Assembly (NCBI GenBank): GCA_028821455.1 | Contig: JAPPGE010000049.1 | Span: forward strand, 1-64,000 | Direction: 5' to 3' | Source: a bacterium | Lineage (GTDB): Bacteria > Pseudomonadota > Alphaproteobacteria > SP197 | Length of the DNA stretch: 64,000 nt | Part shown: piece by piece, positions 1 through 64,000 of the stretch | Position numbering within the stretch: the stretch's first letter is position 1 | Layout: the number at the start of each line of letters is the position of its first letter | Notes under the pieces: model-generated | The model's database searches: none | What the model saw: the letters and a program-made list of their open reading frames with translations, nothing else | Told to the model about the DNA's origin: nothing | Translations under genes and position numbers: made by a program

Positions 1-219
1 ACGCCCCCAATCACGCCGATTGCTCAACCTATTCAGCGAGTTAGGTTACTTGAGGGCCGATGAAGTTCCGACTAGTTGTTCAAGAATGGTGCCTTTGTCA
101 GGTTGTTTCACCAAGACGTGACGTTGATCCCCGAATACATGGCGCAGGATCTGAGACGCGGAAATCAGGAGTTCAGCCTGTCGAGCGCGGTTCGGGTGCC
201 GCGGAACGCCGAGCGGGAT

Positions 220-606
220 TCAGGGCTCCGATACCCTGATGGACAAGCCCTTGGCGGACTCAATGAACCGGCGGTCGAAGGTAAGAATTGTCTCGCAATG
301 GGCGGCTGCGCCGAGGTGAAGTGCATCTGCGAAGTCCATCCCGGTTTCAGTTCTGGCGAGGGCCTCGGCCAAAAGAACGGGGCTCTCAACCGCAACTCCC
401 GGAAGCCCCAGGAAGGCGCGCAGAGCCTCTGCAACCCTCTTGCCGCCGAAATCGTAGGCACTGCGCAGCACCCACTCGCTTTCGAGCAGAACGGTCGTGC
501 TCACAAAGATGTCTCCCTCACCGATCGCCGCTCTCGCCCTGGCGGCCTGGTCAGGATCGTCTCCGGTCAGGTATCGGACAACGACATTGGTATCAACTGC
601 GCGCAT
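220..606 (-). CDS. vapC: PIN-domain ribonuclease toxin (VapC type)
   Basis: A 128-residue PIN-domain protein, predicted to be a Mg-dependent RNase toxin. The acidic residues expected of the PIN active site are visible: Asp5 in VDTNV, Glu42 or Glu44 after VLLES, Asp91/Asp94 in DFADALH and Asp111 in TFDRRF. The ORF track extends 21 codons further upstream, but I start at the Met before RAVDTNV because PIN domains begin almost at the N terminus. The gene overlaps the end of the upstream AbrB-like antitoxin gene by 14 bases, the usual toxin-antitoxin coupling. The class assignment is firm; the cellular RNA target cannot be read from sequence. Confidence 0.88.
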   Translation of the reverse strand: MRAVDTNVVVRYLTGDDPDQAARARAAIGEGDIFVSTTVLLESEWVLRSAYDFGGKRVAEALRAFLGLPGVAVESPVLLAEALARTETGMDFADALHLGAAAHCETILTFDRRFIESAKGLSIRVSEP

Positions 607-868
607 GGCGACGCCGTGCTTCTTCCATGATACCCGCCTCCATGTCAGCGAGGGATCTGGGGGAGACATTGCCAGCTAGGCACCCGAAGACATCCTCTGG
701 TCGGGTCGCTGCGAATGCGGGCTCGGGCTTGAGCAACACACCACCAGCGCTGCTCTCGACCGTCAGGCGGGTTCCGGCGTGCCAACGTAGCGCCTGACGG
801 ATTGCCTTGGGCAAAATGACCTGACCCTTCGTCGAGACAGTGGTGGTGAGCTTGTCGAGCACAGTCAT
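593..868 (-). CDS. vapB: AbrB/MazE-family antitoxin (VapB type)
   Basis: A 91-residue protein with a SpoVT/AbrB-type swapped-hairpin DNA-binding domain at about residues 8-50 (TVSTKGQVILPKAIR). The C-terminal part would wrap the toxin. I chose the Met of MTVLDKL rather than the longer ORF start because GGAGAAA lies at a good distance upstream of this ATG and the AbrB domain starts immediately. It precedes and overlaps vapC, so antitoxin is translated first. Antitoxins of this type normally repress their own promoter, and a tandem repeat lies just upstream. Confidence 0.88.
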   Translation of the reverse strand: MTVLDKLTTTVSTKGQVILPKAIRQALRWHAGTRLTVESSAGGVLLKPEPAFAATRPEDVFGCLAGNVSPRSLADMEAGIMEEARRRHARS

Positions 869-889
869 GCCGATTTCTCCGGACCAATG

Positions 890-909
890 TGAAGTAAGTT
901 GAAGGTAAG
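890..909. promoter_or_regulatory. tandem repeat upstream of vapBC, possible operator
   Basis: Two near-identical copies, TGAAGTAAG and TGAAGGTAAG, lie one base apart about 22 bp upstream of the antitoxin start. The position fits a binding site for the AbrB-like antitoxin. This is inference from position and repeat structure only. Confidence 0.35.
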
Positions 910-1077
910 ATGCGCCTTGGGAAATGTCAAGCCAAGTGCAACGCTCCCGGCGTGTTGCGCCGGCTGATGAAGCAGCTTGTCGCGTCCATTGGTGCGATAC
1001 ACTGAAATCCGGCAGCAGGTGTTCTATGGGTGCTGGCCTGGCGATACCATGACCGGGACCAGCGATGCGTGAGCCCG

Positions 1078-2448
1078 ATGCCCGACATGCCGACCAATTC
1101 ACCGATCGTTGCCGCCTGGCTTGAGAAAACCAAAGGCTCGCGCGATCTCGCCCGCGAGGCCGGCGGGATCTTTCCCAGCGGCGTGACCCACGATTCCCGG
1201 TACCGCGAGCCGTACGGACTCTACGTCGATCAGGCAAAGGGGAGCCGCAAGTGGGATGTCGACGGCAACGAATACGTCGACTTCTTCGGTGGTCACGGCT
1301 CGCTCATCCTCGGACACGGCAATCCGGCGGTCATGGAAGCGGTGAGGCAGGCCGTTGGCGAGGGCACCCACTTCGGCGCCGGTCACAGGGCGGAAGTGCG
1401 CTGGGGCCGCATGGTCTGCGACCTTGTGCCCTCGGCGGAACGCGTGCGGTTCGTCTCCTCGGGCACCGAGGCAACCCTGATGTGCCTGCGTCTCGCCCGC
1501 GCATTCACCGGCCGCCGCAGGGTCATCCGCTTCACCCATCACTTTCACGGCTGGCACGACCATGTCGCCTCGGCACGGGTATCGAGCGGCGGCGACCTCG
1601 CGGCGGGCGTCGTCCCGGGAATCGAGGAGGATCTCCTCGTGGTCGAGGCCGGTGACCACGCTGCACTCAGAGAGGCGTTCCGCACCCATGCCGACATCGC
1701 CGCTGCCATCATCGAGCCGACGGGCGCCACATTCGGCCGGGTTCCGGTCGACCCGGACTTCGTCCGACTCCTGCGCGACGAGACAGAACGTCACGGCGCG
1801 CTCCTCATTCTCGATGAGGTCGTGACCGGTTTCCGCGTCTCGCCGGGCGGTGCCCAGAAAACACTCGGGATCACGCCCGATCTCACGGCCCTGGCGAAGA
1901 TCCTGGCGGGCGGTCTTCCCGGCGGCGCGGTGGCCGGACGCCGGGACGTCATGGAGATGCTCGATTTCGAGGCCACGCAGCGGGATGGCCGCATCAAGGT
2001 TGACCACTACGGCACCTTTAACGCCAACCCTGTGTCGGCCGCCGCGGGCATTGCCGCCCTGGACCAGATTGCCGACGGCGCCATCTGCGAGCGCGCCAGC
2101 GCCAACGCAGCCGCGCTCCGCGACGGCATCAACCGCGTCATCAGCCAAGCCGGTGTCCCCTGGGCCGCATACGGAACCTATTCCTCCTTCCACATCTTTC
2201 TCAATCCCCGCCGCCTCGACGTGGAGCCGGGTTCCCTTGACGATTCCGGCGTGTCGCCCGATGACCTGCTGTACCTGCCGAAGCCGCTCGCCACGCGCTT
2301 CGATCTCGCCATGATGCTGGGCGGCGTCACCATGGGCGGCTCGCCCGGCGGCTACGTGTCGGGCGTCATGGATGGCGCCGATGTCGACGTGACGGTGGAC
2401 GCGGTCCGCGAGGCCATCCGCATGCTGCGCGCCGAGGACGCACTGTGA
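1078..2448 (+). CDS. class III PLP-dependent aminotransferase, glutamate-1-semialdehyde aminomutase-like
   Basis: A 456-residue fold-type I PLP enzyme of the class III aminotransferase / glutamate-1-semialdehyde 2,1-aminomutase group. Visible hallmarks are the N-terminal GGIFPSGVTHDSR segment, the VSSGTEATLMCLRLAR phosphate-binding region, LILDEVVTGFR with the PLP-ring Asp, and the Schiff-base Lys in LTALAKILAGG. The start is taken at MPDMPTN; the next Met is three codons on. It has no HemL-operon neighbours, so the true substrate is uncertain. It could be a dedicated HemL or, more likely in my view, a paralogue acting on an amino acid or amine. It is transcribed divergently from the vapBC pair. 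Confidence 0.85.
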   Translation: MPDMPTNSPIVAAWLEKTKGSRDLAREAGGIFPSGVTHDSRYREPYGLYVDQAKGSRKWDVDGNEYVDFFGGHGSLILGHGNPAVMEAVRQAVGEGTHFGAGHRAEVRWGRMVCDLVPSAERVRFVSSGTEATLMCLRLARAFTGRRRVIRFTHHFHGWHDHVASARVSSGGDLAAGVVPGIEEDLLVVEAGDHAALREAFRTHADIAAAIIEPTGATFGRVPVDPDFVRLLRDETERHGALLILDEVVTGFRVSPGGAQKTLGITPDLTALAKILAGGLPGGAVAGRRDVMEMLDFEATQRDGRIKVDHYGTFNANPVSAAAGIAALDQIADGAICERASANAAALRDGINRVISQAGVPWAAYGTYSSFHIFLNPRRLDVEPGSLDDSGVSPDDLLYLPKPLATRFDLAMMLGGVTMGGSPGGYVSGVMDGADVDVTVDAVREAIRMLRAEDAL

Positions 2449-2573
2449 TCACGTAGTACCCGCGCGGAACCGGACCGTTCTGGTCACCCTTACGAAAACA
2501 GTTCGAACTTTCGTTTGAATGGCGCTGACATCATCGGGGAGATCCCCGGAGTCAACGCTGTCGGCCGGCGCCG

Positions 2574-2969
2574 TCACTCGCTCTCGAGGCGTTCCATGTC
2601 GTCGTCCGACAAACCGAAGTGGTGGCCGATCTCGTGGATGATCGTGTTGTGCACGAGGTCCTCGAGGGAGTCGTCGCCTTCGGCCCAGGCATCGAGGAGC
2701 GGGCGCCGGTAGAGATAGATGCGGTTGAGATCGTCCATCACGTCGTGGCCGGAGGCCTGGTCGAGGGAGATGCCCTGGTAGAGCCCGAGGAGGCCGAATT
2801 CGCTGTCGATACCGAGGGAGTCCAGGACGTCCGCCTCGGGGAACTCCGTCACGAGAATGGCGATGCCCTTGACGCGGGCCTTCAGGATTTCGGGAATCAT
2901 GGCGATCGCATCGTCGGCAATCGCCGCGATCTCGTCGGCGTCGGGAGGTGGGCCGAAACGTCGCGTCAT
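2574..2969 (-). CDS. zincin-like metallopeptidase family protein
   Basis: A 131-residue protein with a zinc-binding HEIGHH motif (HExxH) near the C terminus, followed by [11 protein letters not shown]. The short length and C-terminal motif match the small bacterial family of possible zinc metallopeptidases with minimal zincin folds. There is no signal peptide, so it is likely cytosolic. It lies alone on the minus strand between two plus-strand genes. Proteolytic activity is not established for most of the family, and no substrate can be suggested. Confidence 0.85.
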
Positions 2970-3053
2970 GGGCCCCGGACCATAGCCTCTCTTGCCGAAG
3001 CGGCCAACTCGCCGGACAATCGGCGGGGGATCAGGACCACGAGGACCTTATCA

Positions 3054-3380
3054 ATGGCCGACACGCTCTCTGAGACAGCGCTCGATGAGGCACTCGCCTC
3101 CCTGCCGGACTGGACCGTGGCCGATGGCGGGGCCGCACTGGAACGGTCCTACCGCTTCGGTGACTTCATGACGGCATTCGGTTTCATGGGCCGCGTCGCC
3201 GTCTACGCCGACGTCGTCGATCACCACCCCGAGTGGTTCAATGTCTACAGCCGGGTCGACGTCACCCTGACGAGCCACGATGCCGGCGGCATCACGCGCC
3301 GGGACATCGCGATGGCCCGCTTCATGGACCGTGCGGCCAGGAAGTCGGGAAAGCCCGACCGCGAGACCGGCGACAGCTGA
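3054..3380 (+). CDS. phhB: 4a-hydroxytetrahydrobiopterin dehydratase (pterin carbinolamine dehydratase)
   Basis: A 108-residue protein of the PCD/DCoH family, which dehydrates 4a-hydroxytetrahydrobiopterin during pterin recycling. The family signature is clear: [18 protein letters not shown] followed by a downstream SHDAGGIT..D. The long ORF in the track starts much too early, and MADTLSE at 3054 gives a family-sized protein. The stop overlaps the start of aacS by one base. No phenylalanine hydroxylase is adjacent. Homologues are often found in bacteria without it and may serve molybdopterin or other pterin metabolism. Confidence 0.9.
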
Positions 3381-5332
3381 TGAACGACGTTCTCTGGTCC
3401 CCTGGCGATGAGCGCCGGGAGGCAACGGCCCTGAACGAGTTCCGGCGCCTGGCCGAGGAGACGAGCGGACGGACATTCGCGGACTACGAGTCGCTGTGGC
3501 GCTGGTCCATCGAAGACCAGGCGTCCTTCTGGGAGCTCGTCTGGACATTCGCCGGCGTCAGGGCGTCCCGGACATGGGAGACGGTTCTCGAAAACGGCGA
3601 CGCCATGCCAGGGGCCCGCTGGTTCACCGGGGCCCGCCTCAACTATGCCGAGAACCTGCTCCGCAAGCGCGACGACATCATGGCCATCGTGTGTCGCGGA
3701 GAGGGCGGCCGCAGGCGCGCCATGACCTTCGCGGAACTCCATGACGCGGTGGCGGCCATGAGCGCGTGGCTCGCCAGGCAGGGAGTCTGCCGCGGCGATC
3801 GTGTCGCGGGGTATCTCCCCAATCTGCCCGAAACCATCGTCGCCAAGCTGGCGACGGCCAGTCTGGGTGCGGTGTGGTCGTCCTCGTCGCCTGATTTCGG
3901 AACCAGGGGCGTCCTCGACCGCTTCGGCCAGATCGATCCGAAGGTGCTGATCACCGCCGACGGCTACGTCTACGGCGGCCGCCACTTCGACAGCAGGCCC
4001 AGGGTGGCGGAGATTCTGGATGCCATGCCGGGCATCGGGCACGTCGTCGTCGTTCCCTGGGCCGACCAGGATTGCGACACAGGGGATCTGCGGGATGCCG
4101 TGACCTGGCAGGAGGTGATGGCAACTTCCCATGACGGCATCGACTTCGAACAGGTGCCGTTCGATCACCCTCTCGCCATCCTCTATTCCTCGGGCACGAC
4201 GGGCGCGCCGAAGTGCATCGTCCACGGCCATGGCGGCACCCTCCTCCAGCATCTCAAGGAACATCGGCTGCATTGCGACATTCAGGGCGGAGACCGGCTG
4301 TTCTACTTCTCGACCTGCGGCTGGATGATGTGGAACTGGCAGGTGAGCGCCCTGGCGACGGGGGCCACCCTGGCGATCTACGAGGGCCATCCGGCATCGC
4401 CGGACGGCAACGTCCTGTGGGACTTTTGCCAGGAGGAGAGGTTCACCGCATTCGGCGCCTCGGCAAAGTACTTCGCAGCCATCGAGAAGGAGGGAATCCG
4501 GCCGGCCCTGAGCCACGATCTCGAGGATCTCCGCCTCGTTCTCTCCACGGGCTCGCCCCTGGCGCCGGGGAGCTTCGACTACATCTATCGCGACGTGAAG
4601 GAGGACGTTCAGCTGGCGTCGATCTCCGGCGGAACGGACATCATCTCGTGCTTCGTTCTCGGCAACCCCGAAGGCGCCGTGCGCCGCGGGGAAATCCAGG
4701 CACGAGGTCTCGGCATGGCTGTCGACATCTTCGATGATCGCGGCAACAGCCTGCCCGCCGGCCGGACAGGTGAACTCGTGTGCACGCGGCCCTTCCCCTC
4801 CATGCCGGTGGGATTCTGGAACGACGGCGACGGCAGCCTTTACCACCAGGCCTACTTCGACACGTTCGACAACGTCTGGCGGCACGGCGACTGGGCCGAG
4901 ATCACGGCCGCCGGCGGCGCTGTCATTCATGGCCGTTCCGATACCGTGCTCAATCCCGGCGGCGTGCGCATCGGCACCGCCGAGATCTACCGCCAGGTGG
5001 ACATCTTCGAGGAGATCCAGGAAAGCCTCGCCGTCGGCCAGGATGTCGCCGGCGATGTCCGAATCATTCTCTTCGTGGTCATGCAACCGGGCCATGTACT
5101 CGACGATGACCTCGTTTCCAGGATTCGCATGAGGATCCGGACCCACGCGTCTCCCCGCCACACGCCGGCACGGATCATCGCGGTGGCCGACATCCCGCGC
5201 ACCCGGTCCAACAAGATCAGCGAACTTGCCGTACGTCACGTCATTCACGGCCGGCCGGTGGCCAACACGGAAGCCCTGGCCAATCCCGAATCCCTAAGTC
5301 TCTTCGAGAACCTGGAGGCGCTGAAGGACTGA
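3380..5332 (+). CDS. aacS: acetoacetate-CoA ligase
   Basis: A 650-residue member of the acyl-adenylate-forming family, predicted to activate acetoacetate to acetoacetyl-CoA with ATP. The AMP-binding P-loop YSSGTTGAPKCIVHG is present at about residue 270, and FSTCGWMMWNW in the core is typical of acetoacetyl-CoA and acetyl-CoA synthetases. The C-terminal NPGGVRIGTAEIYRQV and RTRSNKISELAV segments match the hinge and catalytic Lys regions. The start codon overlaps the phhB stop. It feeds ketone-body or branched-chain carbon into the acetyl-CoA pool, consistent with the valine operon and the HMG-CoA-lyase-like gene elsewhere in the window. Confidence 0.93.
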   Translation: MNDVLWSPGDERREATALNEFRRLAEETSGRTFADYESLWRWSIEDQASFWELVWTFAGVRASRTWETVLENGDAMPGARWFTGARLNYAENLLRKRDDIMAIVCRGEGGRRRAMTFAELHDAVAAMSAWLARQGVCRGDRVAGYLPNLPETIVAKLATASLGAVWSSSSPDFGTRGVLDRFGQIDPKVLITADGYVYGGRHFDSRPRVAEILDAMPGIGHVVVVPWADQDCDTGDLRDAVTWQEVMATSHDGIDFEQVPFDHPLAILYSSGTTGAPKCIVHGHGGTLLQHLKEHRLHCDIQGGDRLFYFSTCGWMMWNWQVSALATGATLAIYEGHPASPDGNVLWDFCQEERFTAFGASAKYFAAIEKEGIRPALSHDLEDLRLVLSTGSPLAPGSFDYIYRDVKEDVQLASISGGTDIISCFVLGNPEGAVRRGEIQARGLGMAVDIFDDRGNSLPAGRTGELVCTRPFPSMPVGFWNDGDGSLYHQAYFDTFDNVWRHGDWAEITAAGGAVIHGRSDTVLNPGGVRIGTAEIYRQVDIFEEIQESLAVGQDVAGDVRIILFVVMQPGHVLDDDLVSRIRMRIRTHASPRHTPARIIAVADIPRTRSNKISELAVRHVIHGRPVANTEALANPESLSLFENLEALKD

Positions 5333-5477
5333 ATTTCGCCACACGCTCCCATGCACGATGTGACAGGGATGGGCTGTCCCTCTTTGGCAGGCGGCAGGAG
5401 TGGGCGTGAATCGGCGGGATGATCTGTGCTATGGATTTGCGATGGCGACGACACCCACAACCACGACACGGGATGGA

Positions 5478-6008
5478 ATGGCTGTCATGAACCTGAGTTC
5501 GCGCATCTTCTCATGCTGTCTGCTGGCCCTCGCTCTGCTCATGCCGGGGCCTGAAGCCGGGGCCGAGGAGCCGAAGTCGCTGGGCACATTCCGGGACTGG
5601 TCGGCCTTCGGCTACACCGATGGCGACACGCTGGTCTGCTTCATCGCCAGCCAGCCGACGAAGGCAGAGGGCAACTACACCCAGCGCGGCGACATCTGGA
5701 TACTCGTCACGCATCGCTCACCGGCGGGCGAACGTGACGTCGTCCAGGTCCGCACGGGATACAACTACATGGAGAATGCTCCGGTCACGGTCACGATCGG
5801 CAACGAGACCTTTACCCTGTTCGGCGAGGGCGAGAGTGCCTGGGCATTCACCCGTCATGACGACAGGGACCTCGTGACCGCCATGAAGGCCGGTGTCAGC
5901 ATGGTCATCGAGGGGCGTTCCTGGCGGGGTACCGTGACCACCGATACCTACTCGCTGCTGGGCTTCACGGCTGCCTACGACGTCATCAGCCAGACCTGCG
6001 CCGAATGA
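5478..6008 (+). CDS. exported IalB-family protein
   Basis: About 176 residues with a signal peptide (hydrophobic [16 protein letters not shown], likely cleaved after AGA) followed by a short domain resembling invasion-associated locus B proteins of alphaproteobacteria. The conserved elements are FRDWSAFGY, a Cys near the start (LVCF), VVQVRTGY and a C-terminal Cys (SQTCAE), which could form a disulfide. Three in-frame Met codons are possible starts. MAVMNLSS gives the best signal peptide; the track start adds 26 non-signal-like residues. Its stop overlaps the rlmN start (ATGA). Function outside host-associated species is unknown. Confidence 0.72.
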
Positions 6009-8344
6009 CGGGTGACCGGGCGAATCTCATCGGACTGGACCGGAGCGAACTTGCTGACATCGTCGCCGGTCTCGGTGAGGCCCCGTTCCGCGTCAAGCAG
6101 CTCTGGCACTGGATCTATTGCCGCGGGGTCACGAGTTTCGCGGACATGACCTCCCTGTCGGGAGCCCTGCGCGAGAGATTCGCGGCGTCCTTCAGTCTCG
6201 ACCGGCCCGACGTGGTGCGCCACCAGAAGAGCACGGACGGGACCATGAAGTGGCTGCTCGGCGTGGACCGGCGTCACCTCGTCGAGAGTGTCTACATCCC
6301 GCAGGACGACAGGGGGGCGCTCTGCATGTCGTCCCAGGTCGGCTGCACCCTGACCTGCAGGTTCTGCCACACCGGAACGCAGCGTCTCGTGCGCAACCTG
6401 GAACCCGGAGAAATCGTCGGCCAGTTCATGCTCGCCCGCGACACCCTTGGCGAGTGGCCAGCTCCGCTGGACGGCAGACGACTGCTCTCCAACATCGTCA
6501 TGATGGGCATGGGGGAGCCGCTCTACAACTTCGACAACGTCAAGACAGCACTCACCATCATCATGGATCCGGAGGGCATTGCGCTGTCGCGCCGGCGCAT
6601 CACGCTGTCGACCGCGGGCGTGGTGCCGATGATGAAGCGATGTGGCGAGGAAATTGGCGTCGATCTGGCCGTCTCGCTCCATGCGGTCAACGACGATGTC
6701 CGCACCCGACTCGTCCCCCTCAACAGGAAGTATCCGATCGGCGAGCTTCTCGATGCCTGTCGCGCCTACCCCGGAGCCGGCAATGCGCGGCGCATCACAT
6801 TCGAGTACGTCATGCTCAAGGACGTCAACGATTCGGATGCCGATGCCCGCGAACTGGTCCGCCTGCTCAGGGGAATCCCGGCCAAGGTCAACCTCATCCC
6901 GTTCAATGCCTGGCCCGGGGCGCCCTTCGAATGTTCTCCGGCCAGGCGGATCGCCTCCTTCGCCGGCATCGTCAACGACGGCGGCTACTCCGCTCCTGTC
7001 CGCCGTCCGCGCGGACGCGACATCATGGCCGCCTGCGGGCAGCTCAAGTCCGACACGGTCAAGATGCCCCGCAGCGCCATGACATCCGCCCTACCCCTGC
7101 CTTGTGAGGACCCGATGGACAAGCGACACAGCTGGCCCGACCACCACTGGAACTGGCCCATCACCATCAACCACAAGCACGGCGTGCGATGTGGCTCGAT
7201 GATCTGGCTGGGAGGCCAGGTCGATCTCACTCCCGAAGGGGTGGTCCGCAATCCCGGGGACATCGAAGCCCAGACCGGCAACGCGATGGCCTATCTCGTC
7301 CGGGTCCTGGAGGATCTCGACTGCGTGCCGGAGGATCTCGTCACGCTGCTCGTCTTCTACGTCAACGATGGTTCCCTCGACGAACCGGATGTCCTCGCCA
7401 TGGTGGCGCGCCATCTCCCGGAAGACTGCCGTCTCACCGTCAACGCCGTTCCGGTTCCCTGGCTCGCCTACGAAGGTCTCATGATCGAGATCGAGGGCTA
7501 CGCCATGCGCCGCGAGGACGGCACGCCGACACGCAGGGACATCGCTCCGGGACGGCCCGGCTCTCCTCTCGCCGCACCCTGGGTGGAGGGGTTGCGGTCG
7601 GACGCCATGATCTTCGTATCGGCGCAGTATCCCATGGACGATAGTGGCCGCGTCGCGGCAAGGGACGACATCGTTGCCCAGACCAGGCTGGTCATGGAGC
7701 GCGCAGGGCACGTCCTCGATCACTTCGGAGCCGGCTTCGACGATGCGGTCAAGATCAACCGCTGGTATGCCGGCGGCTCCGGGATTGCCGATTTCGAGGC
7801 GGCCGCGCTTGCCTGCGCGGCACATTTCAATGAGCCCGGACCCGCCGCCACCGGCGTCCCCATCCCGCGCCATGCCGATCGCGATGTCCTCATCAAGATT
7901 TCCATGGTCGCCATGCTTGGCGAGGATGGCGAACATCTCGAGCGCACCCACGTGTGGCCCGACAGCCTGTGGGACTGGCACGTGCATCTTCCCTACAAGC
8001 ACGGGCTCAAGTGCCGGGACATGATCTTCCTTGGCGGCCAGGTCTCCCTCGACCGGGAGGGCACGGCGGTTCACCCGGACGATCTGTCGCGCCAGACACA
8101 CCAGGCGATGACCCATATCGGCACCATCCTCGAGGCACTCGGGGCCGGCTATGACGATGTCTGCAAGGTGACGACGGTCTACAAGGGCGATTGCGGCGCC
8201 GAGGCGCTCAACGCCAACCTTCCCATCCGCTCCTCCTACTTCCACGACCCCGGCCCCGCCTCCACCGGCGTGCCGCTTCCGGTTCTGGCCTACGATTCCA
8301 TGGTCATCGAGATCGATGTCTTCGCCATGAAGGAGTCATCATGA
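6005..8344 (+). CDS. rlmN: RlmN 23S rRNA/tRNA adenine-C2 methyltransferase in one frame with three RidA-like domains
   Basis: A 779-codon open frame. Residues 1 to about 353 are a complete RlmN, the radical-SAM enzyme that methylates A2503 of 23S rRNA and A37 of some tRNAs. The cluster CTLTCRFC (CxxxCxxC, Cys114/118/121) and the methyl-carrying Cys344 in AACGQLKS are both present. Without any stop codon the frame continues into a 409-residue region with three YjgF/RidA-like repeats starting at MDKRHSW (codon 371). An internal ribosome-binding site suggests the second part may also be made separately (next entry). RlmN normally ends soon after the ACGQL motif. Either this is a real fusion or a frameshift removed a stop: TGA occurs in another frame at 7105. 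The start overlaps the ialB-like stop and the end overlaps argG. Confidence 0.85.
7115..8344 (+). CDS. triple-domain RidA/YjgF-like protein, possible independent product of the fused frame
   Basis: The 3' part of the fused frame read from its own ATG gives 409 residues. GTGAGGA lies four bases upstream, a good Shine-Dalgarno sequence. Three Rid-like units can be seen. Units 1 and 3 share an almost identical opening: a WPD..W.W..... KHG element, then a hydrophobic LGGQV strand. Unit 2 starts [11 protein letters not shown]. The conserved Arg that RidA uses to hydrolyse imines/enamines is absent in all three ([25 protein letters not shown]), so canonical 2-aminoacrylate deaminase activity is unlikely. 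Rid subgroups without this Arg have unknown roles. It overlaps argG by four bases, suggesting coordinated expression with arginine synthesis. Confidence 0.6.
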
Positions 8345-9597
8345 GCGATGTCAGGAAAGTCGTCCTCGCCTACTCCGGGGGCCTCGACACATCGGTCATC
8401 CTGCGCTGGCTCCAGGACACCTGGCAGTGCGAGGTGGTGACGTTCACGGCGGACCTTGGGCAGGGCGAGGACCTCGAGCCCGCGCGAGCCAAGGCGGCCA
8501 TGATGGGCGTGAAGGAGATCTTCATCGAGGATCTGCGCGAGGAGTTTGCCGCGAACTTCGTGTGGCCGATGTTCCGGGCCAACGCCCTATACGAGGGCGT
8601 CTACCTCCTCGGCACGGCGATCGCCCGGCCGCTCATCGCCAGGCGCCAGATCGCCATCGCCCATGAGACCGGCGCCGATGCGGTGGCCCATGGCGCGACG
8701 GGCAAGGGCAACGACCAGGTCCGGTTCGAACTCGGCTACCAGGCGCTCGACCCCGACATCAGGGTGATCGCCCCGTGGCGGGAGTGGGACCTCGCCTCGC
8801 GGACGAAGCTGATCGCCTATGCCGAGAGCAGGCAGATCCCCATTTCCCGCGACAGCCGGGGTGAGGCCCCCTTTTCCGTCGATGCCAACCTCCTCCACAT
8901 ATCGGCCGAGGGAAAGGTCCTTGAGGACCCCGCAGAGGCGCCTCCCGATCACGTCTGGTCACTGACCGTCTCCCCGCAGGACGCTCCGGATGTTCCTCGG
9001 GAAATGGAGATCGCCTTCGAAAAGGGCGATGCCGTGGCCATCGACGGCGAGGACCTGACGCCGGCGAACCTGCTTGCCCGTCTCAACGAACTCGGCGGCG
9101 CCAACGGTATCGGCCGTGTCGACATGGTGGAGAACCGTTTCGTCGGGATGAAGAGCCGCGGCGTCTACGAGACACCGGGAGGCACCATCCTGATCGCCGC
9201 CCACCGGGCCATGGAGTCGCTGACCCTCGACCGGGGCGCTGCCCATCTCAAGGACGAACTCATGCCGCGGTACGCGGAACTCATCTACAACGGCTTCTGG
9301 TTCTCGCCGGAACGCGAGATGCTCCAGGCGCTCATCGATCGCAGCCAGGACCATGTCTCCGGCACGGTGCGCCTGACGCTCTACAAGGGAAACGTCACCG
9401 TCACCGGACGCGCATCACCGCACTCGCTCTACAGTCTGGCCCACGTCACCTTCGAGGAGGACGCCGTCTACAACCAGCGCGACGCCGAGGGGTTCATCCG
9501 CCTCAACGCGTTGCGCCTGGCGCTGGCTCGCAAGCGCGTATCGACTGCTTCCGCGGCTGCCCCGGTCGGCGCGAAGCCGTCACGACCACAGTCATGA
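8341..9597 (+). CDS. argG: argininosuccinate synthase
   Basis: A 418-residue enzyme that condenses citrulline and aspartate using ATP, the penultimate step of arginine synthesis. The N-type ATP pyrophosphatase loop [10 protein letters not shown] is at the N terminus. [14 protein letters not shown] and [18 protein letters not shown] match the family core. The start is taken at MSDVRKVV, whose ATG overlaps the preceding stop (ATGA); the track ORF is 50 codons too long at the 5' end. The last 20 residues ([18 protein letters not shown]) are a nonconserved Ala/Pro-rich tail. argB lies far away in the same window, so arginine genes are scattered. Confidence 0.96.
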
Positions 9598-9730
9598 CAG
9601 GACGATCAATAGCCCGGACACCCCATCAATCCCTGTCTCAAGCCACTGTCGGGGGCAGCAAGCCGGTGGGCATCTTCAGGTAGGTGGAGCTTCTCATGCT
9701 GCGGGCGCGCGACCCCGGCCACGGGCGCGG

Positions 9731-10615
9731 TCACTCGATGGTCCGCGGCGCCGTCTTTGCGTCTCTTGGCGCCGCATCGGGAACGCGCTTCGCAATACGC
9801 GTGTAGACATCGCTCATGACGTCAAGGAAGGAGCCATCCTGGTGCCAGAACTCAGGATAGTCTCCCGCCCGGCGCATCGGCAGGACCGAAACCGGCGGCA
9901 TCGGCCGCGACGAGAGTGCGTCCGCTGTCAGCGTTTTCCCCAGCCAGAAGTCCCGCATATCGGCCGGAGCCGCTTCCTCGACGGTCTCGTCGATGACTGG
10001 AAAGCGAGATTCCTCGAGGGCCTCTCTGATGTCGGGTTCCCGGGCCGCGTGATCGCCGCCCAGGGCGGCGCCGAATTCCGACTTCGAGACCGCAGACATC
10101 AGTGTCTTTCTCGCCATGCCGCGCAGTTCGAATAGCAGGAACGGATCGTGGTCAAGCAATGCAGCAACATGGAAGTAGACCCCCGCAACATGCTTGCAGG
10201 GATTGGCCCAGTCGGGACAGCTGCATGAAGAGACAATCTCCTTGCGTGTGCGCGGAAGAAGCATCACGTTCGATCCTTCGAAAGCGGTTTCGATCGTGGG
10301 AGGGACTTCACCCAGAATCAGGTGCGTGATCCAGTTGGCATTGTGGCCCAGGCGGGACAGGACCTTTTTCCATGCCGGCTTGCTGACCTTTTCCAACTGG
10401 ACGGAGACCCTGTAGCGGGGCTCCTTGGTGATGCCGAAATACGGATTGGTGTTGCCTCTGACCGTTGCGGTAATCCTGCCTCCCCGGATGTCGAAAGCGA
10501 GCAGGCGGTGGGGGCCGGCATAGCTTCGCCCGCGCGACAGCCGGCCACGGTCCATGATCTGCTCCAGGGCCTCCAGGAACTCGGTCCCCCACCACGTCTT
10601 GCTTCTTGCAGACAT
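9731..10615 (-). CDS. SWIM zinc-finger protein
   Basis: A 294-residue protein with a SWIM zinc finger at mid-length, CSCPDWANPCKH (CxCx(n)CxH), predicted to bind nucleic acid or protein. The N-terminal TWWGTEFLEALEQ and RGRSYA segments are typical of bacterial SWIM proteins encoded beside SNF2 helicases. The ATG start at 10615 has GGGAGG six bases upstream; the track start is a GTG one codon earlier. It lies 18 bp downstream of the SNF2 gene on the same strand, so the two are very likely cotranscribed. Its role is unknown; it may target or modulate the helicase. Confidence 0.85.
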   Translation of the reverse strand: MSARSKTWWGTEFLEALEQIMDRGRLSRGRSYAGPHRLLAFDIRGGRITATVRGNTNPYFGITKEPRYRVSVQLEKVSKPAWKKVLSRLGHNANWITHLILGEVPPTIETAFEGSNVMLLPRTRKEIVSSCSCPDWANPCKHVAGVYFHVAALLDHDPFLLFELRGMARKTLMSAVSKSEFGAALGGDHAAREPDIREALEESRFPVIDETVEEAAPADMRDFWLGKTLTADALSSRPMPPVSVLPMRRAGDYPEFWHQDGSFLDVMSDVYTRIAKRVPDAAPRDAKTAPRTIE

Positions 10616-10633
10616 CACGGACCTCCCTTCCCG

Positions 10634-13600
10634 TCAGCCCACCACGGCCTGGCCGCGGTCAAGGCTGATCAGCTCCCTGAAGGCGTCATTGCCCATGTCC
10701 GACAGCCACGATTCATCGGTTCCGATGATGTCGTCCACGAGCTTCTTCTTGGACTCGATCAGGGCATCGATCCGCTCTTCCAGAGTCCCCATGGTCACCA
10801 TCTTGTGAACCATCACCATTCTGGTCTGGCCGATCCGATAGGCGCGGTCCGTCGCCTGGTTCTCGACTGCCGGATTCCACCACCGATCAAAGTGAATGAC
10901 ATGATTCGCCCGTGTCAGGGTCAATCCGACGCCGGCCGCGCGCAACGACAGGACAAACACCGCCGGCTCGGAATCATCGTCCTGGAACTGCTCGACCATA
11001 CGACCCCTCAGGGCAGACGGCGTCCCGCCATGCAGGTAGTAGACCGACCTGTCTCCCAAGGCGCGAAGCAACGCCTCGAGCAACCTGCCGACCTCGGTGA
11101 ACTGCGTGAACAGGAGCGCGCTTTCTCCCTCGGCATTGATTTCATCGAGCATCTCGCAAACGCGCGCCAGCTTGTGGGATCGTCTGGCCGTGAACTCGCT
11201 GCCGTCCTGAAGGAACTGCGCCGGATGATTGCATATCTGCTTCAGGCGCATGAGCGTGGCCAGCATCAGGCCTCTGCGCTGGACGCCGTCCGACTCGTCC
11301 AGCTTCGACTCCACGTCCCTGAGAACCGCCTCGTACAATGTCGCCTGTTCCGTGGTCAGGTTGCAGAAGGCGTTCTGTTCCACTTTCGCGGGCAGATCGC
11401 CGATGATCGACCTGTCGGTCTTCAGCCGCCGCAGAATGAAGGGGCGCACCATTTCCCGCAGCTGTTCGAGTCGCGTGCGGTTGCCGTCCTTCATGATGGG
11501 CTGCTCGAAGCCCTTGCGGAATTCCGATGCCGTTCCGAGAAAGCCCGGATTGAGCACGCTGAACAGCGACCACAGATCGAGAAGCCGGTTTTCCACCGGG
11601 GTGCCGGTCAGCGCGACGCGCCGGTCAGCGCGGATACCGCGTAGCGCCTTGGTCACGGCGGCATTGGGATTCTTGACGTTCTGGGCCTCGTCCACGACCA
11701 GACGCCGCCATGCGACGTTCTTCAGGATCTCCAGATCCAGTCTCGCCACGCCGAACGAGACAATGACCAGATCGACGGCGGCGGTCACGGACTTCAGTTC
11801 CTCGGTGGTCTTCGGCCGGTCGGACCCGTGATGAATGACCACCTTGAGCGCCGGCGCGAAGCGTCGCGCCTCCCGGAGCCAGTTTCCAAGAACCGACGTC
11901 GGCGCAACGAGCAATGTGGGGCCGCCCCGGGAAGAATTCGGGCGATCATGAACGATCGCCGCCAGCACCTGGATCGTCTTGCCGAGTCCCATGTCATCCG
12001 CAAGGCAGGCGCCCAACCCCAGTTTCTCCAGATAGACGAGCCACGAGAACCCGCGCCGTTGATAGCTTCTCAGCGTGCCTTCGAACCCGGCGGGCTGCTC
12101 CTGCACGCCGAGCGCGTCGCTCGTGCAGAGAGCCGCCATGGCGTCCTCGAGCGCTCCTTCGCAGGCGATCTCCACGCCCTGGTCGGCCCGCGTGCGCATG
12201 AACTCGCCAAACGTCATGGACCGGTCCTCGGCGTCGGACTGCCAGTAGGACTCCAGGTCCGCCACCTCGTCGGCGCTCAGTTCCATCCACTCGCCGCGCA
12301 TGAAGACGAGACCTTCCTTGGCGGCGACAATCCGGTTCCACTCTTCAACGGTAAGCGGCTCTCCGTCGATCACGACGTGGGGACTCCAGTCGACCACCGC
12401 GTCCATGCCCAGCAGACCCGACGATTCCGTGCCCGCGCCTTCTTCCCCGCCCGCCTGATAGCGAGCCCTGATCCGAAGCCGGAGCCGACGCTGTCCCGAT
12501 GCCGTCCACCAGGACGGGACGATCACCCGGAACCCCGCGCCCTGAAGGATCGGGGCGTCATTCCTCAGAAACTGCAGCGCTTCCTCGCGGTCGAGTTCTA
12601 TCGAGGCGGGACGTTCGGATTCCATGCCGTCCCAGAGTCTCGCATAGAGCCGTGCCGCCTGACCGAGTTGCAGCAGGACTTCCCTGACACTGCGGGCCCG
12701 TCTGCTCGACTTCCAGAAGTCTTCAAGCGGTATGAGAAGCGAGGGGTCCTTGCGGGGCGCCAGAAGCCATTCCAGACGCCAGGAATCCGGGGAGCGTTCC
12801 CCGGCATCGAGGAGCCGGAAGCAGATCCTCTCGTCGGCGTCGACAGCGCTGCGGTTGATCAGGTCGCGCCAGCGCTGCCACTGCCGCCAATGGGTTTCCG
12901 TGACGGCATTCTCGCCATTGGAGCCGCACAGGAGGGATTCACCGGGAAACGCCTGGCGAAGGCGCTTGCAAACCGTCGCCGGGAAGCGTGTGCGCCAGAT
13001 CTGACGATGGAGTTCGACCGAGACAAAGTGCCGGATCAGGCCTGCCGCATCGCGCAGCGGGATGCTCGCGTCTCCGACCTGCGGCTGCGCCTCCCAAAGC
13101 GATCTGCAGATCCCCGGCATGGCGCCCGCGAAGGCGTCGACGAGGGAATCAAGGGCTGTGTCGGTCAGTTCCCAGCCGGGGTCAAAGGCCACACCCGCGG
13201 TCTTGCGCCCTCTCCGGGACTTTCCCCTGGTGCCGGGTCGCGCAAAGACCGCCGGCAGATACTCGTGACGCCGGATCGCATCCGCAAGCCGGGCCGCAAG
13301 CCGGGCCCAGTATTGAAGGTCGCTGCCAATTGTGAACGACGGGAGCGTTGCAATCTCGTCGACGAAGCCGGAGAGAGCGATGGGGTTCATGACCTTGAGC
13401 ACGTCTATCTTCCAGGCGCGCCACTGCGTGGGCGCCATGTCTTGAAGGCCAGCGGCGGACTGCAATTCGAGAGATGGTGACGGCCCTGTCGAACAACTTG
13501 GAAGCACGGCCCAGACGGGGGATCCGGGGGATACGTCCACCAGACCTGATCTCAGCGAACTGACCGTTTCAGAGAGTTCCTTGCTGTTCAGCTGGAAGGG

Positions 13601-13717
13601 ATGGAGTGCACGGTCCGGACGGCCCTGCCCGGGCGGACGCTCGGCCCAGATCACAAAGTGACTTCTTTCGCCGTCCGGCAGCCAACCGCCATGAAGCACA
13701 CATGTCTGCGCTGCCAT
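10634..13717 (-). CDS. SNF2-family DEAD/DEAH-box helicase/translocase
   Basis: A 1027-residue Swi2/Snf2 ATPase. The C-terminal half holds the two RecA-like lobes: Walker A DDMGLGKTIQVLAA, Walker B VVDEAQNVKNP (DEAQ), motif III LTGTPVENRLLDLWSLF, FILRRLKTD, motif V FVLSLRAAGVGL and motif VI HFDRWWNPAVENQATDRAYRIGQ. The N-terminal 450 residues are a family-specific accessory region. Such proteins move on double-stranded nucleic acid and remodel bound proteins. GGAGG sits six bases before the ATG. The gene leads a two-gene operon with the SWIM protein, and nested inverted repeats lie upstream. The partners could serve DNA repair, transcription recycling or defence; sequence alone does not decide. 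Confidence 0.93.
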   Translation of the reverse strand: MAAQTCVLHGGWLPDGERSHFVIWAERPPGQGRPDRALHPFQLNSKELSETVSSLRSGLVDVSPGSPVWAVLPSCSTGPSPSLELQSAAGLQDMAPTQWRAWKIDVLKVMNPIALSGFVDEIATLPSFTIGSDLQYWARLAARLADAIRRHEYLPAVFARPGTRGKSRRGRKTAGVAFDPGWELTDTALDSLVDAFAGAMPGICRSLWEAQPQVGDASIPLRDAAGLIRHFVSVELHRQIWRTRFPATVCKRLRQAFPGESLLCGSNGENAVTETHWRQWQRWRDLINRSAVDADERICFRLLDAGERSPDSWRLEWLLAPRKDPSLLIPLEDFWKSSRRARSVREVLLQLGQAARLYARLWDGMESERPASIELDREEALQFLRNDAPILQGAGFRVIVPSWWTASGQRRLRLRIRARYQAGGEEGAGTESSGLLGMDAVVDWSPHVVIDGEPLTVEEWNRIVAAKEGLVFMRGEWMELSADEVADLESYWQSDAEDRSMTFGEFMRTRADQGVEIACEGALEDAMAALCTSDALGVQEQPAGFEGTLRSYQRRGFSWLVYLEKLGLGACLADDMGLGKTIQVLAAIVHDRPNSSRGGPTLLVAPTSVLGNWLREARRFAPALKVVIHHGSDRPKTTEELKSVTAAVDLVIVSFGVARLDLEILKNVAWRRLVVDEAQNVKNPNAAVTKALRGIRADRRVALTGTPVENRLLDLWSLFSVLNPGFLGTASEFRKGFEQPIMKDGNRTRLEQLREMVRPFILRRLKTDRSIIGDLPAKVEQNAFCNLTTEQATLYEAVLRDVESKLDESDGVQRRGLMLATLMRLKQICNHPAQFLQDGSEFTARRSHKLARVCEMLDEINAEGESALLFTQFTEVGRLLEALLRALGDRSVYYLHGGTPSALRGRMVEQFQDDDSEPAVFVLSLRAAGVGLTLTRANHVIHFDRWWNPAVENQATDRAYRIGQTRMVMVHKMVTMGTLEERIDALIESKKKLVDDIIGTDESWLSDMGNDAFRELISLDRGQAVVG

Positions 13718-14124
13718 TCAACCCTCCGGACGAGCAGGCTCTGCCCGGTGCTGACCCTGCGGCATGGGATGCAGCGCAAGAACAGGTTGGCGGCGTGGCG
13801 GAAGCTCTTCCGCCATGCCCACGCAGGGTCGTTCCATCACCGACGAACCGATGCCTACCTCCACGATACACGTTCCGGTACAGCATGAAGGTCCGGAGTG
13901 CAAAGGGTTCCAGGGGATCTTCCCGGACCGCTCGTCAGGACCGCGAACGGTGCCGGCGATTCCGGTCGGGATGACGATCTCGCACGTGGCCGGGGAGGCG
14001 GGTTCGGACAAGGCGTTGCTGAACTGACCGCGCGACGGAATGCAGGACGGAGCCGGGCAACCGGAGAGCATACCCTTGCTCCCTGGCCATCGCCGAGCTA
14101 CCGGTCACAGGATCCTGGAGAACG
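13718..14124. other. intergenic region between folD and the SNF2 gene
   Basis: About 400 bp without a convincing gene. Several ORFs cross it on both strands, but none has a recognisable domain, a good ribosome-binding site or plausible composition. It must carry the promoter of the SNF2-SWIM operon and the 3' end of folD. The only clear structure is the nested inverted repeat at 13753-13830. I see no terminator with a T-run after folD. Confidence 0.6.
13753..13830. repeat. nested inverted repeats upstream of the SNF2-SWIM operon
   Basis: Outer arms GACCCTGCG (13753-13761) and CGCAGGGTC (13822-13830) are perfectly complementary. Inside them lies a 20-bp near-perfect palindrome, TGGCGGAAGCTCTTCCGCCA (13796-13815). 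It lies 36-113 bp upstream of the helicase start, a position suitable for an operator or a 5' leader hairpin. No T-run follows on either strand, so a simple terminator is less likely. Confidence 0.5.
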
Positions 14125-15018
14125 TCAGCCTTCGGGCACCTCGACCTGGTTCTGCCGACATGCCGCGTGGAGCGTGTTGACCAGCAGGCAGGCGATGGTC
14201 ATCGGTCCGACACCCCCGGGAACCGGCGTGATGGCGCCTGCAACCCCGGCCGCTTCGGAGAAACAGACGTCGCCGACGAGGCGCGTCCTGCCGTCATCGC
14301 GGGCCAGGCGGTTGACGCCGACGTCGATGACCGTGGCGCCCGGCCTGATCCAGTCGCCGCGCACCATTTCGGGGCGGCCGACCGCAGCCACCACGACATC
14401 GGCCCGGCGCACCACGCCCGGCAGGTCGCGGGTGCGCGAGTGGGCAATCGTCACCGTGCAGTGGTCCTGGAGAAGCAGCTGCGCCATGGGCTTGCCGACG
14501 ATGTTCGAGCGGCCGACGATCACCGCATTGGCGCCTTTCAGGCCATCAGTCCCGAGAGTCCGGCGCAACAGGATCTGGCAGCCCAGCGGCGTGCATGGAA
14601 CCATCGCCTCCTGGCCGGACGACAGGCGGCCGGTGTTGATGGCATGGAAACCGTCAACGTCCTTGAGAGGGTCGATGGCGTCGATGACCTGGTGTTCGTC
14701 GACCTGGTCGGGCAACGGCAGCTGGACCAGGATCCCGTTGACCTCATCCGACGCATTGAGTTCGGCGACCTTTGCGAGCACCTCGTCGGCCGTCGAGGAT
14801 GCCGGCATGCGGAACTCGAAACTCTCCATGCCCGCCTCGCGGGTCGCCTTGCCCTTGCTGCGGACATAGACGTCGCTGGCCGGATCCTCGCCGACGAGGA
14901 CAACGGCAAGTCCGGGCTTCACCCCGGTGGCGGCCGTGAGCCGCGCCACCCGGGCCGCCACGTCCCGGCGCACCTCGAGCGCGATCGCCTTGCCGTCAAT
15001 GATCATTGCCTCACCCAT
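14125..15018 (-). CDS. folD: bifunctional methylenetetrahydrofolate dehydrogenase / methenyltetrahydrofolate cyclohydrolase
   Basis: A 297-residue enzyme interconverting methylene-, methenyl- and formyl-tetrahydrofolate with NADP. Family signatures are [25 protein letters not shown] (with the YxxxK-type catalytic Lys), [22 protein letters not shown], the Rossmann segment [18 protein letters not shown] and [15 protein letters not shown]. The start is taken at MGEAMIIDG; the track start lies 28 codons upstream in noncoding-looking sequence. It follows yggT on the same strand after about 110 bp. Confidence 0.95.
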
Positions 15019-15129
15019 GGTCCGCGCTCCGGCTTCCTGTCTTCCACACCGCACCCATAGTGAACCGCGCGCCGCGCCGTCAAGGACGGATCCGCCGCCC
15101 ACCCCGCGCGAGGACGAATCGTCGCCGGT

Positions 15130-15429
15130 TCAGCGGAACGAGACCGCCATCTCGGCCAGCAAGCGGCGGGCGAAGGCGACCAGAACGAGGGCGATCAGCG
15201 GTGAGAGATCGATACCGCCAAGATCGCCGAACAGGCGGCGCAGGACCTGTCGTATGGGAGCCAGGACCGGCTCGGTGACCTGCCACAGGAAGCGGCCGAT
15301 CTGGCCGACGAATGGCTGGCGCGTGTTGACGACGTTGAAGGCCGCCAGCCAGCTCAGGATGACGTGCAGGATGAGAATCCAGAAGTAGATGCTGAGAAGG
15401 GAATCGACAAGCCAGAAGATGGACTGCAT
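15130..15429 (-). CDS. yggT: YggT family membrane protein
   Basis: A 99-residue integral membrane protein with two hydrophobic segments: residues about 5-28 (WLVDSLLSIYFWILILHVILSW) and about 73-93 (LSPLIALVLVAFARRLLAEM). The family-typical TEPVLAPIRQVLRRLFGDLGGIDLSP lies between them. YggT proteins belong to a small family linked to osmotic response and, in Gram-positives and plastids, to division or thylakoid-related processes. The role here is unknown. It sits between the flavoprotein gene and folD, all on the minus strand. Confidence 0.9.
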   Translation of the reverse strand: MQSIFWLVDSLLSIYFWILILHVILSWLAAFNVVNTRQPFVGQIGRFLWQVTEPVLAPIRQVLRRLFGDLGGIDLSPLIALVLVAFARRLLAEMAVSFR

Positions 15430-15448
15430 GGAACCGGCCTCTCCCTTG

Positions 15449-16876
15449 TCAACCGAATCGGGCGAGAAAACCCGCCAGGCGCTTCATGCCCTTGCCGAAG
15501 ACGCGCGGGGTATAGAAGGAACCCGCTGCCCGCTTGCTGATTTCGCCCAGCGTCGGATAGGGCGCGATCATCCCCGCCACGGCGCCGATCTTCAAGCCCG
15601 ATCCGATCGCCAGTACCCAGGGCGCGATCAGTTCCCCCGCATGGGCGGCCACGATGGTCGCTCCCAGGATGCGGCCACGCGGCGTGGTCACGACCTTGAT
15701 GAGGCCTCCGGTGCTGCGCTCGGCTATGGCGCGGTCGTTCTCGGCACAGGGGAACCTCAGGACGGTGACCCTCCCGTGCCGCTTGCGTGCCGCTTCCTCC
15801 GTCAGGCCGACATGGGCCAGTTCGGGATCCGTGTAGGTGACCCACGGGAAGGCGTCGAGATTCACCTTCGCCGGAAAGCGCAGCAGCGCATTCCTGATGA
15901 CGATGCCTGCGTGATAGCTGGCCAGATGGGTGAACTGGAACCCTCCCGCACAGTCGCCGATGGCAAAGATCCGCCGGTTGGTGGTGCGCAGTCGACGGTC
16001 GACCCGGATACCGCTGCGGTCATGCGCGACACCGGCCGCATCAAGGCCCAGATCCGCGATGTCGGGACGGCGCCCGGCCGCCACCAGGAGATGGCTTCCT
16101 TCGAAAACAAGGGCTTCGTCGTTCCGGTCGCAGGAAACGGTGATCCTGCCGGCTTCTCCCGACACCTCCCGGATGGCGACATGCTCGATGATCTCGATGC
16201 CGTCGTCGGCCATGCTTGCCTTCACGACGGCGGTGAGTTCGGGATCGTCGTGGGGCAGCAAAGGCCCCATGTCGAGGACCGTCACGCGGCTTCCCAGGCG
16301 GCGATGGGCCTGGGCCATCTCGGAGCCGATCGGACCGCCGCCGATGACGATCAGGTGCTCCGGCAGTTCATGATTGTCGAACAGCGTCTCGTTGGTGAAC
16401 ACGGGCACGGAATCGAGGCCGGGGATGGGCGGAATGACCGCCCTGGATCCCGTGGCGATGACGAATCGGCGGGCGCGGATCGTCCGCCCCGCCACCTCCA
16501 CGGACCCTGGCGAGACAAACCGGGCGCGATCGGTGACGACATCGACTCCGAAACTCTGGTAGCGCTCCACCGAGTCGTTGGGCTCGATGGTGGCAATGAC
16601 GTCGCGCACGTGCCGGTTGACCGCCGCAAAGTCGATCTCCGGTTCATGGGGCGTGATCCCGAAGCACCGGGTGTGGCGCATCGCGTGGGCGGTCTTGCCG
16701 GCCGCCAGCAGGGCCTTCGACGGCACGCAACCGAAGTTGAGGCAGTCGCCGCCCATCCGCTCACCCTCGATCAGCATCGTTCTGCGGCCCATGTGGGCTG
16801 CGGCGTAGGCGGTGACGAGCCCTCCCGATCCGGCCCCGATGATACAGATGTCGACGCTGTCGCCGCCCTTCGTCAT
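15449..16876 (-). CDS. pyridine nucleotide-disulfide oxidoreductase, mercuric-reductase/lipoamide-dehydrogenase-like
   Basis: A 475-residue class I flavoprotein disulfide reductase. N-terminal FAD-binding CIIGAGSGGLVTAYAAA, the redox-active disulfide GGDCLNFGCVPSKALL, the NAD-binding VIGGGPIGSEMAQAHRRLGS and the second FAD motif FAIGDCAGG are all visible. In the C-terminal dimer interface the usual catalytic HPT motif reads APYPTLGE, so Tyr replaces the active-site His. There is no N-terminal metal-binding domain and no C-terminal Cys pair, so mercuric reductase activity is doubtful. Its start overlaps the stop of the TVP38/TMEM64 gene (ATGA), indicating tight coupling. Substrate unknown. Confidence 0.85.
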   Translation of the reverse strand: MTKGGDSVDICIIGAGSGGLVTAYAAAHMGRRTMLIEGERMGGDCLNFGCVPSKALLAAGKTAHAMRHTRCFGITPHEPEIDFAAVNRHVRDVIATIEPNDSVERYQSFGVDVVTDRARFVSPGSVEVAGRTIRARRFVIATGSRAVIPPIPGLDSVPVFTNETLFDNHELPEHLIVIGGGPIGSEMAQAHRRLGSRVTVLDMGPLLPHDDPELTAVVKASMADDGIEIIEHVAIREVSGEAGRITVSCDRNDEALVFEGSHLLVAAGRRPDIADLGLDAAGVAHDRSGIRVDRRLRTTNRRIFAIGDCAGGFQFTHLASYHAGIVIRNALLRFPAKVNLDAFPWVTYTDPELAHVGLTEEAARKRHGRVTVLRFPCAENDRAIAERSTGGLIKVVTTPRGRILGATIVAAHAGELIAPWVLAIGSGLKIGAVAGMIAPYPTLGEISKRAAGSFYTPRVFGKGMKRLAGFLARFG

Positions 16877-17601
16877 CTGGAATCCTGTCGCCGGGCCCTG
16901 ATTTTCCTGACCACCAGGGGCGCCAGGGCGATCACCGCCAGACCGGCCAGGCCGACGACGATCTCTGTCGATACGGCATTTTCCAGGGAGAACTCGGCCC
17001 CGGTCTCGAATACCTCGCCCAGTCCGTCGCCAATCACGTTGTAGACGGCGGTGCCGGGAATGATGCCGATGAAGGTCGTCAGCACGTACATGCCGGTCTT
17101 CACCCCGAGAAAGGCCGGCAGGAGATTGACCACCCAGAACGGGAAGACTGGCAGCAGCCTGAGAAAGAGGAGGTAGTTGAACTCGCCATCGCGAAATCCC
17201 TCCTCCATGCGGCCGGCATATGGCTTGACGCGCTCCCACAGGGCCTCGCCGACGGATGTCCGGGCCACGAGAAACACCACCGTGGCACCCGCCGTCGCGC
17301 CGATAACGGTGAGGATGGTCCCGAGGATCCAGCCGAAGAGAAAACCGCCGAACAGGGTGACCAGGGAGGCGGCGGGAAGCGAGATGCCTGTCAGGAAGGC
17401 GTAGGCAAGGACATAGACCACCACCGCCAGCACCAGGTTGCTCTCGACGAAGGCGCTCAGTTCGCCGTGATGCGCCTTCAGGGTCTCGAAGCTGATCTGT
17501 TTGTGAAGGCCGCTGGCGACGAGCGCAATCAGCAGCGCCACTACCACCAGAACCGGGAGCAGCCGCCTCAATCGCCGCACAGTCGTTGATCGCTGGACCA
17601 T
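16873..17601 (-). CDS. TVP38/TMEM64 family (DedA-like) membrane protein
   Basis: About 242 residues with an N-terminal membrane segment (LLPVLVVVALLIALVAS) and the VTT-domain core: FLTGISLPAASLVTLFGGFLFG, a hydrophobic GTILTVIGATAGATVVFLVA stretch, FLRLLPVFPFWVVNLLPAFLGV and FIGIIPGTAVYNVIGDG. The family includes lipid scramblase-like and DedA proteins. I use the ATG at 17601; a GTG three codons earlier is also possible. It is cotranscribed with the downstream flavoprotein by a 4-base overlap, a pairing seen in several proteobacteria whose joint function is unclear. Upstream lies the divergent rpmH promoter region. Confidence 0.88.
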   Translation of the reverse strand: MVQRSTTVRRLRRLLPVLVVVALLIALVASGLHKQISFETLKAHHGELSAFVESNLVLAVVVYVLAYAFLTGISLPAASLVTLFGGFLFGWILGTILTVIGATAGATVVFLVARTSVGEALWERVKPYAGRMEEGFRDGEFNYLLFLRLLPVFPFWVVNLLPAFLGVKTGMYVLTTFIGIIPGTAVYNVIGDGLGEVFETGAEFSLENAVSTEIVVGLAGLAVIALAPLVVRKIRARRQDSR

Positions 17602-17670
17602 CACGCGCACCCCGCCTCAGCCATCGGCACGACACACTAGCGGCATGGCAGGCGGGAGGAAACGTCGTCA

Positions 17671-17699
17671 TTGACTTCGAGAGACCCCTCACCTATACA
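17671..17699 (+). promoter_or_regulatory. sigma-70-type promoter of rpmH-rnpA-yidD-yidC
   Basis: TTGACT (17671-17676) and TATACA (17694-17699) are separated by exactly 17 bp, a near-consensus housekeeping promoter. It lies about 55 bp upstream of the rpmH start, the position expected for this ribosomal-protein operon. Confidence 0.7.
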
Positions 17700-17752
17700 G
17701 CACCGCCGCTCGCACCCCCTCCGGTGCGCGGCCGATGCCTGGAGTCCCGACG

Positions 17753-17887
17753 GTGAAACGCACATTCCAGCCCAGCCGCATAGTCCGGAAACGACGTCAT
17801 GGCTTTCGTGCACGCATGAAGTCCGTTGGCGGACGCGCCGTGCTCGCGCGCCGGCGTGCGAAAGGCCGCAAGCGCCTGTCAGCCTGA
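17753..17887 (+). CDS. rpmH: 50S ribosomal protein L34
   Basis: A 44-residue basic protein, too short for the ORF track. The translation begins [20 protein letters not shown] and continues to GRKRLSA, the full-length family pattern. The start codon is GTG at 17753 (GTGAAACGC); no ATG is available at the conserved N terminus. It is a component of the large ribosomal subunit. It lies downstream of a strong promoter and 4 bp before rnpA, the almost universal bacterial order. Confidence 0.97.
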
Positions 17888-17891
17888 CTTC

Positions 17892-18242
17892 ATGTCTGTC
17901 GATGTCGTGCGCCTCAGACGGAGAAGCGACTATCTTCGCGTGGCGGCAACGCGGCTGAAGGCGGTCACTCCGGGAATCATCGTCCAGGCGGCGCCACGCA
18001 AGGACGATGCAATCGGTGTCGGAATCACGGCGAGCCGCCGGGTCGGCAACGCCGTCCGGCGCAGCCGGGCGCGGCGCCGGCTGAAGGCACTCGCTCCGCC
18101 GATTCTCACCCGTTCCGGCCGCAGGGCGACCGACTATGTCCTGATTGCCCGGCCTGAAACCGTCCATCGTCCCTTCGCCCGTCTCGTTGGCGACCTCGAG
18201 AAGGCGCTCGCCCGCCTCGGGAACACCGCGCCACGGTCATGA
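17892..18242 (+). CDS. rnpA: ribonuclease P protein component
   Basis: A 116-residue basic protein, the protein subunit of RNase P that assists 5' maturation of tRNA precursors. The conserved RNR-type motif [16 protein letters not shown] is present at mid-length, with the preceding IGVGITASR strand and the C-terminal [11 protein letters not shown] segment. The start at MSVDVVRL follows rpmH by four bases; the longer track ORF runs through rpmH and is wrong. It overlaps yidD by four bases. Confidence 0.95.
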
Positions 18243-18478
18243 GACGCGGCGCTTCATCCGTGCTTCAGGCCTTCATCCTGATCTACCGGTACGGCATATC
18301 GTCCTGGACACCGGCGTCGTGCCGCTATCTGCCGACCTGTTCGGCCTATGCCAGCGAAGCGATCCGCCGGCATGGCCCATTGACGGGCACCTGGCTGGCG
18401 CTTCGCCGCATCGCCCGGTGCCACCCCCTTGCCGGCAGCGGCTACGACCCGGTTCCCGAGAGAGCGAACGAGCGATGA
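18239..18478 (+). CDS. yidD: membrane protein insertion efficiency factor YidD
   Basis: A 79-residue protein with the YidD signature: [31 protein letters not shown] and [29 protein letters not shown], including the conserved Cys residues. YidD helps insertion of inner-membrane proteins together with YidC. It overlaps both rnpA and yidC by four bases, forming a translationally coupled block. Confidence 0.96.
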
Positions 18479-20223
18479 TGCCCCAGGAACAGAGGAACGT
18501 GTGGCTGGCCACGGCAATCATCCTCCTGATGTTCATTGCCTGGCAGTTCTTCTACGAGCTCCCGAGAATCCAGCGGGAACAGGAGACCCTCGCCCGCCAG
18601 CAGGAACTCGCCGCCACCGAGGACGATTCCACCCTGCCCCAGGTCTCCACGTCCACGATCGGCGGGGAGGAGCCCGTCGTCCGGGAGTTCACCCGCGCGG
18701 AGGCTCTCGCGGAGTCGCCCCGCATTGCCATCCGGACGCCGAGTCTGAGCGGCTCCATCGCCCTCGTTGGCGGGCGAATCGACGATCTCACGCTCCTCCA
18801 CTACCGCACGGCGGTCGAACCGGACTCGCCGGACGTCATCCTCCTGTCACCGGTGGGGGGCCCGTCCTCCTACTTCACCGAGTTCGGCTGGCTCGACGGA
18901 GGCTCCGGCGCGACCCTGCCTGATTCGACCACCAGGTGGCAGGCCGGCGATGTCACGCTGACACCTGAGACACCCGTCACCCTCTACTGGGACAATGGCG
19001 AGGGCCTGGTCTTCGAACGGACCTTCGCGATCGACGAGCAGTCCATGTTCACGGTGACCCAGAGTGTCACCAACCAGGGTACCAACACCGTCTCCCTTCT
19101 CCCCTATGGCCGGATCAAGCGATACGGAACACCACCGACGCTGGGATTCTACATCCTGCACGAGGGACTGATCGGGGTTCTCAACGAGACCCTCGAGGAA
19201 GTCGACTACGACGACCTGTCGGATCCCGACGATCCACCGGAAATCACGTACGACAGCCCGAACGGATGGATCGGCATCACGGACAAGTACTGGCTTGTGG
19301 CGTTGATACCCGACCAGAGCGATCCATTCCGCGGACGCTTCCTCCATCACCTCCAGGGAGGAACGACGGACACCTACCAGGCGGACTTCTATCGCAGCGC
19401 GCTCAGCGTGGCGCCGGGCACGACGGTCACCGCCGAGGATCGCCTGTTCGCAGGCGCCAAGGTCGTGACCGAACTCGACGACTATGCCGAGGCCTTCAAC
19501 ATCCCACTCTTCGACCGGGCGGTGGACTTCGGCTGGTTCTACTTCCTCACGAAGCCCATTTTCTTCGTCCTGCTGTGGCTCAAGGACACAATCGGGAACT
19601 TCGGTCTCGCCATCCTGGCGCTCACCGTCATCATCAAGATCATCTTCTTCCCCCTGGCCAACAAGTCCTACCGGTCGATGAGCAAGATGCGCAAGCTGGC
19701 ACCGAAGATGAAGGAGCTGCGCGAGCGTTTCGGTGACGACAAGCAGAAGATGCAGCAGGAGCTGATGGCCCTCTACCGCCAGGAGAAGGTCAACCCGGCT
19801 TCTGGCTGCCTGCCGATCCTGGTGCAGATTCCGGTCTTCTTCGCTCTCTACAAGGTGCTGTTCGTCACCATCGAGATGCGGCACGCACCGTTCTACGGCT
19901 GGATCGAGGATCTCTCCGAGCCCGATCCGGTCGTGATCTGGAACATCTTCGGACTGCTTCCCTTCGATCCCGCGGTCTTAATGCCGCCCTTCCTGATGAT
20001 CGGCGCCTGGCCGCTCCTGATGTCCTCGACCATGTGGCTGCAGCAGAGGATCAGTCCGCAGCCGCCGGATCCAACCCAGGCAAGGATCTTCATGTTCCTG
20101 CCCCTCATTTTCCTGTTCATTTTCGCCACCTTCCCGGCCGGGCTGGTGATCTACTGGACATGGAACAATCTGCTCTCCATCGCCCAGCAGTGGTTCATCA
20201 TGAAACGGGAGGGCGTCGACTAG
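18475..20223 (+). CDS. yidC: membrane protein insertase YidC
   Basis: A 582-residue inner-membrane insertase, independent of or assisting SecYEG. An N-terminal anchor ([19 protein letters not shown]) is followed by a large periplasmic beta domain (about residues 80-340). The conserved five-segment core starts at [20 protein letters not shown] and includes [51 protein letters not shown] and [27 protein letters not shown]. The start is one of two consecutive ATGs overlapping the yidD stop. In many alphaproteobacteria engB and argB follow; here an amidase gene follows instead. Confidence 0.97.
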
Positions 20224-20250
20224 GCCCTATTGCCGTCATCTGGAGAAGCG

Positions 20251-21660
20251 ATGTCGGATGATCTCGTCACGAAGAGCGCGGCGGCCCTGGTCTCGGGCTA
20301 CCGCGCCAGGCGCTTCACGCCTCTGGACGTGCTCGACGCCACGCTCGGACGCATCGAGGCGCTCGAGCCTCTCCTCAATGCCTGGCAGCTGGTGGACGCC
20401 CGGGCCGCCAGGCGCGACGCCCGCGCCTCCGCACGGCGATGGGCGGCAGGCGAGCCCACGGGTCTCCTCGACGGCGTTCCGGTTGCCATCAAGGATGTCA
20501 CCGAAACCAGGGGCTGGCCGACGCTCAACGGCTCCCTTGCCGTTTCTCCCGATGGGCCCTGGCCCGACGATGCGATCGTGGTGGAACGCCTGCGGGCTCA
20601 CGGGGCCGTCCTCGTCGGCAAGACCACGACGCCCGAGTTCGCCTGGAAGGGGACCACCGACAGCAGGCTTCACGGCATCACCCGCAATCCCTGGAATCCG
20701 GACTGGACCACCTGTGGCTCGAGCGGCGGCTCGGCGGCGGCCGTCGCGTCCGGCATGGTCGCCATCGCCACGGGAACCGATTCCGGAGGTTCCATCCGCG
20801 GACCGGCCGGTTTCTGCGGCGTGGTCGGGTTCAAACCGAGTTTCGGCAGGGTTCCCGTGTGGCCGGCGAGCCCGATGATGACCCTGGAACACGTCGGCCC
20901 GATCACCCGCACGGTCGAGGACTCGGCCCTGGCGCTGACGGTAATGGCGGGTCACGACCCGCGCGACGGCTACGCGCTCACCGGGCCGGCCCCGGACGTC
21001 CTCTCCGGACTCGAACACGGTGTCGCCGGCATGCGCATCGCCTGGTCGGCCGATCTCGGCTTCGCCACCGTCGATCCCGTGGTCAGACGCATCGTCGGCC
21101 GCGCCGCCCGCGAGGTGTTCACCGCGCATGGAGCCCGGGTCATCCGCATCAAAGCCGATATCGGCGATCCGTCACGGACGGCCGATGTTCTCTCCGATTC
21201 CCTTGCCGCCGCCCTGACGAGACGCCTTGCTCCCGGGGTGCCCGACGAACCCGTGCTCCTTGCCGCGGCCGAACGCGGCAACCGCCTGAGCGCCCTCGAC
21301 CTCCTCGAGGCCGAGGCCGGACGCCGCGATCTCACCTGCCGTCTCGAGGCGCTCATGAGCCGCTACGATCTCCTCGTCCTGCCCACCCTGGGAGCGACGC
21401 CCTTTTCCGCCGAACGCCCGGCGCCCGAGGGGTGGGAGACCTCGCAGCGCCAGAGCGGAGCCGGATGGATGGCGACCACGTTTCCCTTCGACCTCACCGG
21501 ACAGCCCGCCATCTCCCTTCCCTGCGGCTTCACGAAGGGCGGCGCCCCGGTCGGCCTGCAGATCGTCGGGCCACGCGGCGGAGATGCCCTGGCGCTGCGC
21601 GCCGCAAGGGCCTTCGAGGAAGCCTCACCCGTCACCGGCAGGCGACCGCCAATCACGTGA
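20251..21660 (+). CDS. amidase signature family hydrolase
   Basis: A 469-residue amidase with the Ser-cisSer-Lys triad visible: Lys in VPVAIKDVTET, the cis-Ser in TCGSSGGSAAAVASG and the nucleophile region GTDSGGSIRGPAGFCG. No GatB/GatC neighbour is present and the C-terminal part lacks GatA-specific features I would recognise, so this is probably a stand-alone amidase rather than GatA. The ATG at 20251 has GGAGAAG upstream and fits better than the track start. The natural substrate is unknown. Confidence 0.88.
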   Translation: MSDDLVTKSAAALVSGYRARRFTPLDVLDATLGRIEALEPLLNAWQLVDARAARRDARASARRWAAGEPTGLLDGVPVAIKDVTETRGWPTLNGSLAVSPDGPWPDDAIVVERLRAHGAVLVGKTTTPEFAWKGTTDSRLHGITRNPWNPDWTTCGSSGGSAAAVASGMVAIATGTDSGGSIRGPAGFCGVVGFKPSFGRVPVWPASPMMTLEHVGPITRTVEDSALALTVMAGHDPRDGYALTGPAPDVLSGLEHGVAGMRIAWSADLGFATVDPVVRRIVGRAAREVFTAHGARVIRIKADIGDPSRTADVLSDSLAAALTRRLAPGVPDEPVLLAAAERGNRLSALDLLEAEAGRRDLTCRLEALMSRYDLLVLPTLGATPFSAERPAPEGWETSQRQSGAGWMATTFPFDLTGQPAISLPCGFTKGGAPVGLQIVGPRGGDALALRAARAFEEASPVTGRRPPIT

Positions 21661-21727
21661 TCCGGATCGGGCGAAGTTGCCGGCCAAGGCTGGTGGAACG
21701 CGGCGCCCGGACGCGTTCGTCGCGGAA

Positions 21728-22252
21728 CTACATTCCTTCGATCACACCGCACGCGATGCGGCCACCGGCTCCGCCGATGGGCTGTGTCAGGTGGTCGTCC
21801 GGTTTGTCGTGGATGATGACGGCCGAGCCGTCCGCATCGAGCAGTGCAGGCAGGTCCGCGCCTTTCAGCGACACGCGCGTGGTGAAGAACTCGGCCCGCG
21901 CGGAACCGTCAGCCGCCGCGTAGAGATTGGGCAGATCTCCGTTGTCGCCGCCTGAAGGATTGAGCAGGCCGTGCGCGACACCCTCGGGATTGATATGGCC
22001 TGCGGAGGCCTTGAAGTCGGGAGAGCAGGAACCGACGGCATGGAGATGGATGCCATGGCCGCCGGGCGGCAGTCCCGTGACGTCAACCGACACCAGTACG
22101 CCGGCCGGCGCCTGCTGGAACGTCACCTTGCCGATCGCCACCCCGTCGGTATCGGTGATCCGGGCTTCAGCCATGTCGGCCGCCGAAGCGCCAGAAACCA
22201 TGGCCAGGCAGGCGAGGGCGCCGATCGCCCGGTGAAGCAGTCGTGAGTTCAT
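21728..22252 (-). CDS. sodC: periplasmic Cu/Zn superoxide dismutase
   Basis: A 174-residue protein with a signal peptide (ALACLAMVSGASAAD) and a Cu/Zn-SOD domain. Copper ligands are seen in HGIHLHAVGSC and VIIHDKPDD, the bridging His in SAGHINP and a zinc His in AHGLLNP. The catalytic Arg is in GGAGGRIACGVI. At the place of the last zinc His (HxGDLPN in many homologues) the sequence reads DNGDLPN, so that ligand is Asp or Asn here. The start is at MNSRLLH; the track ORF is 111 codons too long. It is the last gene of the zinc-related minus-strand cluster, after znuB with a 193-bp gap. Confidence 0.93.
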   Translation of the reverse strand: MNSRLLHRAIGALACLAMVSGASAADMAEARITDTDGVAIGKVTFQQAPAGVLVSVDVTGLPPGGHGIHLHAVGSCSPDFKASAGHINPEGVAHGLLNPSGGDNGDLPNLYAAADGSARAEFFTTRVSLKGADLPALLDADGSAVIIHDKPDDHLTQPIGGAGGRIACGVIEGM

Positions 22253-22445
22253 GATTTCGATATCCCGAAGATGCCGGTTCCATCCGGTTATGCCCCGTCG
22301 ATCACCGTCCGGCAAGAACCGTTCTCCGGGGGAAGGCCTGGACATGTAACCAACGTTCCTCGCGCTTCCGCCGGCGGTGCAACGGATAACCTGGCGATCA
22401 CGGACGGCCCCCTCACCCGGAAACCAGGCGGTCCCGTTGCGTGAA

Positions 22446-23252
22446 TCAGTCTTCGCGGCCCTGCCGACCCCGGTTCGGGATGAGCAGGCTCGCGGCAAAG
22501 GCCACGCTCGCGACGAGCACGATGGCCGGGCCGGCCGGAACGTCCCACTCCAGCGAACCGAACAGACCGGCGATGACCGCGACAATTCCGATGACCGCTG
22601 ACGCCACGGCCATCTGTTCGGGCGTCGCCGACACGCGGCGCGCGGCGGCGGCGGGAATGATCACCAGCGCCACGACGAGGAGCATTCCGACGATCTTCAT
22701 GCCCACCGCGATCACTCCGGCAAGCATGAGCAGGAGCAGGAAGCGCACGCGCTCCACGGGCACTCCCTCCACTGCGGCGAGATCCCTGTTGACAGTCACG
22801 GAGAGAAGGTTGCGCCACTGCCAGACGAGTGCGGCTATCGACGCGGCTGCGGTCGCGTAGATGAGCCACAGGTCGACTGCGCCGACGGAGAGGATGTCGC
22901 CGAAGAGATAGCCGACAAGGTCAACCCTCAGACGTTCCATGAACGAGATAACGACGAGGCCTGCCGCGAACACCGCGTGAGCCAGCACCCCGAGCAGGGC
23001 GTCGAGAGAAACGAGACGCTGGCGCTCCAGAAGAATCAGGCATCCCGCGAGGATGAAGCACATTGCGAAGACCCCGACGAACGGCTCCAGTTCCAGGAGA
23101 AAGCCCAGAGCGATCCCGAGAAGCACCGCATGGGCAAGCGCCGTACCGAAGTAGGCCATGCGTCTCCAGATGATGAAGCAGCCGACAGGGCCCGCCGCGA
23201 GCGCCGCGCCGATCCCGCCAGCGAGCGCGCGCAGAACGAAATCCTCCGTCAT
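22446..23252 (-). CDS. znuB: zinc ABC transporter permease
   Basis: A 268-residue permease of the ABC-3 family (ZnuB/TroC type) with about eight hydrophobic segments. The N-terminal AALAAGPVGCFIIWRRMAYFGTALAHAVLLGIALG element and KIVGMLLVVALVIIPAAAARRV are characteristic. With ZnuC and ZnuA it would import Zn(II) from the periplasm. The start overlaps the znuC stop (ATGA). The periplasmic component znuA is encoded about 7 kb upstream on the same strand, with six unrelated genes between. Confidence 0.94.
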   Translation of the reverse strand: MTEDFVLRALAGGIGAALAAGPVGCFIIWRRMAYFGTALAHAVLLGIALGFLLELEPFVGVFAMCFILAGCLILLERQRLVSLDALLGVLAHAVFAAGLVVISFMERLRVDLVGYLFGDILSVGAVDLWLIYATAAASIAALVWQWRNLLSVTVNRDLAAVEGVPVERVRFLLLLMLAGVIAVGMKIVGMLLVVALVIIPAAAARRVSATPEQMAVASAVIGIVAVIAGLFGSLEWDVPAGPAIVLVASVAFAASLLIPNRGRQGRED

Positions 23253-24052
23253 CGTCGTTTGCCGGAGGTGTCCGGCCTCTTTGGACTGCCGTCATCGATT
23301 GGCACCGGCTCGCCACGCTCATCATGGCGGTGATCGTGCCGGTGTGGGTAGACCGCAATCGCATTCGCCACATGTGGTCCGAACAGGGAGACGAATTCCG
23401 GGTGTCGCGTGACCGTTCTCGGATGGCCGGTGCAGCACACATGCCGGTTGAGGCATACCACGGTGTCCGTTGCGGCCATGACCATGTGCAGATCGTGCGA
23501 GACGAGCAGCACGCCACAGCCGTAGCGGTCCCGAATGTCCGCAATCAGCTGGTAGAGTTCGCCCTGGCTGGCAACATCGACTCCCGCAAGCGGTTCGTCG
23601 AGCACGAGCAGACCAGGTTCGCGCAACAGCGCCCGCGCGAGAAGCACGCGATGAAGCTCTCCACCGGAAACTTCGGACAGAGGGTGGTTGAGGATTGCAC
23701 CGGCGCCGACTTCGGCGAGCACGTTCTCAAGACTGTCGCGTGACGCCGGCGCGCCGAGAGTGAGGAATCCGCGGACCGTCATCGGAAGGATCGGGTCGCG
23801 GTGCACATGCTGGGGCGAATAGCCGATGCGCAGGCCCGGGGTCCGCACCACCGTGCCGAGGTCGGGACGGACGATACCGAACAACACGCGTATCAGCGTT
23901 GACTTGCCCGCACCGTTGAGACCGACCAGGGTGACGATCTCCCCGGCATGGACGGCAATGTCCACGTTGTCGAGCACATTGCGCCGCCCGAAGTTCACGC
24001 TCACTCCCCGCGCCTCGATCAGCGGCTGTACCCGGGAGACGTCACCTGGCAT
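23249..24052 (-). CDS. znuC: zinc ABC transporter ATP-binding protein
   Basis: A 267-residue ABC ATPase: Walker A GLNGAGKSTLIRVLFG, Q-loop in GYSPQHVHRDP, signature LSEVSGGELHRVLLARALL, Walker B LLVLDEPLAGVD and H-loop LLVSHDLHMV. HVHRDP after the Q-loop and a His-rich C terminus (VYPHRHDHRHDERGE) are typical of zinc-specific ATPases, where the tail may sense or buffer cytosolic zinc. It overlaps znuB by four bases. Upstream there is a 261-bp gap with an inverted repeat, so znuCB may have its own promoter. Confidence 0.95.
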   Translation of the reverse strand: MPGDVSRVQPLIEARGVSVNFGRRNVLDNVDIAVHAGEIVTLVGLNGAGKSTLIRVLFGIVRPDLGTVVRTPGLRIGYSPQHVHRDPILPMTVRGFLTLGAPASRDSLENVLAEVGAGAILNHPLSEVSGGELHRVLLARALLREPGLLVLDEPLAGVDVASQGELYQLIADIRDRYGCGVLLVSHDLHMVMAATDTVVCLNRHVCCTGHPRTVTRHPEFVSLFGPHVANAIAVYPHRHDHRHDERGEPVPIDDGSPKRPDTSGKRR

Positions 24053-24239
24053 CGTTCGCGCCCCCGGAGCCAGGTGGATGCCGTCGACCGGCAGACCCTG
24101 GTACTTCGTTCATTCGTGGTCCCTCCCACGGGGATGACCCAATCGGAAACTGCCGGACCGGCCAGACCGTCTCCATCAGGGCGCGGCGCGCAGGACCGGG
24201 CTCATGTTCCGGGAGGTCCTCCCATGCCGCGACAGGGGA

Positions 24240-24285
24240 GAATGCCGCATCGCTTCCAATGTCGAGCTGAACAGGTGCGGCATTC
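24240..24285. repeat. inverted repeat upstream of znuC
   Basis: GAATGCCGCA (24240-24249) and TGCGGCATTC (24276-24285) form perfect 10-bp arms with a 26-base spacer, about 190 bp upstream of the znuC start. No gene fits this 261-bp gap. It could be an operator or a leader structure. It does not resemble the AT-rich dyad usually bound by Zur. Confidence 0.4.
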
Positions 24286-24313
24286 GTCCGAAACGAGAGA
24301 CCCGGAAAGGTCT

Positions 24314-24802
24314 TCAGAAGAACACCACCAGCAGCGCAACACCGGCCAATCCACCCATGATGAAGGTAGCGGCGCTGACGATACCGGTGAGCGTGCTCCA
24401 GTCGGCAAGGCGCCATGTCTGGCCTTCGATGTTGAACATGACCTGGAAGCGGTCGTCGTCGCCATCGGCGAAACGCTTCAGGGCGGTTTCGGCGCCATGC
24501 GCTTCCTTGATGGAGACCAGGGTCACGAGGATCATGCTCAGCGCCGATGTCAACGTGCCCAGACCGAAGACCAGCACCGTCGCCAGCGCGAACCAGTGGA
24601 AGGCTCCCTCGTTTTCACCCGTGGTGGTGCTCATGAAGCCGATGATGAGAGCAGCGCCACCGGCATTGCCGAACAGGAGAAGACGAACCGACTCGAGGAG
24701 CATCCGGAACATGACGTTGCGGCGCATGGCAACGACCTTGTATCCCTCCCGGAGCCACTCCTCGCCGGTCTCTTCCAGGGAAAAGTCATGGAGTTTCTTC
24801 AC
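24314..24802 (-). CDS. small inner-membrane protein of unknown family
   Basis: A 162-residue protein that I do not recognise. It has a charged N-terminal cytosolic stretch (SLEETGEEWLREGYKVVAMRRNV) and three likely membrane segments: about residues 36-58 (LESVRLLLFGNAGGAALIIGFM), 69-93 (FALATVLVFGLGTLTSALSMILVTLV) and 140-162 (LTGIVSAATFIMGGLAGVALLVVFF). A soluble loop (about 95-138) lies between the last two. The start is GTG and overlaps the stop of the binding-protein gene (GTGA), so the two are translationally coupled. It may anchor or partner that periplasmic protein. Confidence 0.75.
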   Translation of the reverse strand: MKKLHDFSLEETGEEWLREGYKVVAMRRNVMFRMLLESVRLLLFGNAGGAALIIGFMSTTTGENEGAFHWFALATVLVFGLGTLTSALSMILVTLVSIKEAHGAETALKRFADGDDDRFQVMFNIEGQTWRLADWSTLTGIVSAATFIMGGLAGVALLVVFF

Positions 24803-25980
24803 TCGGCGGCCTCCCTTTCGGAATTGTAGCCGGAAAGGTCAACGATTCGCACGTAGTCCGAGCCGACATTGCTACCCTCGTCGAAGGAGACCACCCAGTC
24901 GTCGATATGGACGGGATCCCGCGACAGTGCCACTGTCAGAAAGACCTCCCGACTCAACTCGTCCGGCATGCGTTTCAGAACTTCGACGATGAAACGACCC
25001 ACGATATAGCCTTCCAGGCTGAACAGGTTCACGACACCCTCCGCGATCTCCGGTTCGGTGTTCCGGTAGGCGTCGAGGGCGAGGCGGAAGCGTCTCACCA
25101 GCGCAATGTTCTCGTTGGCGAAGTCTGGAATGACTCTCGTCAGGAAGATCCGTTCGTTCGAGAAGTCCAGCGACGCCTCGAGGCGCCCGCTGTCAACAAA
25201 GGACAGGAGGCCGAAGGAATAGTCGTTGCCGAGGGATCGCGATGTGTTGATCACTTCGGCGGCCGGTCCGAGAGTGGTGGCCAGCAACACGACGTCCAGA
25301 TCCGCCTTTTCCATGTCGAACACTGTCGAGTGCACGGCATGGGAGTGCCGCGAGTAGGCCGCCTTGGCAAGAATCGAGAGATCGAAGGATCTCAGGGCGT
25401 CCTCGTAGCTGTCGATCACGGTGCGACCGAACGAGTCGTCCTGATGAATGATACCGAACCGGCGGGCGTTCAGGTTTTCGACGAAGTGCTCGACCAGGTG
25501 CCGCGTTTCCTCGGAGTACCCGGCGCGCAGGTTCACCACGTTGGGATTTCGCCGGGTGTCGCTCAGAAAATCGGCCCCTGTGAGGTGGCCGACGAAGGGC
25601 ATCAACGCCTTCCTGAAGATAGATACCATGCGTTCGGTCGTCGGCGTGCCGACACCGCCCAGGACGGCAAACACTTCCTCGCCATCGACGAACCGGTCCG
25701 CGTTGGCTGCCGCCCGGTCCGGATCGTAACCGTCGTCCAGCGCCAGGAGCACCAGTTGTCTGCCGTTGACACCGCCGCCGGCGTTGAACTCATGGAACGC
25801 GGTCAGTATGCCATCGCGGTACTGGATTCCCGCGTACCCGCAGGAGCCGCTGAAGCAACCGCTCTGTCCAAAGACGATAGAATTCTCGGTTACGCCTGGC
25901 GCTGCTGCCGACGCGTCGAAGGAAGCCTCCGCCGTCAGCACAATGAAGATGGCGGCAACACGGCTAATGGTCGCCGCCAT
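24799..25980 (-). CDS. periplasmic type I substrate-binding protein (branched-chain amino acid/urea-binding-like), orphan
   Basis: A 393-residue exported protein. A signal peptide (AAIFIVLTAEASFDASAAA) is followed by a type I periplasmic binding fold of the LivJ/UrtA kind: FGQSGCFSGSCGYAGIQYRDGILTAFHEFN, GGVNGRQLVLLALDDGYDPDRA, FAVLGGVGTPTTE and RFGIIHQDDSFGRTVIDSYEDAL. No LivHMGF-type permease or ATPase genes are present, so it is probably a ligand sensor or accessory receptor and not a transporter subunit. Its start overlaps the HflK-like gene by 17 bases and its end overlaps the small membrane protein gene. The ligand is unknown. Confidence 0.85.
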   Translation of the reverse strand: MAATISRVAAIFIVLTAEASFDASAAAPGVTENSIVFGQSGCFSGSCGYAGIQYRDGILTAFHEFNAGGGVNGRQLVLLALDDGYDPDRAAANADRFVDGEEVFAVLGGVGTPTTERMVSIFRKALMPFVGHLTGADFLSDTRRNPNVVNLRAGYSEETRHLVEHFVENLNARRFGIIHQDDSFGRTVIDSYEDALRSFDLSILAKAAYSRHSHAVHSTVFDMEKADLDVVLLATTLGPAAEVINTSRSLGNDYSFGLLSFVDSGRLEASLDFSNERIFLTRVIPDFANENIALVRRFRLALDAYRNTEPEIAEGVVNLFSLEGYIVGRFIVEVLKRMPDELSREVFLTVALSRDPVHIDDWVVSFDEGSNVGSDYVRIVDLSGYNSEREAAE

Positions 25981-27352
25981 CTTGTTTCTCTTCTGCCGGC
26001 GCGCTTTGTCCTTCCGACGGCTCGGTTGTCATTGCCGTCGAAGTTTCCCGTCCCTTCTGGACGTCTTCGCTTGTATCAATGATCGTCGTCTCGACCATTG
26101 GCTGCTCGGACTGCTCCACCGCCGTCCAGACAGATGTAGGCGCGACATGGCGATGAGAGAAGATGGAAAGATCGTCGAAAATCAGGGAACGCAGTTCGGC
26201 AGTGCCCAGATGATGGCGTTCGCTCCTGGGCGAATGGAAACGTCCGTCCAGGAGATAACGATCCGACTGCACCGCCTCGATACCGTGTGCTCCTCTCTCA
26301 CTTGCGAGCGTGATCGAGGGCCCGGCCCCGATCAGGCTCCCCGCGGGCTCCGCAGCTGCCGTGGTCACCTCGGGCAGCCTGCCAACGCCGGGCACGAAAC
26401 TCTCGATCATGTTGATGTCGATGGTCGAGGTGTCGTCCGGGTTGACCTTTGCCAACGTCGCATCCCGGAAGACTTCACGCATTCTCTGCCAGTAGCGTGT
26501 CGTGGAGACCGAAGAGGGCTCGCTTCGATATGCGTCCAGCAGGTCCAGGTAGGCTTGCGCGCTGCTTGCGGCCTGCAACCGGCGTTCTCTCGCCCTGGCC
26601 CTGGCGTTCAGCACCACTGCCTCGGCCTGACCCCTGCTGCGGGCCAGGAGCTGTTCCGCCCGCCTGTTGGCCTCGCTCACGGTCTCGATGCTCTCGGCGA
26701 TGGCATCACTCACATCGCGGAAGGCGGCCACGGTTTCATCGATGGGACGCAGGCCCACGATATTGAGCGCCAGCAATTCGACGCCGATGTCGTTGGCGTC
26801 CAGAAAGGTCTGCGTTTCCTCGAACAGGCGCCGTTGAATGATATCGCGGCTGTTGGTGAATATGAGATCGATGAAGCTGTTGCTCATGTTGCCGACCAGG
26901 CGTTCGCGGACGACGAGGGCGAGCACGGCATGCGGGTCGGAAGTCGCGTAGAGATAGTTCCTCAGACTGCCGATCCTGTATTGCAGCGCCACGTCCACCT
27001 CGAAGAGGTTCGTGTCGCCCGAGAGGATCGAAAAATAGACGTTGCCGTCTGCATCCTGTGTCGCCACGTTCTGCCGGGTCACGCGCATGACCTTCCGCAC
27101 GTGGGCCTGTTCAATCAGCGGGAACACGTAGTGAAGACCAGGCGAGACCTTCATGTTCACCACCTTGCCGAAACGCGTGACGACCGCCTGTTCCTCCTTC
27201 TTCACGACGTAGAAACCGCTCGCCAGCACGGCGAGCACGGCAAGCAACACGAGTGACAGCAACAGAGGCCGACGCCGTTCACGCACCCAGTCAAAGCTCG
27301 AGTAGATGAAGCGTGTGCTCCAGGGGAGTTGTTCGGCAGACGTGTCAGACAT
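25964..27352 (-). CDS. SPFH/band 7 membrane protein, HflK-like, with long C-terminal tail
   Basis: A 462-residue protein. One N-terminal membrane anchor (LLLSLVLLAVLAVLASGFYVV, about residues 30-50) precedes an SPFH domain: KKEEQAVVTRFGKVVNMKVSPGLHYVFP, an ILSGDTNLFEVDVALQYRI strand and a helical segment with EANRRAEQLLARSRGQAEAVVLNARARARE. The last roughly 150 residues are unlike HflK, of low complexity and acidic (SEGQSAPAEEKQDGGDH). HflK/HflC normally form large periplasmic cages around the FtsH protease. Here the gene follows an HflC-like gene and overlaps the binding-protein gene, so it is probably a specialised paralogue. Confidence 0.88.
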   Translation of the reverse strand: MSDTSAEQLPWSTRFIYSSFDWVRERRRPLLLSLVLLAVLAVLASGFYVVKKEEQAVVTRFGKVVNMKVSPGLHYVFPLIEQAHVRKVMRVTRQNVATQDADGNVYFSILSGDTNLFEVDVALQYRIGSLRNYLYATSDPHAVLALVVRERLVGNMSNSFIDLIFTNSRDIIQRRLFEETQTFLDANDIGVELLALNIVGLRPIDETVAAFRDVSDAIAESIETVSEANRRAEQLLARSRGQAEAVVLNARARARERRLQAASSAQAYLDLLDAYRSEPSSVSTTRYWQRMREVFRDATLAKVNPDDTSTIDINMIESFVPGVGRLPEVTTAAAEPAGSLIGAGPSITLASERGAHGIEAVQSDRYLLDGRFHSPRSERHHLGTAELRSLIFDDLSIFSHRHVAPTSVWTAVEQSEQPMVETTIIDTSEDVQKGRETSTAMTTEPSEGQSAPAEEKQDGGDH

Positions 27353-27364
27353 GAGTTCGACCCG

Positions 27365-28270
27365 TCACTCCGGCGCCGGCGGCGGCAGCATCCCGTCGCC
27401 GTCAAGATACCTGAACAGCTCGCTGTCGGCGGGGAGTATCAGCGTCGTGTTCCTGTCAATGATCGCATCGTAGCTGTCGAGCGCCCGGATGAACTTGTAG
27501 AATTCAGGGTCTTCACTGTACGCGGCGGCCAGCGTGGACATCGCCTCGGCTTCGGCTTCTCCGAGAATGGTGGTGGCTTCGGCATGGGCGGTGGCCATGA
27601 GCTTTTCGTGCTCGTGGATGGCATAGGCCTCGATGCGTATGGCCGCTTCCTCTCCCTCGCTGCGGTAGCGTGCGGCAATCCGGGCGCGTTCGGAGATCAT
27701 CCGCTGAATGACACTGGGACGGTTTTCGGCCGGCAGGGTGTACTCGACGATTCCGATCTTCATGACGTCTATGCCGTAGTCCTCGGCAATCGGTTTGACC
27801 AGATCGAGGATCTCGCCGGAAATCAGGGAGACGTCCTCATGTTCCAGGCCGAGGCTCACGAACACTTCACGGGGCTTGTTGCTGACCACGATGCCGGCGC
27901 TCGATCGGTACAGGTCGCTGAGGCGCTCGACGGCCCTGACCTCGGTTCTGATCGATTCCACGTAGCGAACCGGGTCCGTGACGCGCCACAACAGATAGCC
28001 GTCGACCAGGACGTTTTTCTGGTCTTCGGTAATGAGCTCCTGGCTCAGGTTGGTGAGCGGATGGATGCGACGGTCGACCTTGTAGATCTTCGAGACGGGC
28101 CACGGGAACTTGAAATGCAGGCCCGGTTCCTTCACCGGCGGCGCGATCTTGCCGAAGTGGGTGAGGACGCCTTGCTGCGATTCATCAATGGTGTAGATGC
28201 TGTCGTAGACAACGATGGCGAGCAGCAGGACTGCGATCACGGCCGTGATCCGTTTGCCTCCTCTGGTCAT
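27365..28270 (-). CDS. SPFH/band 7 membrane protein, HflC-like
   Basis: A 301-residue protein with an N-terminal anchor (ITAVIAVLLLAIVVYDSIYTI) and an SPFH domain closely patterned on HflC: DESQQGVLTHFGKIAPPVKEPGLHFKFPWP, then a TEDQKNVLVDGYLLWRV strand, and the helical EGEEAAIRIEAYAIHEHEKLMATAHAEATTILGEAEAEAM. I start at MTRGGKRI because GGAG lies at good distance; the track start reads back into the permease gene. The order HflC-then-HflK is the reverse of the canonical hflKC operon. It lies 12 bp upstream of the HflK-like gene. Confidence 0.88.
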   Translation of the reverse strand: MTRGGKRITAVIAVLLLAIVVYDSIYTIDESQQGVLTHFGKIAPPVKEPGLHFKFPWPVSKIYKVDRRIHPLTNLSQELITEDQKNVLVDGYLLWRVTDPVRYVESIRTEVRAVERLSDLYRSSAGIVVSNKPREVFVSLGLEHEDVSLISGEILDLVKPIAEDYGIDVMKIGIVEYTLPAENRPSVIQRMISERARIAARYRSEGEEAAIRIEAYAIHEHEKLMATAHAEATTILGEAEAEAMSTLAAAYSEDPEFYKFIRALDSYDAIIDRNTTLILPADSELFRYLDGDGMLPPPAPE

Positions 28271-28331
28271 GGCGAGTCTCCTACGGTTCCAGTCGCGGTC
28301 GCATCCCGAAGGACGCGCCCGGTAGGTCGTC

Positions 28332-30614
28332 TCAATGGTGGGGCGCCATTGGCGTGGCACCGCCGTTCGATGATTTCCACAAGGCTACCTTGTTCAGGGT
28401 TTCTTCGCTTGGAACGATGATCTTGTTCCTGCCGGAAAGCGAGGTCTCCAGCTTCTCTCTCCAGAGCATGTTGTGAAGGACGCCAGGCGTCAGGCGAACC
28501 ACGTCGGCAATCACGCGAATGGCTTCGCTCTCCGCCTCGGAGGTGATCGTCCGGCGTGCCGCTTCTCCCTTGGCCTGCTCGAGTTCGTAGAACGCGTTGC
28601 CATGCGCCCGGGGTATCAACATGACCAGCAGGCGCTGGGCATTGACGATGATGCGTTCCCTGTCGTCCTGGGAGCTCGAAACCTCCCTGAAGGCGCTCAT
28701 CGTTGCTTCGATGGGTTTCGCGGAAAGCAGGTTCACCTTGACGAGTTCGATGGTGTCGAGCACTTCGCTGTCCCCGCCCGCGGCACGGTTCTCGAAGACA
28801 TCCGCAATGTGGGCCTGCAGGGCCGCGCGCTCGACGTTCAGCAGCTCGTCCAGGGTCCGTCCGGCCACGAACTTGCGGAGTTCCTTGCGCACATTGTCGA
28901 CGATGGCCTGTGCCGGGTTCGCGGTCCGATAGTGATAGGTATAGGGGTCGCTGACCCGGTACTGCACGTTCACCGACATTGACATGAGATTGACATCGCC
29001 GGTGAGATACTCGTAGCTGTCACCGCTGTTGATGGACTTCACTTCGCTGACCGGCCACTTGTCAGCCCTGACGAAGGGGCTTGGCGCAAGATAATGCAGG
29101 CCCGGCGCCAGGTCTTTCCAGACGACTGCGCCGAAAAGGCGTCCATAGCCGACTTCGCCCGGCTTCACGATGGTGAAGCCGCTCAAAAGGAACGCGGCGA
29201 CGAGTGTCAGCCAGACGGCCCTTCCGGCGGGCGTGCGCGGGTTGACGGCCCCCGTTACCGGTCGATCGCGGGTGGCGCGGGACCACCATGCCTTGAAAGG
29301 CACGGAAACCGGGCGCAGGTTCGAAAGCAGATCATGGTATCCGCTCGCCAACGCTCCGGCGCGGAACCGCCAGATGATGAGGGCGATGAGCCCGATAGCG
29401 CCGCCCCACTGCACGATCATGATTGCCGGCGAATCGGAAGCGTCCAGGTTCACGGTCAGCGAGAGGCCAAACGCGATCATGAGCAAATCGATGGCAATGC
29501 CCAGCGCCATCGTAACCACCACCACGGAGCCGACGTAGATGGACGCGAAGCGCGCGCCGAACTGGCTTACGATGATGGCGATCGTCCCGGTGTTGGTGGC
29601 AGGACCGGTCATCAGGAAGATGAGCGCCGCGCCGGGACTGAATCCCTTGGCGACCAGGGCCGCCGCGATCGGCGTGCTGGCGGAGGCGCAGATATAGAGG
29701 GGGATACCCACCAGGACCATGACGGGGTACGAGATCCAGCGGGCGTACTCGTGGGCCATGAGGTCGCTGGGTATCGCGAGGTAGATGAGGCCGCCAAGCG
29801 CAACACCGACCAGCAGGGCGAACAGGATATCGTCGGCGACGTCGACGAAGCCGTAACGCAGAATGTGTCGGCAGACGGTCGCGAACGTGACGCCACCAAG
29901 GTTCCGCTCCGACTCGGAACTCGGAGACGGGGTCTCCCGGGAAGGCGTTAGGTACTCGCGGTAGAACTCCGGCTTGATCCATGTGGTGGTCCGAATGCGC
30001 CCCACGCTTTCGCTCAGGCGACGAATCCAGACCAGGAAGAATCCCCTGAGTTCGCTCGGACTCACATAGCAGTCATCAGCGCCCGGAATGAGCGGTTCGT
30101 GGTCGTGGGAGTGACCATGACTGTGATCGTGGCCGTGACTGTGACTGTGATCGTGGACTTCATGGTCCTCGTCTTCCGCGACCGTTTCGAAGGCGTCGCG
30201 ACCGCGGATCAACCCGATACAGAAGATGCCCGCCACCACACCCGTGATGAAGCTGACGACGGGTCTCACGACTGCGGGAATGAAGCCGAAGAATGCCTGG
30301 GTGACCAGAATCGAGTCCACCCCGGTCTCCGGAGCGGTGATCAGGAAGGACATGCAGGACGATCGGGATGCTCCCTTGCGGCGCATCTCCGCCACGACCG
30401 GCACCACCGAACAGCTGCAGAGCGGCATGGGAACACCGATGGCCGCGCTGGAAGAGACCGACTTGAGGCTGTCCTGCTTCAGCCACTTGAGAACGGCCTC
30501 CCGTGATATGAACACATGGATCAGTCCCGCCAGGAACAGGCCGAGAAGGAGCATCGGCGCCAGAACGAGAAACGACGACCACAGGAAATCGAAGAACAGC
30601 GTCAGTTGGTCCAT
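28332..30614 (-). CDS. Cu/Zn-efflux-type permease (SO_0444/ArsP-like) fused to a C-terminal SPFH domain
   Basis: A 760-residue two-part protein. Residues about 1-420 are a permease of the DUF318/SO_0444 Cu/Zn efflux kind, with the metal-site motif PLCSCSVVPV (Cys66, Cys68), CASASTPIAAALVAKGFSPG and LMTGPATNTGTIAII. A His-rich cytosolic loop of alternating His/Asp/Ser (about 150-172) lies between its two halves. After a further membrane segment (about 467-480) comes an HflK-like SPFH domain: FTIVKPGEVGYGRLFG, LAPGLHYLAPSPF, LTGDVNLMSMSVNVQYRV and the helical AKGEAARRTITSEAESEAIRV. I know no standard protein with this domain pair. The ATG at 30614 is preferred over the GTG at 30647. It lies 137 bp downstream of znuA and 61 bp before the HflC-like gene. 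Confidence 0.9.
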   Translation of the reverse strand: MDQLTLFFDFLWSSFLVLAPMLLLGLFLAGLIHVFISREAVLKWLKQDSLKSVSSSAAIGVPMPLCSCSVVPVVAEMRRKGASRSSCMSFLITAPETGVDSILVTQAFFGFIPAVVRPVVSFITGVVAGIFCIGLIRGRDAFETVAEDEDHEVHDHSHSHGHDHSHGHSHDHEPLIPGADDCYVSPSELRGFFLVWIRRLSESVGRIRTTTWIKPEFYREYLTPSRETPSPSSESERNLGGVTFATVCRHILRYGFVDVADDILFALLVGVALGGLIYLAIPSDLMAHEYARWISYPVMVLVGIPLYICASASTPIAAALVAKGFSPGAALIFLMTGPATNTGTIAIIVSQFGARFASIYVGSVVVVTMALGIAIDLLMIAFGLSLTVNLDASDSPAIMIVQWGGAIGLIALIIWRFRAGALASGYHDLLSNLRPVSVPFKAWWSRATRDRPVTGAVNPRTPAGRAVWLTLVAAFLLSGFTIVKPGEVGYGRLFGAVVWKDLAPGLHYLAPSPFVRADKWPVSEVKSINSGDSYEYLTGDVNLMSMSVNVQYRVSDPYTYHYRTANPAQAIVDNVRKELRKFVAGRTLDELLNVERAALQAHIADVFENRAAGGDSEVLDTIELVKVNLLSAKPIEATMSAFREVSSSQDDRERIIVNAQRLLVMLIPRAHGNAFYELEQAKGEAARRTITSEAESEAIRVIADVVRLTPGVLHNMLWREKLETSLSGRNKIIVPSEETLNKVALWKSSNGGATPMAPHH

Positions 30615-30751
30615 GACAGCGTGTCGTCCAGCGGTCTCCGGTGCCACACGGTACCCGATGGCAGGGGATGTGTCGATGTAGTCCTAGGGAATTCTGGTGA
30701 CTGCGGGTGATCCTCCCGAAAGTCGGATGTCCGGTCTGCTTGCCACCGGGT

Positions 30752-31744
30752 TCAGGGGTCTCCCAGGCACCCGGCGATGGCGTCACCGAGGGCGCGCATC
30801 ATCTCGAACCATGCGTCCGGACCCGGTTCGAAATCGACACCGATTGGGTCGAGTTCCGCGGTGCGCACGGTCGTTCCCTCGGTCAGGGTCTCCACGAGGT
30901 CCGGTGGAAACTGGGGCTCGATGAAGACGCAACGGACATCGTGCTCGACAAGGGCCTCGCGCAGTTCGACGATCCGCTTCGTGCCGGGCGGGCGGCCCGG
31001 ATCGACGGCGACGGCACCCACGGTGTTGAGACCGAATGCATGCTCGAAATACTGGTAGCCGTCGTGGAACACGACGAATGCACGCTCATGTACCGGCTCC
31101 AGCTGCTCCGCGAGTGACGCTTCCAGTGTGGCGATGCGCTCAAGCATCGAATCGGCGTTGCTGAAATAGATTTCGGCGCCGTCAGGGTCGATGCGGCTGA
31201 GCGCGTCGGCGGAGACTTCGACAATCCGGCTGGCATTTCCGGGATCGAGCCAGATGTGCATATCGAATTCGCCGTGATCGTGACCGTGATCGTCATGTTC
31301 GTCGACGTGTGCTTCCTTGTGCTCGTCGTGCTCGTCGGGCCATAGACCGCCCTCGCGGGTGGGCAACAACTCCATCCTCGCCACTTCGTGCAAGGTGACG
31401 ACTTCGGCGTCGGCTCCGAGGTTCTCGATGGGACGCTCGAGGAACATTTCCATGTTCTCGCCGATCCACACGATGAGGTCCGCCGCGTTCAGCGCCTGCG
31501 CCTCGGACGGGCGCATCTGGTAGGTATGGGGCGACGCGGCGCCCGTGACCATCAGCCCGGGTTCACCGGTCTCTCCCATCACGCCGGAGACAAGGGAATG
31601 GATTGGCTGGATGCTCACGACGACATCCGTTGCCTGAGCATGCGGCACGGAAACGAAGGCAAGGCCGCAAAGGGCGGTACAGACCGCACCCTTGCGCACG
31701 GTCATCGACCGCGCGGAACACAAGAGGCGCATGATACTCTGCAT
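30752..31744 (-). CDS. znuA: zinc ABC transporter substrate-binding protein
   Basis: A 330-residue cluster A-I binding protein. After a signal peptide (TALCGLAFVSVPHAQA) it has the zinc His ligands in ASPHTYQMRPS, FDMHIWLDPGNA and VFHDGYQYFEHAFG. A His/Asp-rich loop (EHDEHKEAHVDEHDDHGHDHGE) is typical of high-affinity ZnuA. The ATG at 31744 has GGAG upstream; MTVRKGAV at 31705 would also give a good signal peptide. It delivers Zn(II) to ZnuBC. The gene is unusually separated from znuCB by the permease-SPFH module, all in the same direction. Confidence 0.94.
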   Translation of the reverse strand: MQSIMRLLCSARSMTVRKGAVCTALCGLAFVSVPHAQATDVVVSIQPIHSLVSGVMGETGEPGLMVTGAASPHTYQMRPSEAQALNAADLIVWIGENMEMFLERPIENLGADAEVVTLHEVARMELLPTREGGLWPDEHDEHKEAHVDEHDDHGHDHGEFDMHIWLDPGNASRIVEVSADALSRIDPDGAEIYFSNADSMLERIATLEASLAEQLEPVHERAFVVFHDGYQYFEHAFGLNTVGAVAVDPGRPPGTKRIVELREALVEHDVRCVFIEPQFPPDLVETLTEGTTVRTAELDPIGVDFEPGPDAWFEMMRALGDAIAGCLGDP

Positions 31745-32327
31745 GATGTGTCTCCAGTTTGAATTGCAGGGCGAAGGCCCCGCAGGTTCGCCTGGTGATC
31801 GCTCCCCCTTGAAGGATGGAAAGCAAGGAGCCCCGTCGCGGACGGCCTTCATCAAGGCCCGCGTCAGCCTGGACATGGCGGCCATGCCGACTTCATCGTG
31901 CCTCTTGGTTCAGTTCAAGCAACCACCAAGAGGCACAGGATAGTGTGCAGGGAGGCTCTTGCAACTCTCCCGGGATGTGAGGCGAGGATCCCGCGATGTC
32001 GGAGGCTTGTCCGAGGACCACCCTCGGTCATCAGTGGATTCGGGTCGGCGGACATGCGGCACAAGGCGCGGTGCCGATGGCGCGCCGTTTGACGCATGAC
32101 GTCGCGGACGCCTTGCGCCTTCCCTGGCAAGAACCCTGCGTCATGATCCTGGGAAGGTGCCGGCATCGTCCGGGAGTCCTGAGAATTGGTCGCTCAGGCG
32201 GATGACTGACCGGGGCCGACGGCTGTATGGTGTGGTTCCTTGTTCCCCACGCGCGTGCGTTGAGTTCGGGCCGAATGTGCGTTGGAACGCCCATGCCGAA
32301 CGGCGTTGACCCCGGGAGACGCGCTTC
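31745..32327. other. divergent intergenic region between znuA and pit
   Basis: About 580 bp between the divergent znuA and phosphate-transporter genes, without a credible ORF. It should hold both promoters. The visible structure is the 12-bp perfect inverted repeat at 31898-31936 and a smaller hairpin CCGAGG/CCTCGG near 32020. I do not see a recognisable Zur box or Pho box. Confidence 0.55.
31898..31936. repeat. perfect 12-bp inverted repeat between znuA and pit
   Basis: GTGCCTCTTGGT (31898-31909) and ACCAAGAGGCAC (31925-31936) are perfect reverse complements with a 15-base spacer. The element lies 154 bp upstream of znuA and about 390 bp upstream of pit. There is no T-run on either side, so it looks more like a paired operator or an RNA hairpin than an intrinsic terminator. 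Confidence 0.55.
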
Positions 32328-33602
32328 GTGGACATGAGCCTGACAATCATTCTGATTGCGGCCATCGCCGCCGGTCTCTACATGGCCTGGGCGATCGGCG
32401 CCAACGACGTGGCAAACTCGATGGGAACGTCGGTCGGCTCGGGCGCGATCACGGTCGGCGGCGCCATCGTGATAGCCGGAACGTTCGAGTTCCTGGGGGC
32501 GTTTCTTGCCGGCGGTGAGGTCACCTCGACGATCCGCAAGGGCATCATCGACGCCGAGGCGCTCGAGCACGATCCCGACCTGCTGGTCGTCGGCATGCTG
32601 GCAGCGCTTCTGGCGGCTGCCTCCTGGCTCACGGTCGCCTCCAGGTTTGGATGGCCCGTATCGACGACGCACTCGATCGTCGGAGCCATCATCGGGTTCG
32701 CCGTGGTCGCAATCGGCATCGAGGCCGTCCACTGGTGGGATGTGGCAACGATCGCAGCGAGCTGGGTGGTCACCCCGGTGCTCGCCGGATTGATCGCATT
32801 TCTCCTGGTGCTGAGCGTGCAGTGGCTGATCTTCGACAAGGACGATCCGGCCATCCAGGCCCGCCGGTATGTGCCCATCTACATCTTCGCCGCAGTGCTC
32901 GTGACCGCCACCGTGACCTTCGTCAAGGGCCTCAAACATGTCGGCCTGGATCTGAGCATGCCGATGGCGATCCTCTATTCGGTGCTCATGGCCGGCATGG
33001 TTGCCATCATCTGCCGGCTGGTCATCAACAGATTGCGCTTCCGGAGCCTCGACGCTCCCACAGGGGGACAATCGCGGTTCAACGACGTCGAGAAAGTGTT
33101 CGGCATCCTCATGATCGTGACCGCGTCGGGCATGGCCTTCGCGCACGGCTCAAACGACGTTGCCAACGCGATCGGGCCTGTCGCCGCGATCGTGGGCGTG
33201 GTGTCGACCGGCGGGGTCGCCGCAAAGTCGGCGGTTCCGGTCTGGGTGCTGCTGGTCGGCGCGGCCGGAATCGTCGTCGGCCTGGCGACGTTCGGTTACC
33301 GGGTCATGGCGACCATCGGCAGGAAGATCACCGAGCTCACGCCGAGCCGCGGATTCGCCGCCGAGTTCGCCGCCGCATCGACGGTCGTCGTGGCAAGCGG
33401 CACGGGACTGCCGGTTTCGACCACCCAGACGCTGGTGGGCGCCGTGCTGGGGGTAGGGCTCGCGCGCGGGGTGGGGGCCCTCGATTTGGGCGTGGTCCGC
33501 AACATCTTCGTATCATGGGTGGTGACGCTTCCGGTCGGGGCGGCGCTCGCGGTTGCGTTCTATTTCGTCCTGTCGGCGATATTCCTTCAAGGGGCCGGAT
33601 GA
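32328..33602 (+). CDS. pit: PiT-family inorganic phosphate transporter
   Basis: A 424-residue membrane protein with the duplicated PiT signature: AWAIGANDVANSMGTSVGSGAIT near the N terminus and FAHGSNDVANAIGPVAAI in the second half. Each is paired with a VSTTH/VSTTQ motif (PVSTTHSIVGAIIG and PVSTTQTLVGAVLG). It would import phosphate or metal-phosphate using H+ or Na+. The start is GTG with CGGGAG nine bases upstream; an ATG two codons on is further from the ribosome-binding site. The usual DUF47/PhoU-like partner is absent. The stop overlaps the GPP34 gene by four bases. Metal-phosphate import next to a zinc locus may be meaningful. Confidence 0.93.
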   Translation: MDMSLTIILIAAIAAGLYMAWAIGANDVANSMGTSVGSGAITVGGAIVIAGTFEFLGAFLAGGEVTSTIRKGIIDAEALEHDPDLLVVGMLAALLAAASWLTVASRFGWPVSTTHSIVGAIIGFAVVAIGIEAVHWWDVATIAASWVVTPVLAGLIAFLLVLSVQWLIFDKDDPAIQARRYVPIYIFAAVLVTATVTFVKGLKHVGLDLSMPMAILYSVLMAGMVAIICRLVINRLRFRSLDAPTGGQSRFNDVEKVFGILMIVTASGMAFAHGSNDVANAIGPVAAIVGVVSTGGVAAKSAVPVWVLLVGAAGIVVGLATFGYRVMATIGRKITELTPSRGFAAEFAAASTVVVASGTGLPVSTTQTLVGAVLGVGLARGVGALDLGVVRNIFVSWVVTLPVGAALAVAFYFVLSAIFLQGAG

Positions 33603-34267
33603 TGAGGATTGCCGAGGAATTCCTTCTCCTGCTCCGCGACGAGGACGGAGCACTGTCGCGGGCTCCGGAATGGCTGGTCCGCTACGCGCTGGGCGGGGCG
33701 GTCCTGATGGACCTCGCATTGGAGAACCGCATCGACACCGACGCCGAGCGGCTGTTCCTGATCGATGCGGCGCCGGTTGGCGATCCCCTGCTCGATCCGA
33801 TACTCGTCGAGATCGCGCAATCCGGAAGGACCCATGACGCGCTCTACTGGGTGGAGCATGCGACCCACCATGCCGACGAAATTCGCGAGACCGCGCTGAC
33901 ACGGCTGGTCAGGAACAGCGTCCTGACTGTCAGCGATGACCGCTTCCTCAGGATATTCGGAACACGGCACTATTTTCTCGCCGATGCGGAGGTCGAGCGC
34001 GATCTGTTCCGGCGAATTCGGGACGTGCTCCTGACCGACACGATTCCCGAACCGAGGGATATCGTGATCGTCACCCTGGCAGACGGCTGCGGGCTGATCG
34101 GTCATGTCTTGTCCGCCGACGAACTGGCCGGGGTCTCCGAACGCATCGCCCTGGTGCGAAAGCTGGAACTGATCGGCCGGACCTTTCTGACCGCGCTTGA
34201 CCTCGCCATCCAGCCCGCCGGGGGAAGGTTCAGTCACGGTCCGTCCAAGAGCTCCGGTGACGGATAG
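33599..34267 (+). CDS. GPP34 (GOLPH3-like) domain protein
   Basis: A 222-residue soluble protein of the GPP34 family. The pattern is IAEEFLLLLRDEDGALSRAPEWLVRYALGGAVLMDLALENRI at the N terminus, a central helical region with LTRLVRNSVLTVSDDRFLRIFGTRHYFL, and DIVIVTLADGCGLIGHVLSADEL. Eukaryotic GOLPH3 binds phosphatidylinositol-4-phosphate at Golgi membranes; bacterial members have no settled role. Its start overlaps the PiT gene stop (ATGA), so the two are coupled. This suggests a function linked to phosphate transport or membrane phospholipids. Confidence 0.82.
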   Translation: MMRIAEEFLLLLRDEDGALSRAPEWLVRYALGGAVLMDLALENRIDTDAERLFLIDAAPVGDPLLDPILVEIAQSGRTHDALYWVEHATHHADEIRETALTRLVRNSVLTVSDDRFLRIFGTRHYFLADAEVERDLFRRIRDVLLTDTIPEPRDIVIVTLADGCGLIGHVLSADELAGVSERIALVRKLELIGRTFLTALDLAIQPAGGRFSHGPSKSSGDG

Positions 34268-34457
34268 CCAAACGCGGTTCCGTCCTCCGCCCGATCCTTG
34301 AACGAACGTTTCGAAAATCTGTTGAAAGGCATCGACGCCGTGGCACAGAGGTAGAGATCCATATCTTCCTCCCGCGGTGGACCCCAGCGGGGGCGGGGAA
34401 TAGTGTGCGGGCCACCACCGGGGCTAACAACGCTTGCGTGGTCGGGATTGACGTCGC

Positions 34458-35603
34458 ATGAACCTTGAGCCGAGTGCGGAACAGATTGCCTTGTTCGACG
34501 TGGCCCGGGCCTTCGCGCGCGACCGTCTGGCGCCCGTGGCCCGGGATCTCGAGGAGGCCGGGACCATACCGCGATCCCTGCTTCGCGAAGCCGGCGAACT
34601 GGGCCTCGGAGGCCTGTTTGTCACCGGGGAACTCGGGGGTGCGGACCTTTCCAGGCTCGACGGCACCTTCGTGTTCGAGGCCCTGGGTGCCGGATGCCCC
34701 TCGATCGCGGCCTACGTCTCGATCCACAACATGTGTGCGGCCATGATCGACCGGTACGGCTCACCGGACCAGCGCGCACGATGGCTCCCGGGGCTGGTGG
34801 CCATGGATCTCGTCGCCGCCTACTGCCTGACCGAGCCCGGCAGCGGATCCGATGCCGCCGCCCTTGTCACGAGCGCCCGCGAAGACGGCGAATCTTTTGT
34901 GCTCAACGGCACCAAGAGCTTCATCTCCGGCGCCGGACTTGCCGACCTCTACCTCGTCATGGCGCGCACCGGCGATGCGGGTCCGCGAGGCATCTCCTGC
35001 ATTGCCATCGAGGCCGGCACCCCGGGCCTTGGTTTCGGTGCACCGGAAGAGAAGATGGGATGGCGGGCACAGCCCACGGCCGACGTGATCATGGACGAAT
35101 GCCGCGTCGACGCCGGCAACCTCGTGGGCGAGGCCGGCGCCGGTTTTCGCCAGGCGATGGCGGGGCTCGACGGTGGCCGTCTCAACCTTGCCGCCGTCTC
35201 CCTTGGCGCGGCCCAGGAAGCCCTCGACCGCAGTATCGCCTACATGAGCGGGCGCCGCGCCTTCGGCGCCACCCTTGATCAGTTCCAGGCCCTGCAGTTC
35301 CGGCTGGCCGACATGGCGACGGAACTCGAGGCATCGCGCAGCCTGTTGCGCCAGGCTGCATGGAAGCTCGACCACGGCGCCGGCGATGCCACGGTGCAGT
35401 GCGCCATGGCAAAGCGCTTCGTCACCGACACCGCGTTCCGCGTGGCCAACGACGCCCTGCAGCTCCACGGAGGTTATGGCTATCTCGCGGACTACGGCAT
35501 CGAAAAGACCGTGCGCGATCTCAGGGTGCACCAGATACTTGAGGGAACCAACGAGATCATGCGCCTCATCATCAGCCGTGCGCTGACCGGTCCGCGTACG
35601 TGA
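34458..35603 (+). CDS. acyl-CoA dehydrogenase, probable isobutyryl-CoA dehydrogenase
   Basis: A 381-residue flavin-dependent acyl-CoA dehydrogenase. AYCLTEPGSGSDAAAL and the FILNGTKSFISGAG-like segment bind FAD and substrate. The catalytic Glu is in the C-terminal HQILEGTNEIMRLIISR, and LQLHGGYGYLADYGIEK is family-typical. It is the first gene of an overlapping operon with 3-hydroxyisobutyryl-CoA hydrolase, mmsB and enoyl-CoA hydratase. The expected substrate is therefore isobutyryl-CoA in valine breakdown. Its stop overlaps the next start (GTGA). Confidence 0.9.
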   Translation: MNLEPSAEQIALFDVARAFARDRLAPVARDLEEAGTIPRSLLREAGELGLGGLFVTGELGGADLSRLDGTFVFEALGAGCPSIAAYVSIHNMCAAMIDRYGSPDQRARWLPGLVAMDLVAAYCLTEPGSGSDAAALVTSAREDGESFVLNGTKSFISGAGLADLYLVMARTGDAGPRGISCIAIEAGTPGLGFGAPEEKMGWRAQPTADVIMDECRVDAGNLVGEAGAGFRQAMAGLDGGRLNLAAVSLGAAQEALDRSIAYMSGRRAFGATLDQFQALQFRLADMATELEASRSLLRQAAWKLDHGAGDATVQCAMAKRFVTDTAFRVANDALQLHGGYGYLADYGIEKTVRDLRVHQILEGTNEIMRLIISRALTGPRT

Positions 35604-36649
35604 CAGGGGACCTCCGGACATGGCGTGAGGGAGGCCTCGGCCGCCTTGTGCTCGACAGGCCCGGGGCTCTCAACGCCCTCACCCACTCCATGGTGAGGGA
35701 ACTCCTGGAGGTGCTCGGCGCATGGAGGGACGTCGATGACGTCACCGGTGTCGTCATCGAGGGAAACGGTGACAAGGCGTTCTCGGCGGGCGGCGACATT
35801 CTCGGCCTGTGGCAGCACGGCAGGCGCGGAGACCACGCCTTCGGGCGCGCCTTCTGGCGCGACGAGTACCGGCTCGACCGGATGATCGCGCGCTATCCCA
35901 AGCCCTTTGTCGCGCTCATGGACGGCATCGTGATGGGCGGCGGCGTGGGCGTGTCCGCCCATGGATCGCACCGCATCGTGACCGAGCGGTCCGTCGTCGC
36001 CATGCCGGAGGTGTCCATCGGCTTCCTCCCCGATGTCGGCGGCACCTGGATCCTGTCGCGCGCGCCGGGGCGACTGGGCGAGTATCTCGCCCTGACGGCC
36101 ACGCGCCTGGGTCCGGCGGACGCCATTGCCGCCGGTTTTGCCGACCGCTTCATGGCATCCGATCGCCTCCCGGAACTGGTGAGGCGCCTGGAGACCGAGG
36201 GAACGTACTGCGTCGACCGGCTGGCCGGTGCACCGCCCGGCGGTTTCCTCGAAGCGCGCCTCGACGAGATCGACGAAGCGTTCTCGGCGGCAGACGGCCC
36301 GGCCATCGTCGCCCGGCTGGAGAGTTCTTCCTCGCCATGGGCAGACGAGGCTGCCAGCGCCATCCGGCGTCACTCGCCGCTGTCGGTCGCCTGTGCGCTG
36401 GAGGCCGTGCGCGCGGCACGCCGGCTGGCAGATCTCGAAAGCTGCCTTGCCATGGAGTTCCGCTTCGCCTGGCGGGCGACGCAGCAGACCGACTTCCTCG
36501 AGGGCATCCGCGCCGCGATCATCGACAGGGACGGGCGTCCGTGCTGGCGCCATGCCCGTCTCGAGGACGTGACACCCGCCGAGGTCGCCCAACTGTTCGC
36601 GCCCCTCGGCGACGAGGAACTTGACCTCAAGGGAGACAGAGAACGATGA
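35600..36649 (+). CDS. 3-hydroxyisobutyryl-CoA hydrolase
   Basis: A 349-residue crotonase-fold protein with a GTG start overlapping the preceding stop. It is longer than enoyl-CoA hydratases and has the hydrolase-type pattern: LDRPGALNALTHSMV, FSAGGDILGLW, DGIVMGGGVGVSAHGSHRIVTE and MPEVSIGFLPDVGGTWILSR, with the Glu and Asp expected of the hydrolase subgroup. It releases free 3-hydroxyisobutyrate for the downstream MmsB. Assignment rests on length, motifs and operon context. Confidence 0.9.
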   Translation: MTGDLRTWREGGLGRLVLDRPGALNALTHSMVRELLEVLGAWRDVDDVTGVVIEGNGDKAFSAGGDILGLWQHGRRGDHAFGRAFWRDEYRLDRMIARYPKPFVALMDGIVMGGGVGVSAHGSHRIVTERSVVAMPEVSIGFLPDVGGTWILSRAPGRLGEYLALTATRLGPADAIAAGFADRFMASDRLPELVRRLETEGTYCVDRLAGAPPGGFLEARLDEIDEAFSAADGPAIVARLESSSSPWADEAASAIRRHSPLSVACALEAVRAARRLADLESCLAMEFRFAWRATQQTDFLEGIRAAIIDRDGRPCWRHARLEDVTPAEVAQLFAPLGDEELDLKGDRER

Positions 36650-37533
36650 CCTCAGTCGGATTCATCGGCCTTGGCAACATGGGAACGCCCATGGCCTGCA
36701 ACCTGGTGGCAGCGGGTCTCCAGGTCACCGGCCACGACGTGGCGGAGGGAGCCCGCACCGTGGCGGCTGCGAAGGGTGTCGACATCGCCGACAGCGCGGT
36801 CGCCGCGGCGGCGAACCGCGACGTCGTCATCACCATGCTGCCGGACGGTGCCGCCCTCCTCGAGGTCTACCGCACGATCATGGCCGACGTGCGGGCGGGC
36901 ACGGTCTTGATGGACTGCTCGACGGTCGACATCGCATCAGCAAGAAAGGCGCACGACATGGCGGCGGAACGAAACCTGCCGTCGGTCGATGCGCCGGTTT
37001 CCGGGGGCATCGCCGGCGCCGAGGCGGGAACGCTCACCTTCATGGTCGGCGGGGATCCACAAGCCTGCGAGGCCGTCCGCCCGCTTCTCGACATCATGGG
37101 CCGCACGATCGTCCTGTGCGGAGGCCCGGGATGCGGCCAGGCGGTCAAGATCTGCAACAACATGATTCTCGGAATCTCGATGATCGGCGTCTGCGAGGCG
37201 CTCACCCTCGCCAGGGAACTCGAGCTCGAGCCTGAGCGGGTGTTCGATGTCGTCTCGACCTCGTCGGGGTCGTGCTGGTCGATGAACGACTATTGCCCGC
37301 TGCCGGGTGTCGGCCCGGAGAGCCCGGCCGATCACGACTACAGGCCGGGATTTGCCGCAGCCCTCATGTTGAAGGACCTGGGCCTGAGCCAGCAGGCGGC
37401 CGCGTCGGTGGACGTCGCCACCCCGATGGGAGCGATGGCGGCCTCCGTCTACGAGACCATGGTGGCGTCGGGCATGGGCCACCTCGACTTTTCGGCGGTC
37501 ATCCGGCATGTCCGGTCGCTGACGAGGGAGTGA
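36646..37533 (+). CDS. mmsB: 3-hydroxyisobutyrate dehydrogenase
   Basis: A 295-residue beta-hydroxyacid dehydrogenase. The N-terminal GFIGLGNMGTPMACNLVAAG binds NAD. DAPVSGGIAGAEAGTLTFMVGG is the substrate-binding signature, and the catalytic Lys is in GCGQAVKICNNMILG. It oxidises 3-hydroxyisobutyrate to methylmalonate semialdehyde in valine catabolism. The start overlaps the hydrolase stop (ATGA). No methylmalonate-semialdehyde dehydrogenase gene is in the window. Confidence 0.94.
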   Translation: MTSVGFIGLGNMGTPMACNLVAAGLQVTGHDVAEGARTVAAAKGVDIADSAVAAAANRDVVITMLPDGAALLEVYRTIMADVRAGTVLMDCSTVDIASARKAHDMAAERNLPSVDAPVSGGIAGAEAGTLTFMVGGDPQACEAVRPLLDIMGRTIVLCGGPGCGQAVKICNNMILGISMIGVCEALTLARELELEPERVFDVVSTSSGSCWSMNDYCPLPGVGPESPADHDYRPGFAAALMLKDLGLSQQAAASVDVATPMGAMAASVYETMVASGMGHLDFSAVIRHVRSLTRE

Positions 37534-37539
37534 TCCAGC

Positions 37540-38310
37540 ATGTCGGAACACATCATCGTCGAGCGCGACCGGAAGGTCCTGCTCGTCCGTCTCAACCGGC
37601 CCCAGGCACTCAACGCTCTCAACACCGCCCTCGCCAGGGAACTCGTCTGTGTCCTCGAAGAGGCCGACCAGGACCCCGGCATCGGCGCTCTTGTCATCAC
37701 CGGCTCGGAGAAGGCCTTTGCCGCCGGCGCCGACATCCGGGAGATGGCATCCAGGGACTTCGCCTCCGTCTTCGGAGACGACCCTTTTTCCGAGTGGGAT
37801 CGCTTTCAGTCCCTGCGGACACCTACCATCGCCGCTGTCGCCGGCTATGCCCTGGGCGGCGGATGCGAACTCGCGATGATGTGCGACATCATCATCGCCG
37901 CCGAGGATGCCCGGTTCGGCCAGCCGGAAATCAGGCTTGGCGTCATGCCGGGCATGGGCGGCACGCAGCGCCTTGCCCGGGCGATCGGCAAGGCAAAGGC
38001 CGTCGATCTCATCCTGACCGGGCGCACGATGGATGCCGCGGAAGCCGAACGGTCCGGGCTGGTGGCGCGCGTCGTGCCCGCCGACCGGCTGATCGACGAG
38101 GCCCTCGAGGTGGCGCATGCCATCGCCGGACACGGCCGCCTCGCCACGCGCATGGCCAAGGAGGCGATCAACCGCGCCTTCGAGACCTCGCTCGCCGAGG
38201 GTCTCGCCTTCGAGAAACGCGCCTTCCAGTCTCTCTTCGCCACCGACGATCAGAAGGAAGGCATGGCCGCCTTCATCGAAAAACGCCCACCCCGCTTCAC
38301 GAATTCCTGA
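37540..38310 (+). CDS. enoyl-CoA hydratase
   Basis: A 256-residue crotonase with [30 protein letters not shown] (oxyanion hole), the glycine-rich [20 protein letters not shown] and the second catalytic Glu region [20 protein letters not shown]. Both Glu residues of true hydratases are present. It lies six bases after mmsB. In this operon it most likely hydrates methacrylyl-CoA, though general beta-oxidation is also possible. It ends seven bases from the convergent dapD stop, with no room for a separate terminator. Confidence 0.92.
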
Positions 38311-38317
38311 CGGGCGG

Positions 38318-39148
38318 TCAGTCCCTCAGGAGTTCGTTGATGCCGGTCTTGGCGCGCGTCCTCTCATCCACCTGCTTGATGATGACGGCGCAGTAGAGCG
38401 AGGGGCCGCCCGGGACCTTCGGTGGCAGCGCTCCCGGCACCACCACCGAACCGGCGGGAACGCGCCCGGTGATGGTTTCTCCGGTTTCACGATAGACGAT
38501 CCGGGTGGAGGCGCCGATGAAGACACCCATGGAGAGCACCGAACCCTTCTCGACGATCACGCCTTCGACGACCTCGCTGCGGGCGCCTATGAAACAGTCG
38601 TCCTCGATGATCACGGGTGCTGCCTGCAGAGGCTCGAGGACGCCGCCCAGACCCGCACCTCCGGAAATGTGACAGTTGCGGCCCACCTGGGCGCAGCTCC
38701 CCACGGTGGCCCACGTGTCCACCATCGTCCCCTCGCCGACCCAGGCGCCGACGTTGACGAAACTCGGCATCAGCACGACACCGGGAGCGACATAGGCGCC
38801 GTGACGGACGATGGCGTGCGGCACCGCCCGGAATCCGGCCGCCGCGAACCGGGCCTCATCCCATCCCTCGAACTTGTTCTCCACCTTGTCGTACCAGCTG
38901 GCATCGGTGCCCGGGGCGCCCGGAATGGTCCGGGTTTCGGTCAGCCTGAAGGACAGCAGAACCGCCTTCTTCAGCCATTCGTTGATGATCCAGCCGCCGG
39001 CGCCCGGTTCGGCAATGCGGCATTCACCGGAATCCAGCAGGTCGACTGCCTGGAGAACCGCGTCCCGGACGGGCCCTTCGGTGGCGGTGTTGATCGTGGT
39101 CCTGGCGTCCCAGGCCTCCTCGATCGTGGTCTGGAGATCGTGCGTCAT
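38318..39148 (-). CDS. dapD: 2,3,4,5-tetrahydropyridine-2,6-dicarboxylate N-succinyltransferase
   Basis: A 276-residue left-handed beta-helix acyltransferase of the succinylase branch of lysine/diaminopimelate synthesis. Hexapeptide-repeat character is clear from [39 protein letters not shown] through [39 protein letters not shown] and [13 protein letters not shown] are conserved C-terminal elements. It overlaps the HAD gene upstream by four bases, in the order argB-HAD-dapD common in alphaproteobacteria. Confidence 0.96.
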
Positions 39149-39846
39149 CGGGGGACACCTTTCCGTCTGGTGGAGAGCGAAGCGCCGCCGGATCGGAGAA
39201 GGGCGGCCAGCCAGACGGCGAGATCCGGCGTGTGATGGTCGATGTGATCGCCGGCCGCGTCTGACGGTTCACCGACCAGGACCGTGGTCATGCCGAGATC
39301 CTTGGCCGGCTTGAGGTTGCGTGCGAGGTCCTCGAAGTAGATGGCCCGGGCGGGATCGATGTCGTGACGCCGGATGAGCGCCTGGTAGACGACGGGATCG
39401 GGCTTCGGGATGTATCCCGAGGCGACGATGTCGAACACGGCCTCGAAACAGCCGGCGACCCCCAGGCGCTCCATGGCGCGCATGGCGTGCGGCCGATCGC
39501 CATTGGTGAAGATCAACTTGCGTCCCGGCAGTTCCTCCAGCGTGCGGGCAAGATCCGGATTCTCCGGTATCGGCGACCAGTCGATGTCGTGCACGAAGGC
39601 GAGGAACTCCTCGGGGTCACAGTCATGGATCTTCATCAGGCCGTTCAGCGTGGTGCCGTGCTCGAGGTAGTACTGCTTCTGCAACGCCCGTGCCTGGCCG
39701 TGCTCGAGCCCGAGGAACTCCGCGATGTAGATGGTCATGCGGTCGGTGACCTGGTCGAAGAAGCCGAACCGGGCGGAATAGAGCGTGTTGTCCAGATCGA
39801 AGATCCAGGTGTCCACGTTTCCGAAAATGCGTTCTGCGGCTCTCAC
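39145..39846 (-). CDS. HAD-family pyrimidine 5'-nucleotidase-like phosphatase
   Basis: A 233-residue HAD-superfamily hydrolase. Motif I is [10 protein letters not shown] with the nucleophilic Asp, motif [12 protein letters not shown], motif III the Lys in GYIPKPDP and motif IV FEDLARN. The DLDNTLY variant and the all-helical cap match the SDT1/PPP1-like pyrimidine 5'-nucleotidase group often encoded between argB and dapD. It overlaps both neighbours by four bases. The physiological substrate in bacteria is not firmly known. Confidence 0.88.
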
Positions 39847-40763
39847 GCGTTGATCTTCGTGCCGGTGCCGTTTTCCGTGAACAGCTCGAGCAGCAGGACA
39901 TGGGGAATGCGGCCGTCAAGGACGTGGGCGGCGCCGACGTCGCTCTCCAGGGCCGTCAGACAGGTCTCGAGCTTCGGAATCATGCCGCCGGTGATGGCCC
40001 CGGTGTCGAACAGCTTCTTCGCTTCCAGGAGCGACATCTCCGAGATGAGCGTGCCCTCGGCGTCGAGCACTCCCGGGACATCGGTAAGCAACAGCAGCTT
40101 CGGCGCCTTCAGCGCCACGGCGATGGCGCCGGCCGCGGTATCGGCGTTGATGTTGTAGGTATCGCCGTTCTCGGCAATCCCCACCGGAGCGATGACAGGT
40201 ATCGCCTGGGTCGACGCCAGGAGCGTCAGGATGTCGGCGTTGACCTTCTCGGGCTCGCCGACAAATCCGAGGTCGATGACTCCCTCGATGTTCGAATCGG
40301 GATCGCGGGTCAGACGCTCGACCTTGCGGGCCTGCAGAAGACGCCCGTCCTTGCCCGAGATGCCGATCGCAAGACCGCCCTCGGCATTGATCGACGACAC
40401 GATCTTCTTGTTGATGGAGCCGGCCAGGACCATCTCCACCACGTCCATGGATCGCTTGTCGGTGACTCGCAGGCCGTCGACAAACTGCGACTCGATCGCC
40501 AGGTCGTCGAGCATGGAACCGATCTGAGGCCCGCCACCGTGGACGATGACCGGGTTGATTCCCACCTGCTTGATGAGGACGACGTCGCGGGCGAAGTCCC
40601 GCGCCAGCTTGTCGTTCCCCATGGCGTGACCGCCATACTTGATGACGAAGGTGCACCCGGAAAACTGGCGCAGATAGGGCAGTGCTTCCGCCAGGGTCTC
40701 GGCGGTTCTCAACCAGTGCTTGGTGACAGCGATGTTCTTTTCGGCAGTGCCGCGCCTGATCAT
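39843..40763 (-). CDS. argB: acetylglutamate kinase
   Basis: A 306-residue amino-acid kinase for the second step of arginine synthesis. Visible signatures are VIKYGGHAMGN (ATP-binding Lys), VIVHGGGPQIGSML, FVDGLRVTD, YNINADTAAGAIA and KLLLLTDVPGVL. The N-terminal helix before the kinase core is typical of the arginine-sensitive hexameric form. It leads the argB-HAD-dapD operon. Confidence 0.96.
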   Translation of the reverse strand: MIRRGTAEKNIAVTKHWLRTAETLAEALPYLRQFSGCTFVIKYGGHAMGNDKLARDFARDVVLIKQVGINPVIVHGGGPQIGSMLDDLAIESQFVDGLRVTDKRSMDVVEMVLAGSINKKIVSSINAEGGLAIGISGKDGRLLQARKVERLTRDPDSNIEGVIDLGFVGEPEKVNADILTLLASTQAIPVIAPVGIAENGDTYNINADTAAGAIAVALKAPKLLLLTDVPGVLDAEGTLISEMSLLEAKKLFDTGAITGGMIPKLETCLTALESDVGAAHVLDGRIPHVLLLELFTENGTGTKINA

Positions 40764-40855
40764 GGAGGGCCGCCTTCATTCACCCGAATCCGGCAAGGGA
40801 TGGCTCAGAGGATAGTCCGGTTGTTCCGGCAGGTGCAAACCGGCTGCCTCGGGCC

Positions 40856-41656
40856 TCAAGCCTCGGCGGAGTGCAGGATCTGGCTCAGGAAGAGCTTGGT
40901 GCGGTCGCTCTTCGGATTCCTGAAGAACTCCGTCGGCGGCGCCTGTTCGACGATCTGCCCCTCGTCCATGAAGATGATCCGGTTGGCGACCTGGCGGGCG
41001 AACCCCATCTCGTGGGAGACGACGAGCATCGTCATGCCGCTTTCCGCGAGATCCACCATGACCTCGAGAACCTCCTTGATCATCTCCGGATCGAGCGCCG
41101 AGGTCGGTTCGTCAAACAGCATGACGCGCGGTTCCATGCACAACGACCGGGCGATGGCCACCCGCTGCTGCTGGCCGCCGGACAGCTGGCCCGGGTACTT
41201 GGAGGCCTGTTCGGGAATCTTCACCCTCTCGAGGTAGCGCATGGCGGATTCATCGGCTTCGGCCCTGGGCATGCGCCGCACCCAGATCGGCGCCAGGGTG
41301 CAGTTCTCCAGCACGGTGAGGTGCGGGAACAGGTTGAAGTGCTGGAACACCATGCCCACCTCGCGGCGCACCTGGTCCATCTTCTTGATGTTGTCGGTCA
41401 GTTCGATGCCGTCGACCTCGACCCTGCCGCGCTGGTGTTTCTCGAGCCGGTTGATGCAGCGGATCATGGTCGACTTGCCTGAGCCCGAGGGACCGCAGAT
41501 CACGATTCGCTCGCCGCGGTAGACGGTCAGGTTGATGTCCTTCAACACGTGGAAGTCGCCGAACCACTTGTTCATGGACGTGATGTCGATCACCACCTCG
41601 TCGCTGACCGCGCCGGTGAAGGCTTCCTCGGAACCCTGGATGTCCTGATCAGTCAT
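40856..41656 (-). CDS. aapP: general L-amino acid ABC transporter ATP-binding protein
   Basis: A 266-residue polar-amino-acid-type ATPase: [18 protein letters not shown], Walker [20 protein letters not shown], signature [20 protein letters not shown], Walker [15 protein letters not shown] and switch His in [16 protein letters not shown]. The start at MTDQDIQG follows aapM by 10 bp. It energises the AapQM permease and is the last gene of the four-gene operon. Confidence 0.94.
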
Positions 41657-41666
41657 CGCATGTGTC

Positions 41667-42773
41667 CTAGTGACCGGTGTGCAACCTGCGCTCGAGCCAT
41701 GCGGAGTAGCGCGACATGCCGAAGCAGCACAGGAAGAAGAAGATGGCAACGAAAATGTAGACCTCGGTCGACAGGCCCTGCCACGTGGTGTCGGAGAGCG
41801 TCGCCTTGCCGATGCCGAGGGGATCGAGAAGGCCGATGATGATGACGAGCGTCGTGTCCTTGTAGAGCGCGATGAAGGAGTTGACGATTCCGGGGATCGA
41901 GATCTTCAGCGCCTGGGGCAGGATGACGAGTCTCATGGTCTTCCAGTAGGGAAGGCCCAGGGACTTCGCGGCCTCGTACTGCCCCGCCGGCATGGCCTGG
42001 AGCCCGCCGCGGATGACCTCGGCGAGATAGGCGGCCGAGAACAGGGTGACCATGATGAGGACGCGCACCAGCAGGTTGAAGCTGGTGCCGGGCGGCATGA
42101 AGTAGTTGAGCAGGGTCGAGGCGACGAAGAGCAGCGTGATGAGCGGCACGCCGCGTATGAACTCGATGAAGGCGACGCACAACACCCTGATGATGAAGAG
42201 ATCGGACTGCCGGCCGAGCGCCAGCAAGATGCCCAGCGGCAGCGAGGCGGAAATCCCGGTGATGCCGATGACGATGGTGAGCAGAAACCCGCCAAATCGC
42301 GCGGTCTCCACTTCCGGCAGGCCGAGGCCGCCGATCAGCAGGATGTAGGCGACCACGGGATAGCAGATGGAAAACCCGACGAGGTGCCGCCGCCACGGGA
42401 TCCTGTCGTAGAGCACCGGCGCCAGGGCCACGAACAGCAGGACAAATGCGAGATTCGCTCTCCAGCGTTCGCTCTTCGGGTAGTCACCGTAGACGAACTG
42501 GTCGAAGCGCGTCACCACCACCGCCCAGCAGGCGCCGTCAGCGGTATCCCAGCACTCGGCGCGCGACGCGGCGACCCACACCGCGTCGAAGATCGCCCAG
42601 TCAAGGAAGGGCGGAATGATCAGCCACAACAGATAGATCACCACGAAAGTGAGGACGATGTTGGAGGCCGACGAGAAGAGGTTCTCCTTCAGCCAACGGG
42701 CGATCCCCACCGACATCACGGGCGGCGGCAGGGTCGGCGCCTTCTCGTGAACGATATGGGTGGCGCGCTCCAT
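41667..42773 (-). CDS. aapM: general L-amino acid ABC transporter permease
   Basis: A 368-residue permease of the His/Glu/Gln type. An extended N-terminal part with several membrane segments is followed by the conserved transport domain: [35 protein letters not shown], and the EAA-like loop [42 protein letters not shown]. The long N terminus is characteristic of AapM compared with ordinary polar amino acid permeases. It partners AapQ. Confidence 0.93.
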
Positions 42774-42777
42774 GGTC

Positions 42778-43974
42778 TCACCGCTCCACCAGGCGGATGC
42801 GCCGGTTGTACCAGTTCATGAACGCCGAAATCGTCAGTGAGATCAGCAGGTATATGGTGAGCAGGATGGACATGCACTCCAGCGCCCGGCCGGTCTGGTT
42901 CAGCGATATGCGGCCGATGGTGGCGGTGAGGTCCATGTAGCCGACGGCGATCGCCAGGGAGGAATTCTTGGTCAGGTTGAGGTACTGGCTGATGAGCGGC
43001 GGAACGATCACCCGCAATGCCTGCGGGATGATGACGAGGCGCATGGTCCAGCCGGGCTTGATGCCGAGCGAAAAGGCGGCCTCGGTCTGCCCGTGACTGA
43101 CCGCCACGATGCCGCTGCGCACGATCTCGGCGATGAACGCCGCCGTGTAGATCGACAGGGCGAACCACAGGGCGAAGAACTCGGGTTTCAGTGCAATGCC
43201 ACCCTGGTAGTTGAAGCCCTTGAGGGCGGGCCAGTCGAGACTGACCGGGGATCCGGAGGCGAAGTAGGCGATGACGGGAGCGGCGACGATGGCCGCCAGG
43301 GATATCGACAGGACGGGGTAGATTCTCCCGGTCCGTTCCTGGACGCGCCGCGCGTGGCGGGCAAACAGGAAGAGGCCGACGAGGGTGACGATGAGACTGG
43401 CCGGAATCACCCAGGCGAAATCCTCGAAGATGGGACGCGGCAGGTAGAAGCCGCGGTTGGAGAGAAAGAGCCCGCTGACCGGCTCGATCGCCTGTCTGGG
43501 ATGCGGCAGGACGTGGACGACGATGCCGTACCACAGGAGGATATGGAGAAGCACCGGCACGTTGCGCGTGAACTCGATGTAGGCGGTCATCAGCCTGGAA
43601 ACGAGCCAGTTGTTCGACAGGCGCAGGATGCCGACCATGAAGCCGAGGAGCGTGGCGAAGATGATGCCGGTCACCGCGACCAGCACGGTATTCAGGAATC
43701 CGACAAGGGCGGCGCGGGCATGGGTCGAGCGCGAGGTGTAATCGATCAGTCGCTGGTTGATGTCGTAGCTGGCCGGATGCCCGAGGAAACCGTACCCGGT
43801 CTCCACACCCAGATTCTCGAGGTTCTGGACCGTGTTGTTGATGATCCAGCCCAGCGTCGCAAGCAGGACGACGAGGGCGGCAATCTGGATCACGAGGGAC
43901 CGGGACCGTTCGTTGGTCCATATGTCGGACAGGCGAAAGGTGCTGCCCGGCTCAACACCCGGATGAACGGTCAC
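42778..43974 (-). CDS. aapQ: general L-amino acid ABC transporter permease
   Basis: A 398-residue permease. The N-terminal membrane anchor is followed by the large periplasmic insertion typical of AapQ, containing GFLGHPASYDINQRLIDYTSRSTHARA. The transport core has WLVSRLMTAYIEFTRNVPVLLHILLWYG and the EAA-like loop AYTAAFIAEIVRSGIVAVSHGQTEAAFSLGIKPGWTMRLVIIPQALR-like region. The only N-terminal start in frame is GTG, with no obvious ribosome-binding site. Translation may depend on the intercistronic region that follows aapJ. Confidence 0.93.
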   Translation of the reverse strand: MTVHPGVEPGSTFRLSDIWTNERSRSLVIQIAALVVLLATLGWIINNTVQNLENLGVETGYGFLGHPASYDINQRLIDYTSRSTHARAALVGFLNTVLVAVTGIIFATLLGFMVGILRLSNNWLVSRLMTAYIEFTRNVPVLLHILLWYGIVVHVLPHPRQAIEPVSGLFLSNRGFYLPRPIFEDFAWVIPASLIVTLVGLFLFARHARRVQERTGRIYPVLSISLAAIVAAPVIAYFASGSPVSLDWPALKGFNYQGGIALKPEFFALWFALSIYTAAFIAEIVRSGIVAVSHGQTEAAFSLGIKPGWTMRLVIIPQALRVIVPPLISQYLNLTKNSSLAIAVGYMDLTATIGRISLNQTGRALECMSILLTIYLLISLTISAFMNWYNRRIRLVER

Positions 43975-44019
43975 TTAAGAATCCGGTCCCGGAAGATCAG
44001 CGATCATGCCAGGAGCCAC

Positions 44020-44053
44020 AACCGGCACCCGTTCAGGTCAACGGGTGCCGGTT
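44020..44053. repeat. strong intercistronic hairpin between aapJ and aapQ
   Basis: AACCGGCACCCGTT (44020-44033) and AACGGGTGCCGGTT (44040-44053) form a perfect 14-bp stem with a six-base loop, in the gap just downstream of aapJ. No T-run follows in the direction of transcription. It therefore resembles the stabilising or attenuating stem-loops often found after binding-protein genes, which keep the binding protein more abundant than the permeases. Confidence 0.75.
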
Positions 44054-44078
44054 GCGATGTCTCGAAGATCAGCTCAGA

Positions 44079-45095
44079 TCAACGGAACGGCGGGGCGTAG
44101 AGGATGCCACCGTCGAGATAGGAGGCATTGACGCCACGCGAAAGGCCGATCGGCGTATCGGGACCGATGTTGCGATCGAAGATCTCGGCGTAGTTGCCAA
44201 CGGCGTTGATGACGTTGACGACCCAGTCCTGGTCGAGCCGCAGCATCGCGCCGAACTCGCCTTCGGTACCGAGCATGCGATTGATCTCGGGGTTGTTGGT
44301 GCCCTGGGCAAGATCATTCACGTTCCCGGAATCGATGCCGTATTCCTCGGCAAGGATCAGCGCGTTGAGCGTCCAGCGGGCGATGTCGCCCCACTCGTCG
44401 TCACCGTGCCTCACCAGCGGGCCAAGCGGCTCCTTCGAGATGATCTCGGGCAGGACCACGTGGTCATCGGGGTTGTCGAGGGCCGCACGGGTCGCGGCGA
44501 GACCGGAACGGTCCGTCGTGTAGACGTCGCAACGCCCTGCCAGGTAGTTCTGGCGCGCTTCCTCGTTGTTCTCGATGGGAACCGGCTCGTAGCTCATGCC
44601 GTTCGCCCGGAAGAAGTCCGCGAGGTTGAGCTCGGTGGTCGTGCCGGTCTGGATGCAGACCGAGGCGCCCTCGAGATCATGGGCACTCTCGACGCCGAGC
44701 GCCTTGTTCACGATGAACCCCTGGCCGTCATAGTAGTTGACGCCAACGAAGGTGAGCTTGAGATCGTTGTCGCGGCTGTAGGTCCAGGTCGTGTTGCGCG
44801 ACAGGACATCGATCTCGCCAGCCTTGAGGGCTTCAAAGCGTGTGGCGCCGGTGAGGTTCGTGTACTTCACCGCGCCGGCATCGCCGAACACCGCGGCGGC
44901 CAGTGCCTTGCAGTAGTCAACATCGAACCCCTGCCAGTCGCCCGCTTCATCCTTGAATGCAAAGCCCGGCAGACCGGTGTTGATGCCGCACTGCACATGA
45001 CCCTTCGCCCGGACATCATCGAGCGTCGCCGCTCCGGCGACGGACGTGACGGCTGCCAGTGCTCCGGCTGCGATCAGTAAGATCAGTTTTCTCAT
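44079..45095 (-). CDS. aapJ: general L-amino acid ABC transporter substrate-binding protein
   Basis: A 338-residue periplasmic binding protein of the type II fold. The signal peptide is LILLIAAGALAAVTSVAGAA. Typical AapJ segments are VRAKGHVQCGINTGLPGFAFKDEAGDWQGFDVDYCKALAAAVFGD, then FEALKAGEIDVLSRNTTWTYSRD, and PEIISKEPLGPLVRHGDDEWGDI. It binds a broad range of L-amino acids and delivers them to AapQMP. It heads the operon. A TTGACA-like -35 element (complement of 45183-45188) lies about 90 bp upstream, but I cannot find a good -10. Confidence 0.95.
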   Translation of the reverse strand: MRKLILLIAAGALAAVTSVAGAATLDDVRAKGHVQCGINTGLPGFAFKDEAGDWQGFDVDYCKALAAAVFGDAGAVKYTNLTGATRFEALKAGEIDVLSRNTTWTYSRDNDLKLTFVGVNYYDGQGFIVNKALGVESAHDLEGASVCIQTGTTTELNLADFFRANGMSYEPVPIENNEEARQNYLAGRCDVYTTDRSGLAATRAALDNPDDHVVLPEIISKEPLGPLVRHGDDEWGDIARWTLNALILAEEYGIDSGNVNDLAQGTNNPEINRMLGTEGEFGAMLRLDQDWVVNVINAVGNYAEIFDRNIGPDTPIGLSRGVNASYLDGGILYAPPFR

Positions 45096-45277
45096 GTGTC
45101 TTGGTCCCTTTCAGTGTTGTTCGTATGCCAGGAGAGTGCCTCTGACAACGAGGGTCTCATCCTCTCCCAACCGGGGCCCGACTGTCAATTGCGCGCACCT
45201 CGCCGGCGAGCGTTCCGCAAGCGTGGTCCGGCGTCTCTTTCACAGGCGGGAAAGAGGCATGAACCGGACGTCTGCGC

Positions 45278-45895
45278 TCAGGAGACGAGGGCCGCGACGG
45301 CAGAGCGCAGATCGTCGATGCCCCGGCCCTTGCGGGCGCTGGTGACCAGGATGCCCGGAACGGCGGCCGGCCGCCGCTGGAGTTCGCGCGCCACCCCGGC
45401 AACCACGTCGTCGAGACCGGCCTCCTTCACCTTGTCGGACTTGGTGAGCACGGCCTGCCAGGCGACTCCGGCGGCATCGAGACTGTCGAACGTCGCACGG
45501 TCCCTGTCGGTGATCCCGCGGCGCGCGTCGAGCAACAGGAAGACGCGCCGCAGCGCTGGGCGAAGGGCAAGGTAGTCATCCACGGCCCGTGTCCAGCCAG
45601 CGATGTCCGCCTTGCCGGCGACGGCATAGCCATATCCGGGCAGATCGACGAGATGCATGCGCCCGTCCAGGCTGAAGACATTAATCGATCGCGTCCTGCC
45701 CGGCGTCCTGGAGGTTCGCGCCAGGCTTCGCCGCCCCGTCAGCGCGTTGATGAGCGACGACTTGCCGCAGTTCGAACGTCCCGCAAAGGCGACTTCGGGA
45801 ACCTCAGGGTCGGGCAGTCCCTCAAGCGACGTTGCCGCCACGACGAACCTGCAGGGCCGCGCAAAGATCTGGCGCCCGGCGTCTTTCGCCATCAT
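45278..45895 (-). CDS. engB: ribosome biogenesis GTPase YihA/YsxC/EngB
   Basis: A 205-residue small GTPase needed for 50S assembly and, in many bacteria, for growth. G1 is FAGRSNCGKSSLINAL, G2 the Thr-rich TPGRTRSIN, G3 DLPGYGYA and G4 TKSDKV. It is the last gene of a minus-strand def-fmt-truA-engB series, one base after truA. In many alphaproteobacteria engB follows yidC; here it is 25 kb away and on the opposite strand. Confidence 0.95.
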   Translation of the reverse strand: MMAKDAGRQIFARPCRFVVAATSLEGLPDPEVPEVAFAGRSNCGKSSLINALTGRRSLARTSRTPGRTRSINVFSLDGRMHLVDLPGYGYAVAGKADIAGWTRAVDDYLALRPALRRVFLLLDARRGITDRDRATFDSLDAAGVAWQAVLTKSDKVKEAGLDDVVAGVARELQRRPAAVPGILVTSARKGRGIDDLRSAVAALVS

Positions 45896-45896
45896 C

Positions 45897-46676
45897 TCAG
45901 GCCGGCCCTGCTCGGCCGGTTACCTCGCCAGACATCCCAGGGTAGCGGACGGCGGCGAGGTAGAGTCCGTGGGCCGGGGCGATCATGCCACAGGCCTGGC
46001 GGTCCCTTTGCTCGAGGGCACGCCGCAGGTCGCCGGCGGTCCACCGGCCTTCCCCGACGTGGACGAGCGAGCCCACCATGCTGCGGACCTGGCGATGCAG
46101 GAAAGAACGGGCGCGGGCGCTGATCACGATGGCGTCGTCAGCGCCCGTGACGCCGAGTTCATCGAGCGTCTTGACGGGCGAGGGCGCCTGGCAGCCGGCA
46201 TCCCTGAAGGTGGTGAAATCGTGCCTGCCGACAAGGCCCTCAGCCGCCTCGTGCATGGCCACCGCGTCGAGAGACCTCGGCACGTGCCAGGCCCGGTTGA
46301 GATCGATGGTCAGGGGCGCCCGCCGGCACACGATCCGGTAGCGATAGAGACGCTCGACGGCATCGAACCGGGCATGAAAGTCCGCCCCGGCCCTCGCCGC
46401 CTCGAGGATGGCAATCGCCTGCGGGCGCAGGTGCTGGTTGACCGCGTTTCTCACCGTGGCGGGCGGCCAGTCCCGGACCAGGTCGACGTGGGCCACCTGC
46501 CCCAGGGCATGAACGCCGGCGTCCGTGCGACCCGCCGCCACCAGGTTCACGTCATCCTGACAGAACGACCGGAACGCCTCCTCCAGCGCCTGCTGGACGG
46601 AAGGCCGGTCATGCTGCCTTTGCCATCCGGCATAGCCGGTGCCGTCGTATTCCAGTGTGAGGCGATAGCGCGGCAT
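45897..46676 (-). CDS. truA: tRNA pseudouridine(38-40) synthase
   Basis: A 259-residue TruA. The N-terminal YRLTLEYDGTGYAGWQRQ is the family start, the catalytic Asp is in AAGRTDAGVHALGQVAHVD, and RSFLHRQVRSMVGSLVHVGEG is a conserved C-terminal element. It forms pseudouridine in the anticodon stem-loop. The start at MPRYRL is two bases after the fmt stop; the longer track ORF reads back into fmt. Confidence 0.96.
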   Translation of the reverse strand: MPRYRLTLEYDGTGYAGWQRQHDRPSVQQALEEAFRSFCQDDVNLVAAGRTDAGVHALGQVAHVDLVRDWPPATVRNAVNQHLRPQAIAILEAARAGADFHARFDAVERLYRYRIVCRRAPLTIDLNRAWHVPRSLDAVAMHEAAEGLVGRHDFTTFRDAGCQAPSPVKTLDELGVTGADDAIVISARARSFLHRQVRSMVGSLVHVGEGRWTAGDLRRALEQRDRQACGMIAPAHGLYLAAVRYPGMSGEVTGRAGPA

Positions 46677-46678
46677 GG

Positions 46679-47602
46679 TCAGGCGAGACGCTGGGGCGGC
46701 TCGAGGCGCTGGCCGCGCAGCCAGGCGGCGCCATCGGTGGTCTCCCGCCCCGCCGCGCGGACCTTCAGGAGACGCAACGCACCCCTGCCGCATGCCACGA
46801 CGGCACTGCGGTCGATCAGCGTTCCCGGCGGGGCCTCGCCGGCGACCGACTCGGCCTCGAGGATTTTCACCGGCGCCGATTCCGGTCCGAAGTGAACCCC
46901 GGGGCGCGGATTGAGACCCCGCACCATGCGATCGATTTCCCCGGCACTGCGTTGCCAGTCGATGCGGCCGTCCGCCCGTGTGAGCTTCCTGGCGTAGGTG
47001 GCGTCCCGGTCGTTCTGGGGTTCAGCCCTCGCCAGATGGCGGCCGAGATCCCGAACGAGTCCCGGGAGGACATCGCCGGCAAGGTCGGCAAGGCAGGATT
47101 CCAGGCTCTCGGTGGTGGCGCGGCTGGGCACGGGCAGGCGATGGCGGCAGAGAATGGCGCCGGTATCGAGGCCTTCGTCCATGCGGAAGACCGTCAGGCC
47201 GGTTTCGCGGTCGCCATGGAGGATGGTGTGGGCGACCGGGGCGGCGCCCCGCCAGCGCGGCAGGAGCGATGGATGAAGATTGATGCAGCCAAGCCGCGGC
47301 GCGTCGAGAACGGGCCGCGGCAGGATCAGTCCATAGGCGGCGACGACTGCGGCGTCGACATCGAGCGCCCGGAAGGCGGCAGAGGCCGAGTCGTCCCGCA
47401 GCGAGACCGGTGTTCTCACGTCGAGGCCAAGGGCTTCGGCCCGCTCGCCGACCACGGAGGCGCGCATGCGCTGGCCGCGCCCGGCGCGGCGCGGCGGCTG
47501 CGTGTAGACGGCCGCGATGTCATGGCCATCGCGACACAGGGCCTCCAGCGCCGGCAGGGCGAAGGGCGCCGTTCCCATGAACGCAAGCCTCAGGGGAGTC
47601 AC
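46679..47602 (-). CDS. fmt: methionyl-tRNA formyltransferase
   Basis: A 307-residue enzyme formylating initiator Met-tRNA. LRLAFMGTAPFALPALEAL opens the protein. INLHPSLLPRWRGAAPVAHTILHGD contains the formyl-donor and catalytic region, and DTGAIL plus the C-terminal tRNA-binding beta-barrel follow. I start at the GTG at 47602, which overlaps the def stop as GTGA. The track start ten codons upstream lies inside def. Confidence 0.95.
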   Translation of the reverse strand: MTPLRLAFMGTAPFALPALEALCRDGHDIAAVYTQPPRRAGRGQRMRASVVGERAEALGLDVRTPVSLRDDSASAAFRALDVDAAVVAAYGLILPRPVLDAPRLGCINLHPSLLPRWRGAAPVAHTILHGDRETGLTVFRMDEGLDTGAILCRHRLPVPSRATTESLESCLADLAGDVLPGLVRDLGRHLARAEPQNDRDATYARKLTRADGRIDWQRSAGEIDRMVRGLNPRPGVHFGPESAPVKILEAESVAGEAPPGTLIDRSAVVACGRGALRLLKVRAAGRETTDGAAWLRGQRLEPPQRLA

Positions 47603-48123
47603 GCGATGTCGCGCAGCCGCGCCTTCTTCCACTTGATCATCTTGCGCAGGATCAGCCGGCGGCGCAGGGCCGAGAGGTGGTCGACGAAGAGAATGCCGTC
47701 GAGGTGGTCGATCTCGTGCTGCAGGCAGCGTGCCAGAAGGCCCTCGGCGTGAAGCTCCCGGACGGCGCCGCTCTCGTCGAGGTAGGTGACGTCGACCGAT
47801 GCCGGGCGCTCCACCATGGCGTAGAGATCCGGAAAGGAAAGACAGCCTTCGTCAAACTCAACCCGTTCCTGCGACGCCGCGGTGATATCCGGGTTGACGA
47901 GCGTCATCGGCTCCGGAGTCCCGTCGCGCTGCGCCACGTCGACAACCACGATGCGCCGGGGGACGCCGACCTGGATTGCCGAGAGGCCGAGTCCCTTTTC
48001 GGCGTACATGGTCTCCAGAAGATCATCCATGAGCCGGCGGACACCGTCATCGACGCATCCCACGGCCTCGCAGACCACCTGGAGACGCGGATCGGGAGCA
48101 TGAATGACTGGCATGACCGTCAT
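47599..48123 (-). CDS. def: peptide deformylase
   Basis: A 174-residue metalloenzyme removing the N-formyl group from nascent proteins. The three motifs are GLGLSAIQVG (motif I, with Ser where GLAAxQ is usual), EGCLSFP (motif II, metal Cys) and HEIDHLDG (motif III, metal His pair and catalytic Glu). All metal ligands are present, so it should be active. It is the first gene of the def-fmt-truA-engB operon. The region upstream is the structured intergenic segment read in the opposite direction. Confidence 0.93.
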   Translation of the reverse strand: MTVMPVIHAPDPRLQVVCEAVGCVDDGVRRLMDDLLETMYAEKGLGLSAIQVGVPRRIVVVDVAQRDGTPEPMTLVNPDITAASQERVEFDEGCLSFPDLYAMVERPASVDVTYLDESGAVRELHAEGLLARCLQHEIDHLDGILFVDHLSALRRRLILRKMIKWKKARLRDIA

Positions 48124-48238
48124 TGCAACTCGCCCTCTTCACCCTGTCGGCATGGCGCAAGAGTAGGTTCAGGACCCGGGGCGATCAAGACATGGCTCTC
48201 CGGGACGTTACCGGGACATCCCCGGGCGAATCGCCATC

Positions 48239-48266
48239 TTGACGTAGCCCTTTAACCCTGCATAGC
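48239..48266 (+). promoter_or_regulatory. possible promoter of the structured leader
   Basis: TTGACG (48239-48244) and CATAGC (48261-48266) are 16 bp apart. The match at -10 is weak, but transcription from here would begin close to 48273, just before the first long stem of the structured segment. Inference. Confidence 0.35.
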
Positions 48267-48275
48267 CTTCCCCAT

Positions 48276-48540
48276 CGCCAAACACATCCGTGCGGCTCCA
48301 TGCCGGGCCGCCCGCCGCGATGCGGGAATCTTCTATGCACGGATGATTGTTTGGCGACCGGCCCGGCACCACGTCGGGCTGACCGATCGCCTGGAGCGGT
48401 CGGAACCGGAGGGCAATCCGGCTCCGACCAAGCAAAGGGGTCTCGGGGCAGCTGGGAGAGCGTGACCGAGACCCCACCGCTTCAAGCACGCTAGACGTTG
48501 CCATGCGTCCACTCAAGCACGCTCTCCCAGTGGGGGAGAG
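48276..48540 (+). promoter_or_regulatory. structured leader RNA with alternative helices before a glycosyltransferase gene
   Basis: This roughly 265-base gene-free segment is full of complementary arms. S1: 48276-48293 pairs with 48337-48356 (18 bp, two-base bulge). S2: 48383-48390 pairs with 48396-48403, in competition with 48398-48409 pairing 48418-48429. S3: GGGGTCTCGG (48437-48446) pairs with CCGAGACCCC (48466-48475). The loop of S3 holds CTGGGAGAGCGTG (48452-48464), the exact complement of 48518-48530. That second segment can instead pair with GGGAGAG (48534-48540), the Shine-Dalgarno sequence of the glycosyltransferase. This is the layout of a switch between exposed and sequestered ribosome-binding sites. 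It matches no RNA family I recognise. Confidence 0.55.
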
Positions 48541-48542
48541 AC

Positions 48543-49316
48543 GTGAAAGCCATCGTGATCAGTCTGCCGCACGCCCATGAGCGACGGAAACGCGCGTCGC
48601 AGCGGTTTGCCGAAATCGGTCTGTCTTTCGAATTCCTTGATGCCGTTGACGCGGGTGAACTGACCGACGCGGACATCGTTCGGATGGATGCGCGATACCG
48701 GCGCCGGTGGGGTCTTCGCCCTTTGGCCGCTACCGAACTTGCGTGCTGGCTGTCACATGTCCGCGCGATCCACCAGGCAAGCATCGGATCCGATGAAGTG
48801 ACCGCCATATTCGAAGACGACGCCATGCCTCGGCCCGAATGCACATCTGTGCTGACCGCCTTGGAACACTGTCTCATCAACTTCGATCTGGTCAGCCTCG
48901 GCCGAAGGAACACGACTCGGGCGCATGTTGACGTGCACGCCCTTGAAGCCGGTCGATCTCTCTGCCGGGTCCGGTTCAGTGAGTACGGCGCGTTCGGTTA
49001 CGTGATCACGAAAGAAGCGGCACTTCGCCTCGGTCCCCGCCTGACCCGGATGCGCGTCCCGATCGACATGGATCTCATGTTCTTCTGGGTCCACCGGCTC
49101 AACCTGTGGTTTCTCGATACGCCGGTGGTCGACCACGATGACGACGTGCCTTCGTATCTCACTGCCGACCGTGAACGAATGCTCGTCGGATGGAAACCTT
49201 CGCGACTACGTCGGATCGCCTACCGTCTACACATGGCAGTGGCCAAGCGGATCGGATTCCGGCGGCTCGTACAAGGGCGCTATGCGAGCAAACAGAAAAC
49301 GACCCGTCGCATATGA
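48543..49316 (+). CDS. glycosyltransferase family 25 (LPS glycosyltransferase-like)
   Basis: A 257-residue protein beginning MKAIVISLPHAHERRKRASQRF, the typical GT25 opening. LGCWLSHV-like TELACWLSHVRAIHQA, then AIFEDDAMPRPE (acidic metal/nucleotide-sugar motif) and AFGYVITKEAALRLGPRL follow. It probably transfers a sugar in lipopolysaccharide or surface glycan synthesis. The start is GTG at 48543, two bases after a strong GGGGGAGAG, and the ATG of the track ORF lies inside the leader structure. It overlaps the methyltransferase gene (ATGA). The pair is flanked by housekeeping genes on the other strand and may be an acquired cassette. Confidence 0.85.
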   Translation: MKAIVISLPHAHERRKRASQRFAEIGLSFEFLDAVDAGELTDADIVRMDARYRRRWGLRPLAATELACWLSHVRAIHQASIGSDEVTAIFEDDAMPRPECTSVLTALEHCLINFDLVSLGRRNTTRAHVDVHALEAGRSLCRVRFSEYGAFGYVITKEAALRLGPRLTRMRVPIDMDLMFFWVHRLNLWFLDTPVVDHDDDVPSYLTADRERMLVGWKPSRLRRIAYRLHMAVAKRIGFRRLVQGRYASKQKTTRRI

Positions 49317-50119
49317 CTCCCTTCCTCATTAGGAACTGTCCGCGTTGCGGCGCCGACAATTCCACCACACGCGTCCTTTCCTATTCCTGGCGGCATTGGC
49401 GTCTTCGCCACTGCATGGCGTGTGCCTTCGTCTACCTTGAGAACCCGCCGGACTATGCCGATCTGAGCGTGGACTACGCATGGGAGACGGACGACTACAC
49501 ACTACGCATGCGTCAGGAATATCCCTTCACCCGTCGAGTATCGCGCGGCTGGCGAAGGGTTCGCCGCCGGTTGATCCCAAGGCCCGATAAGTTGGCCCGA
49601 CGGGTTACCGCGCATGTCCCACCGGGCCGTGTGATCGACGTGGGTTGCGGCAGCGCTGGACACCTGATGGCGCTCGCGCCGCACTACATGATTGTCGGGA
49701 TAGAGATTTCCGTGGCATTGGCCGCCGAAGCGAACGCCCGTCTCGCCAAGCGCAACGGCACGGTCGTCAACATGCCGGCGATCGAAGGACTCGCCGACAT
49801 GGCCGCGGCCTCGGCAACCGGCGTGCTGATGCGTTCCTTCCTCGAACACGAACACAGACCCGCGACGCTGCTCGCCCAAGTGGCGCGCGTTCTCGCGACC
49901 GGCGGTGCCGTTGTCGTCAAGGTGCCCAACTTCGCCTGCCTGAACCGGCGGGTCATGGGATCCCGCTGGTGCGGGTTCCGCTTCCCCGGTCACGTGAACT
50001 ACTTCACGCCGACGAGCCTCAAGGAAATGGTCGAAGATGCCGGTCTGACGATATCGGCCTTCGATCTTTTTGATCGGTTCCCTCTGGCGGACAACATGTG
50101 GCTGGTGGCACATAAGTGA
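49313..50119 (+). CDS. class I SAM-dependent methyltransferase with N-terminal zinc ribbon
   Basis: A 268-residue protein. Residues about 8-45 hold two Cys pairs (NCPRCGADN and HCMACAF) forming a probable zinc ribbon. The Rossmann methyltransferase follows with RVIDVGCGSAGHLMAL, the acidic IVGIEIS strand and RSFLEHEHRPATLLAQVARVLATGGAVVVKVPN. This arrangement is common in methyltransferases of surface-polysaccharide clusters. It is coupled to the GT25 gene by a 4-base overlap, so it may methylate the same glycan. Exact acceptor unknown. Confidence 0.87.
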   Translation: MTPFLIRNCPRCGADNSTTRVLSYSWRHWRLRHCMACAFVYLENPPDYADLSVDYAWETDDYTLRMRQEYPFTRRVSRGWRRVRRRLIPRPDKLARRVTAHVPPGRVIDVGCGSAGHLMALAPHYMIVGIEISVALAAEANARLAKRNGTVVNMPAIEGLADMAAASATGVLMRSFLEHEHRPATLLAQVARVLATGGAVVVKVPNFACLNRRVMGSRWCGFRFPGHVNYFTPTSLKEMVEDAGLTISAFDLFDRFPLADNMWLVAHK

Positions 50120-50199
50120 GATTGGATTGCAACGCCCGGAACGGGCGGATGGCCCAGACAGTCAAAGTGAGACACTACCCCTCTGCGGGCTGGCGGAAT

Positions 50200-50808
50200 T
50201 CAGCCCGGCGTAAGCGTGCGGCGGGCCTGCATCGCAGCACCGAGCGTACCGTCGTCAAGGAAGTTGAGCTCCCCGCCAACCGGAACACCAAGCGACAGGC
50301 GCGACACGGTGACATCGCAGGCGGCAAGCATGTCGACGAGGTAGTGGGCCGTGGTCTGCCCGGCAACCGTGGCGCTGGTGGCGAGAACCACTTCCCCGAC
50401 GCCCGTCGCCCGGGCGCGGGCAACGAGGCCCGGGATCCGAAGATCCTCGGGGCCGACGCCGTCGAGCGCCGACAGGGTGCCCCCGAGAACGTGATAGCGG
50501 CCGGAAAACACGGCCGAACGCTCCATGGCCCACAGATCGTCGACATTCTCGACGACACAGATGATCGAGGAGTCACGCCGCGCGTCCGAACAGATGGCGC
50601 AGGGGTTTCGGACATCGAGATTCCCGCACTGGCTGCAGGTCGTGACGGCCTCGCCCGTCTGCTCGAGCGCCTGCACGAGGTTGACCAGCAGGGTCTCGCG
50701 GTGCTTGAGGAGGTGGAGGACGAGCCGGCGCGCCGAGCGCGGCCCCAGACCCGGCAGGCGTGCCAGCAGGGTCGTCAGACGGTCGATCTCGGGGCTGGCA
50801 TGGACCAT
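50200..50808 (-). CDS. recR: recombination mediator RecR
   Basis: A 202-residue DNA-repair protein acting with RecO/RecF to load RecA. The helix-hairpin-helix [20 protein letters not shown], the four-Cys zinc finger [16 protein letters not shown] and the Toprim domain ([16 protein letters not shown] to [16 protein letters not shown]) are all visible. It is the last gene of the conserved ffs-dnaX-ybaB-recR series. Confidence 0.96.
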
Positions 50809-50846
50809 CTCTCAAGGACCCGCGAACGGGAGCCGTGCCAAACCCA

Positions 50847-51167
50847 TCAGAAGGGCAGCTTCAGCCCCGGGGGCAATTGGAACTCGCCGGCGATGTCGGC
50901 CGTTCTCTCCCGGACCGTCTCCTCGGCCTTGCTGTGCGCATCGTTGATGGCCGCAACGATCAGGTCCTCGAGCATGCCCCTGTCGTCGGTCGTGACGAGA
51001 GAGGGATCGATCGACAGGCTGTTGAGCCGGTGCTGGCAGGTCATCGAAGCCTTCACCATGCCGCCGCCGGAGACCCCCTCGACCTCGATCCGGCCGAGGT
51101 CCTCCTGGAGGCTCTCCATGCGCGACTGCACTTCCTGCACCTTTTCCATCATCTTCAGAAAATTCAT
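50847..51167 (-). CDS. YbaB/EbfC nucleoid-associated protein
   Basis: A 106-residue DNA-binding protein with the YbaB pattern: FLKMMEKVQEVQSRMESLQEDLGRIEVEGVSGGGMVKASMT, then SLSIDPSLV and EDLIVAAINDAHSKAEE. It overlaps the dnaX stop by four bases and precedes recR, the standard bacterial order. Confidence 0.95.
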   Translation of the reverse strand: MNFLKMMEKVQEVQSRMESLQEDLGRIEVEGVSGGGMVKASMTCQHRLNSLSIDPSLVTTDDRGMLEDLIVAAINDAHSKAEETVRERTADIAGEFQLPPGLKLPF

Positions 51168-52774
51168 GGGCCGCCGTTCCTTGCATGCGATTTGTCGTCC
51201 TTCCGGACCTCGACGATCTCGGCTCCGGGAAAGGCCTCGAGTATGCGCGAGAGGTCCGGTTCCCTGGCCGTCTCTTCCAGGAGGGCCTTCCTCTCCTGCT
51301 CTTCCGAACGTGCAACCGTGGGTGCGCCGTCGCTCGTCGACGGCGTCACCCGCCAGGCCATGCCCGTCCAGGTGCCGAGCAGCCTGGCAAGGTCGGAGGG
51401 AAGCTCGGGGGGCGCATCCTTGCCGAGCCTGATCACGATGTCACCGACGGCGAAGGAAACGAGGTGGACACTGGTGCGCAGGTGGGTATGGAGGATGGCT
51501 TCGCGGTGGCGCTTCACGAGATCGAGCACCGCCTCGAAACTTCGTGGCACCGCGTCGCCGGCGTCCCCGGCTGCGGCAGGCGCCCGGCTTTCGGACGCCA
51601 TCGCCGGCGCGCGCCCTAGCGCCTTCAGCGCCTCCTCGGGAGTCGGCAGTGTCGCGCTGAAGGCCAGCCGGACCAGGGTCATTTCAACGGCCTGCAGGCT
51701 GTCAGGAGCATCACGCGCCTCGCCTATGCCCTTGAGGAGAATCTGCCAGGCCCTCGTGAGGTGCGGTATGCCGAGGGACTCCGCCATCTCCGCCCCTTCC
51801 GTGCGCTCGAACTCGGGCGCCGCCTGCCGGGCAGTTTCGGGAGTAGCCTTGCAACGCGTCAGCCAGTGCGTAAGCTCGAGCAGATCCTCGAGAACGACGA
51901 CCGGATCCACGCCGGATCCGTACTGCTCCGCCAGGCCCTCGAGCGCATCGGCGATCCGGCCGGCCATGACATGGCGATAGAGTGTGAACGTCCTCCCCCT
52001 GTCGGCGAGTCCGAGCATGGCGCGCACATCGTCCCCGGTCACGGTGCCACGGCCCTGGGCGATGGCCTGATCGAGGATGGATAGGCCGTCACGCACCGAA
52101 CCATCGGCGGCGCGGGCGATCAGGGCCAGCGCCTCATCGCTCGCCGATGCCTGTTCCCTGGAGGCAATCTCGCCGAAGTACCGGGCAAGCTCCCCGGCAT
52201 CGATCCGGCGCAGGTCGAACCGCTGGCAACGCGACAGGATGGTCGCCGGAATCTTGCGCAGCTCTGTCGTCGCGAAGACGAACTTCAAGTGCTCCGGCGG
52301 CTCCTCCAGTGTCTTCAGCAACGCGTTGAAGGCCGGTCCGGACAGCATGTGGACCTCGTCCATGACGTAGACCTTGTAGCGGCCGAGGGAGGGCCGGTAG
52401 CGCGCCGCATCGAGCAGGCTTCGCATGTTGTCGATGCCCGTGTGACTCGCGGCATCGACCTCGAGGACATCGACATGGCGATCGGCGGCGATGGCAACGC
52501 AGTGTTCGCAGACGCCGCAGGGCTCGGCCGTCACATCACCCGTGCCGTTCTCGCCGACACAGTTGAGCATGCGCGCCAGAACGCGCGCCGTCGTCGTCTT
52601 GCCGACCCCGCGAACGCCGGTCAGCAGGAAGGCCTGGGCGATCCTCCCGGTCTCCACCGCATGGGTCAGTGTGCGCACGAGGACATCCTGACCAATCAGT
52701 TCACCCAGGGTCTGTGGCCGGTACCTGCGGGCCAGGACACGGTACTGCGGATTGTCGTGATCAGGAGGTGCCAT
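51164..52774 (-). CDS. dnaX: DNA polymerase III subunit gamma/tau
   Basis: A 536-residue clamp-loader ATPase. YRVLARRYRPQTLGELIGQD opens the protein; Walker A is GVRGVGKTTTARVLA, the zinc ligands are in CGVCEHC with an upstream Cys, Walker B VMDEVHMLS, and the SRC arginine finger is in ILSRCQRFDLRR. Domain III and a shorter tau-like C terminus follow. I start at MAPPDHDN; the track ORF extends into the region before ffs. It overlaps ybaB by four bases. Confidence 0.95.
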   Translation of the reverse strand: MAPPDHDNPQYRVLARRYRPQTLGELIGQDVLVRTLTHAVETGRIAQAFLLTGVRGVGKTTTARVLARMLNCVGENGTGDVTAEPCGVCEHCVAIAADRHVDVLEVDAASHTGIDNMRSLLDAARYRPSLGRYKVYVMDEVHMLSGPAFNALLKTLEEPPEHLKFVFATTELRKIPATILSRCQRFDLRRIDAGELARYFGEIASREQASASDEALALIARAADGSVRDGLSILDQAIAQGRGTVTGDDVRAMLGLADRGRTFTLYRHVMAGRIADALEGLAEQYGSGVDPVVVLEDLLELTHWLTRCKATPETARQAAPEFERTEGAEMAESLGIPHLTRAWQILLKGIGEARDAPDSLQAVEMTLVRLAFSATLPTPEEALKALGRAPAMASESRAPAAAGDAGDAVPRSFEAVLDLVKRHREAILHTHLRTSVHLVSFAVGDIVIRLGKDAPPELPSDLARLLGTWTGMAWRVTPSTSDGAPTVARSEEQERKALLEETAREPDLSRILEAFPGAEIVEVRKDDKSHARNGGP

Positions 52775-52831
52775 CGCGGTCCCTGATGAACGGGGCGGGA
52801 ATTCGCGCAACCGTTGGTGCAGCGGATGACT

Positions 52832-52923
52832 GGAAGGCCGGACTGACCCGGTTGAACACGCTACGGCTGCTTCCTCTCGGACCTGACCGGGTTCACGAGC
52901 CAATTCCGTCCATTCCGGCCCCC
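52832..52923 (-). ncRNA. ffs: 4.5S signal recognition particle RNA
   Basis: The minus strand reads GTGAACCCGGTCAGGTCCG followed by AGAGGAAGCAGCCGTAGCG, the highly conserved domain IV with the asymmetric loop and the GGAAGCAGC apical motif of bacterial SRP RNA. The ends pair: 5' GGGGGCCGGA with 3' TCCGGCCTTC (G-U pairs allowed), giving about 92 nt. The gene lies just upstream of dnaX on the same strand, its usual place in alphaproteobacteria. The RNA binds Ffh and directs membrane proteins to the translocon. Exact ends are estimated from the terminal helix. Confidence 0.93.
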
Positions 52924-53001
52924 GTCGGCAACACTAGCCGCCGTGGCCGACGGCACGCAAGCCTGATTGCACGACGACGGGCCTCGTGCGAACGTCCTTC
53001 C

Positions 53002-53901
53002 ATGGTCGACGTCTCCCACTACAGAGGCGATCTGATCGATCGCGCCAGCGAGCTGCGCCGGGATGATGAGTGGATTGCCGCCAGGCTGCGCGATCCCGCA
53101 ACCCGGCTCGTTCCCGTTCACCGGGGACGCAGCCTGCTGCGCGGCAGGAATGCGGCCTTTCTGGCGCCCGGCGATGTCGATGGATTCCCCGACGATCCCC
53201 TGATGGAGCCGATCTTTCTTGGAATCGACGAGACCGGTCCGCTGTTTGCCGTCGACATGTCGCATCTCGATGAAGGGGTTCTTGCCAACCCGGGAGAGGA
53301 CTGCGTCCTCGAGGAACTCTATGGCATCGCGACCCAGCTGTTTCGCCGCGATGCCTCGCTCCTTTCCCATGCGGCCTGGCTCGTGCGATGGCGGCGCCAC
53401 CACCGCTACTGCGGCGTGTGCGGCCATGTCACCGAATCACGGGAGGCCGGGCACGTGCGGGTCTGCACCAACGACACCTGCAGGACCCTCGCCTTTCCGA
53501 GGACCGACCCGGCCGTCATCATGGTGACCGAGTTCGCCGACCGGTGCCTGCTGGCCCGCCAGAAGAACTGGCCGGGCGGCCTGCATTCCTGCCTGGCGGG
53601 ATTCGTCGAACCCGGTGAATCGGCGGAAGAGGCCGTGGTGCGCGAGGTGCGCGAGGAATCGGGACTCGAGGTACGCGACGTGCGCTACCACGCCACCCAG
53701 CCATGGCCCTATCCGTCCTCGCTCATGCTGGGCTACTTTGCCGTCGCCACGCACGACGACGTCGTCATCGATACCGACGAGCTGGCCGCGGCGCGCTGGT
53801 TTACCCGGGAGGAACTCGTGTCGCTCCCCGCCGGTGTCGAACTGCCACGCCGCGATTCCATCGCCCGCGCCCTGATCGACGCCTGGATCGCCTCAGGCTA
53901 G
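53002..53901 (+). CDS. nudC: NAD(+) diphosphatase / RNA deNADding Nudix hydrolase
   Basis: A 299-residue NudC. The N-terminal domain is followed by a zinc ribbon (YCGVCG and CTNDTC) and FPRTDPAVIM. The Nudix box GFVEPGESAEEAVVREVREESG matches GX5EX7REUXEEXGU, and the family-specific TQPWPYPSSLM (SQPWPFPxS) confirms NADH-pyrophosphatase type. The start at MVDVSHY removes a long spurious extension of the track ORF that runs back through ffs. It lies 37 bp upstream of gloB. Confidence 0.94.
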   Translation: MVDVSHYRGDLIDRASELRRDDEWIAARLRDPATRLVPVHRGRSLLRGRNAAFLAPGDVDGFPDDPLMEPIFLGIDETGPLFAVDMSHLDEGVLANPGEDCVLEELYGIATQLFRRDASLLSHAAWLVRWRRHHRYCGVCGHVTESREAGHVRVCTNDTCRTLAFPRTDPAVIMVTEFADRCLLARQKNWPGGLHSCLAGFVEPGESAEEAVVREVREESGLEVRDVRYHATQPWPYPSSLMLGYFAVATHDDVVIDTDELAAARWFTREELVSLPAGVELPRRDSIARALIDAWIASG

Positions 53902-53938
53902 AGTGACGGCCGCCTTGCCTGTGCATGAGGAGCCGCCC

Positions 53939-54709
53939 ATGAGCCGTCTCGAGATCCACCAGATCCCGGTTCTCTCCGACAACTACGTCTATCTCGCGCA
54001 TTGCCCCGAGACCGCGGCCACGGCGGTCGTCGATCCGGCCGTCACCAAACCCGTACTCGACGCGGCCGCGGACAAGGGATGGCCCATCACGCACATCATC
54101 AACACCCACCATCACGGCGATCACACGGGCGGCAATCTCGACATCAAGAGGACCACGGGGTGCACCATTGTCGGGCCGGGACCGGACCGGGACCGCATCC
54201 CGGGGATCGACATCATGGTCGACGAGGGCGACACCTTCATGCTCGGGGCGGCCGAGGCCCGTGTCTTCTTCGTCCCCGGGCACACGCGCGGGCACATCGC
54301 CTACTGGTTCGCCGACTCGGCGGCGCTCTTCTGTGGCGACACGATGTTCGCCATGGGGTGCGGCCGGCTGTTCGAGGGAACCCCGGTCCAGATGTGGGCT
54401 TCACTGCAGAAGCTCATGGATCTGCCCGGCGACACGCGTGTCTATTGCGCCCACGAGTACACCCAGGCCAACGGCCGGTTTGCGCTCACGGTCGATCCGC
54501 AGAACACCGATCTCGTGCGCCGCATGGCGGTTGTCGACGACATGCGCTCCAGGGATCTGCCGACAGTTCCCTCGACCATCGCCGAGGAACGGGCGACCAA
54601 CCCCTTCCTCAGGCCGCGCAGTCCGCTTGTCATGAAGGCCCTCGGCATGGAGGGCGCCGATCCGGTGACGGTGTTCGCCGAACTGCGCGCCCGCAAGGAC
54701 AGGTTCTGA
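53939..54709 (+). CDS. gloB: hydroxyacylglutathione hydrolase (glyoxalase II)
   Basis: A 256-residue metallo-beta-lactamase-fold enzyme hydrolysing S-lactoylglutathione in methylglyoxal detoxification. The binuclear metal motif THHHGDHTGG, the His in VPGHTRGHIAYW, the bridging Asp in ALFCGDTMFAMGCGRLFEG and the C-terminal His in YCAHEYTQAN are present. The glyoxalase-specific C-terminal helical domain follows (RATNPFLR). AGGAG lies six bases before the ATG at 53939. Confidence 0.95.
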   Translation: MSRLEIHQIPVLSDNYVYLAHCPETAATAVVDPAVTKPVLDAAADKGWPITHIINTHHHGDHTGGNLDIKRTTGCTIVGPGPDRDRIPGIDIMVDEGDTFMLGAAEARVFFVPGHTRGHIAYWFADSAALFCGDTMFAMGCGRLFEGTPVQMWASLQKLMDLPGDTRVYCAHEYTQANGRFALTVDPQNTDLVRRMAVVDDMRSRDLPTVPSTIAEERATNPFLRPRSPLVMKALGMEGADPVTVFAELRARKDRF

Positions 54710-54729
54710 ACCCACGTGCCGGCGGCGGA

Positions 54730-55611
54730 TCAGCCGCTGGCGTCACCACCATGGCTGCTCCACCACGCCGTCCACCGGTCGTAGTCCGGTCCGATATCGG
54801 CGCCGGTGATGGTGCGCAGTGACCACGAGGAGAACCAGCGAACGTCCTGCGAGGAGTCCTGGAGGGCCTCGATCAGCGCAGTGACCGCCGCCGGGTCACC
54901 GATGCGGCCAAGCGACCATGCCGCCTCCCAGCGAACGCGGTCATGTTCGTCCTCGAGGGCCTCGACGAGCGCCGGCACGGCCGCCGGGTCGGTGGTGTCG
55001 CCGAGGGCCGAGGCCACCGAAAAGCGCACTTCATGGCCCGGTTCGTCGAGAGCGGGGAGAACGCTCGCCACTCCCCAGACATCGATCATGACGTTGACCA
55101 GCGCCTCGAGAAAGCCGTCCGGCTTCACCAGCGCTTCACGAAACGGAGCATTCTCCGGCTTCTCGTAGCCGTGATCGATCAGGACCTCGAAGGGACGTTC
55201 GACCGTGGACGTGAAGAGCCGCATGCTTTCGCTCGCCCCGGGACCTGTGATCGTCACATCGCCCGCAAGGTCGGCGCCGGTGTAGAGATAGGTTCTCTCA
55301 CGGCCAATGTAGAGCCTGCCGAGTGCCCGCCCCTCCAGGGAGACCCGGAGTTCCCAGCTCTCGCCGTCGGCGTCACCGTCGAGGGGCTCGATGTCCGCCG
55401 CCAGGAGCATGTCCTCGGCATAGTCGATGAGCGGCAGCTCATAGTCCTCCAGAATGTGGGGCTCGGGCAGTGACGCCTTGCGGTACTCGAACACCTGTTC
55501 GATGGTGATCACGACCACATCGGGGAGCGGCGCCCGGGAGGCGTCGGAGCGGGAAGGCGCCAGCACGAGGCCGGCGACGGCAACCAGGATGAAGAGCGCA
55601 CGCCTGGACAT
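54730..55611 (-). CDS. exported HEAT-repeat protein
   Basis: A 293-residue protein with an N-terminal signal peptide (ALFILVAVAGLVLAPSRSDAS). An all-beta-looking middle part of unknown type (residues about 30-165) is followed by three HEAT / PBS-lyase-like repeats at the C terminus. These have the pattern HEVRFSVASALGD..DPAAVPALVEALED, then DRVRWEAAWSLGRIGDPAAVTALIEALQD and a third SQDVRWFSSWSLRTITG. HEAT repeats usually bind partner proteins. It lies next to another exported repeat protein on the same strand. I cannot assign a function. Confidence 0.8.
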   Translation of the reverse strand: MSRRALFILVAVAGLVLAPSRSDASRAPLPDVVVITIEQVFEYRKASLPEPHILEDYELPLIDYAEDMLLAADIEPLDGDADGESWELRVSLEGRALGRLYIGRERTYLYTGADLAGDVTITGPGASESMRLFTSTVERPFEVLIDHGYEKPENAPFREALVKPDGFLEALVNVMIDVWGVASVLPALDEPGHEVRFSVASALGDTTDPAAVPALVEALEDEHDRVRWEAAWSLGRIGDPAAVTALIEALQDSSQDVRWFSSWSLRTITGADIGPDYDRWTAWWSSHGGDASG

Positions 55612-55649
55612 GACACGGCCATTCTAGACCGCATCACCGGGTGGAGTCC

Positions 55650-56345
55650 CTACCTAGTCTCTGCTTCCAGCCAATCCTTCAAGGCGGCCGCGCCGCGTTC
55701 CCGCGTGGTGTCATCGAGAGTGCTCTCAAGGCTGGCCAGGTTCGTCGACGCGATGTCGTCACCCGCCCGGGCAGCGAGGCTGAGCCACAGATAGGCGCCG
55801 ACGGGGTCGAATGGTTCCACGGTCAGGAGCAGGAATCCGAGAAGCGACATCGCATCCCGTTCCCCGGCCCCGGCCGCCGCTTCAAGAAGTGTCCGGGCAC
55901 CGTCCGGATCCGCCGGACCCCCTTTCGCCTCGAGAAGCAGGCGGGCAAGGCGCACCCTCGCCCGGTCGTGTTCCTGTGCGGCAGCCTCGCCGTACCAGTG
56001 CCGTGCCTCTGCCAGATCAACGGGGAAGGGATTCGGGTCTCCCCATACATGGCCGAATGTCGATCCGGTCTCGTAGCCATAGCCCAGGAGGAACTGCGCC
56101 TCGGCGTTGCCCGCCTCGGCTTCGACGCGATACCACGTCATCGCCTCGACAAAGGTCTCGGGAACTTCCGCAGCAACGGGCAGCCCCGACCACCCGGTCA
56201 CCAAGGCTGCAAGCACGACAAGTCGCGTGTGTCGGAGGGTTCCATTCACCAGGCCCAAAACAGTCACTCCCGCCCTGATCAGCTCATCCAGGCAGCACGG
56301 CGATGCCAACAGTCCTGAAGCCTCATGAACCGGCCGAGCGTTCAT
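55650..56345 (-). CDS. Sel1-like repeat protein, probably exported
   Basis: About 231 residues with Sel1-like tandem helical repeats: EAEAGNAEAQFLLGYGYETG, then EARHWYGEAAAQEHDRARVRLARLLLEA and GERDAMSLLGFLLL, ending AYLWLSLAARAGDDIAS. A hydrophobic stretch VVLAALVTGWSGLPVAAE looks like a signal peptide. The ATG at 56345 has GGAGAG well placed but puts this stretch about 35 residues inside; a GTG at 56249 would make it N-terminal. Sel1 proteins mediate protein interactions in envelope or signalling complexes. Confidence 0.75.
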   Translation of the reverse strand: MNARPVHEASGLLASPCCLDELIRAGVTVLGLVNGTLRHTRLVVLAALVTGWSGLPVAAEVPETFVEAMTWYRVEAEAGNAEAQFLLGYGYETGSTFGHVWGDPNPFPVDLAEARHWYGEAAAQEHDRARVRLARLLLEAKGGPADPDGARTLLEAAAGAGERDAMSLLGFLLLTVEPFDPVGAYLWLSLAARAGDDIASTNLASLESTLDDTTRERGAAALKDWLEAETR

Positions 56346-56416
56346 ATTACTCTCCAACCACGGGGATTGACCACTGTTTTGACGCCTGCAGATGGGGACA
56401 CTCTCGCGGCGGGGCG

Positions 56417-57370
56417 TCAGCCGGAATCGTCACGGCCAGCGAGGGTCTGCAGCAGGTGAAGGGCGGCATCGTCGATTCCCCTGGTACCGTCTGCCACGGC
56501 ATCGGCAAGGTCGGTCAACCCGGGGTGGCGAAGAGCCCGTTCACGGGCCAGCACCAGGGCCGTCTCGATGATGTCCTGGCGCAGGCCATGCCGGGTGCGC
56601 CGTGGCGATTGCCCGCCACGATGACCCTTGTCAACGAGGAGACCGGCAAGCTCGCCAACCCCGTCGCCGCGCGTGGCGACCGTCATGAGGACCGGAGGCA
56701 CGTGTTCGCCTCTCCAGGACACTGCCGCCTCCAGTGCGGCCTTCGCGGCAAGTGCGCCTGGCTGATCGGCCTTGTTGACGACAATCAGATCCACGGTCTC
56801 CAGAATCCCGGCCTTTGCCGCCTGGATGTCGTCGCCGGACCCGGACGGCCACACCAGGATGCTCCAGTCCGCCAGGCGGGTGATGCCGGTCTCGGACTGG
56901 CCCGAGCCGACCGTCTCGACGATGATGATGTCGCAGCCGGCAGCATCCATCACGTCGATGACGCGTGACGTCGTCGCCGCGAGACCGTCCGGTCGGCCCC
57001 TGGAGGCGTGGCTGCGGATGAAGACCCCGCGGTCGGCAGAGTGGCCGGACATGCGGATGCGGTCTCCGAGAAGGGCGCCCCCGGTCACGGAACTCGACGG
57101 ATCGACGGCGAGGACCGCGACCAGCCTCGAGCTGCGGCGGAACTCCCGCACCAGGGCGTCCGTCAGCGTTGACTTCCCGGCGCCGGGAGGGCCGGTCAGT
57201 CCCAGGACGAACGCATTGCCGGCTTGCGCGCGCGCGGTCTCGATGATCGCGGAAGCGTCCGGATAGTCGTTTTCCACGGCGGTAATGGCACGGGCGACGG
57301 ATGCGCGCTCGCCCCGCCTCATGGCGCCAACCCAGGAAGGAGTGTCCGGCACGCAAGCAGGATCTGTCAT
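56417..57370 (-). CDS. meaB: methylmalonyl-CoA mutase-associated GTPase MeaB
   Basis: A 317-residue G3E-family P-loop GTPase. Walker A is LGLTGPPGAGKSTLTDALV, followed by VLAVDPSSSVTGGALLGDRIRM, VETVGSGQSET and NKADQPGA. MeaB proteins protect and reload adenosylcobalamin on methylmalonyl-CoA mutase. The mutase itself is not in the window. Propionyl-CoA from valine degradation would feed that pathway. The start at MTDPACVPD has a family-like length; the track start is 12 codons earlier. Confidence 0.92.
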   Translation of the reverse strand: MTDPACVPDTPSWVGAMRRGERASVARAITAVENDYPDASAIIETARAQAGNAFVLGLTGPPGAGKSTLTDALVREFRRSSRLVAVLAVDPSSSVTGGALLGDRIRMSGHSADRGVFIRSHASRGRPDGLAATTSRVIDVMDAAGCDIIIVETVGSGQSETGITRLADWSILVWPSGSGDDIQAAKAGILETVDLIVVNKADQPGALAAKAALEAAVSWRGEHVPPVLMTVATRGDGVGELAGLLVDKGHRGGQSPRRTRHGLRQDIIETALVLARERALRHPGLTDLADAVADGTRGIDDAALHLLQTLAGRDDSG

Positions 57371-57425
57371 GGCAGGGGAGAATACTCCTGCCGGCGGGAC
57401 CGGCAACCGGCCGCCCGTGGAGAAT

Positions 57426-57845
57426 TCAGGGATTCCCGTCCCCGAGGGACATCAGGTAGGCGATCACGTCGGCGCGCTCGTCCTCGTCCTTCAGCTTGAA
57501 GACCATCTTGTTGCGCACCCTGGTGGCGTCCAGCGTTTCCTTGAGGAAGGCCTTGGGATCCGCGATGTAGGCGTCCACCAGTTCCGGCGTCCACACGAGA
57601 CCCGCCTCGCCGGCCTCGATCATGCTGGTGGAGAACCTGTAGTCCACCGTTCCCGCCTGGCGCCCGAAGAGACCGAGCAGGTTCGGACCGGTCGGCTTCG
57701 TCCTTCCGGCCTCGACCGAGTGGCAGGCCTTGCATTTCCGGAACACCTTCTCGCCGCGCACGGGATCTCCCGGCGTGAAGGCCACGCTGAAGGTGGTGAA
57801 CAGGATCACCGCCAGCAACCCGGAAAGGAACGCGGCACGCATCAT
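57426..57845 (-). CDS. class I cytochrome c
   Basis: A 139-residue exported protein with a signal or anchor segment (FLSGLLAVILFTTFSVAFT), the haem-attachment site CKACH in GEKVFRKCKACHSVEAG, and the axial Met in RNKMVFKL near the C terminus. The overall pattern (TGPNLLGLFGRQAGTVDYRFS, then VWTPELVDAYIADPKAFL) is that of small mitochondrial-type cytochromes c/c2. It would carry electrons in the periplasm. It sits between meaB and the divergent regulator. Confidence 0.9.
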   Translation of the reverse strand: MMRAAFLSGLLAVILFTTFSVAFTPGDPVRGEKVFRKCKACHSVEAGRTKPTGPNLLGLFGRQAGTVDYRFSTSMIEAGEAGLVWTPELVDAYIADPKAFLKETLDATRVRNKMVFKLKDEDERADVIAYLMSLGDGNP

Positions 57846-58081
57846 GTCTTTCTCTCTTCAGGATACACCGATCGCCGGTACGGGTTCTCGCCTTCCACCA
57901 TGATGGGAGCGATCCCCCGACACGCCTACCTTGTCCGTCAGGGATGTCGATGTCGACTCCGCGGCTCTTGTCTTTCAGGGCCGGGTGCCGGGTTGCCATG
58001 ACAATTCCCTTCATTGACAAACCATTGAGCGTGGTTCAATTCCGCGTGTGGTGTCGTGTCCCTCAAGCCAACGGTGATCGG

Positions 58082-58774
58082 ATGGTCTCTGCCAAACGCT
58101 CTCGACAACGCAAGCAGTCCGGCGGGGAGGAGGCGCAGTCGGCTCTCAACCTCGTCGAGTTCGCGGCTGATCGCCTTGGCAGCCATGAACCGTCGTCCGA
58201 CCTCAAGGTCGCGATCGGCCAGGAATTGCGATACTGGCGCAACCATCGCGGCCTGACCGGCGTGAAGCTCGCCGATCTCTCGGGCGTGTCGGCGGGCATG
58301 CTGACCAAGATCGAGAAGGGAGACGTGGCGCCCTCGATCCAGACGCTCGTGCGCATTGCCGACGCGCTCGAGGTCCCCACCTCGATGTTCTTCCATCGCC
58401 TGAACAGGCGCCCGTCGGTTAACTTCGTTCCCGCGGGCAAGGGACTGGTGACCGACCGCAGCGGGAACCGCGGCAACCAGGTCTACGAGCTGCTCGCCCA
58501 CAACCTGCACCACACCATGGGTATCGAGCCCTTCCTGGTCACGATGGACGCCAGTGCCGAACCCTACCCGGTGCTGCAGGAGGAAGGTTTCAAGTTCCTC
58601 CACATGCAGCAGGGCGAGGTGATCTATCGCCACGGGCACCGGACCTTCCACCTGCGGCCCGGCGATTCGCTGACCTTCGATGCGATGGCGCCACACGGGG
58701 CGGAGAAACTGCTGACGGAGAGCGCCACCTGGCTCTCCGTCGGTTTCTATCCTCACATTCACAATGCACGATAG
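58082..58774 (+). CDS. XRE-family transcriptional regulator with C-terminal cupin domain
   Basis: A 230-residue regulator. An N-terminal basic tail precedes a helix-turn-helix at about residues 45-100 (IGQELRYWRNHRGLTGVKLADLSGVSAGMLTKIEKGDVAPSIQTL). A cupin domain follows with KFLHMQQGEVIYRHGHRTFHLRPGDSLTFDAMAPHG. Such proteins usually sense a small metabolite and control a neighbouring catabolic operon. It lies 205 bp upstream of the flavoprotein operon on the same strand. The start at MVSAKRSR follows TTGACA (58017-58022) and an ATTGA...TCAAT dyad that could be an autoregulatory site. Confidence 0.88.
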   Translation: MVSAKRSRQRKQSGGEEAQSALNLVEFAADRLGSHEPSSDLKVAIGQELRYWRNHRGLTGVKLADLSGVSAGMLTKIEKGDVAPSIQTLVRIADALEVPTSMFFHRLNRRPSVNFVPAGKGLVTDRSGNRGNQVYELLAHNLHHTMGIEPFLVTMDASAEPYPVLQEEGFKFLHMQQGEVIYRHGHRTFHLRPGDSLTFDAMAPHGAEKLLTESATWLSVGFYPHIHNAR

Positions 58775-58904
58775 GACGGTCCCGGAGGACCAGACGCCTG
58801 CGCGCAAGGCTGAGGAACCAGGTGACCTCGCTCAGCCGTGACGCCTAGCGAGAGAAGAAGGTTGCATCGTGCCCGCGGTCCGCACACACGACCACACAAA
58901 GACC

Positions 58905-58933
58905 TTGACTGTCATGCAATGCAATTGATCAGA
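58905..58933 (+). promoter_or_regulatory. possible promoter of the 59-64 kb catabolic operon
   Basis: TTGACT (58905-58910) is followed after 17 bp by ATCAGA, a weak -10. The spacer contains TGCAATGCAATTG, a short direct repeat that could bind the XRE-cupin regulator. It lies about 45 bp upstream of the first structural gene. Inference. Confidence 0.35.
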
Positions 58934-58979
58934 TAGAAATGTTGGTCTCTCCCCTTCCCGGAAGGTCACGGCACCGCGC

Positions 58980-61058
58980 ATGACCCGCGATCCACGCCAC
59001 GACATTCTCTTCGAGCCGGTGCGCATCGGACCGGTCACGGCTCCGAATCGCTTCTATCAGACCCCCCAGTGCAGCGGCATGGGGCGGAACTATCCCTCTT
59101 CGTGGGCCGTGATGCGCGGCATCAAGGCCGAGGGTGGCTGGGGGGTGGTCTTCGCCGAGCAGTGCGACTTTCATCACAGCACCGACAACCCGCGCAACGT
59201 GCGCCTGTGGGATGCGCAGGACCTCGGCATCGTCACCCGCATGGTCGAGGAGGTGCACGCCCAGGGCAGTCTCGCGGGCCTCATGCTGGCGCACAACGGT
59301 TTCGTCACGCCCAACCTGATCAGCCGTGAAACGCCCCTGGCGCCCTCGATGATGCCGTTGTTCGGCACCGCTCCCGGTCATGCCCGTCCACTCGACAAGG
59401 CCGACATCCGCACCCTGCGCCAGGCGCACCGAAGCGCCGCGCTGCTCGCCTGCGAGGCAGGCTTCGACATCGTCAACGTCTATGCCGGCCATGACCTGGC
59501 GCTGCCCATGCACTTCATCGCAAAGCGCTACAATCAACGCCGTGACGAATACGGCGGAAGTCTCGCGAACCGGGCGCGCCTGCTCAGGGAACTGATCGAG
59601 GACACGAAGGAGGCGATCGGCCACCGCTGCGCCGTCGGCGTGCGCTTCGCCGTCGACGAGTTGATGGGCGAGGCCGGAATCACCTGCGAGGGCGAGGGCC
59701 GCGAGGTCGTCGAGATGCTGGCGGAGCTGCCCGATATCTGGGATGTCAACGTGTCGCCGTGGGCCAACGACTCGATCACGTCGCGCTTCGGCGAGGAGGG
59801 TTCCCAGGAACGGTATGTCGCCTTCGTCAAGCAGGTGACGACAAAGCCGGTCGTCGGTGTCGGACGGTTCACCAGTCCGGACACCATGGTTTCGCAGATC
59901 AGGCGCGGCATCCTCGACATGATCGGCGCGGCACGTCCGACGATCGCCGACCCCTTCCTGCCGCGGAAGATCGAGGAAGGGCGGCCGGAGGACATCCGCG
60001 AGTGCATCGGCTGCAATGTCTGCACCACCAACAACTTCATGATGGTGCCGATCCGCTGCACCCAGAATCCGACGATGGGCGAGGAGTGGCGCCGCGGCTG
60101 GCACCCGGAGCGCATTCCCCCGAAGTCGACGGCCGACAGCGTTCTGATCATCGGCGCCGGTCCGGCAGGCCTGGAAGCGGCTCGTGCCCTGGGCCAGCGG
60201 GGTTACGACGTCATGCTGGCCGAGGCGAGGCGCGAGCCGGGCGGCCGGGTGAGCCGCGAATCGCGCCTGCCAGGACTTGCCGCCTGGGCGCGCGTGCGCG
60301 ACTGGCGCCTGGGTCAGATCGCCAGGATGGCCAATGTCGAGATGTTCCTCGAGAGTCCCATGGCGGCCGCCGACGTGCTGGAGACCGGCGCAACGCTCGT
60401 CGGCGTCGCGACCGGCGCGTCCTGGCGGCGCGACGGAGTCGGCCGCCACCACCGCAGTCCGGTGGCAGGCAGTGAACGTCCACACGTCATGACGCCGGAC
60501 GATCTCATGGACGGGAGAGAGACCACAGGCCACGTGGTGATCTGGGACGACGATCACAATTACATGGCAAGCGTGCTCGCCGAACTGCTCGTCAATTCGG
60601 GCTGCACCGTGACCATCGTCACACCCCAGGCCTCGGTCTCGGCCTACACGCAGTACACCCTGGAGTTCGATCACATTCACCGCCGCCTGGCCAGGCTCGG
60701 CGTCGCCATCGTCGGCCACCATGCCGTGACGCGAATCGCCGACGGTGGCGTGGATCTTGCGAACGTGCACGGCGGATCCGATTCCACACTCGACTGCGAC
60801 GGCGTGGTGATGGTGACGGGCCAGGAGCCGAACGACGCCCTTTGCCGGGAACTCGCGGCCCTGGCGGACGGGCCGCGTTCGGTCGCCATTGGCGACAGTC
60901 TCGCACCGTCTTTCATTGCGGCTGCGGTCTATGCGGGTCATCGCTTCGCCCGCGACCTCAGATTCGATTTGAGCGCCACCACGCCCTTCCTGCGCGAGGA
61001 CGTCGCGATGGCGCCGCGACCACAGCCAGAGCGCGTCGCCATCCAGGGCAGCGGCTGA
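58980..61058 (+). CDS. trimethylamine/dimethylamine dehydrogenase-like iron-sulfur flavoprotein
   Basis: A 692-residue Old-Yellow-Enzyme-plus-FAD-domain protein. Residues 1 to about 340 form the FMN barrel (NRFYQTPQCSGMG, IKAEGGWGVVFAEQC, RFGVD-like VRFAVDELMG, GAARPTIADPFLPRKIEEGR). The cluster ligands are in CIGCNVCTTN and RCTQNP. A dinucleotide domain follows with VLIIGAGPAGLEAARALGQRGYDV. The Cys in PQCSGMG matches the position of the covalent FMN Cys in trimethylamine dehydrogenase, and VYAGHD keeps the Tyr/His pair. Related enzymes demethylate dimethylglycine or stachydrine. The substrate is probably a methylated amine or betaine; the downstream CoA genes suggest its carbon skeleton is then degraded as a CoA ester. 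Confidence 0.85.
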   Translation: MTRDPRHDILFEPVRIGPVTAPNRFYQTPQCSGMGRNYPSSWAVMRGIKAEGGWGVVFAEQCDFHHSTDNPRNVRLWDAQDLGIVTRMVEEVHAQGSLAGLMLAHNGFVTPNLISRETPLAPSMMPLFGTAPGHARPLDKADIRTLRQAHRSAALLACEAGFDIVNVYAGHDLALPMHFIAKRYNQRRDEYGGSLANRARLLRELIEDTKEAIGHRCAVGVRFAVDELMGEAGITCEGEGREVVEMLAELPDIWDVNVSPWANDSITSRFGEEGSQERYVAFVKQVTTKPVVGVGRFTSPDTMVSQIRRGILDMIGAARPTIADPFLPRKIEEGRPEDIRECIGCNVCTTNNFMMVPIRCTQNPTMGEEWRRGWHPERIPPKSTADSVLIIGAGPAGLEAARALGQRGYDVMLAEARREPGGRVSRESRLPGLAAWARVRDWRLGQIARMANVEMFLESPMAAADVLETGATLVGVATGASWRRDGVGRHHRSPVAGSERPHVMTPDDLMDGRETTGHVVIWDDDHNYMASVLAELLVNSGCTVTIVTPQASVSAYTQYTLEFDHIHRRLARLGVAIVGHHAVTRIADGGVDLANVHGGSDSTLDCDGVVMVTGQEPNDALCRELAALADGPRSVAIGDSLAPSFIAAAVYAGHRFARDLRFDLSATTPFLREDVAMAPRPQPERVAIQGSG

Positions 61059-61061
61059 CAC

Positions 61062-62204
61062 ATGACCGGGTCCGCCAGACCCGAACTCCCGCTCGCCGGC
61101 CACAAGGTCGTCGAGATCGGCTCGTCGGTCGCCGCGCCCTACGCGACGTGGATCCTTGGCATGCTGGGCGCCGACGTGATCAAGGTGGAGAACGCCGAAG
61201 GAGGCGACGACGCCCGGCGCTGGGGCCGCATTTTGCCCGATGGACGGTCGTCCTTCTTTCTTGCGCTCAATGGCAACAAGCGCTCGGTACGGGTCAACCT
61301 CAAGGACGAGGCCGATCGCGCCTGGCTCGCCCGGTCGTGCGCCGGGGCCGACGTCGTCATACAGAACATGCGGCCCAACAAGATCGCGCGCTATGGCCTT
61401 GACGGGCCCTCACTGGTCGCGGCCAACACGCGCCTGGTCTACTGCAACCTCGGTGCCTTTGGCGCCACGGGACCCATGAAGGACCGGCCCGGCTACGATC
61501 CCCTGATGCAGGCCGCCGGTGGCATCATGAGCGTCACCGGCGAGCCTGACCGGCCGCCCGTGCGCGTCGGCGTGTCGATCGTCGACATGGGAACGGGCAT
61601 GTGGTGCGGCATCGGCATCCTTGCTGCGCTCTACGCGCGCGAGCACACCGGGCGAGGCTGCATCGTCGATGCCTCGCTCTACGAGACCGCGCTCGGCTGG
61701 GTCGCGAACCAGGCCGCCATGGTGCAGGTCGACGGTGTCAACCCGGAAAAGGTCGGTTCGGGGGCGCGTGGCCTGGCGCCCTACCAGGCCTATCGCTGCC
61801 GTGACGGCTGGCTGGTCGTGAGCGCGCCCAACGACCGTCTCTTCGAACGGCTGGCCGGGGCGCTCGGTCATCCCGAGTGGCCGGGGGACGAACGCTTCTC
61901 AGGCAACCAGAAGCGCTACGCCAACCTCGGCGACCTCAACGCGCTCATCGAGCCGATCCTCGCAGCCCGGACCCGCGATCACTGGATCGGCGTGCTCGAT
62001 GACGCCGGCGTGCCCTGCGCGCCGGTGCGGGAGATCACCGAGATGCTGGCCGATCCACAGACCGAGGCTCTCGGCATTGTCCAGCGTCTGGGCGCGGAAA
62101 TTCCGCTGATCGGCCTGCCGCTCAGTTTCGACGGTGTCCGGCCGCCGCTGCGCAGCCTGCCGCCGGATCTCGGCGAGCACGACGCACTGAAGGAGGCGGA
62201 ATGA
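61062..62204 (+). CDS. CaiB/BaiF class III CoA-transferase
   Basis: A 380-residue family III CoA-transferase. The opening LAGHKVVEIGSSVAAPYATWILGMLGADVIKVE binds CoA, NLKDEADRAWLARSCAGADVVIQNMRP follows, and the catalytic Asp is in VSIVDMGTGMWCGIGILAAL. It would activate an organic acid by transfer of CoA. It starts three bases after the flavoprotein stop and overlaps the next gene by four bases, so it belongs to the same operon. Confidence 0.92.
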   Translation: MTGSARPELPLAGHKVVEIGSSVAAPYATWILGMLGADVIKVENAEGGDDARRWGRILPDGRSSFFLALNGNKRSVRVNLKDEADRAWLARSCAGADVVIQNMRPNKIARYGLDGPSLVAANTRLVYCNLGAFGATGPMKDRPGYDPLMQAAGGIMSVTGEPDRPPVRVGVSIVDMGTGMWCGIGILAALYAREHTGRGCIVDASLYETALGWVANQAAMVQVDGVNPEKVGSGARGLAPYQAYRCRDGWLVVSAPNDRLFERLAGALGHPEWPGDERFSGNQKRYANLGDLNALIEPILAARTRDHWIGVLDDAGVPCAPVREITEMLADPQTEALGIVQRLGAEIPLIGLPLSFDGVRPPLRSLPPDLGEHDALKEAE

Positions 62205-62995
62205 GGAGCGACTTCGAGACACTGAAGCTCGAGCGCGTGGGCGATCACGTGCTGCTGGTCACGCTCAACCGTCCGGAGGTGCTGAACGCGACCAACACGA
62301 CGATGGGCCGCGAACGCCTGGAACTCTTCGGCGGCCTCTACGTCGACCAGGAGGACGTGCGCTGCATCGTGCTGACCGGCGCCGGCCAGAGGGCGTTCAG
62401 CGCCGGCGGCGATCTCAAGGAGCGCAAGGGCATGTCGGATGCCGACTGGCGCCGCCAGCACGCGATCTTCGAGCAGGGCGCCATGGCGCTCAAGCAGTGT
62501 CCCGTGCCGGTGATCGCGGCGGTCAACGGCGTGGCTTACGGCGGCGGCTGCGAAACCGTGCTCTCCTGCGACTTCGCCTATGCCTCGTCGACCGCGACAT
62601 TTGCGCTGACCGAGGTGAGGATCGGCATCCTGCCGGGCACCATGGGCACCCAGCAGCTGCCGCGCGCCGTGGGCGAGAGACGGGCCAGGGAGATCCTGAT
62701 GACCGGCATGCCGTTCACGGCCGAAGAGGCCTTCGCGTGGGGAATGGTCAACCGCGTGTGCGAGCCCGACCGCCTGCTGGAGGAGGCACTCGAGACCGCG
62801 AGCGTGATCGCCGGAAACGCGCCGCTCGCCGTGCAGCGCATCAAGCGCGCCGCCGGCGTCGCGGGCGATCTTGATCTCGCCTCCGGTTTCCAGTTCGAGC
62901 TGGAGGCCTACAACCGGCTGGTCGTCACCGAGGACCGCCAGGAGGGCGTCAACGCCTTCAACGAGAAACGCAAACCGCAGTTCAGGGGCAGGTGA
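62201..62995 (+). CDS. enoyl-CoA hydratase/isomerase family protein
   Basis: A 264-residue crotonase: TLNRPEVLNATNTTMGRERLELF, FSAGGDLKERKGM, AVNGVAYGGGCETVLSCDFAYA and FALTEVRIGILPGTMGTQQLPRAVG. At the first catalytic Glu position the sequence reads GGCETVL, consistent with activity. It overlaps the CoA-transferase stop (ATGA). The specific step is uncertain; it may hydrate a methylglutaconyl-like or crotonobetainyl-like CoA ester given the HMG-CoA-lyase-like gene next door. Confidence 0.9.
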   Translation: MRSDFETLKLERVGDHVLLVTLNRPEVLNATNTTMGRERLELFGGLYVDQEDVRCIVLTGAGQRAFSAGGDLKERKGMSDADWRRQHAIFEQGAMALKQCPVPVIAAVNGVAYGGGCETVLSCDFAYASSTATFALTEVRIGILPGTMGTQQLPRAVGERRAREILMTGMPFTAEEAFAWGMVNRVCEPDRLLEEALETASVIAGNAPLAVQRIKRAAGVAGDLDLASGFQFELEAYNRLVVTEDRQEGVNAFNEKRKPQFRGR

Positions 62996-62996
62996 G

Positions 62997-63941
62997 ATGA
63001 GCGAGATTGATGTCGTCGTCCAGGAAGTCGGGCCGCGGGACGGGCTGCAGAATGTCGAGCGGACCATGCCAACGGATGCAAAGATGGAGTGGATCGGCGC
63101 TGTCTGCGAGGCGGGCGTGCCGCAAGTCCAGGTCGGAAGCTTCGTGCCGCCAAGGCTGATCCCGCAGCTTGCGGACACGGGGGAGATCGTGCGGCGCACC
63201 CGTGAAGGCTGGCCTGACGTTGCCCTCTCCGTGCTGATTCCGAACCTCAAGGGCGCCGAACTCGCCTTGCCGACCGGGCCCGACCAGGTGGCTTTCGTGC
63301 TCTCTGCCTCGGCCGCCCACAACGAGCGCAATGTGCGCCGCCCGGTCGACGAGTCCCTTGCCGACTTCGCCCGCATCGTGGCGCTGCGCAACGAGCTCGA
63401 TCCCGGGCGCCGCGTGAAGGTATCGGGCGGCATCGCGACGGCGTTCGGCTGCACCATGCAGGGCGCGGTGCCGGAGGCGGAGGTTCTGCGGCTGGCCGAG
63501 ACTCTGGCCGAGGCCGGCGCCGACCGCATCGGCATCGCCGACACCGTGGGCTACGCCAACCCCGGACAGGTGCGGCGCGTGTTCACGGATGTGCGGGCAG
63601 CCATCGGACCCGACATCGCGCTGGGCGCGCACTTCCACGACACCCGCGGACTCGGACTCGCCAACGTGCTGGCCGCGCTGGAGGCGGGCGTGCGCCAGTT
63701 CGACGGCGGCATGGGTGGTCTCGGCGGCTGCCCCTATGCGCCAGGCGCCACCGGCAACATCGTCACGGAGGACCTCGTCTTCATGCTCGAATCCATGGGT
63801 CTCAGAACAGGCATCGACCTCGAGAGACTGGTCGCTGCGCGGCGCATCATGGAAGCGCACCTGCCGGGCGAGCCGACCCATGGCACCTTTGTCAAGGCCG
63901 GCGCGCCCAAGGGCTTCGTTCCGGCGAGCCGGGCGGCCTGA
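62997..63941 (+). CDS. hydroxymethylglutaryl-CoA lyase-like protein
   Basis: A 314-residue TIM-barrel of the DRE metallolyase family. VQEVGPRDGLQNVE holds the catalytic Arg and metal Asp, VQVGSFVPPRLIPQLADT follows, then GIATAFGCTMQGAV, ALGAHFHDTRGLGLANVLAAL (metal His pair) and GGLGGCPYAPGATGNIVTEDLV with the catalytic Cys. It cleaves HMG-CoA or a related 3-hydroxyacyl-CoA to acetoacetate or another keto acid plus acetyl-CoA. Acetoacetate could be reused by AacS. Start at MSEIDVV two bases after the hydratase stop. Confidence 0.9.
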   Translation: MSEIDVVVQEVGPRDGLQNVERTMPTDAKMEWIGAVCEAGVPQVQVGSFVPPRLIPQLADTGEIVRRTREGWPDVALSVLIPNLKGAELALPTGPDQVAFVLSASAAHNERNVRRPVDESLADFARIVALRNELDPGRRVKVSGGIATAFGCTMQGAVPEAEVLRLAETLAEAGADRIGIADTVGYANPGQVRRVFTDVRAAIGPDIALGAHFHDTRGLGLANVLAALEAGVRQFDGGMGGLGGCPYAPGATGNIVTEDLVFMLESMGLRTGIDLERLVAARRIMEAHLPGEPTHGTFVKAGAPKGFVPASRAA

Positions 63942-63943
63942 CC

Positions 63944-64000
63944 GTGGCGGAGATGCCGGTGATGGAGCTCGGCGAGGACTATCCCGAGCTGCGCGAACAG
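63944..64000 (+). CDS. 5' end of a probable acyl-CoA dehydrogenase gene, cut by window edge
   Basis: A GTG two bases after the lyase stop opens a frame reading MAEMPVMELGEDYPELREQ to the last base. ELGEDYPELRE resembles the opening of acyl-CoA dehydrogenases in similar catabolic operons. Only 19 codons are visible, so the assignment is tentative. Confidence 0.5.
   Translation, partial: MAEMPVMELGEDYPELREQ

Follow-up and report, generated by a model that had tools for sequence, protein, structure and literature searches.

What molecule is formed by the mutually complementary segments that precede a glycosyltransferase family 25 (GT25) gene in the window (the whole 64,000-nucleotide stretch analyzed here, from an alphaproteobacterial genome assembly), and what does it do to the genes behind it? 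The original prediction read these segments as a cis-regulatory RNA in which helices compete for the ribosome-binding site of a glycosyltransferase-methyltransferase pair, and covariation among homologues supports this reading. We consider it quite probable that positions 48275–48540 form the leader of the GT25-methyltransferase operon, that this leader belongs to a new family of cis-regulatory RNAs, and that translation is governed by helices in its 3′ module that exclude one another. The features of the locus, several of them predicted from folding and comparison, are as follows:

48196–50193 (approximate), + strand: accessory segment between def and recR, holding promoter, leader, GT25 gene, and methyltransferase gene
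48239–48268, + strand: predicted promoter, TTGACG (48239–48244), 18 nt, TAGCCT (48263–48268), recognized by a recurrent TTGAC box
48275–48540, + strand: whole leader, two separable RNA modules, preceding the GT25 gene
48275–48381, + strand: 5′ module (class 2), with a long stem, a small core, and a tail hairpin
48275–48357, + strand: stem P1 of the class-2 5′ module (48275–48293 with 48337–48345 plus 48348–48357), from the minimum free energy (MFE) fold and relatives
48359–48381, + strand: tail hairpin CGGCCCGGC-ACCAC-GTCGGGCTG, from loop/tail complementarity in class-1 copies
48398–48429, + strand: hairpin A of the 3′ module (GGTCGGA-A-CCGGA ... TCCGG-C-TCCGACC), from aligned homologues
48437–48475, + strand: hairpin B of the 3′ module, 10 bp (48437–48446/48466–48475), a hairpin that recurs in homologues
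48518–48530, + strand: switch strand CACGCTCTCCCAG, whose partner is the hairpin-B loop or, via 48522–48528, the Shine-Dalgarno (SD) sequence
48534–48540, + strand: SD sequence GGGAGAG, forming a 7-bp hairpin with a 5-nt loop with CTCTCCC at 48522–48528
48543–49316, + strand: GT25 gene, GTG start, first behind the leader (PF01755, E = 3.3e-20)
49313–50119, + strand: class I methyltransferase gene (PF13489, E = 1.8e-19)

The likely start of the methyltransferase gene (ATG at 49313, a choice read from the sequence) overlaps the GT25 stop as ATGA. The segment carrying promoter, leader, and both genes spans 2.0 kb and is missing from two genus-mates (G005 and G006); there, the start of def lies ~80 bp from the stop of recR, with no GT25 or methyltransferase gene on those stretches and with both flanks aligning, so the segment is accessory in this genome, either as a gain in the window genome or as a loss in G005 and G006.

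Chance does not account for the folding of the leader, since its MFE of −151.7 kcal/mol (z = −5.6) is equaled in none of 100 shuffles and since perfect complementary k-mers are in excess: 12 9-mers are observed against 0.25 expected, two 12-mers occur (a count found in 0 of 400 shuffles), and one 13-mer occurs (matched by 0.25% of shuffles). The competing helices that had been proposed are present. CTGGGAGAGCGTG (48452–48464) is complementary to 48518–48530 at 13 of 13 positions and lies within the loop of the 10-bp hairpin B, where its portion GGGAGAGCGTG occupies 48454–48464; CTCTCCC (48522–48528) is in turn complementary to the SD sequence at 7 of 7 positions, and the SD sequence ends 2 nt ahead of the GTG start codon. 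Upstream, the long stem (P1) is found where it was predicted and counts 19 pairs with a 2-nt bulge (48275–48293/48337–48357), enclosing a small core made up of the loop GCCGGGCCG and a second hairpin; the mutually exclusive upstream stems exist as well, the tail arm CGGCCCGGC (48359–48367) being able to pair either with the core loop or with 48373–48381. Elsewhere in the window lies a small SRP RNA (52829–52924, − strand; Rfam RF00169, E = 6.5e-07).

A search of the genus recovers three more copies of 48359–48546 in the genus-mate G001, none preceding the same gene, and a wider query finds the 5′ part by itself at other loci of G000, G001, and G006, ahead of exported-protein genes; the leader is therefore best regarded as two modules. 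Covariance models were built for each: R1 describes the 5′ module, and the 3′ module was modeled first as R2 and then as R3 (R3 included members found by R2, so it recovers those by construction, and only L131 and L122 are new to it). R1 has matches at 16 places in 4 of the 16 genomes of the order; of 385 genomes sampled from the class, 14 have matches. A 25-nt core pattern occurs at 59 loci in GTDB representative genomes, all of them metagenome-assembled (MAGs). We collected 67 distinct copies of a longer form of the 5′ module (class 1) and seven of a short variant (class 2), to which the window belongs; R1, although a class-1 model, also matches the 5′ module of the window (E = 0.005).

Across class-1 copies, the arms of P1 are 30% identical, compared with 73% for the 35-nt core. 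Arms nonetheless pair with their own partners at a mean of −26.3 kcal/mol, versus −11.5 kcal/mol when swapped, and the own arm ranks best in 44 of 52 nonredundant copies, indicating that P1 varies almost freely in sequence yet keeps its complementarity. The seven class-2 relatives (the window, L145, L146, L149, L151, L152, and L155) retain CGCCAAAC/GTTTGGCG nearly unchanged and vary in their inner arms, for which own pairing totals −105 kcal/mol against a permuted mean of −43 kcal/mol (p = 1/5040, no permutation being as good). Compensatory change in the upstream stem is thus found across homologues of both classes. In 34 chosen genomes, the class-2 pattern GTTTGGCGACCGGCCCGG has 12 matches and its reversed control none. 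Seven of the matches are the clear relatives just listed; three more (L148, L150, and L156) are probably fortuitous, and another (L153), beside an IS4-like transposase, is without the 5′ arm. The C51 match L002, 27 nt within a coding sequence, was likewise set aside as chance. The window and L103/L152 share the shortened core, and both also have the 3′ module.

Within the class-1 core, a GTCGGGYCG-type loop is complementary to a CGRCCCGRC-type tail in nearly every copy examined, with standard pairing alternatives (T:G/T:A and T:G/T:A/C:G) at two positions, and the tail has a local hairpin as its alternative to this pairing. A leader peptide encoded in the core was rejected, because the spacing of the conserved blocks shifts by single bases and no reading frame is kept. 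The P3 loop of class 1 is often a self-complementary tetranucleotide (AGCT, CATG, GATC, or GGCC, as in L004, L063, and L036), which could permit RNA dimers; TCGC and TTGC loops also occur. In L147, around position 1100, two 5′ modules stand in tandem, the first mixing features of both classes.

Which strand yields the RNA, and where does the transcript begin? Over 63 stems, 82 G-U pairs are seen against 0 A-C mismatches, an imbalance that indicates an RNA transcribed from the leader's own strand. A weak promoter had been predicted before the first stem; it is present, beginning 36 nt ahead of P1, and a strict sigma-70 consensus scan does not pick it up. A TTGAC box recurs 34 to 37 nt ahead of P1 in 19 of 54 nonredundant class-1 copies (shuffled controls: mean 0.3, maximum 3 in 500 shuffles), and this fixed distance suggests that transcription probably begins at the stem itself, with a predicted start near 48275, the first base of P1. 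The coincidence of predicted mRNA start and stem base, together with a stem that stays stable although its sequence changes, would also suit a leader in which a long 5′-terminal hairpin slows decay, or one on which an RNA-binding protein, an antisense RNA, or temperature acts, as would the frequent self-complementarity of the P3 loop. The core, however, is more conserved in sequence than a stabilizing role needs, and we regard this set of explanations as plausible without being probable.

P1 can also differ between orthologous loci. L062 and L066 precede genes that are 95% identical and have cores that are 92% identical, but their P1 arms share 59% identity and are fully paired in each; L057 and L093 behave similarly (gene 88%, promoter 83%, core 87%, arms 55 to 67%, each fully paired). 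Other orthologous loci (L067/L068 and L042/L094/L097) retain identical arms. Both arms can evidently be rewritten between orthologues, and either diversifying selection or gene conversion may be the cause. Gene conversion between copies is suggested by L066, whose stem is in part similar to the stem of L096, another copy in the same MAG.

The 3′ module is known from nine copies found by successive covariance models (the window, L004, L008, L009, L049, L101, L103, L131, and L122), and it has no match in 398 other sampled Pseudomonadota genomes. Weak matches at L064:3416, L102, L104, L107, L108, L123, L124, L142, and L143 were discarded as intragenic or as having no loop/CTCTCC pair. The copies share a plan in which hairpin A is followed by hairpin B, its loop being of the GGAGAG type (in L131, GAGGGC), then by a strand that ends in CTCTCC, and last by the SD sequence. 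The inner stem of hairpin A changes from C-G to G-C and A-T and from G-C to A-T and is paired in 7 of 7 aligned homologues; the hairpin with the GGAGAG-type loop recurs in each of the eight copies outside the window, and the MAFFT alignment, which misaligns helix B between groups, did not show its 10 bp to covary over the full set of homologues. In eight of the nine copies, the hairpin-B loop pairs with the strand ending in CTCTCC, which is also complementary to the SD sequence; the partners differ, as GCGTG/CACGC in the window, GCGCAC/GTGCGC in L049 and L101, GTGCAC/GTGCGC in L103, and GCGCGC/GCGCGC in L131. L008 has a shortened partner pairing and no gene behind it. An SD hairpin is predicted in all eight members that have a start codon, with differing sequences (CTCTCCC/GGGAGAG, TCCCTC/GAGGGA, TCCCTCC/GGAGGGA, CTCGC/GCGAG, and TCTCC/GGAGA, among others) and with energies of −9 to −20 kcal/mol, values that look too stable for a simple RNA thermometer.

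Compensatory change thus appears at both helices: own pairing exceeds permuted pairing for loop and strand (p = 0.0098) and for the SD hairpin (p = 0.0068), in tests on eight members, some of them close relatives, with segments cut by eye. These tests are modest and lend the two helices support that is not conclusive. The sequence of GGGAGAG/CTCTCCC is itself conserved, so that some of the base pairs are invariant. One copy (L122, 1501–1668) is a 3′ module with no 5′ module, right after the stop of another gene, suggesting that this module can act on translation by itself.

The mutually exclusive helices predicted at the SD sequence in eight members resemble the expression platform of a riboswitch, and a true riboswitch, in which the 5′ core or the 3′ module would bind a small molecule that shifts the pairing, is a narrower form of the explanation we favor. 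A conserved core set in a variable stem (73% versus 30% identity) and the presence of several copies in one genome speak for it, but what lies behind the copies does not. Class-1 elements end mostly ~20 nt (mostly 9 to 47 nt) ahead of the chosen start codon, in sense orientation, and 49 of 63 ORFs behind them look exported or membrane bound (25 lipoprotein-like, 24 other), by a crude sequence rule applied to ORFs picked by script, a few of them doubtful. Pfam assignments for 58 genes, the window included, give GT25 in five, TbpB-type barrels in three, and outer membrane protein barrels, thermolysins, and SNases in two each. Copies thus appear to lie mostly just ahead of exported-protein or GT25 genes. 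These genes are too diverse for a metabolite pathway to suggest itself: TbpB-like lipoproteins, thermolysins, GT25 enzymes, and nucleases show no pathway coherence, and there is no match to an Rfam aptamer. We therefore hold the small-molecule form to be a serious contender that falls somewhat short of likely.

At the gathering threshold, Rfam 15 returns no family for the window leader or for 16 loci with class-1 copies, and with E up to 10 there is still none (the best subthreshold match, scr5239 at E = 2.1, lies on the opposite strand). ARAGORN calls no tRNA or tmRNA in the window, and a tRNA-like phrase, AGCTGGGAGAGCG, was dropped as lying outside any tRNA call. Plasmids and phages gave no blastn match, viral contigs no match to the class-1 or class-2 pattern, and a search of open-licence literature no paper on such RNAs. 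We call the family new because it is absent from Rfam 15 and from the literature found; what is previously undescribed is this RNA family, with its build from two modules and a hypervariable P1, whereas structured cis-regulatory leaders are a known kind.

Where do such RNAs occur? All records whose origin was traced are marine-sponge bins. The MPM/MPN accessions are bins from Aplysina aerophoba (PMC5649159). G001 corresponds to MPMV00000000 bin56, of Alphaproteobacteria clone group EF100-94H03: the 5918-bp contig that carries the copies L008 and L053 has the same sequence in both. From this genus-mate we infer that the window bacterium is itself a sponge symbiont. The remaining bin names probably denote sponge sources too, in keeping with the existence of PMC8163846. 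The records are labeled, among others, as Alphaproteobacteria, Gammaproteobacteria, Binatota, Gemmatimonadota, and Bryobacterales, a spread behind which misbinning of single contigs is possible; Binatota-type copies come from several MAGs and have sequence traits of their own in common, and copies are also carried by G315 and by the single-contig genome G344, so the family may not be confined to sponges.

Multiple copies scattered over MAGs of several phyla, a window copy within an accessory segment, and possible P1 turnover between orthologous loci could also indicate a mobile palindromic DNA element or recombination site (REP/MITE or integron attC-like) that precedes genes by happenstance. 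Such repeats, which had been named as what would overturn the original reading, do not fit the copies: these lie in sense orientation, end mostly ~20 nt ahead of start codons with a −35 box at a fixed distance, and have differing arms, when a MITE would have arm sequence common to its copies. Integron attC sites carry conserved core-site boxes at their ends and a variable interior and act as folded single-strand DNA; here, the interior is conserved and the ends vary, with G-U pairs but no A-C mismatches in the stems. We consider a mobile element very unlikely.

The favored reading, a cis-regulatory leader, draws on sense copies directly upstream of genes, a predicted promoter of their own, and structure kept through compensatory change in P1, the loop:strand pairing, the SD hairpin, and hairpin A. 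Comparison among copies supports the family, its strand, these helices, and the recurrent −35 box at its fixed distance; members apparently act as switches by which the ribosome-binding site is masked or laid open. Under this model, transcription would start at or beside the first base of P1, and the RNA would fold into the long P1 hairpin with its small conserved core, whose loop would pair with the tail CGGCCCGGC as a pseudoknot in competition with the local tail hairpin. The 5′ module would most likely serve as a signal sensor, a factor binder, or a protector of the mRNA 5′ end. With the strand CACGCTCTCCC paired to the hairpin-B loop, the SD sequence would be free (ON); with the same strand in the SD hairpin, translation would be OFF. 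A signal, possibly read by the 5′ core, would shift this balance, with the modules presumably in communication. Since 11 to 13 bp within the hairpin-B loop are sterically demanding, that pairing may form only once hairpin B opens.

More broadly, these structured mRNA leaders seem to make up a large family, not listed before, in sponge symbionts that have not been cultured, and the genes behind them (surface or exported proteins and lipopolysaccharide-type glycosyltransferases) are ones whose products should be in contact with the host. Should the 5′ module prove to sense a signal, it would give direct access to what the symbionts respond to inside the sponge. The family is also unusually informative about how RNAs evolve, because P1 is free to vary in sequence while its arms remain strictly complementary. 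The fullest version of this picture, a large two-module regulatory RNA family specific to sponge symbionts of several phyla, spread together with accessory cassettes for surface proteins and glycosyltransferases, responsive to a signal from the host or holobiont, and with P1 rewritten on both arms between orthologous loci, is one that we advance tentatively and think doubtful as a whole.

Among known systems, SD-sequestering translational riboswitches come close: they share with the leader a 5′ position directly before the start codon, exclusive helices, an anti-SD strand, and multiple copies, but the leader differs in its lack of an Rfam 15 match, its separable modules, its hypervariable P1, and its functionally unrelated downstream genes. 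Tandem riboswitches (reviewed in PMC9481103) likewise place two structured domains serially before one gene, whereas the modules here are unrelated to each other and are found separately elsewhere. Integron attC sites and REP repeats are also long, imperfect palindromes of variable sequence beside unrelated accessory genes; the leader is set apart from them by strand-specific RNA pairing, a conserved interior, a predicted promoter of its own, and a sense position 5′ of the gene.
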